A stretch of DNA of 64,000 nt from Bolinopsis microptera (lineage: Eukaryota > Ctenophora > Tentaculata > Lobata > Bolinopsidae): the NCBI RefSeq assembly GCF_026151205.1, contig NC_087079.1:1-64000 (forward strand), written 5' to 3'. A program made the translations under genes and the position numbers. Below the pieces are notes generated by a model that saw nothing but the letters and a program-made list of their open reading frames with translations, was not told where the DNA came from and did not search any database. Every line of letters starts with the position of its first letter. Positions within the stretch are counted from its first letter, which is position 1. Positions 1 through 64,000 of this stretch are shown here, piece after piece.

Positions 1-164
1 GGTTCAAGGAAAATAGTTTATAATTCTTCATGTCTATGTGGAACGTAATCATAAAAATGTTTAATTAAAAAATAAGAAAATATAACAAGTTCCACAGATG
101 GTACCCACTCATTTTTGATAAGACCATTTCAAAATTATACATATTATAAACATTGAAGATTATA

Positions 165-3100
165 TCAGTTCTCATCGTTTTGGCTCTTATCCTTGTGTTT
201 ATTCCTCTTACTTTCCTTGCCTGACTTACTTCTCACCTTATCTTTCTTCTTTTTAACGACTTCTTCCTCGTCTTCTGACCGTTTCCTCTTATCCTGCTGT
301 CAAATACCTTGATTAAGTTTTCTCTCATATAATGCCAAATTTCCTAATCGGGTCCAACTAGGAAGGGGCATTTGCCAAGGAAGTTAGTCTACCCATTTTA
401 AACTATTAGTATCATTACTAATAGTTAGAAACGCAGGGGCAATGTTAAAGCACTATTGTGATTGCAATATGTGTGATGAAAATAATTACGTTAAGTTCTG
501 ATTATATTGGATACTAGAACTGAAATATATCTTGATGTTCAGTTCAACAAGACGTTCAGGACATTTTGATATTTCATTCGAGAATAACCTGCCCTTTTCT
601 AGAGACTTATAAGTTTGGTTACATATCATAACCATGCTACATGTACCTATTACATGTACCCATTACACGACTGAGGTCTTATCTAGTCCCTGCTGAACCC
701 GAATCAAAAGTTTAATATCACTTCTTTGAATTTTTCAAATCTGATGATATATATTATGGTTTAGATCAGTAATTCAACAGTCGAGGACAAACGTAAAACA
801 GTTTGAAAGAGCAATCAATGGTTCTTGTTTCAGTGATTAAAGCAAATATTGAAAAAGAAAGGGCGCAGTAATAAAAAGGAATTTAAACAAACGATACTAA
901 GCTGAAATCATGAAGTTATTTTTAAAATAGCGAGTAATGATAATTCTTAATGGATTTTTAAGCTCCTGAGCAGTCTAGGACTAGATCCTGAAGGTTTTAT
1001 GATTAAGCAATATATGCGTCTCTATCAGCAGCAAATTTAGAGTATTCTATGCTTTACTGATAGTGCACTTCAATGTCTGCAGTATGACCTCTTCATTTTG
1101 CATTTAAAAATAATAACTTCATTAACGTTATTCAGTAATCAGTTAATATGCCAAGTGCCATTTACACCATTAAGATTATGTCATGGTTAAAACTAGTGTG
1201 AAGCAAATGTTAGACATTATGGCAAACATAAATTCTACTAAATCATCAATTGCTGCAAGAAATGGGTTCAGGCAAGGTTTTGAAACAGCAAGCTTCAACT
1301 TACTTAACTAAAATTTTAGTGATCGTGGGTACTTTTTAACCTGAGTTTAAACAAATTACAAATTACAGTAAGACGTTTTGCAGTTATAATAAAAGTTGGG
1401 CATCGATAAAATATGTAAGTAATAAGTAGGCTAAAATGAAAGGACCAGGTTACAGAACTAATATAAAAACAAAACTGGACTTTTAACGTTTTATCTAATC
1501 CTTACCTTCTCATCATCGTCGTACTTTTCTGATTTTATTTTAGATGACGATTCTGCTTCATCCCTTCTTTTATCCTAAAACAAGCTAGTTATTTTCAACA
1601 ATTAAAATGACGAGAGGTAAAAGAAGGAGAGCGGTTTTTTGAGGCCGAAATTTATGCAACATAGATCATTTGAAAACTTCAGCCAGCCACTATCAATTGC
1701 AATAAACTGTTTCACGTAAATATACTTTTTTTTATTAAATACTTTTCAAATTTTACTGATTACAGAAATGGAGAAATTAAATTAAATAATACGAACTGAT
1801 GATACACCATCTGTAAAATTTGATGGGCAACCAAACACGGAAGCTCATCGCAAGCGATGACCGCAATTACATGGACCCATAAATGGAAAAGCCTAAAACA
1901 AAAATAATTAAAAGTAAATTTGAAAATTCACCTCATAATTTTTTTCTAGCTTTTCATTTGCTGTCTTCAACTTGTCTTGTGTGTATTTAAGTTGCTGTTG
2001 TAGATGCAATATAGTTGCCTGCATGCCTTCGACCTGTGAAAATGTAACATTAAAATGTATAATGCAAATTGTAGTGTAAAAATTCAATAAGAGCACAAAA
2101 CTATGAAATGGTACAAATCTTGAAATAAAAACACTTTTTCTGTGAGTTAACTAAAATATCCACATATTAAGACTCACTTCCTCATCTAGCTGAAGAACAA
2201 ATCCAGTCATTTCATCCAAATTCTTCTGCATTTCTTCATTTGCACTCTTTTGCAGAGACAGTTCAGCTTGAAGCTGAGCTACACGACCCTGTGATAACTG
2301 ACGTCCCAACTCTTCGTTCTCGTCAATCAACATTCTGCATTTCCCCATCAGTTTCTGAAATAAAAAACTAGTTAGGAAAAACTTTAGATTCAATGAGAGA
2401 CTTACCATTTACCAAGAATGATACTATAAACATCTGGCTTTGGTTGCCAAATCAGAACATACATAAGAATAATATGAGTAGGATGATATTTTGTTTCTCT
2501 ATTTTCATGATGACCATAGTCGAAAAATAGTATGAATAAATAGATAAGAACTAACCTTTCCTGTCACACTGTCAGCAGTAAAAGACCAGGCATTGAGTTC
2601 TTCTTCTGCTTTTGCTAGCTTACCCTGGAGTTCCTTTATTTGAGATTGCATCTTCTGGAAAAGCAAATTTACACAAGGATCCAATAGGGTTGTCCGCAAG
2701 TTACTTGTTGAAGGAGCCAGAGAACATTTCAGTTCCTGAAATTTGCATTTGATTAAAAATTGTAGATTGAGTAGATAAGTTTTGTTATTAAATGTTTCAA
2801 AAATTGCAACCAAATGCAGATGAAATCTAAAGAAATATATAAGAACATACATGACATCTTGTAATTATTTCATGAACTTTGAAGACTTCTTTTATAATAT
2901 AGATACATTTTGAGACTATAGAGCATTACCTGAATTTGGTTTATCATATCTTGGGCCTCCTGTTCTTTGCTTGCAAGTCTCATAATCAAAATATTTTCTC
3001 TTCTGGTTGAATCTTGATTCTGCGAATCTAACTTTGATTTAGATTGGTCCTTCAGTTGATCTAACTTATCCTCTAAGAAATCGATATATTTGTCCTGTTG

Positions 3101-3214
3101 ACGCCACTTTTCAGCTATCTTCTCTGCTTTAAATTTTTGCAGATGCCTCTCTTCCAACCTAATCCTCTGCAAATCTGTATCTAATGAACTAGTTTCATTA
3201 GTAGCTGATGCCAT
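165..3214 (-). CDS. WTAP: WTAP-like regulatory subunit of the m6A mRNA methyltransferase complex
   Basis: Six exons on the minus strand join in phase: 3214-2930, 2735-2556, 2354-2178, 2033-1932, 1574-1506 and 296-165. They give about 314 residues starting MASATNETSS and ending at a TGA. Every intron is GT-AG. The protein is almost entirely coiled coil (about residues 20-245). It carries WTAP/Fl(2)d signatures: RRENILIMRLASKEQEAQ in exon 1, LLDPCVNLLFQKM and ELNAWSFTADSVTGK in exon 2, and KCRMLIDENEELGRQLSQGR in exon 3. A short Lys/Glu-rich tail follows. In the family, WTAP holds METTL3-METTL14 in nuclear speckles and links them to VIRMA and other factors acting in m6A deposition and splicing; that role is inferred here from homology. 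It is shorter than human WTAP (396 aa) because the C-terminal tail is reduced. The start ATG at 3214 begins the only open exon with the conserved N-terminus. Confidence 0.93.
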
Positions 3215-4750
3215 TTTTGAGCCTGCTAATGAGAATATTGTAGATTAGTTTTTTCAGAGATATTCATGCATAGGTGACCTAATGAGTTGAACGTCAATGT
3301 GATTTGAAAATATGCATAGCATAGGACAGTTTTAAGTTATGATCTATTATCAATCGAACTATCAACAACATACTAAGACTTTCATTTAGTGCAGTAGCCT
3401 AAAATTTGAGCTACAAGACACATTTAGGGATATACAGTCTTTGTTATCCAGCAACGTGTTGTACGGCAGGCTATGTTTTAAGAAACAGTTGTTACTATTC
3501 CCAATCAAGAATCAAGAATCCAAGCCACATTTCCATTGAGTGTGATTTTACAAGAACACTATGTATGGGTGTTAATTATTAATCAACAAGTAATATAGTA
3601 CTATGTATAGTGTATACAGTCCGCCTTAGGGGAGCATTCATCAATGCGTAAAAAAAATATTTGGGGTACTTTTGGGGGCAGTAAAAATATTTGCAGGGGC
3701 GGCACACAGGTGCGTCTCGCCACTGTATACAGTACAATACAATCTAGAATGTAGATGTACTAAAGGGTATCCTAAGAAGATTATTGATCTTTTGGCAGGA
3801 CCCCTCCTCATTTAACCATCAATAATGGTTCCAATGGCAGCTATTGATGGTGTTCAGGCGTCTGTGGACGCCCTAAAATTATTATCTGATGGCTGGTGCT
3901 TTTGTCGGTGAGAGGTTTGCAGGGAGCGAATGCAAGGGGATTTTGTTTTCCTTAATGCACGCGGCGCTCTTTTTGAGCTTCTCGAATTACGTGAGAGGAG
4001 CAAGCAATAGACTAGCAATCTAGGTAAGACTTAACTGAAATTAAGGTTGGCGATAATTTTGAGCTGAGCAAAATATTTTATTATGAACCAATGACCAACA
4101 AAAGTAGTTGTCAGTTGCGAAAAGCATTACTTGATGCACGGCACAGCCCATTCATGCATTTATGCATCGCGCTAAAAAATTAAAACATTTGGGCAAACAA
4201 TTTAGCTAGCGCGGATTCAATTTCGAATGCGAGAAGCTTGAAAAAAGTGCCGCGTATTTGGCATTGTATGCGCGCGTGCCAGGCCCATGAAGTAAATTTC
4301 AAAACATCCCTATGACATAGGGTTAAAAGACAATTTATATTTCTACATTGACTTCTTTCAGACTTCATGGGTTTTAAATATACATTTTAATTACTTTTCA
4401 AAGAGAATGCAACAAATAAAATACTGGTAACCGTTTTGCTCTATCCAAGGAGGTGTTCTAGCAAATGTGTGGGCGAAATTGCGATTATGTCGCTTTATGT
4501 CGCGCGAGGTTTATTTCTCAGAATTGTGGGTATGTCGCTTTTATTTGGATCCATAAAATAAAGAAAAGTTACTTGCGTGCGCGTATTTTTATATAGATTA
4601 TAGCGTTACATATTGTAAATCTGCTGAGCCTCTAGTAGCACGGCGGCTAAGGCGGCTTATGTTATTGAGCTCATCCCGGTTCGAACCTCAGAGGTCATTT
4701 TTTAGCATTTATGAGAAAATACTACAATATAATCAAGGTACGATGTTGGA
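3215..4750. other. intergenic, no gene seen; tRNA-like Pol III box pair
   Basis: No convincing coding sequence is seen. Around 4634-4700 there is an A-box-like TAGCACGGCGGC and a good B box GGTTCGAACC about 40 bases later, followed by a run of six T. The stems do not form a tRNA cloverleaf, because the T stem has two mismatches and the acceptor does not close. It is therefore probably a SINE head or decayed tRNA copy. The WTAP promoter must lie at the left edge of this stretch. Confidence 0.35.
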
Positions 4751-4787
4751 TACCTGAGTTCTATATCTTTCGATAGCAACTCCATCT

Positions 4788-6107
4788 ATGTATCTGCTTA
4801 GCTGTTTTAAAAACAGTAGGTCATCAAATGTTTCCACCCCTGATCTGCCCATGCCTCCTTTTAATATAGGGTCACCCGCACCATGTGAAATGGACCAAGA
4901 ACAGCTTCTCCTAGATGCACAGAAGCATGCAAGTGTAGACGACCCTAAGTCCAAGCACATTCTGTCGTATGTCCCAGAATTTGTAGATGAAAAATTGAAC
5001 TCTGAGCTTTCAGTTTTCTTAGACCAACAGAAGGAAGCCTTTGATAGTAACTCCGAAAATGGACATGGGGTTGTGAGCTTTGGCGAACCTTATCAGTACC
5101 CGGGGGCTAAAGCTGAAAAACCGACATCAACAGAATTTCCTGAGGTTCTTAATAAGCTTGTCTCCAAGATAAAGGAAGGATGTCCTAGTTCAGCAATCAA
5201 TCAGTGCTTGATAAATCGGTACACTGATGGGAACAGCTTTCTTCCTAAGCACTCTGATAACGAGCAATCACTGGTCCATGATAGTTCCATATTTACAGTA
5301 TCCTTAGGTGGTGATTGCTCTGTAAAATTCACAAAAAAGGATCAGCTTGAAGGAGAGGTCGTAGAGACAATAGAGGGACGTAGTCTCTATGTCATGAGCA
5401 AACAGTCCCAGTTTCTTTGGGACCACCGAATTGATAAAAGCACAGAAAAGAGGGACTTAAGATACAGTATTACCTTCCGCTACGTAAGCAGGAGCATCAA
5501 TGCGACCTTGATTGTCGGTGATTCAAACACCCGGTTCCTCAAATTTGGGGCTGGAAAAGGAACATTTGGACACAAGCTGCCTGGGAAAAGAATCGAATGT
5601 TTCACAATAGATCAGTTAGACCCTGTTCTTTGTGTTGGATACAAGAACGTTGTAGTACACTGTGGTATAAATAATATCAAGAGGGGAGGGGGTGATGTTA
5701 AACATTGGGCTAATGAGCTGATGAAGAAGCTCAAGAATATTTGTGATATGTGTCCATATTCTAAAGTTATTGTCTCACCCATCCTTCCAACTAGGTCCTC
5801 CTGGCTGAATGACAGAGCCATGGAGTTTAATAGTTTATTATTTGGGTACTGTAATACTAATACTAGAATAGGCACTTTAGATTTTGATAGTTTTGTTGAT
5901 GAGGAGGGTCTACTGGACAAGCAGTTTTGTAGATACAAGAAGCCGGATGACCCAATCCACCTGGGGTCAAGCGGTATCTTTAAACTCTCCCGGGCAATTG
6001 CACATAAGATCCTAGGTAGCCCCGTTGATGGGAGGTTGTTCAGTGATGTTACCAAGGCCCAAAAAAGATTTTCCCCACGTTCTCGTAGATCCGTAGTTAT
6101 GTCATGA
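4788..6107 (+). CDS. LINE ORF1: AlkB-like dioxygenase fused to SGNH esterase
   Basis: This 439-residue protein has two catalytic-looking domains. Residues about 55-233 form an AlkB-type 2OG-Fe(II) dioxygenase. The NRYTDGNS segment (143-150) leads into HSD (H155, D157), the distal iron ligand is H213 in WDHRI, and R225 and R231 supply the R-x5-R that binds 2-oxoglutarate and orients substrate. Residues about 238-412 form an SGNH hydrolase: GDSN with nucleophile S246, GINN (G293, N295) for the oxyanion hole, and D388-x-x-H391. Esterase domains are known in CR1 ORF1 proteins; AlkB domains repair alkylated nucleic acid or demethylate RNA. Their combination suggests the element protects or edits its own RNA, which is inference. 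The first in-frame ATG after an upstream stop is 4788. The ORF ends inside the start codon of ORF2. No RNA-binding zinc knuckle is apparent. Confidence 0.9.
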   Translation: MYLLSCFKNSRSSNVSTPDLPMPPFNIGSPAPCEMDQEQLLLDAQKHASVDDPKSKHILSYVPEFVDEKLNSELSVFLDQQKEAFDSNSENGHGVVSFGEPYQYPGAKAEKPTSTEFPEVLNKLVSKIKEGCPSSAINQCLINRYTDGNSFLPKHSDNEQSLVHDSSIFTVSLGGDCSVKFTKKDQLEGEVVETIEGRSLYVMSKQSQFLWDHRIDKSTEKRDLRYSITFRYVSRSINATLIVGDSNTRFLKFGAGKGTFGHKLPGKRIECFTIDQLDPVLCVGYKNVVVHCGINNIKRGGGDVKHWANELMKKLKNICDMCPYSKVIVSPILPTRSSWLNDRAMEFNSLLFGYCNTNTRIGTLDFDSFVDEEGLLDKQFCRYKKPDDPIHLGSSGIFKLSRAIAHKILGSPVDGRLFSDVTKAQKRFSPRSRRSVVMS

Positions 6108-9100
6108 TAGCCAAACTAATATGCGAAATTTGCTGCTGCTGCAATAGACCTGTGCGTGCTGGACATCCATTCATAACTTGTCAGATGTGTGACAAAATAA
6201 TGCACAAAAAATGCAAAACTGATGATAACATAGTCAAATTTCGAGATGCAACATACTGCAAAATATGCACTGATGCCAATGATATCGTTCGGTATAACCC
6301 TTTCTACCAAGCTCCCCACTTTGCAAACAATGGCCTCATTGATGATGAGCCAGTTAATTATATTGAATCTATCTACAATAGCTCAAAGATTCTTGAAAAT
6401 TGCAAAACATTCTCAATAACAGAGTTGAATGCCACCATCCTACCTAAAAATTCAGCTAAATATTTGTCCAAATTATTTCTAAATATTGATGGAAATGCAT
6501 CAAACTTCGACAACTTTGCAGTTGAATTGTCTTGTATCGACCACAAATTCTCTGTTATCGGCCTTGCAGAAACAAACACTAATCCCGAAAATGGAACTCT
6601 GTATCAGCTTAACGGATACTCCTCCTGTTACCAATCACGCTACTTTTGCCAAGAGAAAAACCAGTTCAAGGGTAAAGGGTCAGGAGTGTGTCTTTACCTA
6701 CACGATTCCCTTAACTTTAACAAAATCACTGACTTATCTCTCTGTAATGAACACATAGAATCACTGTTTGTATCTATCACTAGCTTGCAAGATCCAACTG
6801 TCGTAGGGGTTATATACCGTCCCCCAAACGCATCACTTGAGATGTTCAACAAAGCGTATGAATGTATTCTCTCAAAACTGAATGGCAAAAAAGTATATAT
6901 TCTTGGTGATTTCAATGTTAACATTTTGAACGACCCATCTCCATCAGAGGACAAATTCCAAGAAATAATATTCAACAACGGCTTCATACCAACCATATCA
7001 GTACCAACTCACCAAATGCCTGGCTGTTCCAGGACCTGTATTGACAATATCCATACCAATGTCGTAGATCAATCCCTTATTTCTGGTGTGATATCTGACA
7101 AGATCTCCCACCATCACCCTATATTCACTCTTATTGAACTTTCCCCTGACTCTGTGCCAACACCTGATTCATCAGACAAAATTACTATACACTACGACTA
7201 TAGTAATGCTAACTTAGAGAAGCTCTGTCTTGAAATAGAAAACGATATAGATAGGTTCCACCACAGCTGTAACACATTTGACTCTTTCGTGCAGTTATTT
7301 CAAGAAAAGATAGATTTGTCTTGCAAACTTCTAACTCCTAGAACCACTAAACGTAACAGCATAACCAACCCTTGGATCACCCAGGGCCTCATTAACTCCA
7401 TCGACAAGAAAGCTAGGTTGTATTTCGAATGGAAGAAGACTTGTACATTAAAACTACCTGATGGGGATCCAAACAAGCACATCTACTACAAGGAATTCGA
7501 CAAGTTTCTCAAGAGCTCAATAAAGATGGCAAAGGCCATGTGCTATACTCAAAAATTCGAGAAGTACAGCATGAACTCAAAAAAGACTTGGGAAATTATA
7601 AATGAACTCCGTGGCAAAAATTTGTCTAGATGTAAGGACGATTTTGTCATAGATGGCCAGAGAGTTACTTGCAGACGAATAATTGCTAACAAATTCTGTG
7701 AATATTTTACATCTCTTGCAAGTAATCTCAATAAAAATGTACTGTCAAACAATAGTATTTCTCTGGAACCAGTAGAATCATTTGCTCAGTTTATGTCTAA
7801 TTCGGTATCTGACTCCATATACCTGGAAGAAACTAATGAAGAAGAAATTATAGAGGTGATCCGAGACTTTCAAAATGGTAAGGCAAGTGACATACCTATA
7901 GTTGTTGTAAAAAAACCGGCCAAGCTCATTGCTGGTACCTTGGCTAGGCTTTACAACACATGTATACAAAGTGGTACATTCCCAAGTATTTTTAAAACTG
8001 GTAAAGTTATTCCTATTTACAAGAAAGACAATAAAGAATGCATTGAAAATTATCGGCCTGTATCAATATTACCTTTATTTGGAAAGATCTTCGAGAAGGT
8101 CATTTATAAACGCCTCTATAATTTCTTCACATCTAAAGGTGTACTAACAGACTCACAGTTTGGATTTAGAAAAGGCCATTCTACCACCCATGCTCTACAC
8201 AAATCTATAGACTCCGTTACTAAGTCTCTGGCAAGCAATAAACATGTCCTAGGGATATTCATTGACTTGAGCAAAGCCTTCGACACCCTTGATCACGATA
8301 TTCTTTTATGCAAATTAAATTCCTACGGTATTAGGGGCACAGCACTTACCTTACTAAAAAGCTATTTGACTAACAGAAAGCAGTATGTTATGTATAACGA
8401 TGTACCATCAGAAACAATGGACGTGAAATTTGGAGTACCGCAAGGGTCAATTCTAGGGCCGTTACTCTTCCTATTGTATATGAACGATATAGTAAACTGC
8501 TTTTCAGACAGTGAGGTGAAATTTGTACTTTATGCTGATGACACTAATATCTTCATATCAGGACCATCTAGAGAAGCAACATACAAAAAAGCCAACTTAG
8601 TACTTAAACATGTCTCGATTTACATGAAATGTAATCTACTTCATATCAACATGTCCAAATGCTGCTACATACATTTTAAACCTGCCTCTGAATATGATGA
8701 CACCTGTGCACGGACCAGACCATTTGCTATCCTGCTAGATGAATCTAGATCAATATTCATCAATGGTAAGGTTATTACTAAAGTCAAGGATACCAAATTC
8801 TTAGGTGTTGTTATAGATAGTAAGCTAAACTGGATTGCCCACATGCACTACATCCGTAAAAAACTGAGATCTATGACTGGTGCAATCTGCAGAATTCGGC
8901 ACTCGATACCTTCTGAACTATATTTGAAAATATATAATGCTCTTTTTGAATCACATCTCAGTTATGGTATAAGTGTTTGGGGTGTTGTCCTCAAAGAACG
9001 GTCCAATGATAGTCTTTTCATCACACAGAAGCACTGTATAAGGATCCTTTTTGGCGACCTTGACTCATATTTAGATAAACAATCAACATGTGCACGTACT

Positions 9101-9508
9101 AGACCATACGGTATGCAAAAACTAGACCATAAACACTTTGAAAAGGAGCATACAAAACCCATTTTTAATAGATTAAAAATTCTTACGACTCAAAACTTGT
9201 ACAAATATCACTGTATTTTAGAATTCTCTAAGATTATCAAGTACCACTGCCCATACTCCCTTTATGAGGCTATCAACATTTCAAACCGTGCAACGAGTCT
9301 AATGGTTATTCTCCTAAATAAATCAAACACCTTTTTGTTTAATGCAGCCAAGCTTTGGAACACTGTTCATAGAAAAATTTTAACTTCAAGCAATTGCTTA
9401 GAAACGTCCATTAGCTTGATAAAACTGAGAACCAAAGCACTATTAATACAAGCACAGGCAGCTGACTTAAAAGATACTTGGACTCCAAACAATTTCAAAT
9501 TGCAGTAA
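6104..9508 (+). CDS. LINE ORF2: PHD finger, endonuclease, reverse transcriptase
   Basis: This is a 1134-residue polyprotein. Residues 7-55 are a Cys/His-rich PHD-type zinc finger (CEIC, CNRP, CQMCDK, HKKC, CKIC). Residues about 120-345 are an APE-like endonuclease with NIDG, LAETN, YRPP and LGDFN. Its usual SDH near the end reads SHHHPIF, so the catalytic Asp is replaced by His. Residues about 630-870 are the RT: NYRPVSILP, motif A FIDLSKAFDTLDH, motif B GVPQGSILGPLLF and motif C YADD at about 809. A thumb and connection region ends in a typical CR1-like tail. The protein would nick target DNA and copy the element RNA by target-primed reverse transcription. Translation probably depends on ORF1 termination, because the ATG overlaps the ORF1 stop (ATGA). 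Two copies of the heptapeptide TCARTRP occur about 125 residues apart (about residues 867 and 995), which is odd. Confidence 0.93.
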   Translation: MIAKLICEICCCCNRPVRAGHPFITCQMCDKIMHKKCKTDDNIVKFRDATYCKICTDANDIVRYNPFYQAPHFANNGLIDDEPVNYIESIYNSSKILENCKTFSITELNATILPKNSAKYLSKLFLNIDGNASNFDNFAVELSCIDHKFSVIGLAETNTNPENGTLYQLNGYSSCYQSRYFCQEKNQFKGKGSGVCLYLHDSLNFNKITDLSLCNEHIESLFVSITSLQDPTVVGVIYRPPNASLEMFNKAYECILSKLNGKKVYILGDFNVNILNDPSPSEDKFQEIIFNNGFIPTISVPTHQMPGCSRTCIDNIHTNVVDQSLISGVISDKISHHHPIFTLIELSPDSVPTPDSSDKITIHYDYSNANLEKLCLEIENDIDRFHHSCNTFDSFVQLFQEKIDLSCKLLTPRTTKRNSITNPWITQGLINSIDKKARLYFEWKKTCTLKLPDGDPNKHIYYKEFDKFLKSSIKMAKAMCYTQKFEKYSMNSKKTWEIINELRGKNLSRCKDDFVIDGQRVTCRRIIANKFCEYFTSLASNLNKNVLSNNSISLEPVESFAQFMSNSVSDSIYLEETNEEEIIEVIRDFQNGKASDIPIVVVKKPAKLIAGTLARLYNTCIQSGTFPSIFKTGKVIPIYKKDNKECIENYRPVSILPLFGKIFEKVIYKRLYNFFTSKGVLTDSQFGFRKGHSTTHALHKSIDSVTKSLASNKHVLGIFIDLSKAFDTLDHDILLCKLNSYGIRGTALTLLKSYLTNRKQYVMYNDVPSETMDVKFGVPQGSILGPLLFLLYMNDIVNCFSDSEVKFVLYADDTNIFISGPSREATYKKANLVLKHVSIYMKCNLLHINMSKCCYIHFKPASEYDDTCARTRPFAILLDESRSIFINGKVITKVKDTKFLGVVIDSKLNWIAHMHYIRKKLRSMTGAICRIRHSIPSELYLKIYNALFESHLSYGISVWGVVLKERSNDSLFITQKHCIRILFGDLDSYLDKQSTCARTRPYGMQKLDHKHFEKEHTKPIFNRLKILTTQNLYKYHCILEFSKIIKYHCPYSLYEAINISNRATSLMVILLNKSNTFLFNAAKLWNTVHRKILTSSNCLETSISLIKLRTKALLIQAQAADLKDTWTPNNFKLQ

Positions 9509-9961
9509 TCAAATCTAATTGCAGCGGCACACACTTACTATTACTATCATGATTGTACTATAGACAGAAAATCTTTCAAATCGATTTTGGGCGCTTTTTA
9601 ACCATTTGTTGTAATGTTTTTAGATAAGTTAAACATCTAAATTTATAAAAATTTTTATCGGAATGAATTAATTGATATTTAATAATTTATTCGGTAGGTT
9701 TATCTGATATTGATATTGATTATATTGATATTGTTATTCACAAGAGTATTATACCCAACAATGACCGGCGAACTGATAGCTACTTCAGAAGCAATGAAAC
9801 TACGATCTTCTAAATAAAATGAGTCATAGTACTTTCAGCCGGAGCCATCATAAGTGACATAAATCTAAAAGATAGTATGGTTAGTTTCTAAATATAAACT
9901 CAAACTCTGAAAAGGAAACTGCTGTGATAAATGAAACATCAATAAATGGACCAAGTATATT

Positions 9962-11516
9962 TTAAAATAATTTATGGAGAGCCCCTCGGACAAAATAAAA
10001 ATTAATTATGCAGTAAAGGAATGTACTATTCATTCCTGAGGGGCGAAGGGACTTTAAGGCATGTATATATCGGTGCTCCTTTACATCTAAACTACTAGGA
10101 CTTGAATTTTCTAGAATACACACTGAAACACTATTGTTAAAATTTTCCTTCTGAGACAATCCATGCTCTATATGGAGGTGGAGTCCTACACAGTTTGAGT
10201 CATCATCCGTGTCAACCTTTTGCCCACTGATGATCTTGTAGAATGCTCTTCTGTGTTCGCCAAACCTTACCCGTAGCATTCTGGTGGATTTGCCCACGTA
10301 TGGTTTCTCACACAGTTTACATCTGATCAAATATATGATGTTGTAAGTGATGCATGTACCTGGTGCTGGTTTTACCCGTTTCCCATTGATGCTGATTTGT
10401 GTAGCACTATCAATAGACTCACACGTTGCGCAGTTCTTCTTTCTACACGGTTTTGTTTGACCGTGCTTATTCCCCAGAGCTATGTCTTTCACCTTAACCA
10501 ACCGGCTTTTGAGGTTGCTTCCTGTTTTCTTGACAAACTGGAAGAACTTTTTGCCATTCTTCTTTTCTTCAAGGGTGTTACTCTGTTGTTTTGAGTCACT
10601 CAGGTTACAAAAACTTCTGGTCTTCTTTAAGTTCTCCTCATACTTAATCACTGTGGTGACGATATCAGAGTCACTTCCGTAGGTTGAGACAACCCTTATT
10701 GGCAGGATCTCTGGCTTCAGTGTGTTGTCCTTGGGAGGTCTTCGTTCAAGGTTTCTTTCTGAGTTGAGAACTTTTTTGCTGATGTTGTTCACCATTTTTG
10801 AGGGATATGCAGCTGCCTTGAATGCTTGGCTTAATTCACTCAATCTGGTTTCCAGTCGTTCTTGCGAGTTGATTATTCTTCTGAGCCTGATGCACTGGCT
10901 GTAAACTATTCCACTATAAATGTGGTTTGGATGTGCACTGCTAAAGTGTAGATAGCTTCTTGAATCTGTTTCCTTGACATGAAGGTCAGTTTGTAAGTTT
11001 CCCTCAGGGTCGAAACAAAACTCGATATCAAGAAAAGCCACAGGTGTGCCAACTTCCTTCCATTGGGATTCATCAATGAGTAGCCCATATTCTTTCAAGG
11101 ATTTGTTTACATCGGAAATCCATTGGTCAAATTTCCTTTCAGTGCTGTAGAAGAAACCTGCACCATCGTCAATGTAACGTCTTACAGTCCTAACTCTCTT
11201 CATCATGTCAGTGTTACTGTAAACGCATTTGTTCATTACATAAAATACAGTTATGTTGGCCAACTGCACACACAGACTTCCACCTGTAGGCACTCCGTTC
11301 TTTTGGACGTACCACTTGTCTTCAAAGCATCCAATAGAGGATCTTAGGCTGATATCAACGAGGTCGACCAGCCAATCACAGAGTGCTGGTGTCCAGTCTG
11401 GTCTGGTGGTATTCATTGCGTGATGAACGGCTTCCTTGACAAGTTCAGGGTTTAATGAATCGTAGAGACCTTTGAAGGTGTTATTATTGAACGAAGCTAA
11501 CTCTAGACATAGTTAA
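9962..11516 (-). pseudogene. Penelope-like element, 5'-truncated (RT + GIY-YIG endonuclease)
   Basis: The frame is open for about 515 codons on the minus strand. It begins without a start codon near 11516 (first internal ATG 11416) and ends at 9962. The N-terminal part is the C-terminal half of an RT: GVPTGGSLCVQLANI corresponds to motif B, and RRYIDDGAGFF carries the catalytic YIDD. A Cys-rich linker (CRKKNCATC) precedes a GIY-YIG nuclease: YNIIYLIRC, then KPYVGKSTRMLRVRFGEHR, and a later H-x-H stretch. This RT plus GIY-YIG order defines Penelope-like elements. The fingers half of the RT is missing, so the copy is truncated and presumably dead, although the remaining frame has no stop. It lies 3' to 3' with the preceding LINE. 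Confidence 0.9.
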
Positions 11517-11535
11517 TACTACTTCTTTTAAGAAA

Positions 11536-11720
11536 GGGACTTGGAGTATAAACGACCAAGTTTGCATAAATTTCTATCCAACCAAGAACTCAGGAGGCAA
11601 AGGTGGGTGCGTAAACTTTTGGTCTGCACTCTCCGATCCTGTATCACCCTGGATTCTTCTCGACGTATCTTTGTAAAAGTTATATACCTTCTAGTCAATC
11701 TCTTGCTACTCCAAGTCCCC
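11536..11720. repeat. short element bounded by a 14-15 bp inverted repeat
   Basis: GGGACTTGGAGTA at 11536 is mirrored by TACTCCAAGTCCC ending about 11719, enclosing about 185 bases with no coding potential. It lies exactly where the Penelope-like frame breaks off, so it may be an insertion or part of the element's own terminal repeat. No target duplication could be assigned. Confidence 0.5.
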
Positions 11721-11907
11721 TAAGATATCTGATCTAAAGTTCGTGCTAGTTATATATATATGAAATATATTTTTGTGTGCTTTAATTGATACTAAATAAA
11801 ATTGTTGTTTTCTTGAAATTGTTGTTTTCTTAGCTTCCATCACTGATCCTGGTACTTGAGATTCCAGGTGTGGCTTTAAACAATGTTTTAAGGGCCCAAC
11901 ACTCAGC

Positions 11908-13126
11908 TCACTCAGTTGATGGTAGAACAGTGGGTCTTTGTGCGATGTTGTAGCAGGGACTCCACTTCTTGTTTTCTCTTGCTAACCAGATTGCATAGGA
12001 ACATCTGAGAGCAACCAAAGCCGCCTCTTGGAACACTGCTTTCTTTACTCTCTTTGTAACACCAAAGTAGTTTAGTAGGGCTGGTAAGGTATGATGCCAG
12101 AAGCCTCTACACCCAACCTCTACCGTAAAAAGCTGAGCTTTCCACCCACTGCCATGCAGCCCAGGAATAAGCTCTCTGTTGTAACGTGCTTGTTTACGTT
12201 CTACTTGGTCACTAAAGTTACTCTCGTCACCAACTGTCAACTCTACTAATATGACCACCTTTCCTTTATCAGACCAGACTACAATATCGGGACGTTCTGC
12301 AGTTCCGTAGATGTGCTGGGGGAACTGTGCTGGGAGGTCATCTTCGTCCCAGATAATCTGCCAATCTTGGTCTTTCTCAAAAGGGCTCTCTCTTTTCATC
12401 TTCGTCTTCGGTTTTTGGTAACAGCTGCTAGATGACTTGAAGCCTGTCCAGTCCTGAACTTCAAGTTTAAAATCTTTGTTGTTGAACTTCTCGATTTGAT
12501 CCAGTAGGGATTTCGCAATGACCCGCAGCACGTTGTCATGCCTCCAATTGTATCGTTTGTTGTTCAGCGAGAAGTTGCAAGCTACCAAAATGTGCTTAAT
12601 GTTGCAGTGTCTCCATCCGCAAAGTGGACAGTGTCCTGTGTCAGCATAGTTCCACAGGCTCATGTTTGCTGGAGTATTTGCAACGTCATGGGTTGCATTG
12701 AGGTGGAACTTAAGAAGAGCAGGGCTCATCTTGTAGTTGTAAATAAGGTTGTTCCAACCTAGGTCTAGCTGCATGGTGTTTTCCCATGTTAAGAATTGTC
12801 CTTGAACTCCCTTGTCTACCAGTGTCAACAGGATATCCTGCTCTGAGATGTGGGATAACAGTTCTTTCAGTTTTTCCTTTTCACTGGCTACACTCCTCTT
12901 GGATCCCAAGCCCATCCTGCCTTGCACTGTTACCCCTACTAACTCTCTGAAGTAGAGATCTCTTTCTCTAGCACTCAGCTCATTAGTGTAACCCCACCGA
13001 CTGCTCCCTTCTTGTTTCTTGGCCCTGTGCTCGTAGACCTCCTTAACTTTAGGATCCTTGCTACAATTATCAGCAGAGCACCTTAGTAATACACTATCAG
13101 ATAAATTATACTGTTCGGACTTCAGC
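11908..13126 (-). pseudogene. C-terminal part of an R2/NeSL-type retroelement (zinc knuckle + PD-(D/E)xK nuclease)
   Basis: The frame is open from about 13126, just after a TAG, to a stop at 11908: roughly 405 codons with no obvious ATG start. The middle holds a CCHC-type zinc finger, CPLC then H-x4-C in KHILVAC. This is followed by a restriction-like endonuclease core: RPDIVVW, then VILVELTV, then basic ERKQARYNREL. This arrangement is the C-terminus of early-branching, often site-specific non-LTR elements (R2, NeSL, CRE and related groups), where the nuclease cuts the target. No RT motif remains upstream, so this is a 5'-truncated copy. A stand-alone domesticated nuclease cannot be excluded because the frame has no internal stop, but the lack of a start argues against it. 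Confidence 0.72.
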
Positions 13127-13384
13127 TAGAGAAGACTTGCCTTCAAGAATTTGTCCGGAGAAGGCCTCGTTCACTCTGGAACATGTCAAATGGTAAACGG
13201 AGTTATCTGTTAATGGTTTTTTTGTTGTTTATGGTTAGAATTTAGAATGGAATCAATTTGATGAGGATCCAGACCTGCGTCCTGCTAGGATTAATAAGTC
13301 AGTTCTACAGTTGAAGAGGTCACTTTTTCAAACTTTGAATGGCGAAATTGGCTCGGAACTTCATTCCTAGATTCATCACTGTAC

Positions 13385-13740
13385 GGCCAGGTAGCGCAGT
13401 TGGTTAGAACGCCTGTCTTACAATCGTTAGGTTGCGAGTTCGAAACCCACTGACTGCCTGGTCGTGGGGTGAGCGTCGTCGACGTTCAGTTAAGGATCAT
13501 GAGTGGTCTATGCAGCCCCCCGGTCTACTCAGCCGAATACTCGAGAAATCGGGTGTGAGGGTTAAATGAGGAGCTGCACATTGCAGCAAAGTCTCGGACG
13601 AAGAAAGTATGGTACACACTACCTTAACCGTCACTGGCCAAAAAGATCCTTCGGCTTCCTGTAATTGGCTGGTTGCACTTGTGTAACATTGTGGCTGTTG
13701 GAATACACCGAAGTAAAATAAGTGTCTAGATAAAAAAAAG
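13385..13740 (+). mobile_element. tRNA-derived SINE
   Basis: The 5' head is tRNA-like. GGCCAGG at 13385 can pair with CCTGGTC at 13457-13463, the A box TAGCGCAGTTGG is at about 13392, and the B box GAGTTCGAAACC is at about 13437. The anticodon stem is degenerate, so it is not a functional tRNA. About 275 bases of unrelated body follow, ending in an A-rich tail at 13731-13739. Internal Pol III promoter, body and A-rich tail are the SINE layout. Confidence 0.75.
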
Positions 13741-16028
13741 TTAGTAACTACGGTGTACCATGAAACCAGTTATAGAACTGTATAGAAAGACCGATCCACC
13801 GGCAATAAATGAACCACATACTATATACCGACTCAATTTGAGTAAAAGTATAACCATCTTAAAAGGTTTGAGTCGAACATTTTTTTGTGTCTGCAAAAAT
13901 ATATACAAGGAATACAAGGAATAAAAAGAATATAAATCACCCATTTTCCCAATTGTGCCCCTTTATCGTCCTGACGATATAATACAGGGGGAGCCGCGCA
14001 CTTCGTGCACGGCGGGTCATACAACGTATGACAACTCCAGACAGTATTGATTATCTATGTAAACCCGCGCACGCACCTACCTTTTTGCAATATTTAGGAT
14101 CAAATTTGTTTGATTCACGATGTCAATCCTTCGCAGCTCGGTGAGGCACAGTGGTGCATCTCGCCGATCTACCGAAGAAGCATTATTTGATGCGCGCGCG
14201 ACCCAGTAGTGCATCGCGACCCAGTAGTGCATCGCGCTACAACAAATTTGTGTTTATAACCATAGTTTTGAAAAGCGACATACCCACATTTTTAGAAGAA
14301 AACATCTACTGCTCTATCCAGAGCCCTTGCGCTTGCAGTAGCGCGCGCCCGCCTTAATTGTGAAACAAGCGCGTCCGCAGTGGCGCGAAAGCACATGGTT
14401 AGGTGAAGTAACCGTTATGTTATTTTATTTTTCATTAAAATACAATAGCATGGGCACGGCCATGGCGTGATTAAATTTTTAAATGATTTTATAAGATTTC
14501 CCGCTTAATTTTGTGGTTTTATGTTAATTTAATAATAATAAAGCAAAGTTTAAAATTAAACAAGTTATACATTTATTTTATACGTATCGCGCGTTTTTGT
14601 TAATTATTATGTAAATTAAATGTTGGCTATTCAAATTTATTTCAAATGATTATACTTTAACACACAAAAACTGATCAATTTAATTTCATCGTTTTATCAT
14701 TATTTCAAAAATAGTACAACGCATATTGCACATAAATTAAACCAAAGGGTACGTTTTTTGTGTGGCGCGCAACTAATATTTAAAATAAGATTATCAAAAT
14801 TGATATCAAATCGAGCGCTAATAAGTTGTTCAATGTACGCGGCACTTTTGAATCTGGAATATATTTACTCGTATCATGTTCAATGGTTAAATTAGTTTTG
14901 TGAGTCACTGAACTGATCGAGCACGTTACATCCATTTGGTTAAAAACTGTTTTGTTGTTCGTTTATCCCTGGAATGAGGTCGAAGGCGTCTGGCTTGTCT
15001 GCTTTGATGTGTTGTTGTTGTTGTTGTTGTATGATAAATGCAACTACATTACTGCAGTTGCCCTGTCTGGACTGCGCTAGTAGTCGGGGACTAACTAGGT
15101 AAGAGTCACAGCATACAGGTCCCGGTATCCATTGCAGGAAAGTGATCATGTCAAGGGTTGGTTGCACCAGCGCTTGTGTGAGACGGGGAGCAGAGCTCAC
15201 TCCGAAACAGGGACTGACATAGTTGTTATCCTCCACAAGACACTAAACCTCACATTCTTCAATGGAAATGCAGGAATTTATATCGCGTAGGGGTTTCGTT
15301 AGCCCTAGGCATCCTCCATCACCATACCACACAGAATTGCGAGCCCAGAGCACACTATTTAAACCCGAGGGTACGCGTGCGATTGTGCGATACAGCTAAG
15401 AGGGATACCCTAGGACATCCTTGACCGCCCAGACTGGCACCCCTAATGGCCAACAACATTGCAGTGCGGCTTTAGCCCATACAGCATTGAATCTACTGCA
15501 GGGCTGTAATAAAAAGCACACAAAGCTTCAATTTACCCCTGTTAGCAACGTCACATCTATGGTAGATGAGACGCCGGGCAACAGGGGCTTGCTTTGATGT
15601 TCCTCTTGTCACCTACAGACACGAGATGACACGTGCTGATAAATTCATCCTGCACTGAATTGAAGTAGAATCTACTAGATGACATGATGCCTTTAGAAAT
15701 GGAGATTGATCGAGCTCCTATTTTAAATACCTGTCATGTTTGTCAGCGACATGTTTTGCTAGATTGTTTTTCTCGCCGGTTATCGTCCGTACGGCGTTAT
15801 TTTAAAACTATCTGTCAGATTGATCTCCGTCAGCGCCAAAATCTATATATAACATGATAGTTTATATGTTAGAACCTAGATTGAGCTGTCAGATTTAATG
15901 CCGTGAAGGTAGTGGCAAATTAAAAGCTATTTCCGTTTGCTAGCTTGTTTGAAACTAGGCTCACCTGTCACCTGCATCTCTAACACGTATTTAATGGTAT
16001 GTCTTAACACTTGACTGATATTTTAGAA
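13741..16028. other. intergenic region without a recognised gene
   Basis: AT-rich sequence with a CpG-containing patch at 14120-14400, including a 17-base unit (GACCCAGTAGTGCATCGC) present twice. A (GTT)n run is at 15012-15029. A GC-richer stretch at 14950-15640 contains a hairpin whose CCCCTGTT (about 15536) pairs with AACAGGGG (about 15588). No coding region, RNA gene or transposon domain was recognised. The 5' UTR and promoter of the PX-SH3 gene should lie at the right end; TTTTAG just before the ATG could be a splice acceptor of a 5' UTR intron. Confidence 0.4.
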
Positions 16029-19000
16029 ATGCCAAAGACAGGGGGTAAAGTACCCACCCGATCATATGGGCAGATTATTGAGTTGGAGTTGATAGAAGAT
16101 CTGAAGAAAGTGCACAAACCTAAGAAGCAGTTTGCTTATCAGATAGATGTCACGTGGACTGATAGTTCCACACGTAGAGTTTACAGGTTAGTTTTACATT
16201 AGACTCAGTATTGTAGTAACTTAGTGTCTGACTCAGTAATCATTGCGAAGATGATAGAGAAATAGAAAGTTTACATGTCTGCTCGGATAAAAGTATAAAA
16301 TAATGAGTAACTGTATTTTATTGCAGGTCCTATGATCAGTTGTACGAGCTTTACTGTTCGTTAACTGCTATCACTAAAGACGGTGGCATGGTTAAACTTC
16401 CTGGTGAGCAAATATTTCTATTGTCTACTGAATAATTAATTTTTGGGTTTTAATGCACAGCATTTAAGCTATGTGAGGTATTCATAGCTTGTCTAGATAT
16501 TATAATTGGATATTGTGCTCCGTAGAGCGAGCACAAGTTAAGTGGAAAGTGTTTCCTGGGGAGTTCGCCAGGGGAGGAAAACATGAACTTGGTGAGTGAG
16601 CTTGGAATGCTCGCCTTCTTTAAAAGTCACATTCAGTTGGATATTGCAATCCTGAGCTGCTAAAATGGATGTCTACAAAATACTTTGCTGTTGTGTTGGC
16701 TCTTTCTGCTGATAGAATGTCTGCTCGGTGGCTGAACTAAAGATGCGAAATGAATTCTCTTTAACCTTTAAATGTTTATTTTGTGATTTGAACTAGATTT
16801 CAGCACTTCTTTTCACTATAGGTCGCCAAATATTCGAGCGCTCAACTACAGAAAGCTTTGCTCTGAAGCACCTTCCTCATATAAAGCACTTTGTTGATTC
16901 ACTTCTCAGTATTCCCACTTTCATGCAGCAGGTAACGTTATATTATAAGCAATTCTGCCGTTTTCTGGTAAATGTGCTTAAAGACCTTTTAAAATTCTGA
17001 ATTCTTTAACGCAAATTTCCTTTTTGGGTCAAGAACTTTCCCTGAAAACTATCAGAAACCATTAAAGAATCAATTGCAGGCTCCCAAAGATCCCCTTTTG
17101 GAACCTTCTAAAATGCCAAGATTTGTCAAATATGTGTCATTTAAAGTGCTTGAAAACTTTGGATTTTTTAATGGTCTTTAACACTTCTTAAAAGCACTTT
17201 AGTCAGAAAACGGCAGAATCATTTTACCTGGGTATTATACTCTCCTCATTTCCTTTATAATATTCACATACGTAACAAATCTTTTATTTATCTATAATCA
17301 ATCTGTTATTTGTTAAAATAAATCTGTTATTTATTTGTAGTCTATCATTGCGATTGGAACATTTTAAACTAGTTGGAAGTTACAAGTTTTAGGTTTACAT
17401 GTTACTTTATCTTCACCAATAAATGTGGGGCAAAAATGGAAATGATCACCAAACATCTTCTACCATTGTTGTTTTCTGTTACTATTCCATAACTGTGTTA
17501 CAAAGTACGTCTTTCAGAGTGATCCGTTCCTTTGGTTTTGGGAGCCAAGTGTGGATGATTTGAAGATATTTGACATTGATAGGACGATAGAAAATAACCC
17601 TAAATACCCGCAACCCTCCGCTACTGTGCTGGTCAGTTTCCACACCCTGGTTCTTGGTAAACTCAATATTAATTATACTAAATACTGGGGGGGGGGGGGG
17701 GGGGGGGGGGGGCAACTATATTAAAGTATATCCCCGGGTCTAAATCGGAAAAAATCCTACATTTTAATATACTTTAATATACCTACAATTAGAAGATTTA
17801 TATTCTTCGTTAAGATTTACATGATGAACTATATTTTTCACTCAGATTCGCAAGATAAGCCTGTTTTAGGACTAGTACATGAATTTCCATCCAGATTGGT
17901 CAAAAATTGGCTGAGCTATGAGCTTTAAAAAGTATGCCCATATTTGGGCATACGCTTTTGCCCAAATTCGCTTTTGACCAAATTCGATAAAATTTCAATA
18001 TTTTTTAATGAGACTAACTCTATGTGAAAGATATAACTCAGTGTTTGTTGAATATAGTGGATACTAAGTAAAAAGACCTCCATGAACAAAATTGGGAAAA
18101 TTGCACATAATATCTCGGTTCGGAATACTAGCCAAAATGACTTCATTAAAATTGAAATAACTCCATCTAAATCAGTTTTTAATATTTTTTCAAGAACTTT
18201 TTGGAATAGATTAAGAATTGCATTTCAAGCTTATTTTGGGCAACAATTTTTGAAGTAGGCCTCCAAGGAGATAGGGATATTAAAGTATATTGTAGGTATA
18301 TTAAAGTATATTAAAGTATATCCCCGGGTCAAAATCGGGAAAAATCCTACATTTTAATATACTTTAATATGGTTGGCCCCCCCCCCCCCCCCCCCAATAC
18401 TTGTCAGATATAATAGTTATGCAGAATATGTGGTTATTCGATGTCTCCAAAATTAAAGAGCTACGACTTTTATAAAATTTCACATGATAACAGATATAGT
18501 TATGCAGAATATGTGGTTATTCGATGTCTCCAAAATTTACGAGCTACGAATTTTATAAAATTTTTTTAATTATATTTTATTTGAATTTTATTGGGAATGG
18601 TATCGCTGCCTTAATATTTAGTATTGCATTTGGGGAGCTGTTATAATATGCTGAGAGTTTTTAACTTGTTAACTGCTTGGTTAATAGCTTGGTTAGGGAA
18701 AGCTTGGTTAGGGAAAGTTCTAGGCTTTGCTGATGTCACCAAAAATACCTGAGTTTGTATGATTCAAATCAATTTGATTATCAATAACACTTCGCAAAAT
18801 TTCTTAGATTCCTTAATTGAAATGTTTATAGCAAATAGAAGTTGTATAGAAAATAATTATATTCTTTTCCTTTCAGAAAGGAGGAACTGTGATCGTTAAT
18901 GAAGATGAACAGGATTACATTTGTGTGTGTACTGCACTTAATCTGTTCTCAGGCACTATGCCACCTGAACATCAAGGTAAATCATTGTAGTCTTTAGTTG

Positions 19001-22000
19001 TTCAATGTTCATCTGTACAGACTTTAATTAACAATTATGATTAGTTTCTCAGGACTTAACACTCCCTTTCTGCTCTCGATATTATTGATGATATGTAATA
19101 TTGTCACTGAATCTTCCTGAACTAGTGAACTAATGCTATTTTTCCAGATGAGAAGGGGCTGTCTGTTAAAGAAGGGGATGTGATATATGTACTGAGAATG
19201 TCAAACTGTCCGTCTGGATTCTGGCAGGTATTTAATCATTATAACATTATAATCTGATATAACTTTTGTTGAACGTTTGTGAAGTGGTATCTGATAAAGC
19301 GAGTTTGCTCAAATTTGTGGTGCTTTAAAAATCTTACCATTGTCTAGTACAAGGTCTCTACAAGGTCTCCCGAAGTTTCTAGTACAAGGTCTCCCGAAGT
19401 GTCTAGTACAAGGTCTCTACAAGTGTCTAGTACAAGGTCTCCCCAAGTTTCTAGTACAAGGTCTCCCGAAGTGTCTAGTACAAGGTCTCCCGAAGTGTCT
19501 AGTACAAGGTCTCCCCAAGTGTCTAGTACAAGGTCTCCCGAAGTGTCTAGTACAAGGTCTCCCGAAGTGTTTAGTACAAGGTCTCTCCAAGTGTTTAGTA
19601 CAAGGTCTCTCCAAGTCTCTAGTACAAGGTCTCCCCAAGTGTCTAGTACAAGGTCTCCCGAAGTGTCTAGTACAAGGTCTCCCGAAGTCTTTAATACAAG
19701 GTCTCTCCAAGTGTTTAGTACAAGGTCTCCCGAAGTGTCTAGTACAAGGTCTCCCGAAGTGTCTAGTACAAGGTCTCCCCAAGTGTCTAGTACAAGGTCT
19801 CCTGAAGTGTCTAGTACAAGGTCTCCAAGTGTTTAGTACAAGCTCTCCAAGTCTCTAGTACAAGGTCTCTCCAAGCGTTTAGTACAAGGTCTCCAAGTGT
19901 TTAGTACAAGGTCTCTCCAAATGTTTAGTACAAGGTCTCCAAGTGTCTAGTACAAGGTCTCTCCAAGTCTCTAGTACAAGGTCTCCAAGTGTCTAGTACA
20001 AGGTCTCTCCAAGTCTCTAGTACAAGGTCTCTCCAAGTGTTTAGTACAAGGTCTCCAAGTGTTTAGTACAAGGTCTCTCCAAGTGTTTAGTACAAGGTCT
20101 CCAAGTGTCTAGTACAAGGTCTCTCCAAGTGTTTAGTACAAGGTCTCTCCAAGTGTTTAGTACAAGGTCTCTCCAAGTGTTTAGTACAAGGTCTCTCCAA
20201 GTGTCTAGTACAAGGTCTCTCCAAGTCTCTAGTAAAGGTCTCCAAGTCTCTAGTACAAGGTGTTGTAACTTGTAGGTACTAGGTAGCTCCATTTCATGTC
20301 CATTGTCCCTGTACTAGAGCCGGACTAGTGTATCTCTTATAACGGTCTTTAGTTACTACTCCTTTATGTAACAAGCACTCAAACTGCCACACCAGCTGTG
20401 CGTGTAATCCTACACTCAGTTATACACTCTACACAGAGTGTACACTGTACACGCCTTGTATTATCACATGCAATAAGAGATCCCTAATTAGGGGGTGTAG
20501 CACATATTTAGTACTACTAATTATTACATGACTACATTTTATAAGTGCCCAATTAATTGTGGGCTACTGTAGTACGTATTCTGGTGTTAAATTGTATTGA
20601 TCCCGTTTGATGCGACAAGGAAAAATGCTCTTATCAGAAGAGGAATTTACTCAACGTTTCAATGTTACAATGTATCGTATTCACGATCTCAAATTATTTG
20701 TTATGTAGTTTGCAACCATGCGACTCATAAACAATACTCATAAACAATACTCCAATCCGGATTTTACACGTACTGTAGTATGTACTTTTTTCTCCACTAA
20801 TTAATATTTTACCGGGGTAAGCACAGGGCTCCAATTATACTCTATCCAATAGTGATGATGACCACAGCCTCCTACGATAAAGAAGAAGTATGTACTATAC
20901 TGATTAATTTCCCGTAACACTTCCCCGTGTCAGACGGTAGCACTTTCACACTGTTTCACGGTTCCACATTGAATCACAGAGTTTGAATCACAACAAAGAT
21001 ATTATGAAATTCATTTTTATAACAGCTCAGCACAAAACAAGACTGATTTTCTCCCGCTATTCTTATTAAAAATCCAAAGATTAAAAACATTAGCCAAATG
21101 TACAAACAGCATCAAAACAGCAGGAAAAATTCTTCACACCGTCTTTCGTTGAAAAGCTACACAAAGTAGTAATGATAAGCAGCTATCTGCTTATCATTAA
21201 TGAATAATAGTTATTGATTGATAGTATTACCATTCTGAACCAAACACACTGTTTTACAAAGAAATAATTTAGCAGGTTGCCATAGCAATAGGTTTCCATA
21301 GTTTAAAAACAGATAATTTCATTATCTGTTGATTCACAAGCGGGTCTCAACTTGTACTTTCCTCTCCCGTGGTTCAATTGGCTTGCTCAACACATGAGGA
21401 TTGCCGCGAAATTCGCCCTCTACAACGTTCACTACAAATGTCCTGTACCTCTTCATCCTCCAGAAGAGTACACAGGGGTTAAGCGCTGCGTTAATAGCGA
21501 CACACACCACGTAGACAGAGGGCCAGGCGTAGTAGAATAAGTATTGGTTAGAGTACACCTCAACGAACTCCAATTTCCCCTCCGTGTAGATCAGGTGGTA
21601 GAGGAAGAAGGAGAAATTAACCACTACCGGGATGTTAAACAAGATGTAGAGTAATGTTACCATGGTGACGGTTATTGCAGCTTGGCGCTGCGGGCAGGTT
21701 CGATTAGTGTTTGGTATCTTGTTTCTGTCCTTGGAAAGTATGACCATGGTGATTACAAAGCAGACAGTGACAGGGATAATGGGCAGTGCCAGCTGACTTA
21801 TCAAGATTGCTAGTGTGGTTATCTCGTTCTGTGCGAAATACTCGTCAGTATGTGACACCAGGAAACAGTAGCGTGACATGGCCTCGTAGTCCATGTCATC
21901 ATACGTCATCAGGAGGAAGATCTTTACACTGACGGTTATCAGAAGGTATGTAGCCATGAAGAGGTACACTATGGAGGGTACCATTATAGCTCGCTTCCAA

Positions 22001-25000
22001 GTGAGGAGCACAAGTCTAGATATGCACAACACCCCTACTAGGTAGACTGAGAAGGAGGGGAGGATCTCCCACAGCATCCCCCACACTGTGCAGAACACAC
22101 TGTTCCCAAAGAATATGGGGTTTTTTGAACTGAAGTCTGGGTAGCCGGGGTCCTCAATAAAAGCATCGATAACAGGGAATAAGGAGATACAAGTCAACAG
22201 GTCCACCATGTTGATAACCTGGTACACTCTCTTAAAGTATAAACTGTTTCTGTTCCTAACTGCTTTAGTTGTGAAGAATACAATGGAGAGAGAGTTGCCG
22301 ATTGTGCCGAATATTGTTGCTAGTATCAGGACCGCTGCTATTGATTTATCTAGCCATCTGATCGGAGGACCTATCTTCTCCACATCTCCGAGCAGGCTCT
22401 TAAACTCCGTTACCGCCATCCTTCTACTTCCTCTTTTTCGTCTCTTCTCACGTGATCCAAATTGACGTGTTGATTACTCAGAGAAGTTTCTACCGTCTAT
22501 AATGACTACAATCTAGGGGGAAAATAAGATACATTTTTATTGAAAAGCAAGGATTGTAACAGAATTTGATTACTTCAGAAAACGAACTGGAGACATGCAT
22601 CTGTCAAGCAATACCATGAAATTTTCGTGATAGTTTAGATTAATTGTATGGCCCAGTTTATCGGGAGAATTTCCATTGTTATATTGTGCTGATCGGAATC
22701 GCAATTAACAACAATAGAGAGTCACCAGTACCACTTTGAGTTTGAGTTACCACTGCACTAAGACACTATATAATCATCTAATTATCTAATTAGTTAATAT
22801 ACCCTCAGGTGAGGAACGTGTTTGGAAGTGAGGGTCTAGTGCCAATAACCTCACTCCGAGTGGATCAGGACATTTTGCAGCGCAAAAAGAGGCGCTCTCA
22901 ACGAGTCCAGCAACAGAAGCGTCTAGATATGATCAAATCTGCAGGTAAATAACAACAATTAAAAATTAATACTAACGGAACATTTACGAGGATAAGATAA
23001 ATACAATTAGTCACGTAATCATGCATTGGTGACAGCTGAAGATATATGGTGGTAATGGTAGGCACTGTCCTGATTCCAGAGCCTGAGAGCACAAGTAGAA
23101 TAATATAAGGTTTATAGTGAAAGTGAAGGCTAGAGCTAAATTTAAGGTTATGAATACGATTAGGGATAGGAAACGGCTGCACGGTTACTTAATTGTACAA
23201 CTATAATCATACACGTTTAAACTTTAAAAGCTGGTCAACGAACCCAGAAATTATAACTTATAAGGCAAGAATTTATAGAAGTAGGCTGTCACATGCGCTG
23301 GAAGACTTTGGGACCGGAAACTGATCCGGCCCCCAAAGAGGGGTCAAATCACGTCACTAATTAGTGACGTATAATTAGTGATGTGATCGTTGGATTGAAT
23401 TTAATTTAATTGACATAGAAATGGGCTAGATCTGGGGTAGAGTTTACATGTCAATTCTGTAAATCATAGCTGTACATTAAGAAGTAAACATGATCTGACT
23501 GCTCGACTCGTAGATCACATAAGGGACGGGAGCTCTTGCTAAAGGGGGGTTCTCGTATCAAGGGATGTGAGACGTACGTGTCAAAGGCATGCAAGGGGAG
23601 TGAGCCGATCTGGTCTTCTAGGTATAAATATTGGGTGATAGAAGGTAGTAGTATCGCATTCTATCAACAGTCATGCCTACCTTCTCCAAGTTCCTCAACG
23701 GTTTCAGAGGATGTGATCACGAGTGTGATTAAGTATTTCTTTGACCAGAATTGTCCAACTGACACTGGTACTGCTCTGGTTGCGTTTTGAGTTGTCATAT
23801 GAACTCTACCCCAGATCTAGCCCATTTCTAGGTCAATTATATTCAATCCATGGATCACATCACTAATTATACGCCACAAGCTTCAAGCTTGCATGTTAAT
23901 TAATTGATGACGTATATGGTGGATCATATCACTCCGGCCCCAAAGTGTGGCAGCCGTCACATGGGCGTGCGCAGGGGGAGGCGACGCAGGTGGTCGCCTC
24001 CCCCTTTTTGAAATTTGAACCTAGCATTTTTACAATGTAAAGCAACATGAAATTGTAAGGAATGATTTTTTAAATGTTCATAAAAAGATTGAATGACATC
24101 AAACACATCAAAACTTTAACTAGCATCAGAAAAGCTAGAGGGGTCATCAGAATTGTGGATATCACGAACTAGTAGTTAGTACCAAATAGTTTACATTTGT
24201 CGCAACAAACGGGAACACTACAAATTGTCAAAATTTTTCCCCAGATTCATAAAACAATGCGACTAATTAAATAAATAATGTTCCAATACGGACATTACAT
24301 ATCACCGAGTGTTTTATCAACTGTCTTGATTCTTGAACCTTCTCGAAAATAGTAGAATGTTATAATCTGTATTGATATCCTGTTGGTTTAGCGCCTAATT
24401 AAGTAACAATATTTTCCGGGGGCTGCACCCCCAGACCCCTGCCGCAGCTCGCTTCGCTCGCGGCATTCTATTCGGATCCGGCGATTCGCGCCGGTTGCTC
24501 ACCTACCTCTTTCAAAAATCCTGTGCACGGCTCTGAGTATTCGCTAAGTGGTGAAAGTACAGGGTGGGCCAAAAGTCAGTGGACATACGTTGGCCCTAAT
24601 AGCTCAGTCGCTGAGTGCCCAATTGAAATAATTCTTTTTGGTATGCATTATGACTTACTACCACCACTGGTTCGAGGAATTTGTCAAATCGAAAAATATT
24701 CGAGTTCATTTTTTTCAAATTAAGGTTCATTTTTGCATTTATTTGATAGTTTGGATAGTCGGATCGAGCTAAATTTTATTGGATTGTGTTTGGCCATTCG
24801 AATTACGTTTGTCCTGAAAAGATTAGAACTGTAGCTTCTCAGATGACCGAGATATGAAGCATAACGAGTTTATTCATTACGTGTGATCAGGTGATTGGTC
24901 TACCTAATAGACGAAATACAGAAAATGCTTGATAACTTCGTCATTTCTAATCCGTTTTGCCTCATGTTTTCATCATATGCAACATTTAATAATCTACCGT

Positions 25001-27938
25001 CTATGAAACAATTAGACGTTCAGCACGTTCAGAGAAAACAATATAGTTGTTTTAATATTGAATGAGCGTGGTCTAAAATATTCAAATTTTCAAATTTTGA
25101 CTACGGAAACCAGTAAGTTAAGTATGCCATCTGCAAAGCAACAGCTCTCAAATATAAAACACGGCGGAGCTATTAAGGCCAACGTATGTCCACTGACTTT
25201 TCGCCCACCCTGTCATAAATACTTCGACGTATGCACAGGGACTGTCCCTGTGCATACGTCGAAGTATTTATAAAAACTTAACTGTCGTTCAGTTGTAATC
25301 TTAAAGTTTAATTCTTCATGTTTTAATCGGTGTCGCTGAACACGATGGACTAGTGTTTCCACAAAACTGGTTCCGTTCCGGTTGATATCCGGCCGTTTCC
25401 GGTCCGGCAGCCAAGACCCCAGACCGGTCGGTTTCTAAGTGGGATACGAGTCAAGATAAGAGCAGGACGAACTGGGTGTAACAGAAACGCATATAAGCTA
25501 TCAGTAAAAAATATAATGCGTAAGATAGGAAGCTCCTGTGAAAGCAGTATTTTGAAACGAGCTATTAGTCAAGAATCTATTAGATACCAACAGGTTACCA
25601 GAGTTTAAGACACGCTCATATATAGTATATAGCGCAAGAGACGACAACTTCTCAATCTCTGTGATTCCGTGACAACAGACAACAGTAAATTAGTTCACGA
25701 GTCATGTTTGACATCTTTATTATATTATCGTCAGGTAGCGATAATTAATATTATTGATAACTCTGGTTGACTGGGAATTGGGATACAGCCAATCGTAAAG
25801 GGAAGTGTTAGATACATGACCAAATAACAATAACTAACGATTATTTTTTTAACTGCTGAACAAATTTTAATATATCCAGTCCAACCTTAAGGGGGCATAC
25901 CCCAAATCTGTCCAGACCTAATGACCTCATAGGCAGTTCAGTGACCTTCTAGCGCACCGTTTCCACACCAAAAAAAATTATTTTGAGAATTCCCATTTTT
26001 GTAATCGAGCATTTCCTGGTTAAGAGTGCAATTTTCGGAAAATATTATTTTGTGGTTGAGACGCTATAAGTTAATTATTTCTTGCGGTATCGGGTTGAAA
26101 TTTTGCTCGCCGTTTATTCACATCTATGTCAAGGTGTGTGTAAAATCTTGATATCGTATCTAAAAAGGCTGGTGTGTTATGAATTTTTAAAGTCAAAAAG
26201 CTAAAATTGTCCTTTTCAGGCTTATTTTAACAAAAAGTCAGTCAGGGAAGATCGGATTATTTGATGCTTGACATCAAATTGTTCTCTGAATTCTGGCGCA
26301 GTTTTTGATGCCCTCAAAAATGTTTTTACTCATTCACCTTCTGATCTATTGGACCTCAAAGCCAAACAACAAATTTAGGCACATTTTTCGTTTTTAATAT
26401 TTACTGATTTTTCTAAAATTTTGATAGGAATGTGCTAGTGACTTTTTGAAGGGTGCAAAATAACCGCAACTAGCACATTTATATATGAGTTATGAACAAC
26501 AAAACACCCTAAAATGCTTCCCTTTGAAGTTATGGGAGAAATGTGATTTTTTGGCTTTGCAGATAAAAAATCACATGGGAATGCGTTGTAAAGTGAGTCA
26601 AACCCCACAGACCACAGCACCATAACCTCGGTGTATAAATTAATCAATGACCCTGGTCATTAGAAACACCCATAAAAATTCGTTTTTTGACAAAAAAATT
26701 GAAATTTTTGTTTTGATTTTTGTTTTTTCCGCATTTGATTTTTGGTATGCGTATATAATTTATACGGCTTTAAAATGATATGTTCAGCGACCTCCTAGCT
26801 CACTCACTAGACTCAGTAGGAGTGATTTGCCCTCGACTTAATGCTTCAAAAATTTTATTAAACGAAACTTAATTAGTTGAACTATAGACATGTGAAAATT
26901 TATCATATGCTTATCTTAAAAGTTCTTCCTGTGACAATCTTCTAAAGTTCGTGCAAACTTTCCTAATGACCAGGGTCCAATCAGCAACAAATGATAATTT
27001 TCATCTAGCTGTGTGCACATACAAATATTGATTTAATGACCTCGTGATAAACAGTTATACTATATTTAGACAAATAGAACCTTCGTAGGTGCAAATGAAA
27101 CCATTGAAACATGATTCGCTACACGTCGCAATAAAGCACATAAATCTCAAAAAGGTATTATACGACAAATAGAACCTTCGTAGGTGCAAATTAAACCAAT
27201 CAAACATGATTCGCTGCACGTCGCAATAAAGCACATAAATCTCAAAAAGGTATTATACGACAAATAGAACCTTCGTAGGTGCAAATTAAACCAATCAAAC
27301 ATGATTCGCTGCACGTCGCAATAAAGCACATAAATCTCAAAAAGGTATTATACGACAAATAGAACCTTCGTAGGTGCAAATTAAACCAATCAAACATGAT
27401 TCGCTGCACGTCGCAATAAAGCACCTAGACACTGCATCACGTGAAGGCAACAGATTGGCTACCAGTAGTAGTAGTAATTATATCTTCAGTAGGCATATCT
27501 ACTGGGCCCATCCATCAGGAGTGCAAATATAATAAACTTTTTCCAGGAATCGCCGTTATAATATATATATATATATATATTAATATATATAATTGTAAGG
27601 TCATTAAAATTCTCGAATTAAAGTTATTTTGAGAATAAAAATTGCCGATTTTACAAGATCAAACCTTTAAAGGACTAACCACAAGCTAATGCAAAAAGGA
27701 GATCTAAAATTTCAATTCTTCCTTTTATTTCTTCCTTCAATTTTATTTATTCTGACACATTTAGAATATAAATAAATAGGTCAAGCTTTTAGAGAATAAA
27801 TAAGTAGCCAGAACATGTAGATACATATAATATCACGTATTATGAATGAATGAATGAATGAATGAATGAATGAATGAATGAATGACTGAATGAATGAATG
27901 AATGAATGAATGAATGAATGAATGAATGAATGAATGAA

Positions 27939-28029
<91 letters not shown>

Positions 28030-28208
28030 AAGACGACATAAAATTATACAATTACTGTATGCTCGATCCTCTAAATACACCGAGAAACTAGCCCCTAATT
28101 GGCGTGAACAATTATAAAAGGTAAATTATTGAATTACTTCAGACAACCTAGCTGACAGATCTATGAGACTACAGCAGCAAAAACGACTGGAGATGATCAA
28201 ATCAGCGG
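16029..28208 (+). CDS. PX-SH3 protein, NADPH-oxidase-organizer-like (p47phox/NOXO1/Tks family), 3' end not defined
   Basis: Eight GT-AG exons join in phase: 16029-16186, 16327-16403, 16822-16931, 17518-17631, 18877-18976, 19148-19227, 22809-22944 and 28143-28208, giving about 280 residues. Residues about 1-125 are a PX domain: the TRRVYRSYDQLYELY segment is the phosphoinositide-binding RRF/Y region, and FERSTTESFALKHLPHI follows. FLWFWEPSVDDLK matches the PX-SH3 linker of organizer proteins. Residues about 153-235 form one SH3 domain (GDVIYVL, CPSGFWQ, then GSEGLVPITSL). The tail is basic and repeated. In the family the PX domain targets membranes and the SH3 domain binds proline-rich p22phox-type partners, so a NOX organizer or scaffold role is inferred. 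Exon 8 ends in a good donor in phase 1, so more exons must follow. Intron 6 holds a minisatellite and an antisense GPCR; intron 7 holds mobile elements. Confidence 0.82.
17687..18395. mobile_element. non-autonomous element with poly-G/poly-C ends (family X)
   Basis: The element begins with 26 G and ends with 19 C. Just inside, both ends carry the inverted sequence around CAAC..ATATTAAAGTATAT. It is flanked by a direct AATACT (17681-17686 and 18396-18401), a likely target-site duplication. Internally there are repeated AATATACTTTAATAT modules and a central palindrome, TATGCCCATATTTGGGCATA, at about 17932-17951. There is no coding capacity. It lies in intron 4 of the PX-SH3 gene. Confidence 0.72.
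19343..20262. repeat. 24-bp (with 22-bp variants) minisatellite
   Basis: About 38-40 tandem copies of a unit built on AGTACAAGGTCTCCCGAAGT lie in the PX-SH3 intron just after exon 6. Because the period is a multiple of three, several frames on both strands stay open and look like repetitive proteins. These are not genes. The right half contains more 22-bp variants lacking CT. Confidence 0.9.
20271..21333. other. intron sequence without recognised features
   Basis: Non-coding stretch between the minisatellite and the 3' end of the GPCR gene. No gene, RNA or element ends were recognised. A short inverted pair, AGCAGCTATCTGCTTATCATTA, lies at about 21178-21199. Confidence 0.4.
21334..22419 (-). 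CDS. rhodopsin-like (class A) orphan GPCR, intronless
   Basis: A single 361-residue ORF with seven hydrophobic segments: TM1 about 26-50 (GNS at 41-43), TM2 66-86, TM3 108-138, TM4 147-172, TM5 200-228, TM6 246-272 and TM7 296-320. C110 at the top of TM3 and C185 in loop 2 can form the conserved disulfide. The DRY position reads SRL (134-136), and NPxxY reads NPCVLF at 314-319, so both activation motifs are divergent. There is no signal peptide. The C-tail is short and charged. The ligand is not predictable from sequence; divergent peptide- or amine-like receptors of this type are common in cnidarians and other invertebrates. It lies wholly inside intron 6 of the PX-SH3 gene on the opposite strand, so its transcription is probably independent. 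The start ATG at 22419 gives the full TM1 and is the first in frame. Confidence 0.88.
   Translation of the reverse strand: MAVTEFKSLLGDVEKIGPPIRWLDKSIAAVLILATIFGTIGNSLSIVFFTTKAVRNRNSLYFKRVYQVINMVDLLTCISLFPVIDAFIEDPGYPDFSSKNPIFFGNSVFCTVWGMLWEILPSFSVYLVGVLCISRLVLLTWKRAIMVPSIVYLFMATYLLITVSVKIFLLMTYDDMDYEAMSRYCFLVSHTDEYFAQNEITTLAILISQLALPIIPVTVCFVITMVILSKDRNKIPNTNRTCPQRQAAITVTMVTLLYILFNIPVVVNFSFFLYHLIYTEGKLEFVEVYSNQYLFYYAWPSVYVVCVAINAALNPCVLFWRMKRYRTFVVNVVEGEFRGNPHVLSKPIEPRERKVQVETRL
23368..23873. mobile_element. foldback-type element with about 75-bp inverted arms
   Basis: The left arm 23368-23445 and right arm 23802-23873 are near-perfect reverse complements, sharing TATAATTAGTGATGTGATC and GGGCTAGATCTGGGGTAGAG. 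Immediately outside the left arm lies a perfect 20-bp palindrome, ACGTCACTAATTAGTGACGT. The 350-base interior contains a TATAAATA at about 23621 and a short ORF, ATG 23672, MPTFSKFLNGFRGCDHECD. Outer flanks on both sides carry CCGGCCCC-AAAG, possibly a duplication. Confidence 0.7.
24560..25212. mobile_element. mariner/Tc1-like MITE
   Basis: Terminal inverted repeats of about 46 bp begin CAGGGTGGGCCAAAAGTCAG (24560-24605) and end with the complement at 25167-25212, with two mismatches. A TA precedes the left end; the right flank reads TCATA, so that TA is damaged. The CAGGGTG-GCCAAAAGT type of end is typical of mariner-like elements. No transposase is present, and the small ORFs inside are not supported. 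Confidence 0.8.
25215..25271. repeat. perfect 57-bp palindrome
   Basis: Two 28-base arms (left arm starting ATAAATACTTCGACGTATGC) flank a single T with no mismatch. It abuts the right end of the preceding MITE, so it may have arisen from aberrant transposition or be a separate hairpin insertion. Confidence 0.9.
26649..26979. mobile_element. probable MITE with 15-bp terminal inverted repeats
   Basis: GACCCTGGTCATTAG at 26649-26663 is mirrored by CTAATGACCAGGGTC ending 26979, enclosing about 300 AT-rich bases. Flanks are TCAAT on the left and CAAT on the right, a possible short target duplication. CCTAATGACC also occurs at about 25917, so a larger related element may extend to the left. Confidence 0.55.
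27068..27425. repeat. 95-bp tandem repeat, about 3.7 copies
   Basis: Units starting ACAAATAGAACCTTCGTAGG recur at about 27069, 27164, 27259 and 27354, nearly identical. Reverse-strand reading gives duplicated short ORFs that are artefacts of the repeat. Confidence 0.92.
27841..28024. repeat. (GAAT)n/(AAAT)n microsatellite
   Basis: About 24 GAAT units are followed by about 21 AAAT units. The run lies 118 bases upstream of exon 8 of the PX-SH3 gene and is likely length-polymorphic. Confidence 0.97.
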
Positions 28209-28269
28209 GTAAGAATTCTAAGTTTTGAGTTAATTCATTTTTAAGATGCCGCGAATTAAATCATTCACC

Positions 28270-28312
28270 AAGTAAGACAAAGGACTAACTAAGTTAGTCC
28301 TTTGTCTTACTT
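28270..28312. repeat. perfect 43-bp palindrome
   Basis: Two 21-base arms, AAGTAAGACAAAGGACTAACT and its complement, flank a single A. The palindrome lies 62 bases after the exon 8 donor of the PX-SH3 gene. Confidence 0.9.
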
Positions 28313-31300
28313 ATATAAGTAACTTATAACCTATTCTGGGGAGGGATACAGCTGATGTTATTACTCTAAATTTTTAGTATTAATTAGCACCTTAGTTAGT
28401 GTTGCAATCATGTTGCAGTTGCACAAGGAATATAAAATACTTTGCGAGTAACTAGTGCTTAATGTGACAAGTTTGCAATATTATGAGGCAACAAAGAAAC
28501 TCTTAGTTTTAATAAGGTTTAAACTAGTCCATCGCTTCATAATATACATTTTTAACTTACAATATTTAAAACTACATTTATTTTCATAGCAAGAATATTC
28601 GCGTGGGCGTTTCCGTTTTCAACATTGCCGTTCAGAACCATTTCTCGCGAGAATCAGAAAAAGCGCCATCTGCAAGATGCTCATGCAAATACACACAAGT
28701 TAAGAGTCTGACTCTTAGAATTAACGTACCTGCTGAAAATGCTGGGAGTTCTGTGGCTGTCAGTGCGAAAATAAACCATTTCTGCGATATATTCGTATAA
28801 TATCAAGTTGGAGCGAAATATCCACTTTAGGCACTTGCTATCGTGACCAGAGTTTCAGAGCTATATATAATATATGTATATGTACGTTCTTCATTGAAGT
28901 AGTCAGTAAAACAAGGACATTATACTATGTGTGGGGACTACGGACCCCATCATAACCCATTTCAAATTTGCCGCCTGGTTACATAGCACTGAAATACAAT
29001 ATAATTCAATATACAAATTCAAAGCAATGTAATCATAGTACACACCAGCCCAGACGCTCAACATTTTCTAATACAGATTCCAAAAAGGCACACAAAATAA
29101 CAAAAGGTAATACTAATAATATAGAAATGTACACATACAAGAACTGGCGTTCAAATAATGCCAGTACATGCTAGAGCATGTTAAACAGAGAACAAAATAC
29201 TAAAGTGTAATATATCCACCAAAACACGTTGCCAAACCGTTAGAATTAGAGTGTTACACATGTTGCGACCTTAAGTAATTTACTAATAGCTTTTAACAAC
29301 AATACTGAGGACGTGGTGATCCAATTTATAACGGAGCTGCACAATACCAGAGAGAAAGTACGTTAATAGCTCACGTGTAATAACGCTCAGCTAGCACAGC
29401 CTTGCTATCTCTTCAGCACTATTATATGGTCTGCCCTGAGCTATAGAGGACTTGATCCTCTAAAAAAAACAACATAATATACTGTTAATGTGTTTAGTGT
29501 ATGTATTCTGGGATTAGAAAACGATACAAAGAAGCAGCTGTGAGATCATATTGTGAGGGATATTTTTGTAAAAAAGAAACCGCATATAATATAACATCCT
29601 AACAGAGAGCTTATTTCTGGGAATTAAGAGGGGATTTTCTACGGTACATGTTTGGGACATGTGTCAAGTTTGACAAACTATAATCGTAATGGAATCGATA
29701 TAATTTGCAAAATCGATTCCATTACTCAAGTCTTTGAGTAATTCGTGCGCTTAATTATTTACAACGAATAAATGATACCTTTGAATTTTAATACCTTTCA
29801 AGTCTTATGAAGATTCTACAAATGGCCTAAAATGTGTCCCTCTATTTAAGTATCATGCAATGTCACGCAATATCACGCACTATCACGCAATATCACGAAA
29901 TAATTTACTTAGTATGGTTAATAGTCCAGTCATTTATGGAAATTTATTGACATCTACCTGCAAATCTTCAGTTCTTACTTCTTTTGCACCCTATCCGAAG
30001 ACTGTATCATGATCCAGGATCCTATCAAAAGTTAGTAAAATGGGCTCAGCGCCACCCCCCAAATGGTTTTTTGGCGAATTTCTCGAAAAGTAAGGATTTG
30101 AATCCATATGTTGAACAATAAGTCCTATATAAATTTGCATATGCAGCTTCGTTCAAGCGTATTTTAAAGTCTCTACGACCTTCAGAAGCAAAGGGTCAGT
30201 TACCTCATTGTGTTAATATGGGCGTGGTCCTCCTGGGTTTTCCCCACGGAAAAAAAATGTCTCGAACTGAAGATCGTTTATTCATACCTTTGGAAAGTTT
30301 CAAGAGTATCTGAAGATTTGCAGGTAGATGTCCTTAAATGACTGGACTATTATAAAGTAAGATAAGACAGTGGTGTAAGTTATAGATCTGTAAGATAACT
30401 CAACAGAAGCTTCCCTCTAAAAACTGTCTTGAGCAGTTCAGCTTTAAGAGATCGATGTACCGCATTGCGACATGGCTCCCAATATATCCGCATTGCGACA
30501 TGCCTCCCACTAAGTAGTAGTTATAATTCAAGCAAACCGCTGAGGAAGAGGTTATATATTAAATTCATTATTGTAACGGTATATTAGAACCAGACAGAAA
30601 CAAACGATTGGGCGACATCTGTCCGACAGCGGACAAACACAAGAAAATAGTGCTGTCGGACAGATGTGGCTATCGGACAAATGTCGTGTTACCCAAACAA
30701 ACAGTTCCTTGTTAACACTGAGAGGTTATATAATGCAAAGTTCGTATATTATTAAAGCTATGGTATGTATTTTATATCATTGTAATTATAGTATTACAAT
30801 TAGACCTTACCTTTATAACAGGTCTTGTACAAATCGCATGAATACAATTTACAATTTACAACTAACAATGAGCCAGGTAGACTCTGGCTCTTTTTGGGGG
30901 GGGGGGGGGGGGGGGGCCTTGTAGTTATAAGATCTGTTCTTGCTTGTCTCGACAATACTACTATTGTACCTACTTAACTATTGTACCTTCCAAGATGATT
31001 TCTCACTAATTATATAGTACCGCACGTTTTACTAATTATGGGAATTATTCAGAGATTTCTCATTTCTGCGTGACTGCAGGAATGTTGTTAATTTAGAAAT
31101 AGTGTGTACTTGAGAATGTTGGAACCATAGTAAGGACCTTTTGAGCTATGAAAACGGTCAGTAAAAATACAAAGAACAGTTTGACAAGGAAAAAGGAAGG
31201 AGGAAGGAGTAAGGACCCTGACGTTTTGTGACGTGTTGTAACAAGGATTGGAATGCACAATCTCACTGTGGAATCTAATGTTTTATTAGTGTTGTCCTTG

Positions 31301-31507
31301 TTTTTATGGGTATACCTCTAACAAACAAAGAGACACAAGTCACAACGACACAGAGACACTAAATTAATTATAATGAGTTTGAGGAGCATATTATATGGTA
31401 CACATATCAAACTTCTCGTGATATGTGAGTCAGATAAAACATTTCTTTGATTGCTTGAAATGAGGCTGCAAATCTAGTGTCATTTGATAAAATTTAACTA
31501 TATGCCT
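28313..31507. other. non-coding stretch with hairpins, a MITE and a G run
   Basis: No gene was recognised. Contents: an open phase-1 stretch at about 28590-28715 after a possible acceptor (not convincing as an exon); short inverted 10-bp satellite copies at 29853-29900; a MITE 29929-30354; a hairpin cluster 30611-30686 built on TGTCCGA motifs; a GAGCCAG/CTGGCTC hairpin 30870-30890; and 21 G at 30896-30916. If the PX-SH3 gene continues rightwards, this is intron. Confidence 0.5.
29929..30354. mobile_element. MITE with about 45-bp terminal inverted repeats
   Basis: The left end TAATAGTCCAGTCATTTA continues to ACATCTACCTGCAAATCTTC. The right end is its reverse complement (CTGAAGATTTGCAGG to GGACTATTA), with a small insertion in the left arm. 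TA is present at both edges. The 340-base interior is non-coding. Confidence 0.75.
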
Positions 31508-32043
31508 TATAAAATTATGAATTATTGACAATTAATCAGTAAGCACTAAGCAACGACTAATGAAACTATCATATAGTTGAATCGATGATTTTGATAAAAT
31601 TGATAGTGAACGATATTTATCAAAAATCTATTTGACGGCGCAATTTTCATGATTTGAATTTGTACGTGTATATAATGATAAGAGTTAAGATATGAGTATA
31701 GTTCCAATATCCTAAACGGATGAAAGTTAAGTATAAAAGTAGTCAAACAGTACACACAGATAATTTCAACTTTTCAACAGTGGTCAATGTCCAGCAATAA
31801 GGTTAGACACCCTCAACAATATATAGTACTTTTTGCTGTATCAGTGTGAAAAGGTTTTACTACGGTCCACTAACTCCTGTTCAAAAGAAATGTCAAGGTC
31901 GACACTCCAGCTAACTCGGCAAAATGTTTGGCTTCTCAGTCATTCCAATACTATCATTCAAAGCTTCAAATCACAAGCTAAATTCGTGGACAGGTCGCAA
32001 TTTGTTTTGACATCTCTGACATCTCTGATGCTATATACTATTA

Positions 32044-32140
32044 AATATTGCGTGATAGTGTGTGATACTGTGTGATACTGCGTGATACAGCGTGATATTG
32101 CGTGATATTGCGTGATATTGCGTGATACAGCGTGATATTA
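32044..32140. repeat. 10-bp satellite TGCGTGATAT, array unit 1
   Basis: About nine tandem decamers varying between GCGTGATATT, GCGTGATACA and GTGTGATACT lead directly into the cruciform. Copy 2 is at 35287-35383. Confidence 0.9.
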
Positions 32141-32142
32141 TA

Positions 32143-32317
32143 CATTTATCACATGCCTTCTCATGCGATATCAAAACTTTCGCCCACGAGGCTTGCCGAG
32201 TTAGCGAAAGTTTCGATATTTCCCGAGGCTTGCCGAGGGTTATATCGACATTTTCAATCACGAGGCTTGCCGAGTTTTGAAAATGTTGATATCGCATGAG
32301 AAGGCATGTGATTAATG
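32143..32317. repeat. three-armed cruciform palindrome, copy 1
   Basis: The closing stem 32143-32172 pairs with 32288-32317 (30 bp, one mismatch, from CATTTATCAC to GCGATATC). Inside it sit three hairpins: 32174-32183 with 32204-32213, 32213-32219 with 32242-32248 (plus CCC/GGG), and 32248-32257 with 32277-32286. All three loops carry the same CGAGGCTTGCCGAG. The arrangement is a DNA cloverleaf that leaves almost no unpaired base between arms. Confidence 0.9.
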
Positions 32318-32334
32318 TTTTATCACACTTTCTT

Positions 32335-34150
32335 TGGAGCCAAATTTGGCCGGGAAAGCAGAATTTGATCAAACGTTAGTTATAAATCTCACCAAAGCAA
32401 AACTAGACATGTCGAACTTATTTATGTTTATAATGTCCAAGCTATATATAGCTCTCGATAAGTTAGTATTTCAGATATTAAAGATACAATACGTGAAATT
32501 AGAATCTCGCGTTTCACATTTATGACACAGTGAATGCTGTGTGCCGCGCTGAATTTGCTTTGTACTGCTACCTAGTGCATGCAATATTAATGTGTTTTCC
32601 GCCTATGGGTCTTGTACTTATGAGTCTAGAATATTCCGCCGCGAGCGCGTATGATACGTAATTACATCCTGCAAATCAATTGATGTGAGGTGATTCTAAT
32701 ACTTTATTTCTATTAGATATTTTTAGAGTCATTAAAACTGTAGATGCAGTATAATGTATAGAACATCCGTTTAAGTGTTGATTATACATCACAGTCCTTA
32801 TCGTATAATCTGTATCTGCGATAAGGTGAAAGAATTTCCTGGTTGTTAAATTTGAATAGAGCTGTGCAGCCATGATTGTCTATTTATCAGTCCACATTAT
32901 ACACTGCACACCCTAATTTACTACTACTACTACTATGTCGGAGCTAAGTCCGATCTACGCCAGAAAACCCCCTCCATATATCCCTGTCCCGCATCAGGGT
33001 TCGCAGTTCCTCTTTAGAGTTTGTCCCAACTTCCTTCAGTAACATAGACAAGTAGCTTTGTCTTGGTCGGCCTTGCTGTGCTCTACCGTGCGTAGGTTCC
33101 CATAAGACTAAATCACTGGCAAGTAGCTCAGGATGTCGGATGCAGTGTCCCGCCATTTTTAATCTCCTGCTTCGTAACTTGTTTGACAGCCTTGGGAGGC
33201 TACCATACAAAGTTATATTGCTGACCTTGTCCTTCCATGAGATACCCAGCACCATACGCAACATCTTTGTGTATGTCCCGTCCAAACTTTTCTCTTGAGC
33301 CTTTGTCAGTGTCCAGGTTTCTGATCCGTAGAGCAGTACTGATTCACAAGCCGCTATGAACAATCTAATCTTTAGGCTCTTTGAGAGTTTGGATTACCCT
33401 AATTTACACCAACAATATTATCGTCCGTCTTGATTCTTGATTGTCTGTTATTTCAGAATGATTTAATCAATGCAACTTGTAATCGTTGACTTAGAATTTT
33501 ATCAAGTATTCTGCTTAGTTCTTAGTCAGTATACATCTTTACTTGCCATTATTTGCCATTATTTGGAGCCAAATTTGGCCTGGAAAGCAGAATTTGATCA
33601 AACGTTAGTTATAAATCTCACCAAAGCAAAACTAGACATGTCGAACTTATTTATGTTTATAATGTCCAAGCTATATATAGCTCTCGATAAGTTAGTATTT
33701 CAGATAATATTAAAGATACAATACGTGAAATTAGAATCTCGCGTTTCACATTTATGACACAGTGAATGCTGTGTGCCGCGCTGAATTTGCTTTGTACTGC
33801 TACCTAGTGCATGCAATATTAATGTGTTTTCCGACTATGGGTCTTGTACTTATGAGTCTAGAATATTCCGCCGCGAGCGCGTTTGATACGTAATTACATC
33901 CTGCAAATCAATTGATGTGAGGTGATTCTAATACTTTATTTCTATTAGATATTTTTAGAGTCATTAAAACTGTAGATGCAGTATAATGTATAGAACATCC
34001 GTTTAAGTGTTGATTATACATCACAGTTCTTATCGTATAATCTGTATCTACGATGAGGTGAAAGAATTTCCTAGTTCTTGTATTTGAATAGAGCTGTGGG
34101 GTCATAATAAGTGTCTATTTATCAGTCCACATTATACACTACACTCCCTA
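32335..34150. repeat. direct repeat blocks D1 and D2 within array unit 1
   Basis: D1 (32335-32917) and D2 (33568-34150) are about 97% identical by eye. Each starts GGAGCCAAATTTGGCC and each is followed by the same downstream segment (CAACAATATTA to TTGCCATTAT). The unit is therefore an internal tandem duplication of about 0.75 kb, with a LINE fragment inserted into the first copy. The same layout recurs in units 2 and 3. Confidence 0.88.
32922..33395 (-). pseudogene. 5'-truncated LINE tail inserted in array unit 1
   Basis: A 474-base minus-strand insertion encodes the C-terminal end of a non-LTR RT polyprotein (ORF 33363-32944, about 139 codons, open upstream without ATG). Recognisable pieces are SVLLYGSETWTLT, MLRMVLGISWKDKVSN, RRLKMAGHCIRHPE and GRAQQGRPRQSY. 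It ends in an (AGT)n tail and is bounded by a 12-base target duplication, ACCCTAATTTAC, at 32910-32921 and 33396-33407. Only the tail remains, so it is inactive. Confidence 0.92.
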
Positions 34151-35385
34151 ATTTACATCAACAATATTAACGTCCGTGTTGATTCTTGATTGTCTGTTAT
34201 TTCAGAATGATTTAATCAATGCAAATTGTAATCGTTGACTTAGAATTTTATCAAGTATTCTGCTTAGTTCTTAGTCAGTATTCATCTTTACTTGCCATTA
34301 TTTGCCATTATCTGCTTCGAGCTAGAAATTATCTGAACTGGAAATTATCAGAACGTTTGTAATATTCAAATGTATCTCTTCAACATTTTAGAACGCAGTA
34401 CTCCACCACCCTATAACCACCCTGGTCATGGCCGGGTTAGTTCACCCGTACTGTTACCAATATTGAATTGGTCTAATGAATGGCAAGCCTTTAATCATCG
34501 GACTGTTTGCCCAGTGCCCAGATTATTTAAACAGATTAGCTGATTAAGTTACGTCATTCGTCCTTGATATATTTATAAATAATATATTTTATAGGAGTTT
34601 TTATTGCACTATTGCATAACTAAAATTCGTTAAAATGGTGCAGGATAGAATTTTGTCTTTATGTACAGAATTATAATTTCTTTATCAGCTTGTAATCAGC
34701 ACGAATTTCGCAATAATCTAGTGCAATTGGAAAAAATTATAACTATTGCCTTTATATATGGAATATTGACAATAAATCAGTAAGGGGGTAAAATTGAGTA
34801 TGAAACTATCATATGTTTGATCTGTAGTGATTTTGTTAAATTGATAGTGAACGATCTATTTATCAATATCTATTGTGACGGGGCATGTTTCTGATTTGAA
34901 TTTGTACGTGTATATAATGATAAGAGTTAAGATATGAGTATAGTTCCAATATCCTAAACGGATGAAAGTTTAAGTATAAAAGTAGTCAAACAGTACACAC
35001 AGATAATTTCAACTTTTCAACAGTGGTCAATGTCCAGCAATAAGGTTAGACACCCTCAACAATATATAGTACTTTTTGCTGTATCAGTGTGAAAAGGTTT
35101 TACTACGGTCCACTAACTCCTGTTCAAAAGAAATGTCAAGGTCGACACTCCAGCTAACTCGGCAAAATGTTTGGCTTCTCAGTCATTCCAATACTATCAT
35201 TCAAAGCTTCAAATCACAAGCTAAATTCGTGGACAGGTCGCAATTTGTTTTGACATCTCTGACATCTCTGATGCTATATACTATTAAATATTGCGTGATA
35301 GTGTGTGATACTGTGTGATACTGCGTGATACAGCGTGATATTGCGTGATATTGCGTGATATTGCGTGATACAGCGTGATATTATA

Positions 35386-35560
35386 CATTTATCACATGCC
35401 TTCTCATGCGATATCAAAACTTTCGCCCACGAGGCTTGCCGAGTTAGCGAAAGTTTCGATATTTCCCGAGGCTTGCCGAGGGTTATATCGACATTTTCAA
35501 TCACGAGGCTTGCCGAGTTTTGAAAATGTTGATATCGCATGAGAAGGCATGTGATTAATG
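35386..35560. repeat. three-armed cruciform palindrome, copy 2
   Basis: Same sequence and fold as the copy at 32143, 3243 bases downstream. It is again preceded by the 10-bp satellite. Confidence 0.9.
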
Positions 35561-36164
35561 TTTTATCACACTTTCTTTGGAGCCAAATTTGGCCGGGAAA
35601 GCAGAATTTGATCAAACGTTAGTTATAAATCTCACCAAAGCAAAACTAGACATGTCGAACTTATTTATGTTTATAATGTCCAAGCTATATATAGCTCTCG
35701 ATAAGTTAGTATTTCAGATATTAAAGATACAATACGTGAAATTAGAATCTCGCGTTTCACATTTATGACACAGTGAATGCTGTGTGCCGCGCTGAATTTG
35801 CTTTGTACTGCTACCTAGTGCATGCAATATTAATGTGTTTTCCGCCTATGGGTCTTGTACTTATGAGTCTAGAATATTCCGCCGCGAGCGCGTATGATAC
35901 GTAATTACATCCTGCAAATCAATTGATGTGAGGTGATTCTAATACTTTATTTCTATTAGATATTTTTAGAGTCATTAAAACTGTAGATGCAGTATAATGT
36001 ATAGAACATCCGTTTAAGTGTTGATTATACATCACAGTCCTTATCGTATAATCTGTATCTGCGATAAGGTGAAAGAATTTCCTGGTTGTTAAATTTGAAT
36101 AGAGCTGTGCAGCCATGATTGTCTATTTATCAGTCCACATTATACACTGCACACCCTAATTTAC

Positions 36165-36638
36165 TACTACTACTACTATGTCGGAGCTAAGTCCGATCTA
36201 CGCCAGAAAACCCCCTCCATATATCCCTGTCCCGCATCAGGGTTCGCAGTTCCTCTTTAGAGTTTGTCCCAACTTCCTTCAGTAACATAGACAAGTAGCT
36301 TTGTCTTGGTCGGCCTTGCTGTGCTCTACCGTGCGTAGGTTCCCATAAGACTAAATCACTGGCAAGTAGCTCAGGATGTCGGATGCAGTGTCCCGCCATT
36401 TTTAATCTCCTGCTTCGTAACTTGTTTGACAGCCTTGGGAGGCTACCATACAAAGTTATATTGCTGACCTTGTCCTTCCATGAGATACCCAGCACCATAC
36501 GCAACATCTTTGTGTATGTCCCGTCCAAACTTTTCTCTTGAGCCTTTGTCAGTGTCCAGGTTTCTGATCCGTAGAGCAGTACTGATTCACAAGCCGCTAT
36601 GAACAATCTAATCTTTAGGCTCTTTGAGAGTTTGGATT
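36165..36638 (-). pseudogene. LINE tail, array unit 2
   Basis: Duplicate of the insertion at 32922-33395, with the same junctions and same flanking ACCCTAATTTAC. It was copied with the unit rather than inserted independently. Confidence 0.92.
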
Positions 36639-38807
36639 ACCCTAATTTACACCAACAATATTATCGTCCGTCTTGATTCTTGATTGTCTGTTATTTCAGA
36701 ATGATTTAATCAATGCAACTTGTAATCGTTGACTTAGAATTTTATCAAGTATTCTGCTTAGTTCTTAGTCAGTATACATCTTTACTTGCCATTATTTGCC
36801 ATTATTTGGAGCCAAATTTGGCCTGGAAAGCAGAATTTGATCAAACGTTAGTTATAAATCTCACCAAAGCAAAACTAGACATGTCGAACTTATTTATGTT
36901 TATAATGTCCAAGCTATATATAGCTCTCGATAAGTTAGTATTTCAGATAATATTAAAGATACAATACGTGAAATTAGAATCTCGCGTTTCACATTTATGA
37001 CACAGTGAATGCTGTGTGCCGCGCTGAATTTGCTTTGTACTGCTACCTAGTGCATGCAATATTAATGTGTTTTCCGACTATGGGTCTTGTACTTATGAGT
37101 CTAGAATATTCCGCCGCGAGCGCGTTTGATACGTAATTACATCCTGCAAATCAATTGATGTGAGGTGATTCTAATACTTTATTTCTATTAGATATTTTTA
37201 GAGTCATTAAAACTGTAGATGCAGTATAATGTATAGAACATCCGTTTAAGTGTTGATTATACATCACAGTTCTTATCGTATAATCTGTATCTACGATGAG
37301 GTGAAAGAATTTCCTAGTTCTTGTATTTGAATAGAGCTGTGGGGTCATAATAAGTGTCTATTTATCAGTCCACATTATACACTACACTCCCTAATTTACA
37401 TCAACAATATTAACGTCCGTGTTGATTCTTGATTGTCTGTTATTTCAGAATGATTTAATCAATGCAAATTGTAATCGTTGACTTAGAATTTTATCAAGTA
37501 TTCTGCTTAGTTCTTAGTCAGTATTCATCTTTACTTGCCATTATTTGCCATTATCTGCTTCGAGCTAGAAATTATCTGAACTGGAAATTATCAGAACGTT
37601 TGTAATATTCAAATGTATCTCTTCAACATTTTAGAACGCAGTACTCCACCAGCCTATAACCACCCTGGTCATGGCCAGGTAGTTCACCCGTACTGTTACC
37701 AATATTGAATTGGTCTAATGAATGGCAGCACATTAATCATCGGACCTGTTTGCCCCAGTGCCCAGACTAATTTATAACCAGATTAGCTGATTAAGTTACG
37801 TCATTCGTCCCTTGATATATTTATATAAATAATATATTTTATAGGATGTTTTTATTGCACTTATTTGCACTAACTAAAATTCAGTTAAAACTGGTGCAGG
37901 GATAGAATTTTCGCTCTTTATTGTACAGAATCTATAAGTCTCTTTATCAGTCTGTTTATAGATCAGCCACGAATTTCGCAAGCTAATCTAGGCGAAACCG
38001 GTTTGGAAAAGCCAAGTATAATTTCTGCACAATTTCTATATGGAATATGGCTCAAAGAAGGGATCAGAGGGGGTTAAAATTGAGGTCTGAAATGGCTGAA
38101 ATCTGGCTTTGTTTTGTGTGTTTTCTTCGTTCGAATTAATCAAACATCGTCTAGTGTTTACTATTTTTTGTGAGGGTGACTGTAGTTTGTTCTGACACTT
38201 CCTTTTTAATTTCAAGTAAGCGATTAAGGAAATTAATTATCCTGATTGATTGTATCGCTGACAAGTACCAAAACTTTGTGAAACTTTCAAGTCTGCTTGT
38301 AAACTTTGATCTCGTTTTCAATAACCTTAAGTCACTTAAAGCTCGTACAAGCCAGCGAGTTTTTACTTTGTTTCATCATCCGAAGCCTAATTAGGCTTTG
38401 AACTATAAAGTGCAATAAAAAGGGAACAGCTTGAAAAAGTTTTACAACAAAAAATTGTATTTTGCTTGACGCATCTCAAACACAAGGAAATATTTTCAAA
38501 ACTAGTTATAAATATAAATTTTTCCTTATCCTGGAAAGTTTTTCTGATCATTGCATTTACGGTCATGGACTACTTCAGGTTGTTGATTTAAATCTTTATT
38601 TAAATCAGTACCTCACAGTAGAAGAACAGTTGTTGAGAGTGGGCTCCTTGTTCCTATTGGAATATCGGGCTCTCTCTGAGCAACTGATTGATATTTCATG
38701 CCCCCGGGTGAGAGCCAGTGCTCGGGTGCTCCCCATCGGGGCATGCAATATCAATTCTGCTTTCCTGCCAAATTTGGCTCGAAAGTGTGATAATGTGCGA
38801 TATTATA

Positions 38808-38982
38808 CATTTATCACATGCCTTCTCATGCGATATCAAAACTTTCGCCCACGAGGCTTGCCGAGTTAGCGAAAGTTTCGATATTTCCCGAGGCTTGCCG
38901 AGGGTTATATCGACATTTTCAATCACGAGGCTTGCCGAGTTTTGAAAATGTTGATATCGCATGAGAAGGCATGTGATTAATG
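38808..38982. repeat. three-armed cruciform palindrome, copy 3
   Basis: Same fold, but here the leader lacks the decamer satellite. Its end (38753-38792: AATTCTGCTTTCCTGCC, then AAATTTGGCTC, then AAGTGTGATA) is complementary to the start of block D (38988-39031). The inverted structure is therefore extended by about another 40 bases on each side. Confidence 0.88.
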
Positions 38983-39586
38983 TTTTATCACACTTTCTTT
39001 GGAGCCAAATTTGGCCGGGAAAGCAGAATTTGATCAAACGTTAGTTATAAATCTCACCAAAGCAAAACTAGACATGTCGAACTTATTTATGTTTATAATG
39101 TCCAAGCTATATATAGCTCTCGATAAGTTAGTATTTCAGATATTAAAGATACAATACGTGAAATTAGAATCTCGCGTTTCACATTTATGACACAGTGAAT
39201 GCTGTGTGCCGCGCTGAATTTGCTTTGTACTGCTACCTAGTGCATGCAATATTAATGTGTTTTCCGCCTATGGGTCTTGTACTTATGAGTCTAGAATATT
39301 CCGCCGCGAGCGCGTATGATACGTAATTACATCCTGCAAATCAATTGATGTGAGGTGATTCTAATACTTTATTTCTATTAGATATTTTTAGAGTCATTAA
39401 AACTGTAGATGCAGTATAATGTATAGAACATCCGTTTAAGTGTTGATTATACATCACAGTCCTTATCGTATAATCTGTATCTGCGATAAGGTGAAAGAAT
39501 TTCCTGGTTGTTAAATTTGAATAGAGCTGTGCAGCCATGATTGTCTATTTATCAGTCCACATTATACACTGCACACCCTAATTTAC

Positions 39587-40060
39587 TACTACTACTACTA
39601 TGTCGGAGCTAAGTCCGATCTACGCCAGAAAACCCCCTCCATATATCCCTGTCCCGCATCAGGGTTCGCAGTTCCTCTTTAGAGTTTGTCCCAACTTCCT
39701 TCAGTAACATAGACAAGTAGCTTTGTCTTGGTCGGCCTTGCTGTGCTCTACCGTGCGTAGGTTCCCATAAGACTAAATCACTGGCAAGTAGCTCAGGATG
39801 TCGGATGCAGTGTCCCGCCATTTTTAATCTCCTGCTTCGTAACTTGTTTGACAGCCTTGGGAGGCTACCATACAAAGTTATATTGCTGACCTTGTCCTTC
39901 CATGAGATACCCAGCACCATACGCAACATCTTTGTGTATGTCCCGTCCAAACTTTTCTCTTGAGCCTTTGTCAGTGTCCAGGTTTCTGATCCGTAGAGCA
40001 GTACTGATTCACAAGCCGCTATGAACAATCTAATCTTTAGGCTCTTTGAGAGTTTGGATT
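39587..40060 (-). pseudogene. LINE tail, array unit 3
   Basis: Exact duplicate of the unit 2 insertion, 3422 bases further on. Confidence 0.92.
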
Positions 40061-42217
40061 ACCCTAATTTACACCAACAATATTATCGTCCGTCTTGATT
40101 CTTGATTGTCTGTTATTTCAGAATGATTTAATCAATGCAACTTGTAATCGTTGACTTAGAATTTTATCAAGTATTCTGCTTAGTTCTTAGTCAGTATACA
40201 TCTTTACTTGCCATTATTTGCCATTATTTGGAGCCAAATTTGGCCTGGAAAGCAGAATTTGATCAAACGTTAGTTATAAATCTCACCAAAGCAAAACTAG
40301 ACATGTCGAACTTATTTATGTTTATAATGTCCAAGCTATATATAGCTCTCGATAAGTTAGTATTTCAGATAATATTAAAGATACAATACGTGAAATTAGA
40401 ATCTCGCGTTTCACATTTATGACACAGTGAATGCTGTGTGCCGCGCTGAATTTGCTTTGTACTGCTACCTAGTGCATGCAATATTAATGTGTTTTCCGAC
40501 TATGGGTCTTGTACTTATGAGTCTAGAATATTCCGCCGCGAGCGCGTTTGATACGTAATTACATCCTGCAAATCAATTGATGTGAGGTGATTCTAATACT
40601 TTATTTCTATTAGATATTTTTAGAGTCATTAAAACTGTAGATGCAGTATAATGTATAGAACATCCGTTTAAGTGTTGATTATACATCACAGTTCTTATCG
40701 TATAATCTGTATCTACGATGAGGTGAAAGAATTTCCTAGTTCTTGTATTTGAATAGAGCTGTGGGGTCATAATAAGTGTCTATTTATCAGTCCACATTAT
40801 ACACTACACTCCCTAATTTACATCAACAATATTAACGTCCGTGTTGATTCTTGATTGTCTGTTATTTCAGAATGATTTAATCAATGCAAATTGTAATCGT
40901 TGACTTAGAATTTTATCAAGTATTCTGCTTAGTTCTTAGTCAGTATTCATCTTTACTTGCCATTATTTGCCATTATCTGCTTCGAGCTAGAAATTATCTG
41001 AACTGGAAATTATCAGAACGTTTGTAATATTCAAATGTATCTCTTCAACATTTTAGAACGCAGTACTCCACCAGCCTATAACCACCCTGGTCATGGCCAG
41101 GTAGTTCACCCGTACTGTTACCAATATTGAATTGGTCTAATGAATGGCAGCACATTAATCATCGGACCTGTTTGCCCCAGTGCCCAGACTAATTTATAAC
41201 CAGATTAGCTGATTAAGTTACGTCATTCGTCCCTTGATATATTTATATAAATAATATATTTTATAGGATGTTTTTATTGCACTTATTTGCACTAACTAAA
41301 ATTCAGTTAAAACTGGTGCAGGGATAGAATTTTCGCTCTTTATTGTACAGAATCTATAAGTCTCTTTATCAGTCTGTTTATAGATCAGCCACGAATTTCG
41401 CAAGCTAATCTAGGCGAAACCGGTTTGGAAAAGCCAAGTATAATTTCTGCACAATTTCTATATGGAATATGGCTCAAAGAAGGGATCAGAGGGGGTTAAA
41501 ATTGAGGTCTGAAATGGCTGAAATCTGGCTTTGTTTTGTGTGTTTTCTTCGTTCGAATTAATCAAACATCGTCTAGTGTTTACTATTTTTTGTGAGGGTG
41601 ACTGTAGTTTGTTCTGACACTTCCTTTTTAATTTCAAGTAAGCGATTAAGGAAATTAATTATCCTGATTGATTGTATCGCTGACAAGTACCAAAACTTTG
41701 TGAAACTTTCAAGTCTGCTTGTAAACTTTGATCTCGTTTTCAATAACCTTAAGTCACTTAAAGCTCGTACAAGCCAGCGAGTTTTTACTTTGTTTCATCA
41801 TCCGAAGCCTAATTAGGCTTTGAACTATAAAGTGCAATAAAAAGGGAACAGCTTGAAAAAGTTTTACAACAAAAAATTGTATTTTGCTTGACGCATCTCA
41901 AACACAAGGAAATATTTTCAAAACTAGTTATAAATATAAATTTTTCCTTATCCTGGAAAGTTTTTCTGATCATTGCATTTACGGTCATGGACTACTTCAG
42001 GTTGTTGATTTAAATCTTTATTTAAATCAGTACCTCACAGTAGAAGAACAGTTGTTGAGAGTGGGCTCCTTGTTCCTATTGGAATATCGGGCTCTCTCTG
42101 AGCAACTGATTGATATTTCATGCCCCCGGGTGAGAGCCAGTGCTCGGGTGCTCCCCATCGGGGCATGCAATATCAATTCTGCTTTCCTGCCAAATTTGGC
42201 TCGAAAGTGTGATAATG

Positions 42218-42650
42218 TGCGATATTGCGTGATAGTGTGTGATACTGTGCGATACTGCGTGACACAGCGTGATACAGCGTGATACAGCGTGATATTGCGT
42301 GATACAGCGTGATACAGCGTGATACAGCGTGATACAGCGTGATATTGCGTGATACAGCGTATAGTTGAATCGATGATTTTGATAAAATTGATAGTGAACG
42401 ATATTTATCATTCAAAGCTTCAAATCACAAGTTAAATTCGTGGACAGGTCGCAATTTGTTTTGACATCTCTGACATCTCTGATGCATATACTGTTAAATA
42501 TTGCGTGATAGTGTGTGATACTGTGCAATACTGCGTTATACAGCGTGATATTGCGTGATATTGCGTGATATTGCGTGATACAGCGTGATATTGTGCGATA
42601 TTGCGTGATACTGTGTGATATTGCGTGATAGTGTGTGATACTGTGCGATT
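42218..42650. repeat. 10-bp satellite block interrupted by an array fragment
   Basis: Decamer copies of GCGTGATACA/GCGTGATATT fill 42218-42360 and 42503-42650. Between them, 42361-42500 repeats part of the unit 1 leader (from ATAGTTGAATCGATG to GACATCTCTGACATCTCTG). Reverse-strand translations such as repeated ITLYHAVSR are artefacts of the repeat. Confidence 0.92.
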
Positions 42651-43137
42651 ATCTAAAACTTTTCAAACAATACATAATTATACAGAATTGAATGCTTCTA
42701 AATAAACCCAGTTATAAAAGGAAAAAACCGATATAGCCATAATTTTCACTATCCCAGAATATTGAAACCCAAATTATGTATTAATAAAACAAATATTAAT
42801 AAAACAAATATTTATTTTTACGGCACAATCAAACAATATCAATAATAAATAAATCAGGGGAGGTTTGAAGAGGTTTCAAGTGCCGAAGGCCACTGCTTAT
42901 CTTTAGGATTTGAGAGTGACCTGTGCTTGAAACCCCCTCAACCATCCACTACGTCAATATACTAATTACAGTATACAAATATAGAAAAATATTATAATCT
43001 TAATATTGAAAGAGGGGTAACCAAAACACGGTAGTGTGCAGTAATACCACACCCGCAATAACATTGGGCCCTAGCAACAATTAATTAATCAATGAATCAA
43101 AACATATAATATTGTACTTATAGAAAATATAAAACTC

Positions 43138-44115
43138 TCAAGGCTCCTTCTCCGAGCTAATGACTCTAAAGTTCCTGATTACATGAACTTTGTCCGGCTC
43201 TGCTGTCCTTTTATTGAGTAGCTGGACGACAACATTCTTGTAGGCTATTCTGTCTGCAGCTGATCTATCAGGAGTAATGTAAACAGAACTAAACCCCTCT
43301 ACATGTCTTAATAACTTAGTCTTGCTCAAGATGGTACGAGCTTGATCTGAGCTTGACAAAGTGAATTTAACTGGTCTGACTCGTTCACTCGTGTCCTTTC
43401 CAACTCTATTACATCTCAAAATTTTTGGTTTTTCGTTGAGATGGTCCAACAAAATACCAGATACCTTAGCATCCAGGTTCTCCTCAGTCTCTGGAATCCC
43501 AAAGATGATCAGACTTTTACTTCGATCTTCTTCTAGGGCAACCCTTTTCACTGCAGCTTGGATTTTCTTCGGTGCAAAGGCGTTTTTGCACGTGTTTTTC
43601 AACAGAGACGAAAAGGTCTTAATCTCTTTCTGAGCTGCACTTTTCACAGTTCCAATCTCGTCATCCTTCTTCAAAGCTAACTTCTCCTGCAGATCACTGA
43701 TTTTTGCCATATCTTCTTCTTGCTTCGAGAGTAACTTCTCTTGTAGTTCTATGATCTTAGTCGCATCTTCAATTTTTTCTTTCCTGAACACTCTGTTGTC
43801 GTCAGCTGTTTCTGTGGCGGATTGTAACAATGGACCACAATAATCGTTCAGCAAACAGCACACTGTCTCTAGCCATTCTGATAACTTCTCTCTAGGCACA
43901 CTTCTCTGGTTCAGTTTGTCAAATTGCACATCATCGTTGTGTTCGGCACCGATTTTACTTCTAATCTCCTTAAAAATACTGTTAGTTGCCATGTGTATCT
44001 GATTTACATACTCCGTAAGGAACTGGCCATTCATAACCATAGCATCATCTATCATATCCAAGTGTTCATTCTGTAGCGGCAAAGGCATCGTACACGTTGT
44101 ACAGAAAATGTACAA
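43138..44115 (-). CDS. LINE ORF1-like RNA-binding protein, no ORF2 nearby
   Basis: An intact ORF of 325 residues; a start at the second methionine (residue 10, MPLPLQNEHL) is equally likely. Residues about 110-165 are predicted coiled coil (IIELQEKLLSKQEEDMAKIS and neighbours). Residues about 195-320 resemble the RRM and C-terminal domain of L1/Tx1-type ORF1 proteins: RSKSLIIFGIPETEENLD, then RCNRVGKD, VRPVKFTLSSSDQARTIL and VYITPDRSAADR. Such proteins trimerise and coat LINE RNA. No RT follows on the minus strand downstream, which is unusual because LINE copies normally lose the 5' end first. It lies between two blocks of the 10-bp satellite. It may be an ORF1-only remnant, a non-autonomous derivative or a domesticated gene. 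Product certainty is moderate. Confidence 0.7.
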   Translation of the reverse strand: MYIFCTTCTMPLPLQNEHLDMIDDAMVMNGQFLTEYVNQIHMATNSIFKEIRSKIGAEHNDDVQFDKLNQRSVPREKLSEWLETVCCLLNDYCGPLLQSATETADDNRVFRKEKIEDATKIIELQEKLLSKQEEDMAKISDLQEKLALKKDDEIGTVKSAAQKEIKTFSSLLKNTCKNAFAPKKIQAAVKRVALEEDRSKSLIIFGIPETEENLDAKVSGILLDHLNEKPKILRCNRVGKDTSERVRPVKFTLSSSDQARTILSKTKLLRHVEGFSSVYITPDRSAADRIAYKNVVVQLLNKRTAEPDKVHVIRNFRVISSEKEP

Positions 44116-44249
44116 ACAATGTATACAAATCTACAAAGCCAGAGAGATAATTCAACGCGCACACAAAACTGCTGATAAGAGAGCTACAATTTAGCAACGA
44201 ATGTAAAAGTGTAATATCGGTAATCGGTAAAAGTGTAATATCGGTAATC

Positions 44250-44476
44250 GGATACTGCGTGACACAGCGTGATATTGCGTGATACAGCGTGATACAGCGT
44301 GATACAGCGTGATACAGCGTGATACAGCGTGATATTGCGTGATACAGCGTGATACAGCGTGATACAGCGTGATACAGCGCGATATTGTGCGATATTGCGT
44401 GATACTGTGCGATATTGCGTGATACTGTGCGATATTGCGTGATACTGTGCGATATTGCGTGATATTGCGTGATAGA
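44250..44476. repeat. 10-bp satellite block with 24-bp duplication at its edge
   Basis: About 22 decamers (GCGTGATACA, GCGTGATATT, GTGCGATATT). Just left, at about 44205-44249, AAAAGTGTAATATCGGTAATCGG-type units are duplicated. Just right, 44477-44560 is the reverse complement of 29763-29850, a flank shared with the small inverted satellite copy there. Confidence 0.92.
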
Positions 44477-44560
44477 GGGACACATTTGAGACCATTTGTA
44501 GAATCTTCATAAGACTTGAAAGGTATTAAAGGTATTGAAGGTATTATTTAATCGTTTTAA

Positions 44561-45682
44561 ATAATTAAGCGTGAAAGAAACACTGCTATAATACAGTGCT
44601 ATAATATACTGATATTCACTTTGCTATAATGCGTCCCCTGGACTAAACTAAATCTTTTAATTTCCTTTTCAAGTAGTGGAAATCCGTCGTTCTGCATAGA
44701 AATATGACCAATAAAGAGTAAATATAATTTACCAATGACAAAGTGTTTGTAAACAGTAAATGAAAATGAATATAATATATTGCTGCAATAATTACGAGAC
44801 TATATGTGAAGGAACAGCTGCTCTTTATTACCAGCAGGTCAGCAGGTCGGCTCCAGGTGAGCTACCACCTTATTGTAAAATGTAGACTGCAGTAAATTTA
44901 GTAAATTTCCATACTTAGCACAGAAGCTTTCAACTGGTCCGAAATAACTAACGCAATCCTTCATACTTTTGTCAACTGATGGCAAAATTGGCAAGCATTA
45001 ACAAACAAGATTTATCATAATTGACTGCGAGGAAGTATAAATGGCTATTGAGTGATGAGTTATCCATTGTAGTTGGTGGGTGGGGGGGGGGGGCAACCCC
45101 GTAAGGCTAAACGTTACTTTTCTGGACGTTTTAGAAGATTCTGAGCAACAATGATTTTTTGAAATTTTAGGTTACAATTTCATGTCAAGGTTGGTTTTAA
45201 ATTTTCGACTAAAACTTTTTTAATTTTTGTTCAAAAGCAACAAAAGCAACACAAATTAAAACTTCTTGCTCTATGGATAGAATTGCATATATAATATGTT
45301 AAAAGTTGAAAAAATGCTGAAAAAACAAAATAATAGGTATTTATGGGGTTGCTCCGCCCCCTCCTGATTGGGAAGGAATGTCAAATTATATGATCATTGA
45401 GATTTTCTAGAACTGATGACAAAATTGGCAATCATTAACAAACAAGATTTAGCATAATTGACTGCGAGGAAGCTATAAATGGCTATTGATTCATGAATTG
45501 TTGTTGTTTAGGATGGCAAATATTAGTAAGATGAGTGAGATTTCTGGTTCTGAATTCTTTTCTATGATTATTTTAGAGTTTTTACTGAAACTTTCGTTAT
45601 AACGGCCAGGAAGGGGTACCACACGTCCAAATAACCTTTCCCGCCCATTCTCCAGTAGTATGTGGATTAAGAGGCATCATGC
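44561..45682. other. non-coding, no feature recognised
   Basis: AT-rich sequence with a G run of about 12 at 45083-45094. A roughly 60-base segment is repeated: CATTAACAAACAAGATTTA-GCATAATTGACTGCGAGGAAG-type text occurs at about 44995 and 45433. No gene seen. Confidence 0.45.
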
Positions 45683-45786
45683 CGGTTTGTCGGGGTTTGT
45701 CGGGGTTTGTCGGGGTTTGTCGGGGTTTGTCGGGATTTATCAGGGTTTGTCGGGGTTTGTCGGGGTTTGTCAGGGGGGGGGGGGGG
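45683..45786. repeat. 10-bp tandem repeat GGTTTGTCGG ending in a G run
   Basis: About nine decamers are followed by 14 G (45773-45786). Then an inverted pair, GTAGATATTTGTAG (about 45797) and CTACAAATATCTAC (about 45856), can form a hairpin. Confidence 0.88.
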
Positions 45787-45976
45787 CCAAGTGGATATTT
45801 GTAGATATTTGTAGAATGTCATCCACTTTTTTCGTGAATTATCCATTGACAATAATCTACAAATATCTACATTTATCTACAAAAAATGTATAGAAATTTG
45901 TGTGATTTCTTATCCATTACATGTTTTATCTATTGGATTCCAGAAAGCTTCCAGTAATCATACATGTCATTAAATA

Positions 45977-47628
45977 CGGGTATATGGCCCCCAGAATATA
46001 GGTCGTTTTTTGAGCACTTAGAAACAGGTGTTAAAACTACTTCTAAGCATGTTTAGGGCTGTAAATATGTACATAATAACCCTTTAAATGTTTCTTGGGT
46101 AGTTGAAAATAATTATTAGGTTTTTAAGTGTACTTTTTTTTCACCTGTAAAAATACCATTTTTTAACAGGGCCCCCAGAATATAGGTCCAAACATCTGTT
46201 CCTAAGTTGTTCTAAAATTGTCACAGACAGTTATATGCAGTCAGAATATGTTGCTGAGACTGTATTGATGATGCCAATGGCTCCAGATACTAAATTGAAA
46301 TGGTTTAGAGTATACTTAATAGCAAAAAATCAAAAACTACGGCCCCCAGAATATAGGTATGCAAAAATCGTCCTCAAATACTCCACCTTCATACATTTTG
46401 ATGATGCCATCTCTTCAGCATATGTTCTTTAACTGTTTCTCATCACTACCCCACATTCCTTAATGCTCAGGGTGACAGAGAAAATGCAGAATCTTGGTCG
46501 CTATTTTTTTTTTAAAACCTATATTCTGGGGGCCATATACCCGTAATGAGTAAAATCTTTAATTTTACTAGTTAAAAAGCTTTCATGCACTCATTTAGTA
46601 GGGATCTTAACTAAATACTTAAATAAGATTGAAGGAGTGTCCCTAGATATGATTGAGGGGGGCTGTTTTTATCTGTATCAATACAATGTGCACCTCAATG
46701 ACTGTAAATCAGACATTTTTGGCCGCCAAATTTTTTTAAAGGCCTAACTCAAAATTCTGTCCCAAAACTTAAGGTCATGAGACAATTCTACGTTGATTCT
46801 GAAAATTTCATGTGAAAATATTGAAACCCTATTGAGTTCTATTGTTTTGAGCGAAGTCAGTTTGAGATATGGGCGATTTTGTTCATTTTTTGCGATTATT
46901 TGAACACAGAATCCACAGTTAGGTAGATATTGAGCTGATAATCATAGAGAATGTGTAATATATGCTTACCTTCCATATAAAGTTGGTTTCATTCAAAAAT
47001 ATTGATATTTGACCAATTTATGGACCAAAATCGATCAAATTTGGTGCGTATGCCCAAATATGGGCATATGGTTTTTGTTTTTATCCCATAACTCGGCCAA
47101 TTTTTATCCAATTTTGATAAAACTTGATATGTGGGTTCAGGAGACTAGTAGCTACAAGTAGAGCATCCCAAAGCATGGTTTTGGGCATGTTCAGGGTTTT
47201 TGACCAACCTATATTCTGGGGGTCGTATAGACCTATATTCTGGGGGCCCGTAAAATTGTGGTGGCCATAACTTTTTTCCAAATTGTCAGTTTGCAGATGT
47301 CTCGATGAAAAGATAGCTTAAAATAATACTTATACTCATACCAGTAGTCTTAATGGCATGTGTTGGACAGATTTTTGTCATGACAATTTTTCGCCATATT
47401 TACCCCTCTAGAAAATGACAACATCGTTTAAATCTTTCGCTGTCATGACCAAATATACCAAAATACCTCATGTAGGTCCAAAATTTTTATCCAGAAACAT
47501 TAGTTACATGTTTTACTCCAACATAGCAGTAACAGATCCCATTAGTATCGCTTATCTTGGTTAGAACTGTATCCACTAACATGACCTATATTTTGGGGGC
47601 CACCTATATTCTGGGGGCCATATACCCG
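45977..47628 (+). mobile_element. composite TA-flanked element, copy A (family Y)
   Basis: This 1652-bp non-coding element starts CGGGTATATGGCCCCCAGAA and ends with its complement, with TA on both sides (45975-45976 and 47629-47630). A third, internal copy of the terminus ends at 46543, also followed by TA, so the left 567 bases are themselves a complete TIR-bounded unit. The motif GGCCCCCAGAATATAGGT or its complement occurs about eight times. TA duplications and TIRs suggest a Tc1/mariner-related non-autonomous element; no transposase was found. Confidence 0.82.
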
Positions 47629-47706
47629 TAATTGGTGGTTTAAAAAAGCTATAGTTGTGATGATAATCGAAATAAAACATGAAAATGTGAATACTGTTCA
47701 GTGACT

Positions 47707-47752
47707 GAGCTATAAAGGCCAACGTATGGGTACTGACTTTTGGCCCACCCTG
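47707..47752. repeat. solo mariner-type terminal repeat
   Basis: Matches the right end of the MITE at 24560-25212 (GGCCAACGTATG, then CTGACTTTTGGCCCACCCTG) and is followed by TA. No partner end was found nearby, so it is a remnant. Confidence 0.7.
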
Positions 47753-50275
47753 TATATAAATCCTAACCTAATGCTGGAAATGGTTTATTTAATTTATATG
47801 GTTTAAATACGGCAGTATTGGAATTGTAATTGTAAAAAATAAACTACTGTATTGCCGCTCATTAGGAAATAAATGCAAATTGGAGTTTCACTGTCTAAAT
47901 AATTGAAGAAGGAGGAAGTATGAAATGTTTAAGGTTGTTGTAGAGTCCTCTTACTCTCCGAAATCAGTTTTACCATTTACCAATCAGTCAATACTAAAAT
48001 TATATTCTGCTAAATGACCTGGTGCTCCGTGTAGTAGTAGCTTAGTAGTGCACTACAAGTAAGTTATAATGTGGATAATGATTAATGAGCCTTGCTGGAA
48101 TAGATAGGAGCGTGCTTCAAGCTTACTAACTTATTTAAAATATGTGCAAACCAACATTTTGCCCATTTATTCCTCAATTTTTAATCTAATGAGAATTGAT
48201 GGGGTTGTCCCCGCCCCCGCCCCCCCCTCCAGTCACTGGGCACGAGGCCCTGGGGCTTGGGGTATAAAGCATCGGAGTACAAAGCACGGGCCCAATTACC
48301 ACGTTCTTGGGTCTAACATCTTCGCAGCCAATAATTAGGTGCTGGAACAGGATAACGTTAATCAGTTGTTTCAGTTTAGGTTAAATATTGGGTTAGGGCC
48401 GGGGGAATGGGGATCGTTCACATATTATTTCGAAAACCTAACATTTCATGGTTTTACCATTTTAGCCATTTGAGACATAGTGACAGGCGCTTCTGGATTT
48501 TACGGAAACCACAAAATGGAATATACAGGGTGTACCGCATAAAGTGTGTATTTTTTCCACTTTAATAGTTTCTGACAAAATTAAGCTTCATTTTGTAAAA
48601 CTCTACCTACAACCGAAAGTGCACCTTGAAAATTTTAGCAGTAAAATTGGCAAAAACCAAACTAGTTACCTGTCAAAAATTGTCTGGTCGCAAATGAAGG
48701 ATGCAGCACGGTATTTTGAATATTTGAGCGATCCACTGGAATCATTTAAAAGGTAAACTGTTTCTGACCCCCTGCCGTGCCTTTCAAAACCGTTCCTTAG
48801 TTAAATAGTTGAATATTAGCATTACATCGTCAGAATCCTTCGGCTAGTAGTTCTAATGCTGTATAGTGTACAAACTCTTACAACCAGCACAGAAACATCC
48901 CAAAACAACTTTACTTATAACATAGCACACTAATTGCAACCAAATCTATAAATTTATTTTATAATAATATAATTTATATAATAATAATAATATATAATAA
49001 TAACATTATTTATTAATAATATTTTTGATCTCTTCTATCTCCGTAATATAGCTTTGATGGGAAAGATTAGACCTGGGCGTTGTTTTAAGCTATCCTTTGT
49101 TTAGAACTTTTATTTAATAATTTATATAAAATAATATTTAATTACAAATATAAACTCAACTGGAAATTGACGTGTGCATGAAGCAACTAACCAGAAAGAT
49201 AATCACAGTAAGTAAAAAGTAAGTAAAAAGGTCTTCAGAGAACCTGGAAATTCTGAATTAGTTGTAACATTTCCCTTTGCATCACAAAGGCTTTTGTCAA
49301 CAAAGAAGCTTTTACAAATGTGTATAGCTGAACAGCTTGATGAGCTACGAACCACCCCCTTCATGCCATATAATACGGACCCAATTATGGTTCACTTTGG
49401 TTAATTAGTGTTATATAACACTATAATACCTCCGCCACTGAGTAGAACCGGAATGTATTATAACATGAAGACTTTGTTGTAACTTTGTTGTAACTTAGTA
49501 TGAAAAGCATTAATTAGAAATAAGTTGTAGAATTTTTGGTTGGAATGTGGTTACATTTTAAGACATCATGAAGACAATTTTGTTTCTAATAAATTAGTTA
49601 TATTTTATGCAGTATCTTTGTAGCAAAGTAGCGGGGTAGTAGAAACTGTGTTCCGTTTCGAACGTCCCATCTAGGCTCACTACTAAAAATGGGGCTCTGT
49701 CCGAGAAATTTAAAAATCTCTGATGCCCTGAAATAATAATTATTTATAATTTATACAAGTCTGCGACCCACATGGAATAATATTACTAAAGTATTCCATA
49801 ATCGATACTTATTACCGCATGAATCAGCAGCTCGTGAAATAAAGCTAACATATTGCACATAAGTTGTCCACGTTATTCTACAATCTACATTCTACATGCG
49901 TCATGCGTGTAAAACTGCGAAATCGTACCTCAAAAGTCAAAAGGCTGTGTAGTTATAAGCGTTAAAAGTCCAAATGTAGGAATTTTCGTGTTCAGGCTGG
50001 TTCTGAGTGAAGTCCATCAGCTAATTGCGCAACGTTTAAATCTGATGGAGTTTATTTATGATATTAATAGCATTGATTTAGTGAACGCTGAAACTATTCA
50101 GTTATATTATTATAGCTGGTAAGCTTTTAGACCCCAGCTAGACGGCACGCTCTTTATCAACAGTAAGGGGCTAGAGAGATGGTAGTGTAAGTACCACAAT
50201 AAATGGGACTGGCATCTCTCAGGAATAAAAAATATTTTACAATTACCTATAAAAATGTATATTACTGAAATTTTT
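47753..50275. other. non-coding, transposon remnants only
   Basis: TACAGGGTGTACCGCATAAA at about 48531 resembles a mariner-type end, but no partner was found. AT-rich (TAATAA)n-like DNA lies at 48955-49020. C- and G-rich runs lie at 48208-48228. No gene recognised. Confidence 0.4.
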
Positions 50276-50713
50276 TCTCACATTCTTACCTCACGCTCTA
50301 ACCTCACGCTCTAACCCCACACTCTAACCTCACGCTCTAACCTCTCACTCTAACCTCACACTCCAACCTCACGCTCTAACCTCACGCTCTAACCCCACAC
50401 TCTAACCTCACGCTCTAACCTCACACTCTAACCTCACACTCCAACCTCATGCTTTAACCTCACACTCTAACCTCACGCTCTAACCTCACGCTCTAACCCC
50501 AGACTCTAACCTCACGCTCTAACCTCACGCTCTAACCCCACACTCTAACCTCACGCTCTAACCTCACGCTCTAACCTCACACTCCAACCTCACGCTCTAA
50601 CCCCACACTCTAACTTCACGCTCTAACCCCACACTCTAACTTCACGCTCTAACCTCACACTCTAACCTCGCGCTCTAACCTCACGCTCTAACCTCACGCT
50701 CTAACCTCACACT
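50276..50713. repeat. 13-bp minisatellite CACGCTCTAACCT
   Basis: About 33 copies with variants CACACTCTAACCC and CACACTCCAACCT. The CTAACC core is reminiscent of telomeric repeat, but the period is 13 and the context is internal. Confidence 0.92.
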
Positions 50714-51902
50714 ATTGTTAGTAGTTTATTAACACTATCATACTACTTAAAAAAGCATAAAGCACAGTGCAAAGTTCTAACTCAATAGCCTATCACGTGA
50801 TCCAGTGACCTTTTAAAGCCAATAATCACGTAAACTATAAATTACTCCTCGCAACCAATAGTGGAGAAACAGAAAGTGTATTATATGAAATGAGATAAAA
50901 TTATTGAAGGTACAAATTGTTAGACCATCTCTTTCAATCATGTAATCATCAGCTAGAACTTACAAATATGAAATGAAATATTAGAGCATATCCTGCTCAT
51001 ATTGATAATCGATATTAAAATATCAATTTATGTCTGAGCGGGGCTGAGTAATACACAGTTTATATATATTTAAATTTAACAAATCTAAACTTTAAGACTT
51101 AAGTACAACCGAAGATATTAGAAACTTGACTTTATTTTTATTTTAGTAGTAATAAACCCGCGATAGGATATGTTAATAGGATATGTTAATAGGATATGTT
51201 ACATAAATTTATATAATGATAATCATATGTTCAAACAATTGCAATATCAATAAATATTATGATGAATCGTTCACCCTAGATTTGAAAATAAAATTAGTCT
51301 ACACTAAAGCATCAATAATTTATATTATATGTAAATTGATTTTTTTCATTTCTCCGTGTTCCTGTTTATTTTGAATTGAAAATTACTAATAATCTTAATA
51401 TACTATCAAGGCGTTAGAAATCCAAGTATTTTGTTAACGCACGCACTGAGGGGGGGGGGGTTCTTTACACTTTTTTACACGATACATAAAAAATGGAAAA
51501 AGTTTAGTGTCAAAAAGTGTAGTGAACCCCCGCCCCCACCCTCACGCACTAAGTGTGGCAGTGAAATATTGAAAGAAAATGCAGTGAATGCTAAATGCTT
51601 TATCGCAGTTTTTATATTTTACTGCATTATCAATCAGAGCGGTAAAGTGAACTGAGCAAGAGAATTGCACATTTGGGATATACTGGCGAAATTAATGAGC
51701 ACAGTTGATTTTATAAAGTCATCTCCTAGTGCAGTATACACTGACATCTATTAGCTATCCAGAAACCCAGACTTTTGCCAAATTTGTCTGGTCTTGAAAA
51801 CAAATAGATGCAATTAATTTATTCTTGAGAGTTGAGAACACAATGGGAATAAAAAGCAATCTCTGGATTGGATTTTTAAACCTAGTTTGATTGCATAGCA
51901 AA
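50714..51902. other. non-coding, no feature recognised
   Basis: AT-rich sequence. AGGATATGTTAAT occurs three times in tandem at about 51165-51200. An inverted G-run/C-run pair lies at 51450-51460 and 51527-51540. No supported ORF. Confidence 0.4.
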
Positions 51903-52377
51903 AGTGTGGTAGTCAAGGTGAAGTGTGGTAGTCAGGGTGAAGTGTGGTAGTCAGGGTGAAGTGTGGTAGTCAGGGTGAAGTGGTGGTAGTCAGGGTGAAG
52001 TGTGGTAGTCAGGGTGAAGTGTGGTAGTCAGGATGAAGTGTGGTAGTCAGGGTGAAGTGTGGTAGTCAGGGTGAAGTGTGGTAGTCAGGGTGAAGGTGTG
52101 GTAGTCAGGGTAAAGTGTGGTAGTCAGGTGAAGTGTGGTAGTCAGGGTGAAGTGTGGTAGTCAGGGTGAAGTGTGGTAGTCAGGGTGAAGTGTGGTAGTC
52201 AGGGTGAAGTGTGGTAGTCAGGGATGAAGTGTGGTAGTCAGGTGAAGTGTGGTAGTCAGGGTGAAGTGTGGTAGTCAGGGTGAAGTGTGGTAGTCAGGGT
52301 GAAGTGTGGTAGTCAGGGTGAAGTGTGGTAGTCAGGGTGACGTGTGGTAGTCAGGGTGAAGTGTGGTAGTCGGGTGA
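51903..52377. repeat. 19-bp minisatellite AGTGTGGTAGTCAGGGTGA
   Basis: About 25 tandem copies with occasional one-base indels. It lies upstream of the small ORF at 52504. Confidence 0.93.
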
Positions 52378-52503
52378 AGATAAACAAAAGTAGGTATGTT
52401 TTGAGAGAGAAGACCTTTCCAGAGCGAGACGTTCTGCCCCATCCCACACTTCAAACTGAGAAACCACCCACGCATATGAACAGTATTATAATTCTTCTGT
52501 CAG

Positions 52504-52719
52504 AGTAACTACCGAGAGATGTTTCGCTCTCCCAAGCACTTCAAATCGGAGTCTTTCTACCCCATCGAAGAGGGAACCCCTCTCCTGATACAAACGAGAA
52601 GAGCGACAGCTAAACAGGAAAAAAATCCACGACATGCACTGACCAAAACTAAATCATCCAAATCCTTAGCAAGCCATAGCACTTTTGTGGATTTTGGAGA
52701 ATTCCGAGTTATTCTGTAA
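52504..52719 (+). CDS. small hypothetical ORF or terminal exon
   Basis: An open frame of 66 codons runs from ATG 52519 to TAA 52719. It extends back in frame to 52504, directly after a good acceptor (TTCTTCTGTCAG). The peptide is basic and polar (SESFYPIEEGTPLLIQTRR, TKTKSSKSL) with no membrane segment, and I recognise no family. It could be a small gene or a phase-0 last exon of an upstream plus-strand gene. The PX-SH3 gene ends in phase 1 at exon 8, so it would need an intermediate exon to join here. Confidence 0.35.
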   Translation, partial: SNYREMFRSPKHFKSESFYPIEEGTPLLIQTRRATAKQEKNPRHALTKTKSSKSLASHSTFVDFGEFRVIL

Positions 52720-52999
52720 AACGCCCACCAGTGCCCCAATCACCACAAAAGACCGTGCAGTGTATAAACAAAGCCTGTTTTTATTAGATGAGGTAACGTC
52801 CTCCTACCACGTACTCCACATCCAGTGAGAACTAAACCGAATTACGGGGTAATGTACGGTGGGTAACCGCGTGGAAATGTAACCGATTCATCCCATGTTT
52901 CTTTCTTTTTTTTCGCAACTCTCCTTAGCTTTTCTCTGCTCTTGGGCGTGCTTTGTGCTGTCTTTCTCAAAAGTTTTTCATTCTCTTTTTTTCTTTCAG

Positions 53000-53091
53000 A
53001 TCTCTCACCTCAGGTTGACCGCTTTCCTGGACCTTACAGATGTCAAATCGTACTTACAGCCAGGAACAGAAGAAACATTCTCTTTATATAA
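53000..53091 (+). CDS. candidate terminal exon of the PX-SH3 gene
   Basis: After a very strong polypyrimidine tract and CTTTCAG acceptor, a phase-1 reading gives DLSPQVDRFPGPYRC and stops at TAA 53091. The phase matches the open donor of PX-SH3 exon 8 at 28208. The distance (about 25 kb across the array) and the lack of conservation evidence make this speculative. The overlapping hydrophobic ORF in another frame is probably a product of the pyrimidine tract. Confidence 0.25.
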
Positions 53092-54588
53092 TTTCTTCAT
53101 CAAACTGATTTGGTCGGATCTTTTACTTCTTCTCTCGTATATTAGTGCCTTCAAAATCATAGTATTCATCAACGTCTCCCTCCACCAATTTGAACCATTT
53201 GTATTTGCGTTATTATTCCAATTTGCTATGTCAATTGGTTAAACACTGTTCCACAGTAGGCTTTACTTTTGGTAAATTGGCAACTGTTATTTTTTATTTT
53301 TTTATTATATCAGGGCATTATCGACAAATTACACCCGAAGATATTGTTTAAACTACCTAGGAAGGGAGCACCCAATTTTTTCCTCAAAATTAATTTAATC
53401 TTTAAAAAAATGAGAACTGCTAATCGGTAATACGTAAAGCTACTAATCATTGTTCCTGTCACAACCCGTGAATCCATGATAGAGGCTGTAACAATGCAGT
53501 CTGAAGCTCCACGATGGTCCGTGCACCCTGCTTATCTCCCCATAAACCCTGTAAACCGTCCCAACTAACAAGCTATTCACAGGAACATCTCCTGTCTGTG
53601 AGGCTCTCTGCATCCAGAAAGCAGCTACTCTTCCTTATATGGGCATCACGTGGCTACTCTTGCCCTACTGCTCCACGTATCGGGGGTTATCTGGACACTA
53701 GAACCCTTACCAGGCTGATAATAACATGCGGGCAGATGTAGACAGGGCTGTTGTCTGGAGATATAGGTAGTATGTCTTCAGTCACACTTGTCAGAACCGC
53801 CCCCAGCAGCTTATTTAATATCAGCCTCAGACCAAAGGTCATCAGTGTTCAGTGGTTTGCTTTTCGAGAGCTCCATTGAGGTATGGAGCCGTTAGTTTTA
53901 TTTCTCAGTTCTTCTATATGGACTGAGTGCGTGGAACTTTTTTGTCTAAAATATGGAGGTTATTTTCTTTTCGGACACATTTAAATTATATTATATCAAG
54001 GCGAACTAAATAGTTGTTAGGGCCACGCTTTTTTAACTCGTACGTTTTTATCTGTAGATCTGTGTAGTATTTGTTTAATAAGTTCATGAAAACTTTTGTG
54101 ATCTATTTCGTTACACGATGTAACATTTAAACGGAAGTAGTTTTTTCTCGAGCCCATTGAGAGTCATATTTACTGTCTAAGCGCAGTAACAATAGGTTTT
54201 TGAATAAGAATTTGTTTATTCCACGCCAGCAATCATTCGTCGATAATGCCCATTTTACAAGCTTATATAAGTCACCTTGTTTTTTATACTGAAGAGTAAA
54301 ACATCCGAACTCTTGTCGTACCGTACATGAGGTATTGGAACAAAACCTGTGTGAGAAACAAGGTTAGTACTTTAGTAGTAGTGTGAGAAACAGTGTTAGT
54401 ACTTTAGTAGTATCCAGCATATCCACCTGTTTGAGAGGGTTAGTACTTAAGTAGTATTCAGAATATCCATATCCGGCCCCAATTGTAATGTTATCATGGT
54501 CCCACCGCTGTGTTCCGGGTTATATTATCCGACATAAAGTTTACAAATGTTAGCATTGATCATAGGCTCTAACAAAATATAAGCTCAC
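53092..54588. other. no gene recognised; should contain further attractin-like exons or intron
   Basis: The minus-strand kelch gene leaves 54589 with an open donor, so this stretch is at least partly its intron. A short GT-AG-bounded minus-strand segment at about 53716-53759 could be an exon but shows no domain similarity. Small repeats of GTTAGTACTTTAGTAGTA occur three times at 54365-54450. Confidence 0.4.
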
Positions 54589-57500
54589 CTCCGAACACGA
54601 CAATACTCCCTGAGTCCTCATCATACACAGCAGAGTGGCCGTACCGTCTTATCTCAGAACACTTGTAGATAGTGGGGGTCACCAGACCCCATACGGGACT
54701 CCGGGAGGATAGATCCATGGTGTGAAGTGAGCAGGAATAGTGGTCCGTGTCTCCACCGGTAAGACCTGTCAAGTGATTAGATTATCAATTGGCTGATTAG
54801 TAATAAGTATGAGATCGTAAATTTATCGGTAAATTTAAAAAATATATAGAATATTTTGGATTACCGCCCCAAACAATTTAACAAAGACTGTTAATTGTAA
54901 CCCGCCCTATGATGAATGAAACCCGCTATATGATGAATGTACTACGGCAGACTTTTCTAAAAATACATTTCGTTATAATAATGATAATAATAAAATTTGG
55001 TAGCTTAAACACAAACTCTAAGCCCAGTGGATAAACCACAAAACTTATGCTCTATTGTGTGAAACAAAGATACTAGATTAAGATAACTATCAAGGAGTGT
55101 ATGCATAGGACATAAAAAGTTTTGGAACGAAGATGACATGCTTGTGAAGCGAGCTAACAGTCTAATTGCTAATAAGTTCAAAAAGATCATGACATTAGGT
55201 TGCATCCTAAACAGTTTAAGCAAATAACATAAAGTTATTATATTGTCAATTAATCGCTCATGCCATAACTTTTCTTAAACAGGTGAGTTTTTAATAATGT
55301 TTTGAACAGATCAACATCGGAACAAGTCTTAATTTCAATTGGTAGTTGGTTCCAGATTTTCGGAGCAACAGTCTGAAACGCTCTTGGGTGTGATCTTGTA
55401 GATCCGACGGGTAGGTGTAAGGAGGAAGTTCTTCTGCTACTCGAACTAACAAATGTTACTAGATCACACAGATATGCAGGAGCAACACCATTGACTGCTT
55501 TGAAAATCAGTAAGCATAACTTAAACTCAATCCTCTCCTTCACCTTGAGCCAATGAAGGGATTTGAGCTTCTCCTCGACTGAGTCTCTCTTCTTTAATCA
55601 AAAAACCAGACGGCATGCTCGGTTCTGAATGTTCTGCAGCTGCGTAATTGAGGCTTGACTACAACCATAGTAAAGTGCATTGCAGTAGTCAAGCGATGAG
55701 ATTACAATTGCTTGAGTCAGTGTTCCCATCTGTTTGGTTGTGAGGAATGTTTTCATCTTAGCAAGGTCTCTTAGTTTCAGAAAACACGATGTTTTAAGTT
55801 GCTTGATTTGCTCACCAAAGTGAGCAAATGATTGGTCCTCTTCTTGTTAATTTAAACAGACAAGTAACAATTAAACAATTAGGGTTTAAATTAAAATAAC
55901 AAACTTATTAATAAATGATCAGTATTCACTATTCAGTAATCTTAAAGCAGGATCATGTTTTTGCAACTCCTAACAGCCCTGCTAGCCCTCCATTGCAGCA
56001 TCCCCACTATATCGGCATCAGAGAGATCCTTAACAAAGGCACTGCAGTTCGGTACCACCCTTGGTGACTACGTAGAGTTTTCACCTGATATGAGCCAAGT
56101 CAAAGACTCCCTAACGGTGTGTTCATGGGTAAAGAAACAGCTGACTGGCCCCTTCAGATCCTGGTTTAGCTACAAAACGTCAACATACATTTGGGAGATC
56201 CTAATATCAGATGGTGGTTACTACAACCGGATTCACAACATCAACAACGACCTGAGAAGTGCTGTTACAGTACCCCTCAACACGTGGACTCATCAATGTC
56301 AAAGTTGGTCAACAAGCACTGGGACAATGAAGACCTACTATAATGGTACTCTGATAGGGTCTAAAGGTAATTGGAACTCAGATCCATTAGAAGAGGGGGG
56401 TGTCATCACTCTGGGACAAGAAGCTGCCACCCCACTTCAAGTAGAAGTATTCGGTGGGCAGCTGATGAAACTAGATATATTTGGAAAAGTGCTCAGTTCA
56501 GAAGAAATTGCAGAGTTATACAACGCTGGGAGATGTTCAGATGTAGAAAAGAAGCACCAGGAAGTCAGGTTCATCACCTGGGAGAGCATCTTGAGTCAGG
56601 ACAGAACTGGTAATGTCACAGAAGTGAATCCTGGGTGTCCTGCTGAAGAAGAAGAGGAGGAAGAAAAGGATGATTGTGAGTGTACTCACAGTATTTGGGA
56701 CATACTGTATGATCAGACCTACTTTAACCAAACACTGACAACAGAGAAACTGACCGAGCTAAAATCCACTTGGAACATGTTGGGTAAGTAAGCAAGTTGG
56801 GTTTGCTATTATCTTAATATGTACAGCGATTTTTAATAATCTTTAGAAGGAAACTATTTCATTAACAAATGTTTTAATTCTGAAAGGGGGAGGGGTGATG
56901 GACACTTTTTTTGACACGTGACAGTGGTAACCAGTTTTGTCTGGATATGCTGGAACCTGATTGATTAATTTATCTGTCACGTGTCAAAATAAATGTTATT
57001 CGCCTCTTCACCTGTTTAAAAATCCATAACACGTTAAACAATTCTCATGTTTAAATAAACATTAATATATAATTTGTTTGCAGAACATTTCGTCGGGACA
57101 CCGATCACAGAAAACATCGTATCTCATTACAAAGTCTTCCATCCTATGCCTGCAGAGCTAGAGGAAGAGAACGAAGAAAAAGAAGAGGGAGATTGTGAGT
57201 GTTCCCACAGTATTTGGGACATGCTAAATGATCAGACCTACTTCAACCAAACACTCACCACCGAGAAACTTACCGAGCTAAATGCTAACTGGAACATGTT
57301 GGGTAAGTAAATAATTACCATGAGTAGGTTTAGTTCATGTCTTAATATATTTTTAGAGATTTTCCTTCGTTCTGGTTAGACTACGACTGGATACTGGTGC
57401 AGGGGAGGTTAACCGTATTTGTTGTGACACGTGATAGAAAGTCTTGTTTGATTGGCTAATTATACTGGAAGCTGACTGGTTAATTACTGGCACGTGTCAT

Positions 57501-60500
57501 AGTAAATAGAGTTCAAATCCGGTCTTCCTGACCGTGTCTAGATATATTGAACGCGAACAATTTTTCTTGTACCCTAGAAATAAACTAATAATAAGTTTAC
57601 TTGCAGATTATTTCGTCGGCACACCGATCACGGAGAATATCATAGCTTATTTTAAGGCTTACCATCCTATGCCGGCAGAGAAAGATGACAGCAGCTAGAG
57701 GAAAGAAATCAAGGGGGAAGATTAACTCATCGGTACGTTGATTTTAATAACAGCACAATAACTTATTATTAACTAGGTTTGCTGATTAGACATTTTAAGA
57801 TTATTAATTACTATCAATATTATTGGTTATCCCTCCGTCTCCGGCCGGTAAAATGTATGATATTACTAATCAACTTCTCTTCAGGTCCTACTACAAAGTA
57901 CACTGTTCTCCTTACAGCTGCTTGGTTACTAATTTGGAGACGAGGATCTAATTTTTCTGATACGTATCATGGGATTAGTCTGATGTCAGAGCTTTTGTTG
58001 CCTTAATGTTGCCTTAATGTTGCCTTAATGTTGTCTTAATGTTGTCTTATCGTTTGTTGTCTTATTGGTGTTTGTTGCGTTAACGTTGGCTTAATGTTGT
58101 CTTATTGTTGTCTTAATATTGTCTTATTGTTGTCTTAATGTTGTCTTAATGTCCCATCGGTGTTTGTTCAAGTGGCCGAGCTTTTTGAACCCATTTCCAT
58201 TATAACAGTAACCCGTTTTAGAACATTCTTAATAATTATCATTAGAATAGTTATACGGGTATATGGCCCCCAGAATATAGGTGGCCCCCAAAATATAGGT
58301 CATGTTAGTGGATACAGTTCTAACCAAGATAAGCGATACTAATGGGATCTGTTACTGCTAGGTTGGAGTAAAACATGTAAATTATGTTTCTGGATAAAAA
58401 TTTTGGACCTACATGAGGTATTTTGGTATAGTTGGTCATGACAGCGAAAGATTTAAACGATGTTGTCATTTTCTAGAGGGGTAAATATGGCGAAAAATTG
58501 TCATGACAAAAATCTGTCCAACACATGCCATTAAGACTACTGGTATGAGTATAAGTATTATTTTAAGCTATCTTTTCATCGAGACATCTGCAAACTGACA
58601 ATTTGGAAAAAAGTTATGGCCACCACAATTTTACGGGCCCCCAGAATATAGGTCTATACGACCCCCAGAATATAGGTTGGTCAAAAACCCTGAACATGCC
58701 CAAAACCATGCTTTGGGATGCTCTACTTGTAGCTACTAGTCTCCTGAACCCACGTATCAAGTTTTATCAAAATTGGATAAAAATTGGCCGAGTTATGGGA
58801 TAAAAACAAAAACCATATGCCCATATTTGGGCATACGCACCAAATTTGATCGATTTTGGTCCATAAATTGGTCAAATATCAATATTTTTGAATGAAACCA
58901 ACTTTATATGGAAGGTAAGCATATATTACACATTCTCTATGATTATCAGCTCAATATCTACCTAACTGTGGATTCTGTGTTCAAATAATCGCAAAAAATG
59001 AACAAAATCGCCCATATCTCAAACTGACTTCGCTCAAAACAATAGAACTCAATAGGGTTTCAATATTTTCACATGAAATTTTCAGAATCAACGTAGAATT
59101 GTCTCATGACCTTAAGTTTTGGGACAGAATTTTGAGTTAGGCCTTTAAAAAAATTTGGCGGCCAAAAATGTCTGATGTACAGTCATTGAGGTGCACATTG
59201 TATTGATACAGATAAAAACAGCCCCCCTCAATCATATCTAGGGACACTCCTTCAATCTTATTTAAGTATTTAGTTAAGATCCCTACTAAATGAGTGCATG
59301 AAAGCTTTTTAACAAGTAAAATTAAAGATTTTACTCATCACGGGTATATGGCCCCCAGAATATAGGTTTTAAAAAAAAATAACGACCAAGATTCTGCATT
59401 TTCTCTGTCACCCTGAGCATTAAGGAATGTGGGGTAGTGATGAGAAACAGTTAAAGAACATATGCTGAAGAGATGGTATCATCAAAATGTATGAAGGTGG
59501 AGTATTTGAGGACGATTTTTGCATACCTATATTCTGGGGGCCGTAGTTTTTGATTTTTTGCTATTAAGTATACTCTAAACCATTTCAATTTAGTATCTGG
59601 AGCCATTGGCATCATCAATACAGTCTCAGCAACATATTCTGACTGCATATAACTGTCTGTGACAATTTTAGAACAACTTAGGAACAGATGTTTGGACCTA
59701 TATTCTGGGGGCCCTGTTAAAAAATGGTATTTTTACAGGTGAAAAAAAAGTACACTTAAAAACCTAATAATTATTTTCAACTACCCAAGAAACATTTAAA
59801 GGGTTATTATGTACATATTTACACCCCTAAACATGCTTAGAAGTAGTTTTAACACCTGTTTCTAAGTGCTCAAAAAACGACCTATATTCTGGGGGTCATA
59901 TACCCGTACTGACCCTATATTTTTGAACAATAATTTTACTATCAATTATTGGCATTTTGATGTCAGGAATTTGTTTTACCAACCGATTGTCATTGCAGTA
60001 ACTAATTTTAGAACATTTTGAACATCAATTTATTGACCCCTATAATACTATTCAGTTGAGTGCCATTTTAGAACATTTTTGATACGTAATTATTTTAATA
60101 ATGACTCTTATTTGATTTAGAGCTAATTTTAGCTAATACTAGTATCTACTATCAACGTATCATAAATATAAAATAAAGATACGTTTTAAAAAATTTGAAT
60201 CTTAGTCTTACATTTAAAGTATGGTTAGTGAATTTATTTACGATTTATTTACGATAATAATTATTTACGATAATTTATTACGATAATAATATGTTATAGG
60301 GAACTTAGAGATTTTTCAACATGAATGCTTTCATCAATTGTGATTTGAAACGATTTAAATTTTATTCGAAATCGTATCTTTAATTGGTTCAAATATATAA
60401 CTGGGTTAAATGGGGGTCAGAAATGAGATCGGTGGCAGATAATTCAACTTTATCTCGGAAAAAAATATTTGTGCGGCCAACACTAGCTTCCAGCATTATA

Positions 60501-63500
60501 TTCATGGAAATAATGTAATATTATGTTTTCTACAAGGGAAGGTGTCCCAAAAAGTGATCAGTTTTAATAACTCGGAAACAGTTATGAAATAATTATGACA
60601 GGGTTACGACATGCAGTCGAATCCCTGTGCCACAACCAAAAACCAAATCGTATTTACATATTTTACAACCATGCCATAACTGTGTCACAACATGGTTATG
60701 AAATGGTTAAATAAAGTTTACCCAGCCAAGAGGGAGACATCTTCAACATTTAAATTTAAAAGTTTAAATGTTATTATTGAATGGAAAAAATACTACAATT
60801 CTGTTGGATTTGTCCAAATAAATGCTAAGATTACTTTTACTTCTTTTCTCTTGAACAGACAGGAATTAAGTGACACGATATTGTGAGAACAAAAAGTTAA
60901 TATAACCCTGACCATAATAACTTAATTGACAATAATCTTTGATGAATCCCCCTCCCCCTTTTTCAACAACGCCCAAAAGGCAAAAACTTCAAGACCCCCC
61001 TGCCCCACAGCAATTTTGAACATACCTCCGAAAAGGTAAACGTTGCCAGCTGGCACCACAGTGGTTGTGTGCCCGGTAACCGGTACTGGAAGAGACGGGT
61101 ACTGGTACCAGCACGAGTCTGACGTGTTGTACAGCCAACAGTCGCCTCCGATAGTCGTTGTGCTCTGATGTATAATTGTAGACAATTTTTTCGATAATTT
61201 TTCTTAATTATATCTAGCCATAAATAATAATGGAGACCGCGACCGTGTACACTGCACAGCATAATTTTGTTTAAAAATCTGACTGTAATAAAAATGTGCG
61301 CTATTTCAGTATTTCTTAGACAATTCGAATAATTCACCTTGAAGAATCCGCCACAATACAGGATACTATCACCAAACACTGCTGAACTGTGCATATAGCG
61401 TCCTGATGTTGAAATACTGTTATTTTGAATAAAATCTAATTTCACGTCTTTTATTAAAACAACAAAGAGTCTATCTCTCTAAAAAGTAATAAGTGTACCA
61501 ACTAGCGGGGTACACTTAGTTTTCTTGTTGAGAAGTTTTCTTGCTGCTTTTAAACAATAGTCACAAATACATCTTGTTTTACTGTAAAATCATAGTGCAA
61601 CAGTAATGTAAAAGTAGTGCAGTAGTAATGTAAAAGTTGTGTTTAAGTGAACACTTTGACTGGGGAGATAATAATAGCATGATATGATTTATTGATAAAA
61701 CATAATATTTTAACTGTAAATTTACACACCTCCAGGTAGCGATGAAGAGGCAGGACTAATCGGGACATCAGACCAGTCACCGGACACCACGTGCAGTCTC
61801 TTGAAGCTGTACAGGACCAGGTTTAGATCGTACCCTCCAAAAACGTACAGGTAGTCTCCGATAACATCAGCCGTGTGACCTTGTCTTGGTAACATTCTCT
61901 GCAACAAGTTGTGATCTATTTATTGTGCTAAAGGAACGTTTGGATAAGCGAGATTTTAACCTTTCGAGACCCTCAATAGGCGAGATTTTTTAAAAGGTTT
62001 TTCAAAAGGTTAAAACCTTTTGAGACCCTCACCTCCCCTTCCCTTCCCTTGTCCGTTTTACATGTTATTAGGTGTAGAGATAACAAGCTTTTCCAAACCA
62101 TCTCCACCCCTAGCTTACGTAATATGTGACCGATCACTCTGCCGTTTTCTGACAAAATTGCTTAAATTTGAGGTTTTTAAAGTTTTAAACTCTTTTGTCA
62201 ATTTCCCCACTAACGGTATAAATTTATAGAATGGACAGGAATTTTTCAAGGAATTAAACTTAACACAAAACATTCATGAGACACAGACAATAATTCTCAG
62301 TAAAACACTCTAATATACAGTAACTATAGAATAAATCCAAAGTAATTCCAAAAGCTCAGAGATTTGATGAAAGAAAACCAACCTTGGCTTGATCCCAGCT
62401 GAGGATAGACTGTCTACTCTCTGGCTGTACTAAACTAAACCAACTATTGTAAGGGGGCTCCTCAGCTTTAGAGATCAACTTGATGTTGCACTTCCAGCCA
62501 AAATATCCTTCATTACACCTGTATAGATAGAAACGTAGTTATATATCATCGTAGATTGTAGACATCATATTGAATAAGCAGAATAATGACCATACAAATA
62601 TTCGACTATACTTGGAAAAGAGAGGACTTATGAAAATCAATCAGTCAAAAGGTAGTAATAAAATTCATAGAACACTTCCGGATTTCAGATTATAAAATTG
62701 AATGTTTGACAAGAGGTATTATATACCCAATAACAAATCCTTGTTCCAACAACTACAAACGAATGAAATAGTGAAGAACCTGCATTTGTTGAGGAGTGTA
62801 TCCAGCTGGCCGTGTGACCCACAATCTAGTGCTCCCTTATCACACTTGTCTCCATACCAGCCAGTATTACATGTGCACTTGTTGGAGTTCGGATTACACC
62901 TAAGATGTTGGTTTTAAGGAACAGAGACGGTTATCTAAATAGTATGATATTATCATTTACCTCAGCCATGAAATTTATTATGCTGTATAATATTATGGTA
63001 GGACTATAATATTATCTCAATACTGTTCCTACCTTCCATTGCTTCCAGTACAGTTGTTAGGACAGATAGTGACACTAAAAGTAGCTTTAAACCCCCTGAA
63101 CACTCTATCTGCATCACTAGTCAAGTGTATGTACATTTGTCCTGAGGTGTTTAGTCAAAATCTACTGGGCTCACAAACACCTGTTCAAATTTCACACTTT
63201 TATCTAAAATATTGTCTCTCTGTTATATTATACCTATTTACAGTGCTGTAAAATTTACAAAATGTTCATACTATTTGAACAATTATTAAAAATGAACTAT
63301 TTATTTGTCCTGCCAATTATAATGTTCAAACCTGTATCAGAGACAATGTCTTCCATGGAACGTAAATTTCCACTTATGGCAGCCAATTGTAATCTGTTAT
63401 CCTGTAAATATGTACTGAATAGGGAAGATAAAATAGCACAAATTAATATAACAATCTATGCTCACAAAAAAAGTGAAGCAACACACAGAAATGAAAAACC

Positions 63501-63973
63501 AGTCCAGGAAAAAAACAATTAACTGATATAAATTTAAGATGTACCTAGGCTCACAGACTTACCTCATCATTATTGTTGTATACTGACACGTAGTCATATA
63601 AGCACTCGGTTAGAAAGGCAGGAAACTTTAATTCTATGAAATTTCCACCAACAGGCACTGGAGTTAACTAAGGTTAAGATAATGCAATCTCAAAAAAAAT
63701 CAATTATTTGAATTAGCATAACAATCAGCAAATTTTGTATAGAGAAACAATTAATAATTGAGGGAAAGAGTGCAACAAATAAAAATGCTTTCAAACTTTC
63801 AAACCATTACCTTTTATCAGCCATTCATACTCTTGATTTTTCAGATATTTGTTCCCTGGATTACTAGTTATGTTTCCAGACCACTTGTCAAAAATGACTT
63901 TTCTTGGGCTTCCATCAAAAGAAATAACCAATGATAGCAAGACAGCAATCACCAAATATAATCTATCTACCAT
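54589..63973 (-). CDS. attractin/MEGF8-like CUB-EGF-kelch protein, 5' part
   Basis: Ten minus-strand exons join in phase with GT-AG introns: 63973-63811, 63657-63563, 63401-63332, 63141-63033, 62899-62780, 62518-62383, 61898-61730, 61402-61338, 61164-61026 and 54765-54589, about 414 residues. A signal peptide (LYLVIAVLLSLVISFDG) precedes a CUB domain (about 27-140; YEWLIK, TECLYDYVSVYN, VFRGFKATFSV), then EGF modules with CPNNC, CNPNSNKCTCNTGWYG and CNEGYFGWKC. Kelch repeats follow: MLPRQGHTADVIGDYLYVFG, GRYMHSSAVFGDSI, VTGHTTTV with YLFGG, and RRYGHSAVYDEDSGS. This order is the N-terminus of attractins and MEGF8, secreted or single-pass proteins in cell interaction and signalling. The last exon ends in phase 1 at a good donor, so the remaining kelch, PSI and membrane parts lie further left and were not found. 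Which of the two subfamilies it belongs to is undecided. Confidence 0.86.
54975..55845 (-). pseudogene. CR1/L2-like LINE fragment in the attractin-like intron
   Basis: The minus-strand frame from about 55845 to 55250 encodes the RT C-terminal region: LDYCNALYYGC, then RIEFKLCLLIFKAVNGVAP, APKIWNQLPIEIK and LLKTHLF. One in-frame TGA follows ACRLVF, so it is broken. The 3' UTR runs to an (ATT)n-type tail near 54975-54990. It is a 5'-truncated dead copy in sense with the host gene. Confidence 0.88.
55955..57698 (+). CDS. secreted LamG/pentraxin-like jelly-roll protein with duplicated C-terminal exons
   Basis: Three exons (55955-56783, 57084-57302, 57607-57698) give 379 residues. A signal peptide (FLQLLTALLALHCSIPTISA) is followed by a concanavalin-like LamG domain of about 180 residues: LQFGTTLGDYVEF, DSLTVCSWVK, NTWTHQCQSW, MKTYYNGTLIGS, GVITLGQEA, LMKLDIFGKVLSSEEIAELY. 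Next comes an acidic run and a repeated module: CECTHSIWDILYDQTYFNQT then LTTEKLTEL and WNMLG, spliced to FVGTPITENI and HPMPAE. Exon 2 repeats the module almost exactly and exon 3 ends it with DDSS and a stop. All introns are phase 1. LamG jelly rolls bind glycans or matrix; the function here is unknown. The gene is complete, has several N-x-T sites, and lies antisense inside a 6.3 kb intron of the attractin-like gene. Confidence 0.85.
58003..58152. repeat. imperfect tandem repeat of TTGCCTTAATG / TTGTCTTAATG
   Basis: About 12 irregular 11-12-bp units downstream of the LamG-like gene. No coding potential. Confidence 0.8.
58256..59906 (-). mobile_element. composite TA-flanked element, copy B (family Y)
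   Basis: Near-identical to the element at 45977-47628 but in reverse orientation. It is bounded by CGGGTATATGGCCCCCAGAA and complement, with TA on each side (58254-58255 and 59907-59908). The internal terminus begins at 59341 and is preceded by CA instead of TA. Flanking sequences differ from copy A, so the composite moved or was copied as a unit. It lies in the attractin-like intron. Confidence 0.82.
59909..61025. other. intron sequence without recognised gene
   Basis: AT-rich sequence. AAGGTGTCCCAAAAAGTGAT at about 60539 resembles a mariner-type end without a partner. Short (TTTACGATAAT)n repeats lie at about 60235-60290. No supported ORF. Confidence 0.4.
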
Positions 63974-64000
63974 TGATGATGAAATAGAATATACTGTTCT

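Follow-up and report, generated by a model that had tools for sequence, protein, structure and literature searches.

An AlkB-type dioxygenase domain joined to an SGNH esterase domain in ORF1 of LINEs from the ctenophore Bolinopsis microptera

The stretch of DNA analysed in this work (hereafter the window, i.e., the 64,000 nucleotides of C8:1-64000 in the 264.65 Mb genome of Bolinopsis microptera) carries what is almost certainly a truncated copy of a non-LTR retrotransposon (LINE), whose ORF1 protein consists of an N-terminal region followed by an AlkB-type dioxygenase domain and an SGNH hydrolase domain. This fusion, which a first-pass annotation had described from the one copy, goes well beyond it, being present in several LINE families with very different ORF2s as well as in a predicted Helitron. 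The explanation that seems best to us overall, and to which we give an even chance, is that of a LINE with an AlkB-SGNH ORF1 protein, where the AlkB would remove methyl lesions from the template.

The window copy and its two ORF1 domains

The element is recognisable as a LINE by the reverse transcriptase and AP-type endonuclease of its ORF2, its multiple copies and the 5′-truncation of copies (Table 1), and by its layout it may belong to the CR1/L2 group. Two relatives (L009 and L010) are 99.7% identical to it over positions 4802-9738 (blastn), and longer copies of families A (the window's own) and B extend past both of its ends, with homology to the window stopping at about 9738 (blastn). Since homology to these longer copies starts only at 4798-4802, the ATG at 4788 is flanking DNA. 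The ORF1 frame of L009 has 710 codons with its first Met at codon 51 (i.e., a protein of 660 aa), and the window ORF1 retains the last 436 residues, about 224 N-terminal residues of this approximately 660-aa protein being absent. The first-pass annotation, which had read a LINE ORF1 at 4788-6107, was right about the open reading frame and its position, but this frame is a 5′-truncated remnant of ORF1, opened by a flanking ATG. As to ORF2, that of a relative (L038) has a PHD match in Pfam (E 1.1e-4, slightly under the cut-off), and matches to the AP-type endonuclease reach E 2.4e-15 in the ORF2s of relatives.

Table 1. Features of the LINE copy and its surroundings in the window (positions are those of the window)
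Feature	Position	Strand	Basis or detail
WTAP exons	2505-3214	-	PF17098 E 1.9e-17, and 7.5e-5 below cut-off
Flanking host DNA supplying the ATG of the window ORF, outside the element	4788..4801	+	homology begins at 4798 or 4802
ORF1 remnant with AlkB and SGNH domains	4788..6107	+	439 aa
LINE copy, 5′-truncated; 3′-truncated compared with A- and B-family relatives	4802..9738	+	blastn
AlkB-type 2OG-Fe(II) dioxygenase domain	5025..5489	+	PF13532; N143, Y145, H155, D157, H213, R225, R231
SGNH hydrolase (esterase-type) domain	5493..6032	+	S246, G293-x-N295, D388, H391
ORF2	6104..9508	+	1134 aa; 4-base overlap of its start with the ORF1 stop
Cys/His-rich zinc-finger-like N-terminus of ORF2	6122..6268	+	by sequence; no Pfam match in the window copy
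AP-type endonuclease domain, weak here	6545..6937	+	PF03372 E 0.011
Reverse transcriptase domain	8021..8815	+	PF00078 E 1.3e-36
GATATT-like short repeats, 3′ end of the copy	9700..9738	+	sequence and comparison with other copies

Residues 96-231 of the window ORF1 match PF13532 (2OG-FeII_Oxy_2) at E 9.3e-18 (65.6 bits, cut-off 31.2), and the AlkB motifs are N143-x-Y145-x-x-G148, H155-x-D157, H213 and R225/R231; those of the SGNH domain are G244-D-S-N, G293-I-N-N and D388-P-I-H391. The first-pass annotation had claimed full sets of both motifs in one ORF, and all of them lie where it placed them. The HMM search that it had proposed as a check is clear for AlkB, whilst for SGNH the window copy alone remains below the Pfam cut-off (PF13472, E 0.0037) and it is the family profile that is significant: built from ten family SGNH domains, it finds solved SGNH hydrolases, such as 2hsj (a putative platelet activating factor, 4.9e-10) and 4c1b (a chain named ORF1-encoded protein, 2.7e-7), the latter of which we infer to be the zebrafish ZfL2-1 esterase. 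A single-sequence structure prediction of the window ORF1 protein gave no usable model (pLDDT 35). The PADLOC model CARF_2OG, whose name indicates a defence protein with a dioxygenase of this kind, matches the AlkB domain at 5088-5486 of the window (forward strand; residues 101-233 of the ORF1 protein) with E 1.9e-7.

With its two ORFs, its AP-type endonuclease and reverse transcriptase, and the C-terminal SGNH domain of its ORF1, the element resembles the CR1/L2-type LINEs with an esterase ORF1 (type IV, e.g., ZfL2-1), from which the window family differs in having an AlkB ahead of the esterase, AlkB being outside the published type. In the accessible part of their survey of 448 elements, Metcalfe and Casane (2014) tabulate PHD, RRM, CCHC, Tnp22, esterase and leucine-zipper/zinc-finger parts and no AlkB, and confine esterase ORF1s to vertebrate groups. 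Schneider et al. (2013; PMC3905857), as far as the accessible text goes, report esterase-bearing CR1, RTE, RTEX and Penelope elements from many phyla, hydrolysis and phospholipid binding by the esterase of zebrafish ZfL2-1, and no esterase ORF1 protein in RepBase with a structural RNA-binding domain. The first-pass annotation did not know the fusion as a described LINE architecture, and our full-text literature searches, whose hits were judged mostly by title or the opening of the abstract, likewise listed no AlkB-esterase LINE and no AlkB Helitron; nor was a TE-borne AlkB found in the accessible parts of PMC8141815 or PMC11294593.

Families, a Helitron and purifying selection

Searching the genome with the window ORF1 gave at least 96 related stretches (942 candidates, 96 scored), which fall into identity groups of about 96-100%, 81-84%, 79%, 53% and 41%, with some partial matches between them, and every one of C1-C13, as well as four small contigs, has listed matches. 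The Pfam AlkB model gave at least 151 matches (587 candidates, 150 scored), and short-pattern searches of viral-contig and genome-contig collections gave no relatives outside this genome. Two glutamate-receptor fragments encoded in the genome have the iGluR ML032222a, a protein of Mnemiopsis, as their best match in the PDB (4.8e-46 and 1.9e-91), in keeping with a ctenophore. The stretches read were 20 from the window-ORF1 search (including the start of the window itself), 12 from the AlkB search and six short ones; 16 TE proteins in 12 labelled types were scanned, 12 source loci having been chosen for AlkB. PF13532 is over its cut-off in all 16 proteins, as is to be expected, since they were chosen either for their AlkB or for their resemblance to the window.

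Families A-D have the layout of the window copy. A PHD-like finger precedes AlkB and SGNH in E, G and H (PHD-type Pfam matches of E 0.00095 to 0.0067, all below the cut-off), F has AlkB and SGNH with no PHD match, I, J and K have AlkB-SGNH upstream of quite different endonucleases, and M has AlkB, a coiled-coil-like stretch and SGNH. In the endonuclease tree A-H form one group, and I, J+K and M are separate; the same groups appear in the AlkB tree, where the rows of the Helitron and of L046 are weakly nested in A-H; some branches are long and some support is weak.

The SGNH domain is harder to see by Pfam, with a match (PF13472 or PF00657, E ≤0.1) in 13 of the 16 scanned TE proteins, mostly sub-threshold and over the cut-off only in L029 (the Helitron described below). 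Pfam finds no SGNH in the other three (L026, L034 and L035), yet all three can be aligned at their SGNH motifs. Within family M, L031 matches PF13472 at 0.0079, L032 matches PF00657 at 0.057 and L034 neither, and a profile of two M rows found no PDB chain at E 1. In the 17 SGNH rows, which were cut out by the Ser motif, Asn and His are present throughout, as is the Ser of the cutting motif itself, and Asp is present in 15, being missing in family I; J and K have SSS in place of GDS. Of the two features of a type IV ORF1, an SGNH esterase and a coiled coil ahead of it, the esterase is present, and for the coiled coil there are weak Pfam matches, among the proteins scanned, in family M.

The pair is also found in L029 (C3:14437500-14446000), where a single frame of 2039 codons within the fetched stretch carries SGNH (E 3.2e-8), AlkB (4.6e-21) and Helitron_like_N (2.9e-22), i.e., SGNH and AlkB in the reverse of the LINE order. 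The last of these domains identifies L029, at the level of sequence, as a Helitron. The frame has long runs of short peptide repeats, with SGNH and AlkB at its start. Six of the listed AlkB matches (150 scored) are in frames of more than 2000 codons, L029 being the one that was read, and the AlkB of L033 is similar to it by eye, in a shorter frame. The placement of the Helitron in the AlkB tree is unreliable, due to its long branch, and a LINE-only clade has a p-AU of 0.067. L029 is reminiscent of Texim of fish Helitrons, a Helitron-associated SGNH hydrolase related to CR1-encoded esterases; AlkB is not mentioned in the accessible part of that report (PMC4021074), whereas L029 has SGNH, AlkB and the Helitron N-terminal domain in one frame.

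The AlkB domain is under purifying selection. Its dN/dS, which the first-pass annotation had proposed to measure on copies, lies between 0.06 and 0.19 in six pairs (A-B13, A-B23, A-C, B13-C, B13-B23 and E20-E21) with dS of 0.34-2.5, and in the same pairs dN/dS is 0.15-0.21 for the N-terminal part, 0.08-0.12 for SGNH and 0.09-0.11 for ORF2; a value of 0.09 for A-D comes with a dS of 4.7, too high to trust, and C-D and E20-F gave no measurable value. The weak SGNH score of the window copy, if taken alone, would suit a chance capture of a host gene in one copy, or a misassembly. Such an origin is extremely improbable, and we regard it as ruled out by the number and spread of the related stretches, by their belonging to several families and by the selection just described, to which the agreement in groups between the AlkB and endonuclease trees can be added.

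Passage of ORF1 between elements

The sequences argue that ORF1 passes between LINE elements, because silent sites are heterogeneous along these elements and because ORF1s and ORF2s of different families are found together. ORF2 starts were counted among 150 listed ORF2 matches, as those of at least 56% identity with a match from query residue 10 or earlier. An ORF1 match lies directly upstream of 56 of the 70 starts so counted, or of 57 of 72 if two further qualifying rows are included (the ORF1 match is 26 bases away in one of these and absent in the other), and some of the abutting ORF1 matches span the SGNH part only. At five of the counted loci a window-type ORF1 (96-97%) stands with an ORF2 of 57-62% identity, the ORF1 match spanning residues 4-439 in three of them and the SGNH part only in two.

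One of the three with a long ORF1 match, L050 (C9:10642600-10644700), provides the one junction that was read. In the last 600 bases of its ORF1 it is 93-100% identical to the window, and beyond them 52-76%, whilst with family D (L016) it shares 54-69% identity before the junction and 96-100% after it, the bin of the junction itself being intermediate (82% to the window, 79% to L016). Since identity switches at the ORF1/ORF2 boundary, L050 is a chimera of two families, with a window-type ORF1 and a family-D ORF2. The other four mismatched loci likely share this junction, and hence the chimera has likely multiplied.

Divergence in patches is also seen along whole elements. In the pair E20 and E21, AlkB and most of SGNH lie in a stretch of about 1.2 kb with 71-82% identity, against 98-99% ahead of it and 92-98% over the next 1.9 kb or so; identity then falls again to 82-95% in the reverse transcriptase part, so that AlkB is not the sole diverged stretch of this pair. 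A and B13 begin with 360 bases of 94-97% identity; their N-terminal part and AlkB drop to 69-85%, and from SGNH onwards, almost as far as the 3′ end, identity is 90-98%. A and C differ along the entire ORF1. At fourfold sites, differences are in excess in AlkB over ORF2 for A-B13 (34/52 vs 68/384, p 4e-12), B13-C (34/53 vs 101/381, p 1e-7), E20-E21 (25/57 vs 78/369, p 4e-4) and A-C (21/54 vs 90/376, p 0.03). Topology tests of exchange among A, B and C rejected a grouping in one case out of six (A+C in the endonuclease, p-AU 0.006); the other five gave no rejection (p 0.14-0.42) and do not identify the donors, and three A/B/C groupings needed no topology test.

Some copies are young. Among 40 listed matches of the window-type AlkB block, 17 (the window included) are full-length at 93-100%, and among 41 of the type found in E21 (L021), 13 are full-length at 97-100% and 17 near-full-length at 77-78%. 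L020 and L021, the two copies compared along their length, represent two discrete types of AlkB block within one LINE family.

What the AlkB domain may do

The 18 TE rows of the AlkB alignment (22 cut-out rows minus five near-identical ones, plus L046) are 26-43% identical to the window domain. The HxD motif was used to cut them out, and H213, R225, S227, T229 and R231 were not. H155, D157, H213, R225, S227, T229 and R231 are invariant in all 18, whereas N143 is kept in 14 (family G has S, and I and K have T), Y145 in 16 (family E has F) and G148 in nine. N-x-Y is part of the 2OG site of AlkB; since N143 and Y145 vary among the TE rows, this 2OG-binding pair is not strictly kept. Decay of the catalytic residues, which the first-pass annotation had named as grounds against its reading, is thus not seen in the iron ligands and the two arginines, but N143, Y145 and G148 do vary. 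The domain is probably catalytically active.

The variation of N143 and Y145 would also suit an AlkB fold kept mainly as a nucleic-acid-binding module for an esterase-type ORF1 protein, with its catalysis incidental; AlkB could take the place of the RNA-binding domain that, as far as the accessible text of Schneider et al. goes (PMC3905857), no esterase ORF1 protein in RepBase has in structural form. A pure binder, however, would be expected to lose some of the iron ligands and arginines, which are invariant in spite of the low identity between the domains, and we consider this reading quite unlikely.

The closest relatives of the domain are better seen from the family than from the single copy. 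A profile of 14 TE AlkB domains has ALKBH3 (3.3e-23) and ALKBH2 (1.1e-21) as its top matches in the PDB, and lower in the same ranking ALKBH8 (7.9e-13) and the AlkB of bacteria (about 4e-9), with ALKBH5 (5.5e-4) still below some chains that bear the name DNA N6-methyl adenine demethylase (2.5e-5), and FTO absent among the 44 PDB matches listed at E 0.01; the window AlkB alone finds ALKBH8 first (1.3e-7). The likeness to the dealkylases ALKBH2 and ALKBH3 lies in these best profile matches, and in iron ligands and both arginines common to the TE rows and to three host-type copies, the difference being that the AlkB of the TEs is fused to SGNH.

The host-type copies (L041, L042 and L043) are three AlkB genes, taken here as putative host genes. 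They have R-x-N-x-T-x-R where the TE rows have R-x-S-x-T-x-R, and S227 and T170 separate the two sets, although S227 is no TE-only mark, since S is also found in human ALKBH8. In the AlkB tree L041-L043 are outside the TE rows with weak support (76/67). A recent capture from a host ALKBH gene was considered and set aside, this weakly supported placement outside the TE rows being what bears on it.

ALKBH2, ALKBH3 and AlkB clear single-stranded nucleic acid of 1-methyladenine and 3-methylcytosine. Lesions of this type block reverse transcriptases, and AlkB is used against them in tRNA sequencing. The ORF1 protein coats LINE RNA, so that an AlkB fused to it would sit on the template. In the scheme that we propose, the ORF1 protein would bind the RNA of its element, the AlkB domain, with Fe(II) and 2-oxoglutarate, would strip methyl groups of the Watson-Crick face (m1A and m3C type) off the single-stranded nucleic acid, and the reverse transcriptase, no longer stopped by the lesion, would make a longer cDNA; the SGNH domain may act on a lipid or acetyl ester, or bind membrane, as proposed for other transposon esterases. 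That the AlkB cleans the element's own template in this way is something to which we would give slightly less than an even chance. It is favoured over m6A erasure, RNA binding and action in trans, due to the likeness to ALKBH3 and ALKBH2 and to the position of the ORF1 protein on the template. On the other hand, similarity to ALKBH2/3 leaves the substrate unfixed, and ALKBH8 comes first in the single-copy search. Any such cleaning would also be incomplete, since the window copy is 5′-truncated and other listed matches are partial.

ALKBH8 is a tRNA-modifying relative of AlkB, and its place as the best single-sequence match in the PDB would suit an AlkB working in trans, with RNA, tRNA or DNA of the host as its target, e.g., to alter translation or host defence. 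Action on cellular RNA has also been raised for an AlkB borne by a Ty3/Gypsy element of orchids, according to the accessible part of that report (PMC9289625). The fusion into the ORF1 protein, which normally coats the RNP of the element that encodes it, would nevertheless point to action in cis, which makes the trans reading very unlikely in our opinion.

The orchid element (Phalaenopsis) is a close known case of a retrotransposon with its own AlkB, and its cofactor residues are conserved, but it is an LTR element with a separate AlkB ORF, ALKBH5-like by name, and no esterase is mentioned in what is accessible of the source (PMC9289625). The m6A demethylase activity reported there in vitro, and the weak matches of the TE profile to ALKBH5 and to the chains named DNA N6-methyl adenine demethylase, would speak for an eraser of m6A in RNA or 6mA in DNA, allowing escape from epitranscriptomic or epigenetic silencing as proposed for the orchid Gypsy. 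Evasion of m6A-based control was also one of the roles that the first-pass annotation suggested; we do not favour it, and think it unlikely, since ALKBH3 and ALKBH2 are far ahead of ALKBH5 (by about 19 orders of magnitude in E-value for ALKBH3). In addition, METTL3 facilitates and ALKBH5 suppresses L1, as far as the accessible part of PMC7873242 goes, so that erasing m6A would be of no obvious benefit. The m6A-writer gene WTAP, to whose proximity the same annotation had drawn attention, is a real neighbour, with exons 1.6 kb from the LINE copy; an m6A link of the element through WTAP was rejected, as listed matches of the window ORF1 occur on all of C1-C13 and on four small contigs, and the neighbourhood is best read as coincidence.

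Removal of methyl lesions from the template might not be confined to LINEs. Helitrons have a single-stranded DNA intermediate, which would require the same cleaning. Plant RNA viruses with an AlkB (Alpha- and Betaflexiviridae, Closteroviridae) are similar in being mobile RNA with its own AlkB, and different in not being LINEs; we know of no SGNH domain in them. Their AlkB has been postulated to keep the RNA intact, according to the accessible part of PMC9289625. The presence of the same pair in a Helitron, in reversed order, hints at a need common to elements with single-stranded intermediates, and the passing of ORF1 between families is what one would expect if this protein conferred an advantage. 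A wider reading, which we put forward tentatively as possible rather than probable, is that AlkB-SGNH is a module of selfish elements found in unrelated transposon classes, exchanged between LINE families, and cleaning methyl lesions that block reverse transcription or replication off RNA (in LINEs) or single-stranded DNA (in Helitrons). On this wider reading AlkB-SGNH would be a new type of ORF1 and, to our knowledge, would include the first template-repair enzyme fused to a LINE coat protein. The occurrence of the pair in several kinds of element, and its exchange among relatives, suggest that mobile DNA may come equipped against chemical damage on its single-stranded copies. What the ORF1 protein does is a long-standing question of LINE biology, above all for the esterase type with no known RNA-binding domain (as described in the accessible part of PMC3905857), and an enzyme of known chemistry inside this protein makes its role testable.

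Two other open reading frames follow the LINE copy in the window. The one at 9962-11416 (reverse strand), which adjoins the 3′ break of the LINE, has weak matches to reverse transcriptase and GIY-YIG (PF00078 1.6e-4 and PF01541 0.0024, both below the cut-off) and looks like a Penelope-like element, and that at 11908-12927 (reverse strand), with a weak zf-RVT match (8.7e-5), is perhaps the remnant of another retroelement.
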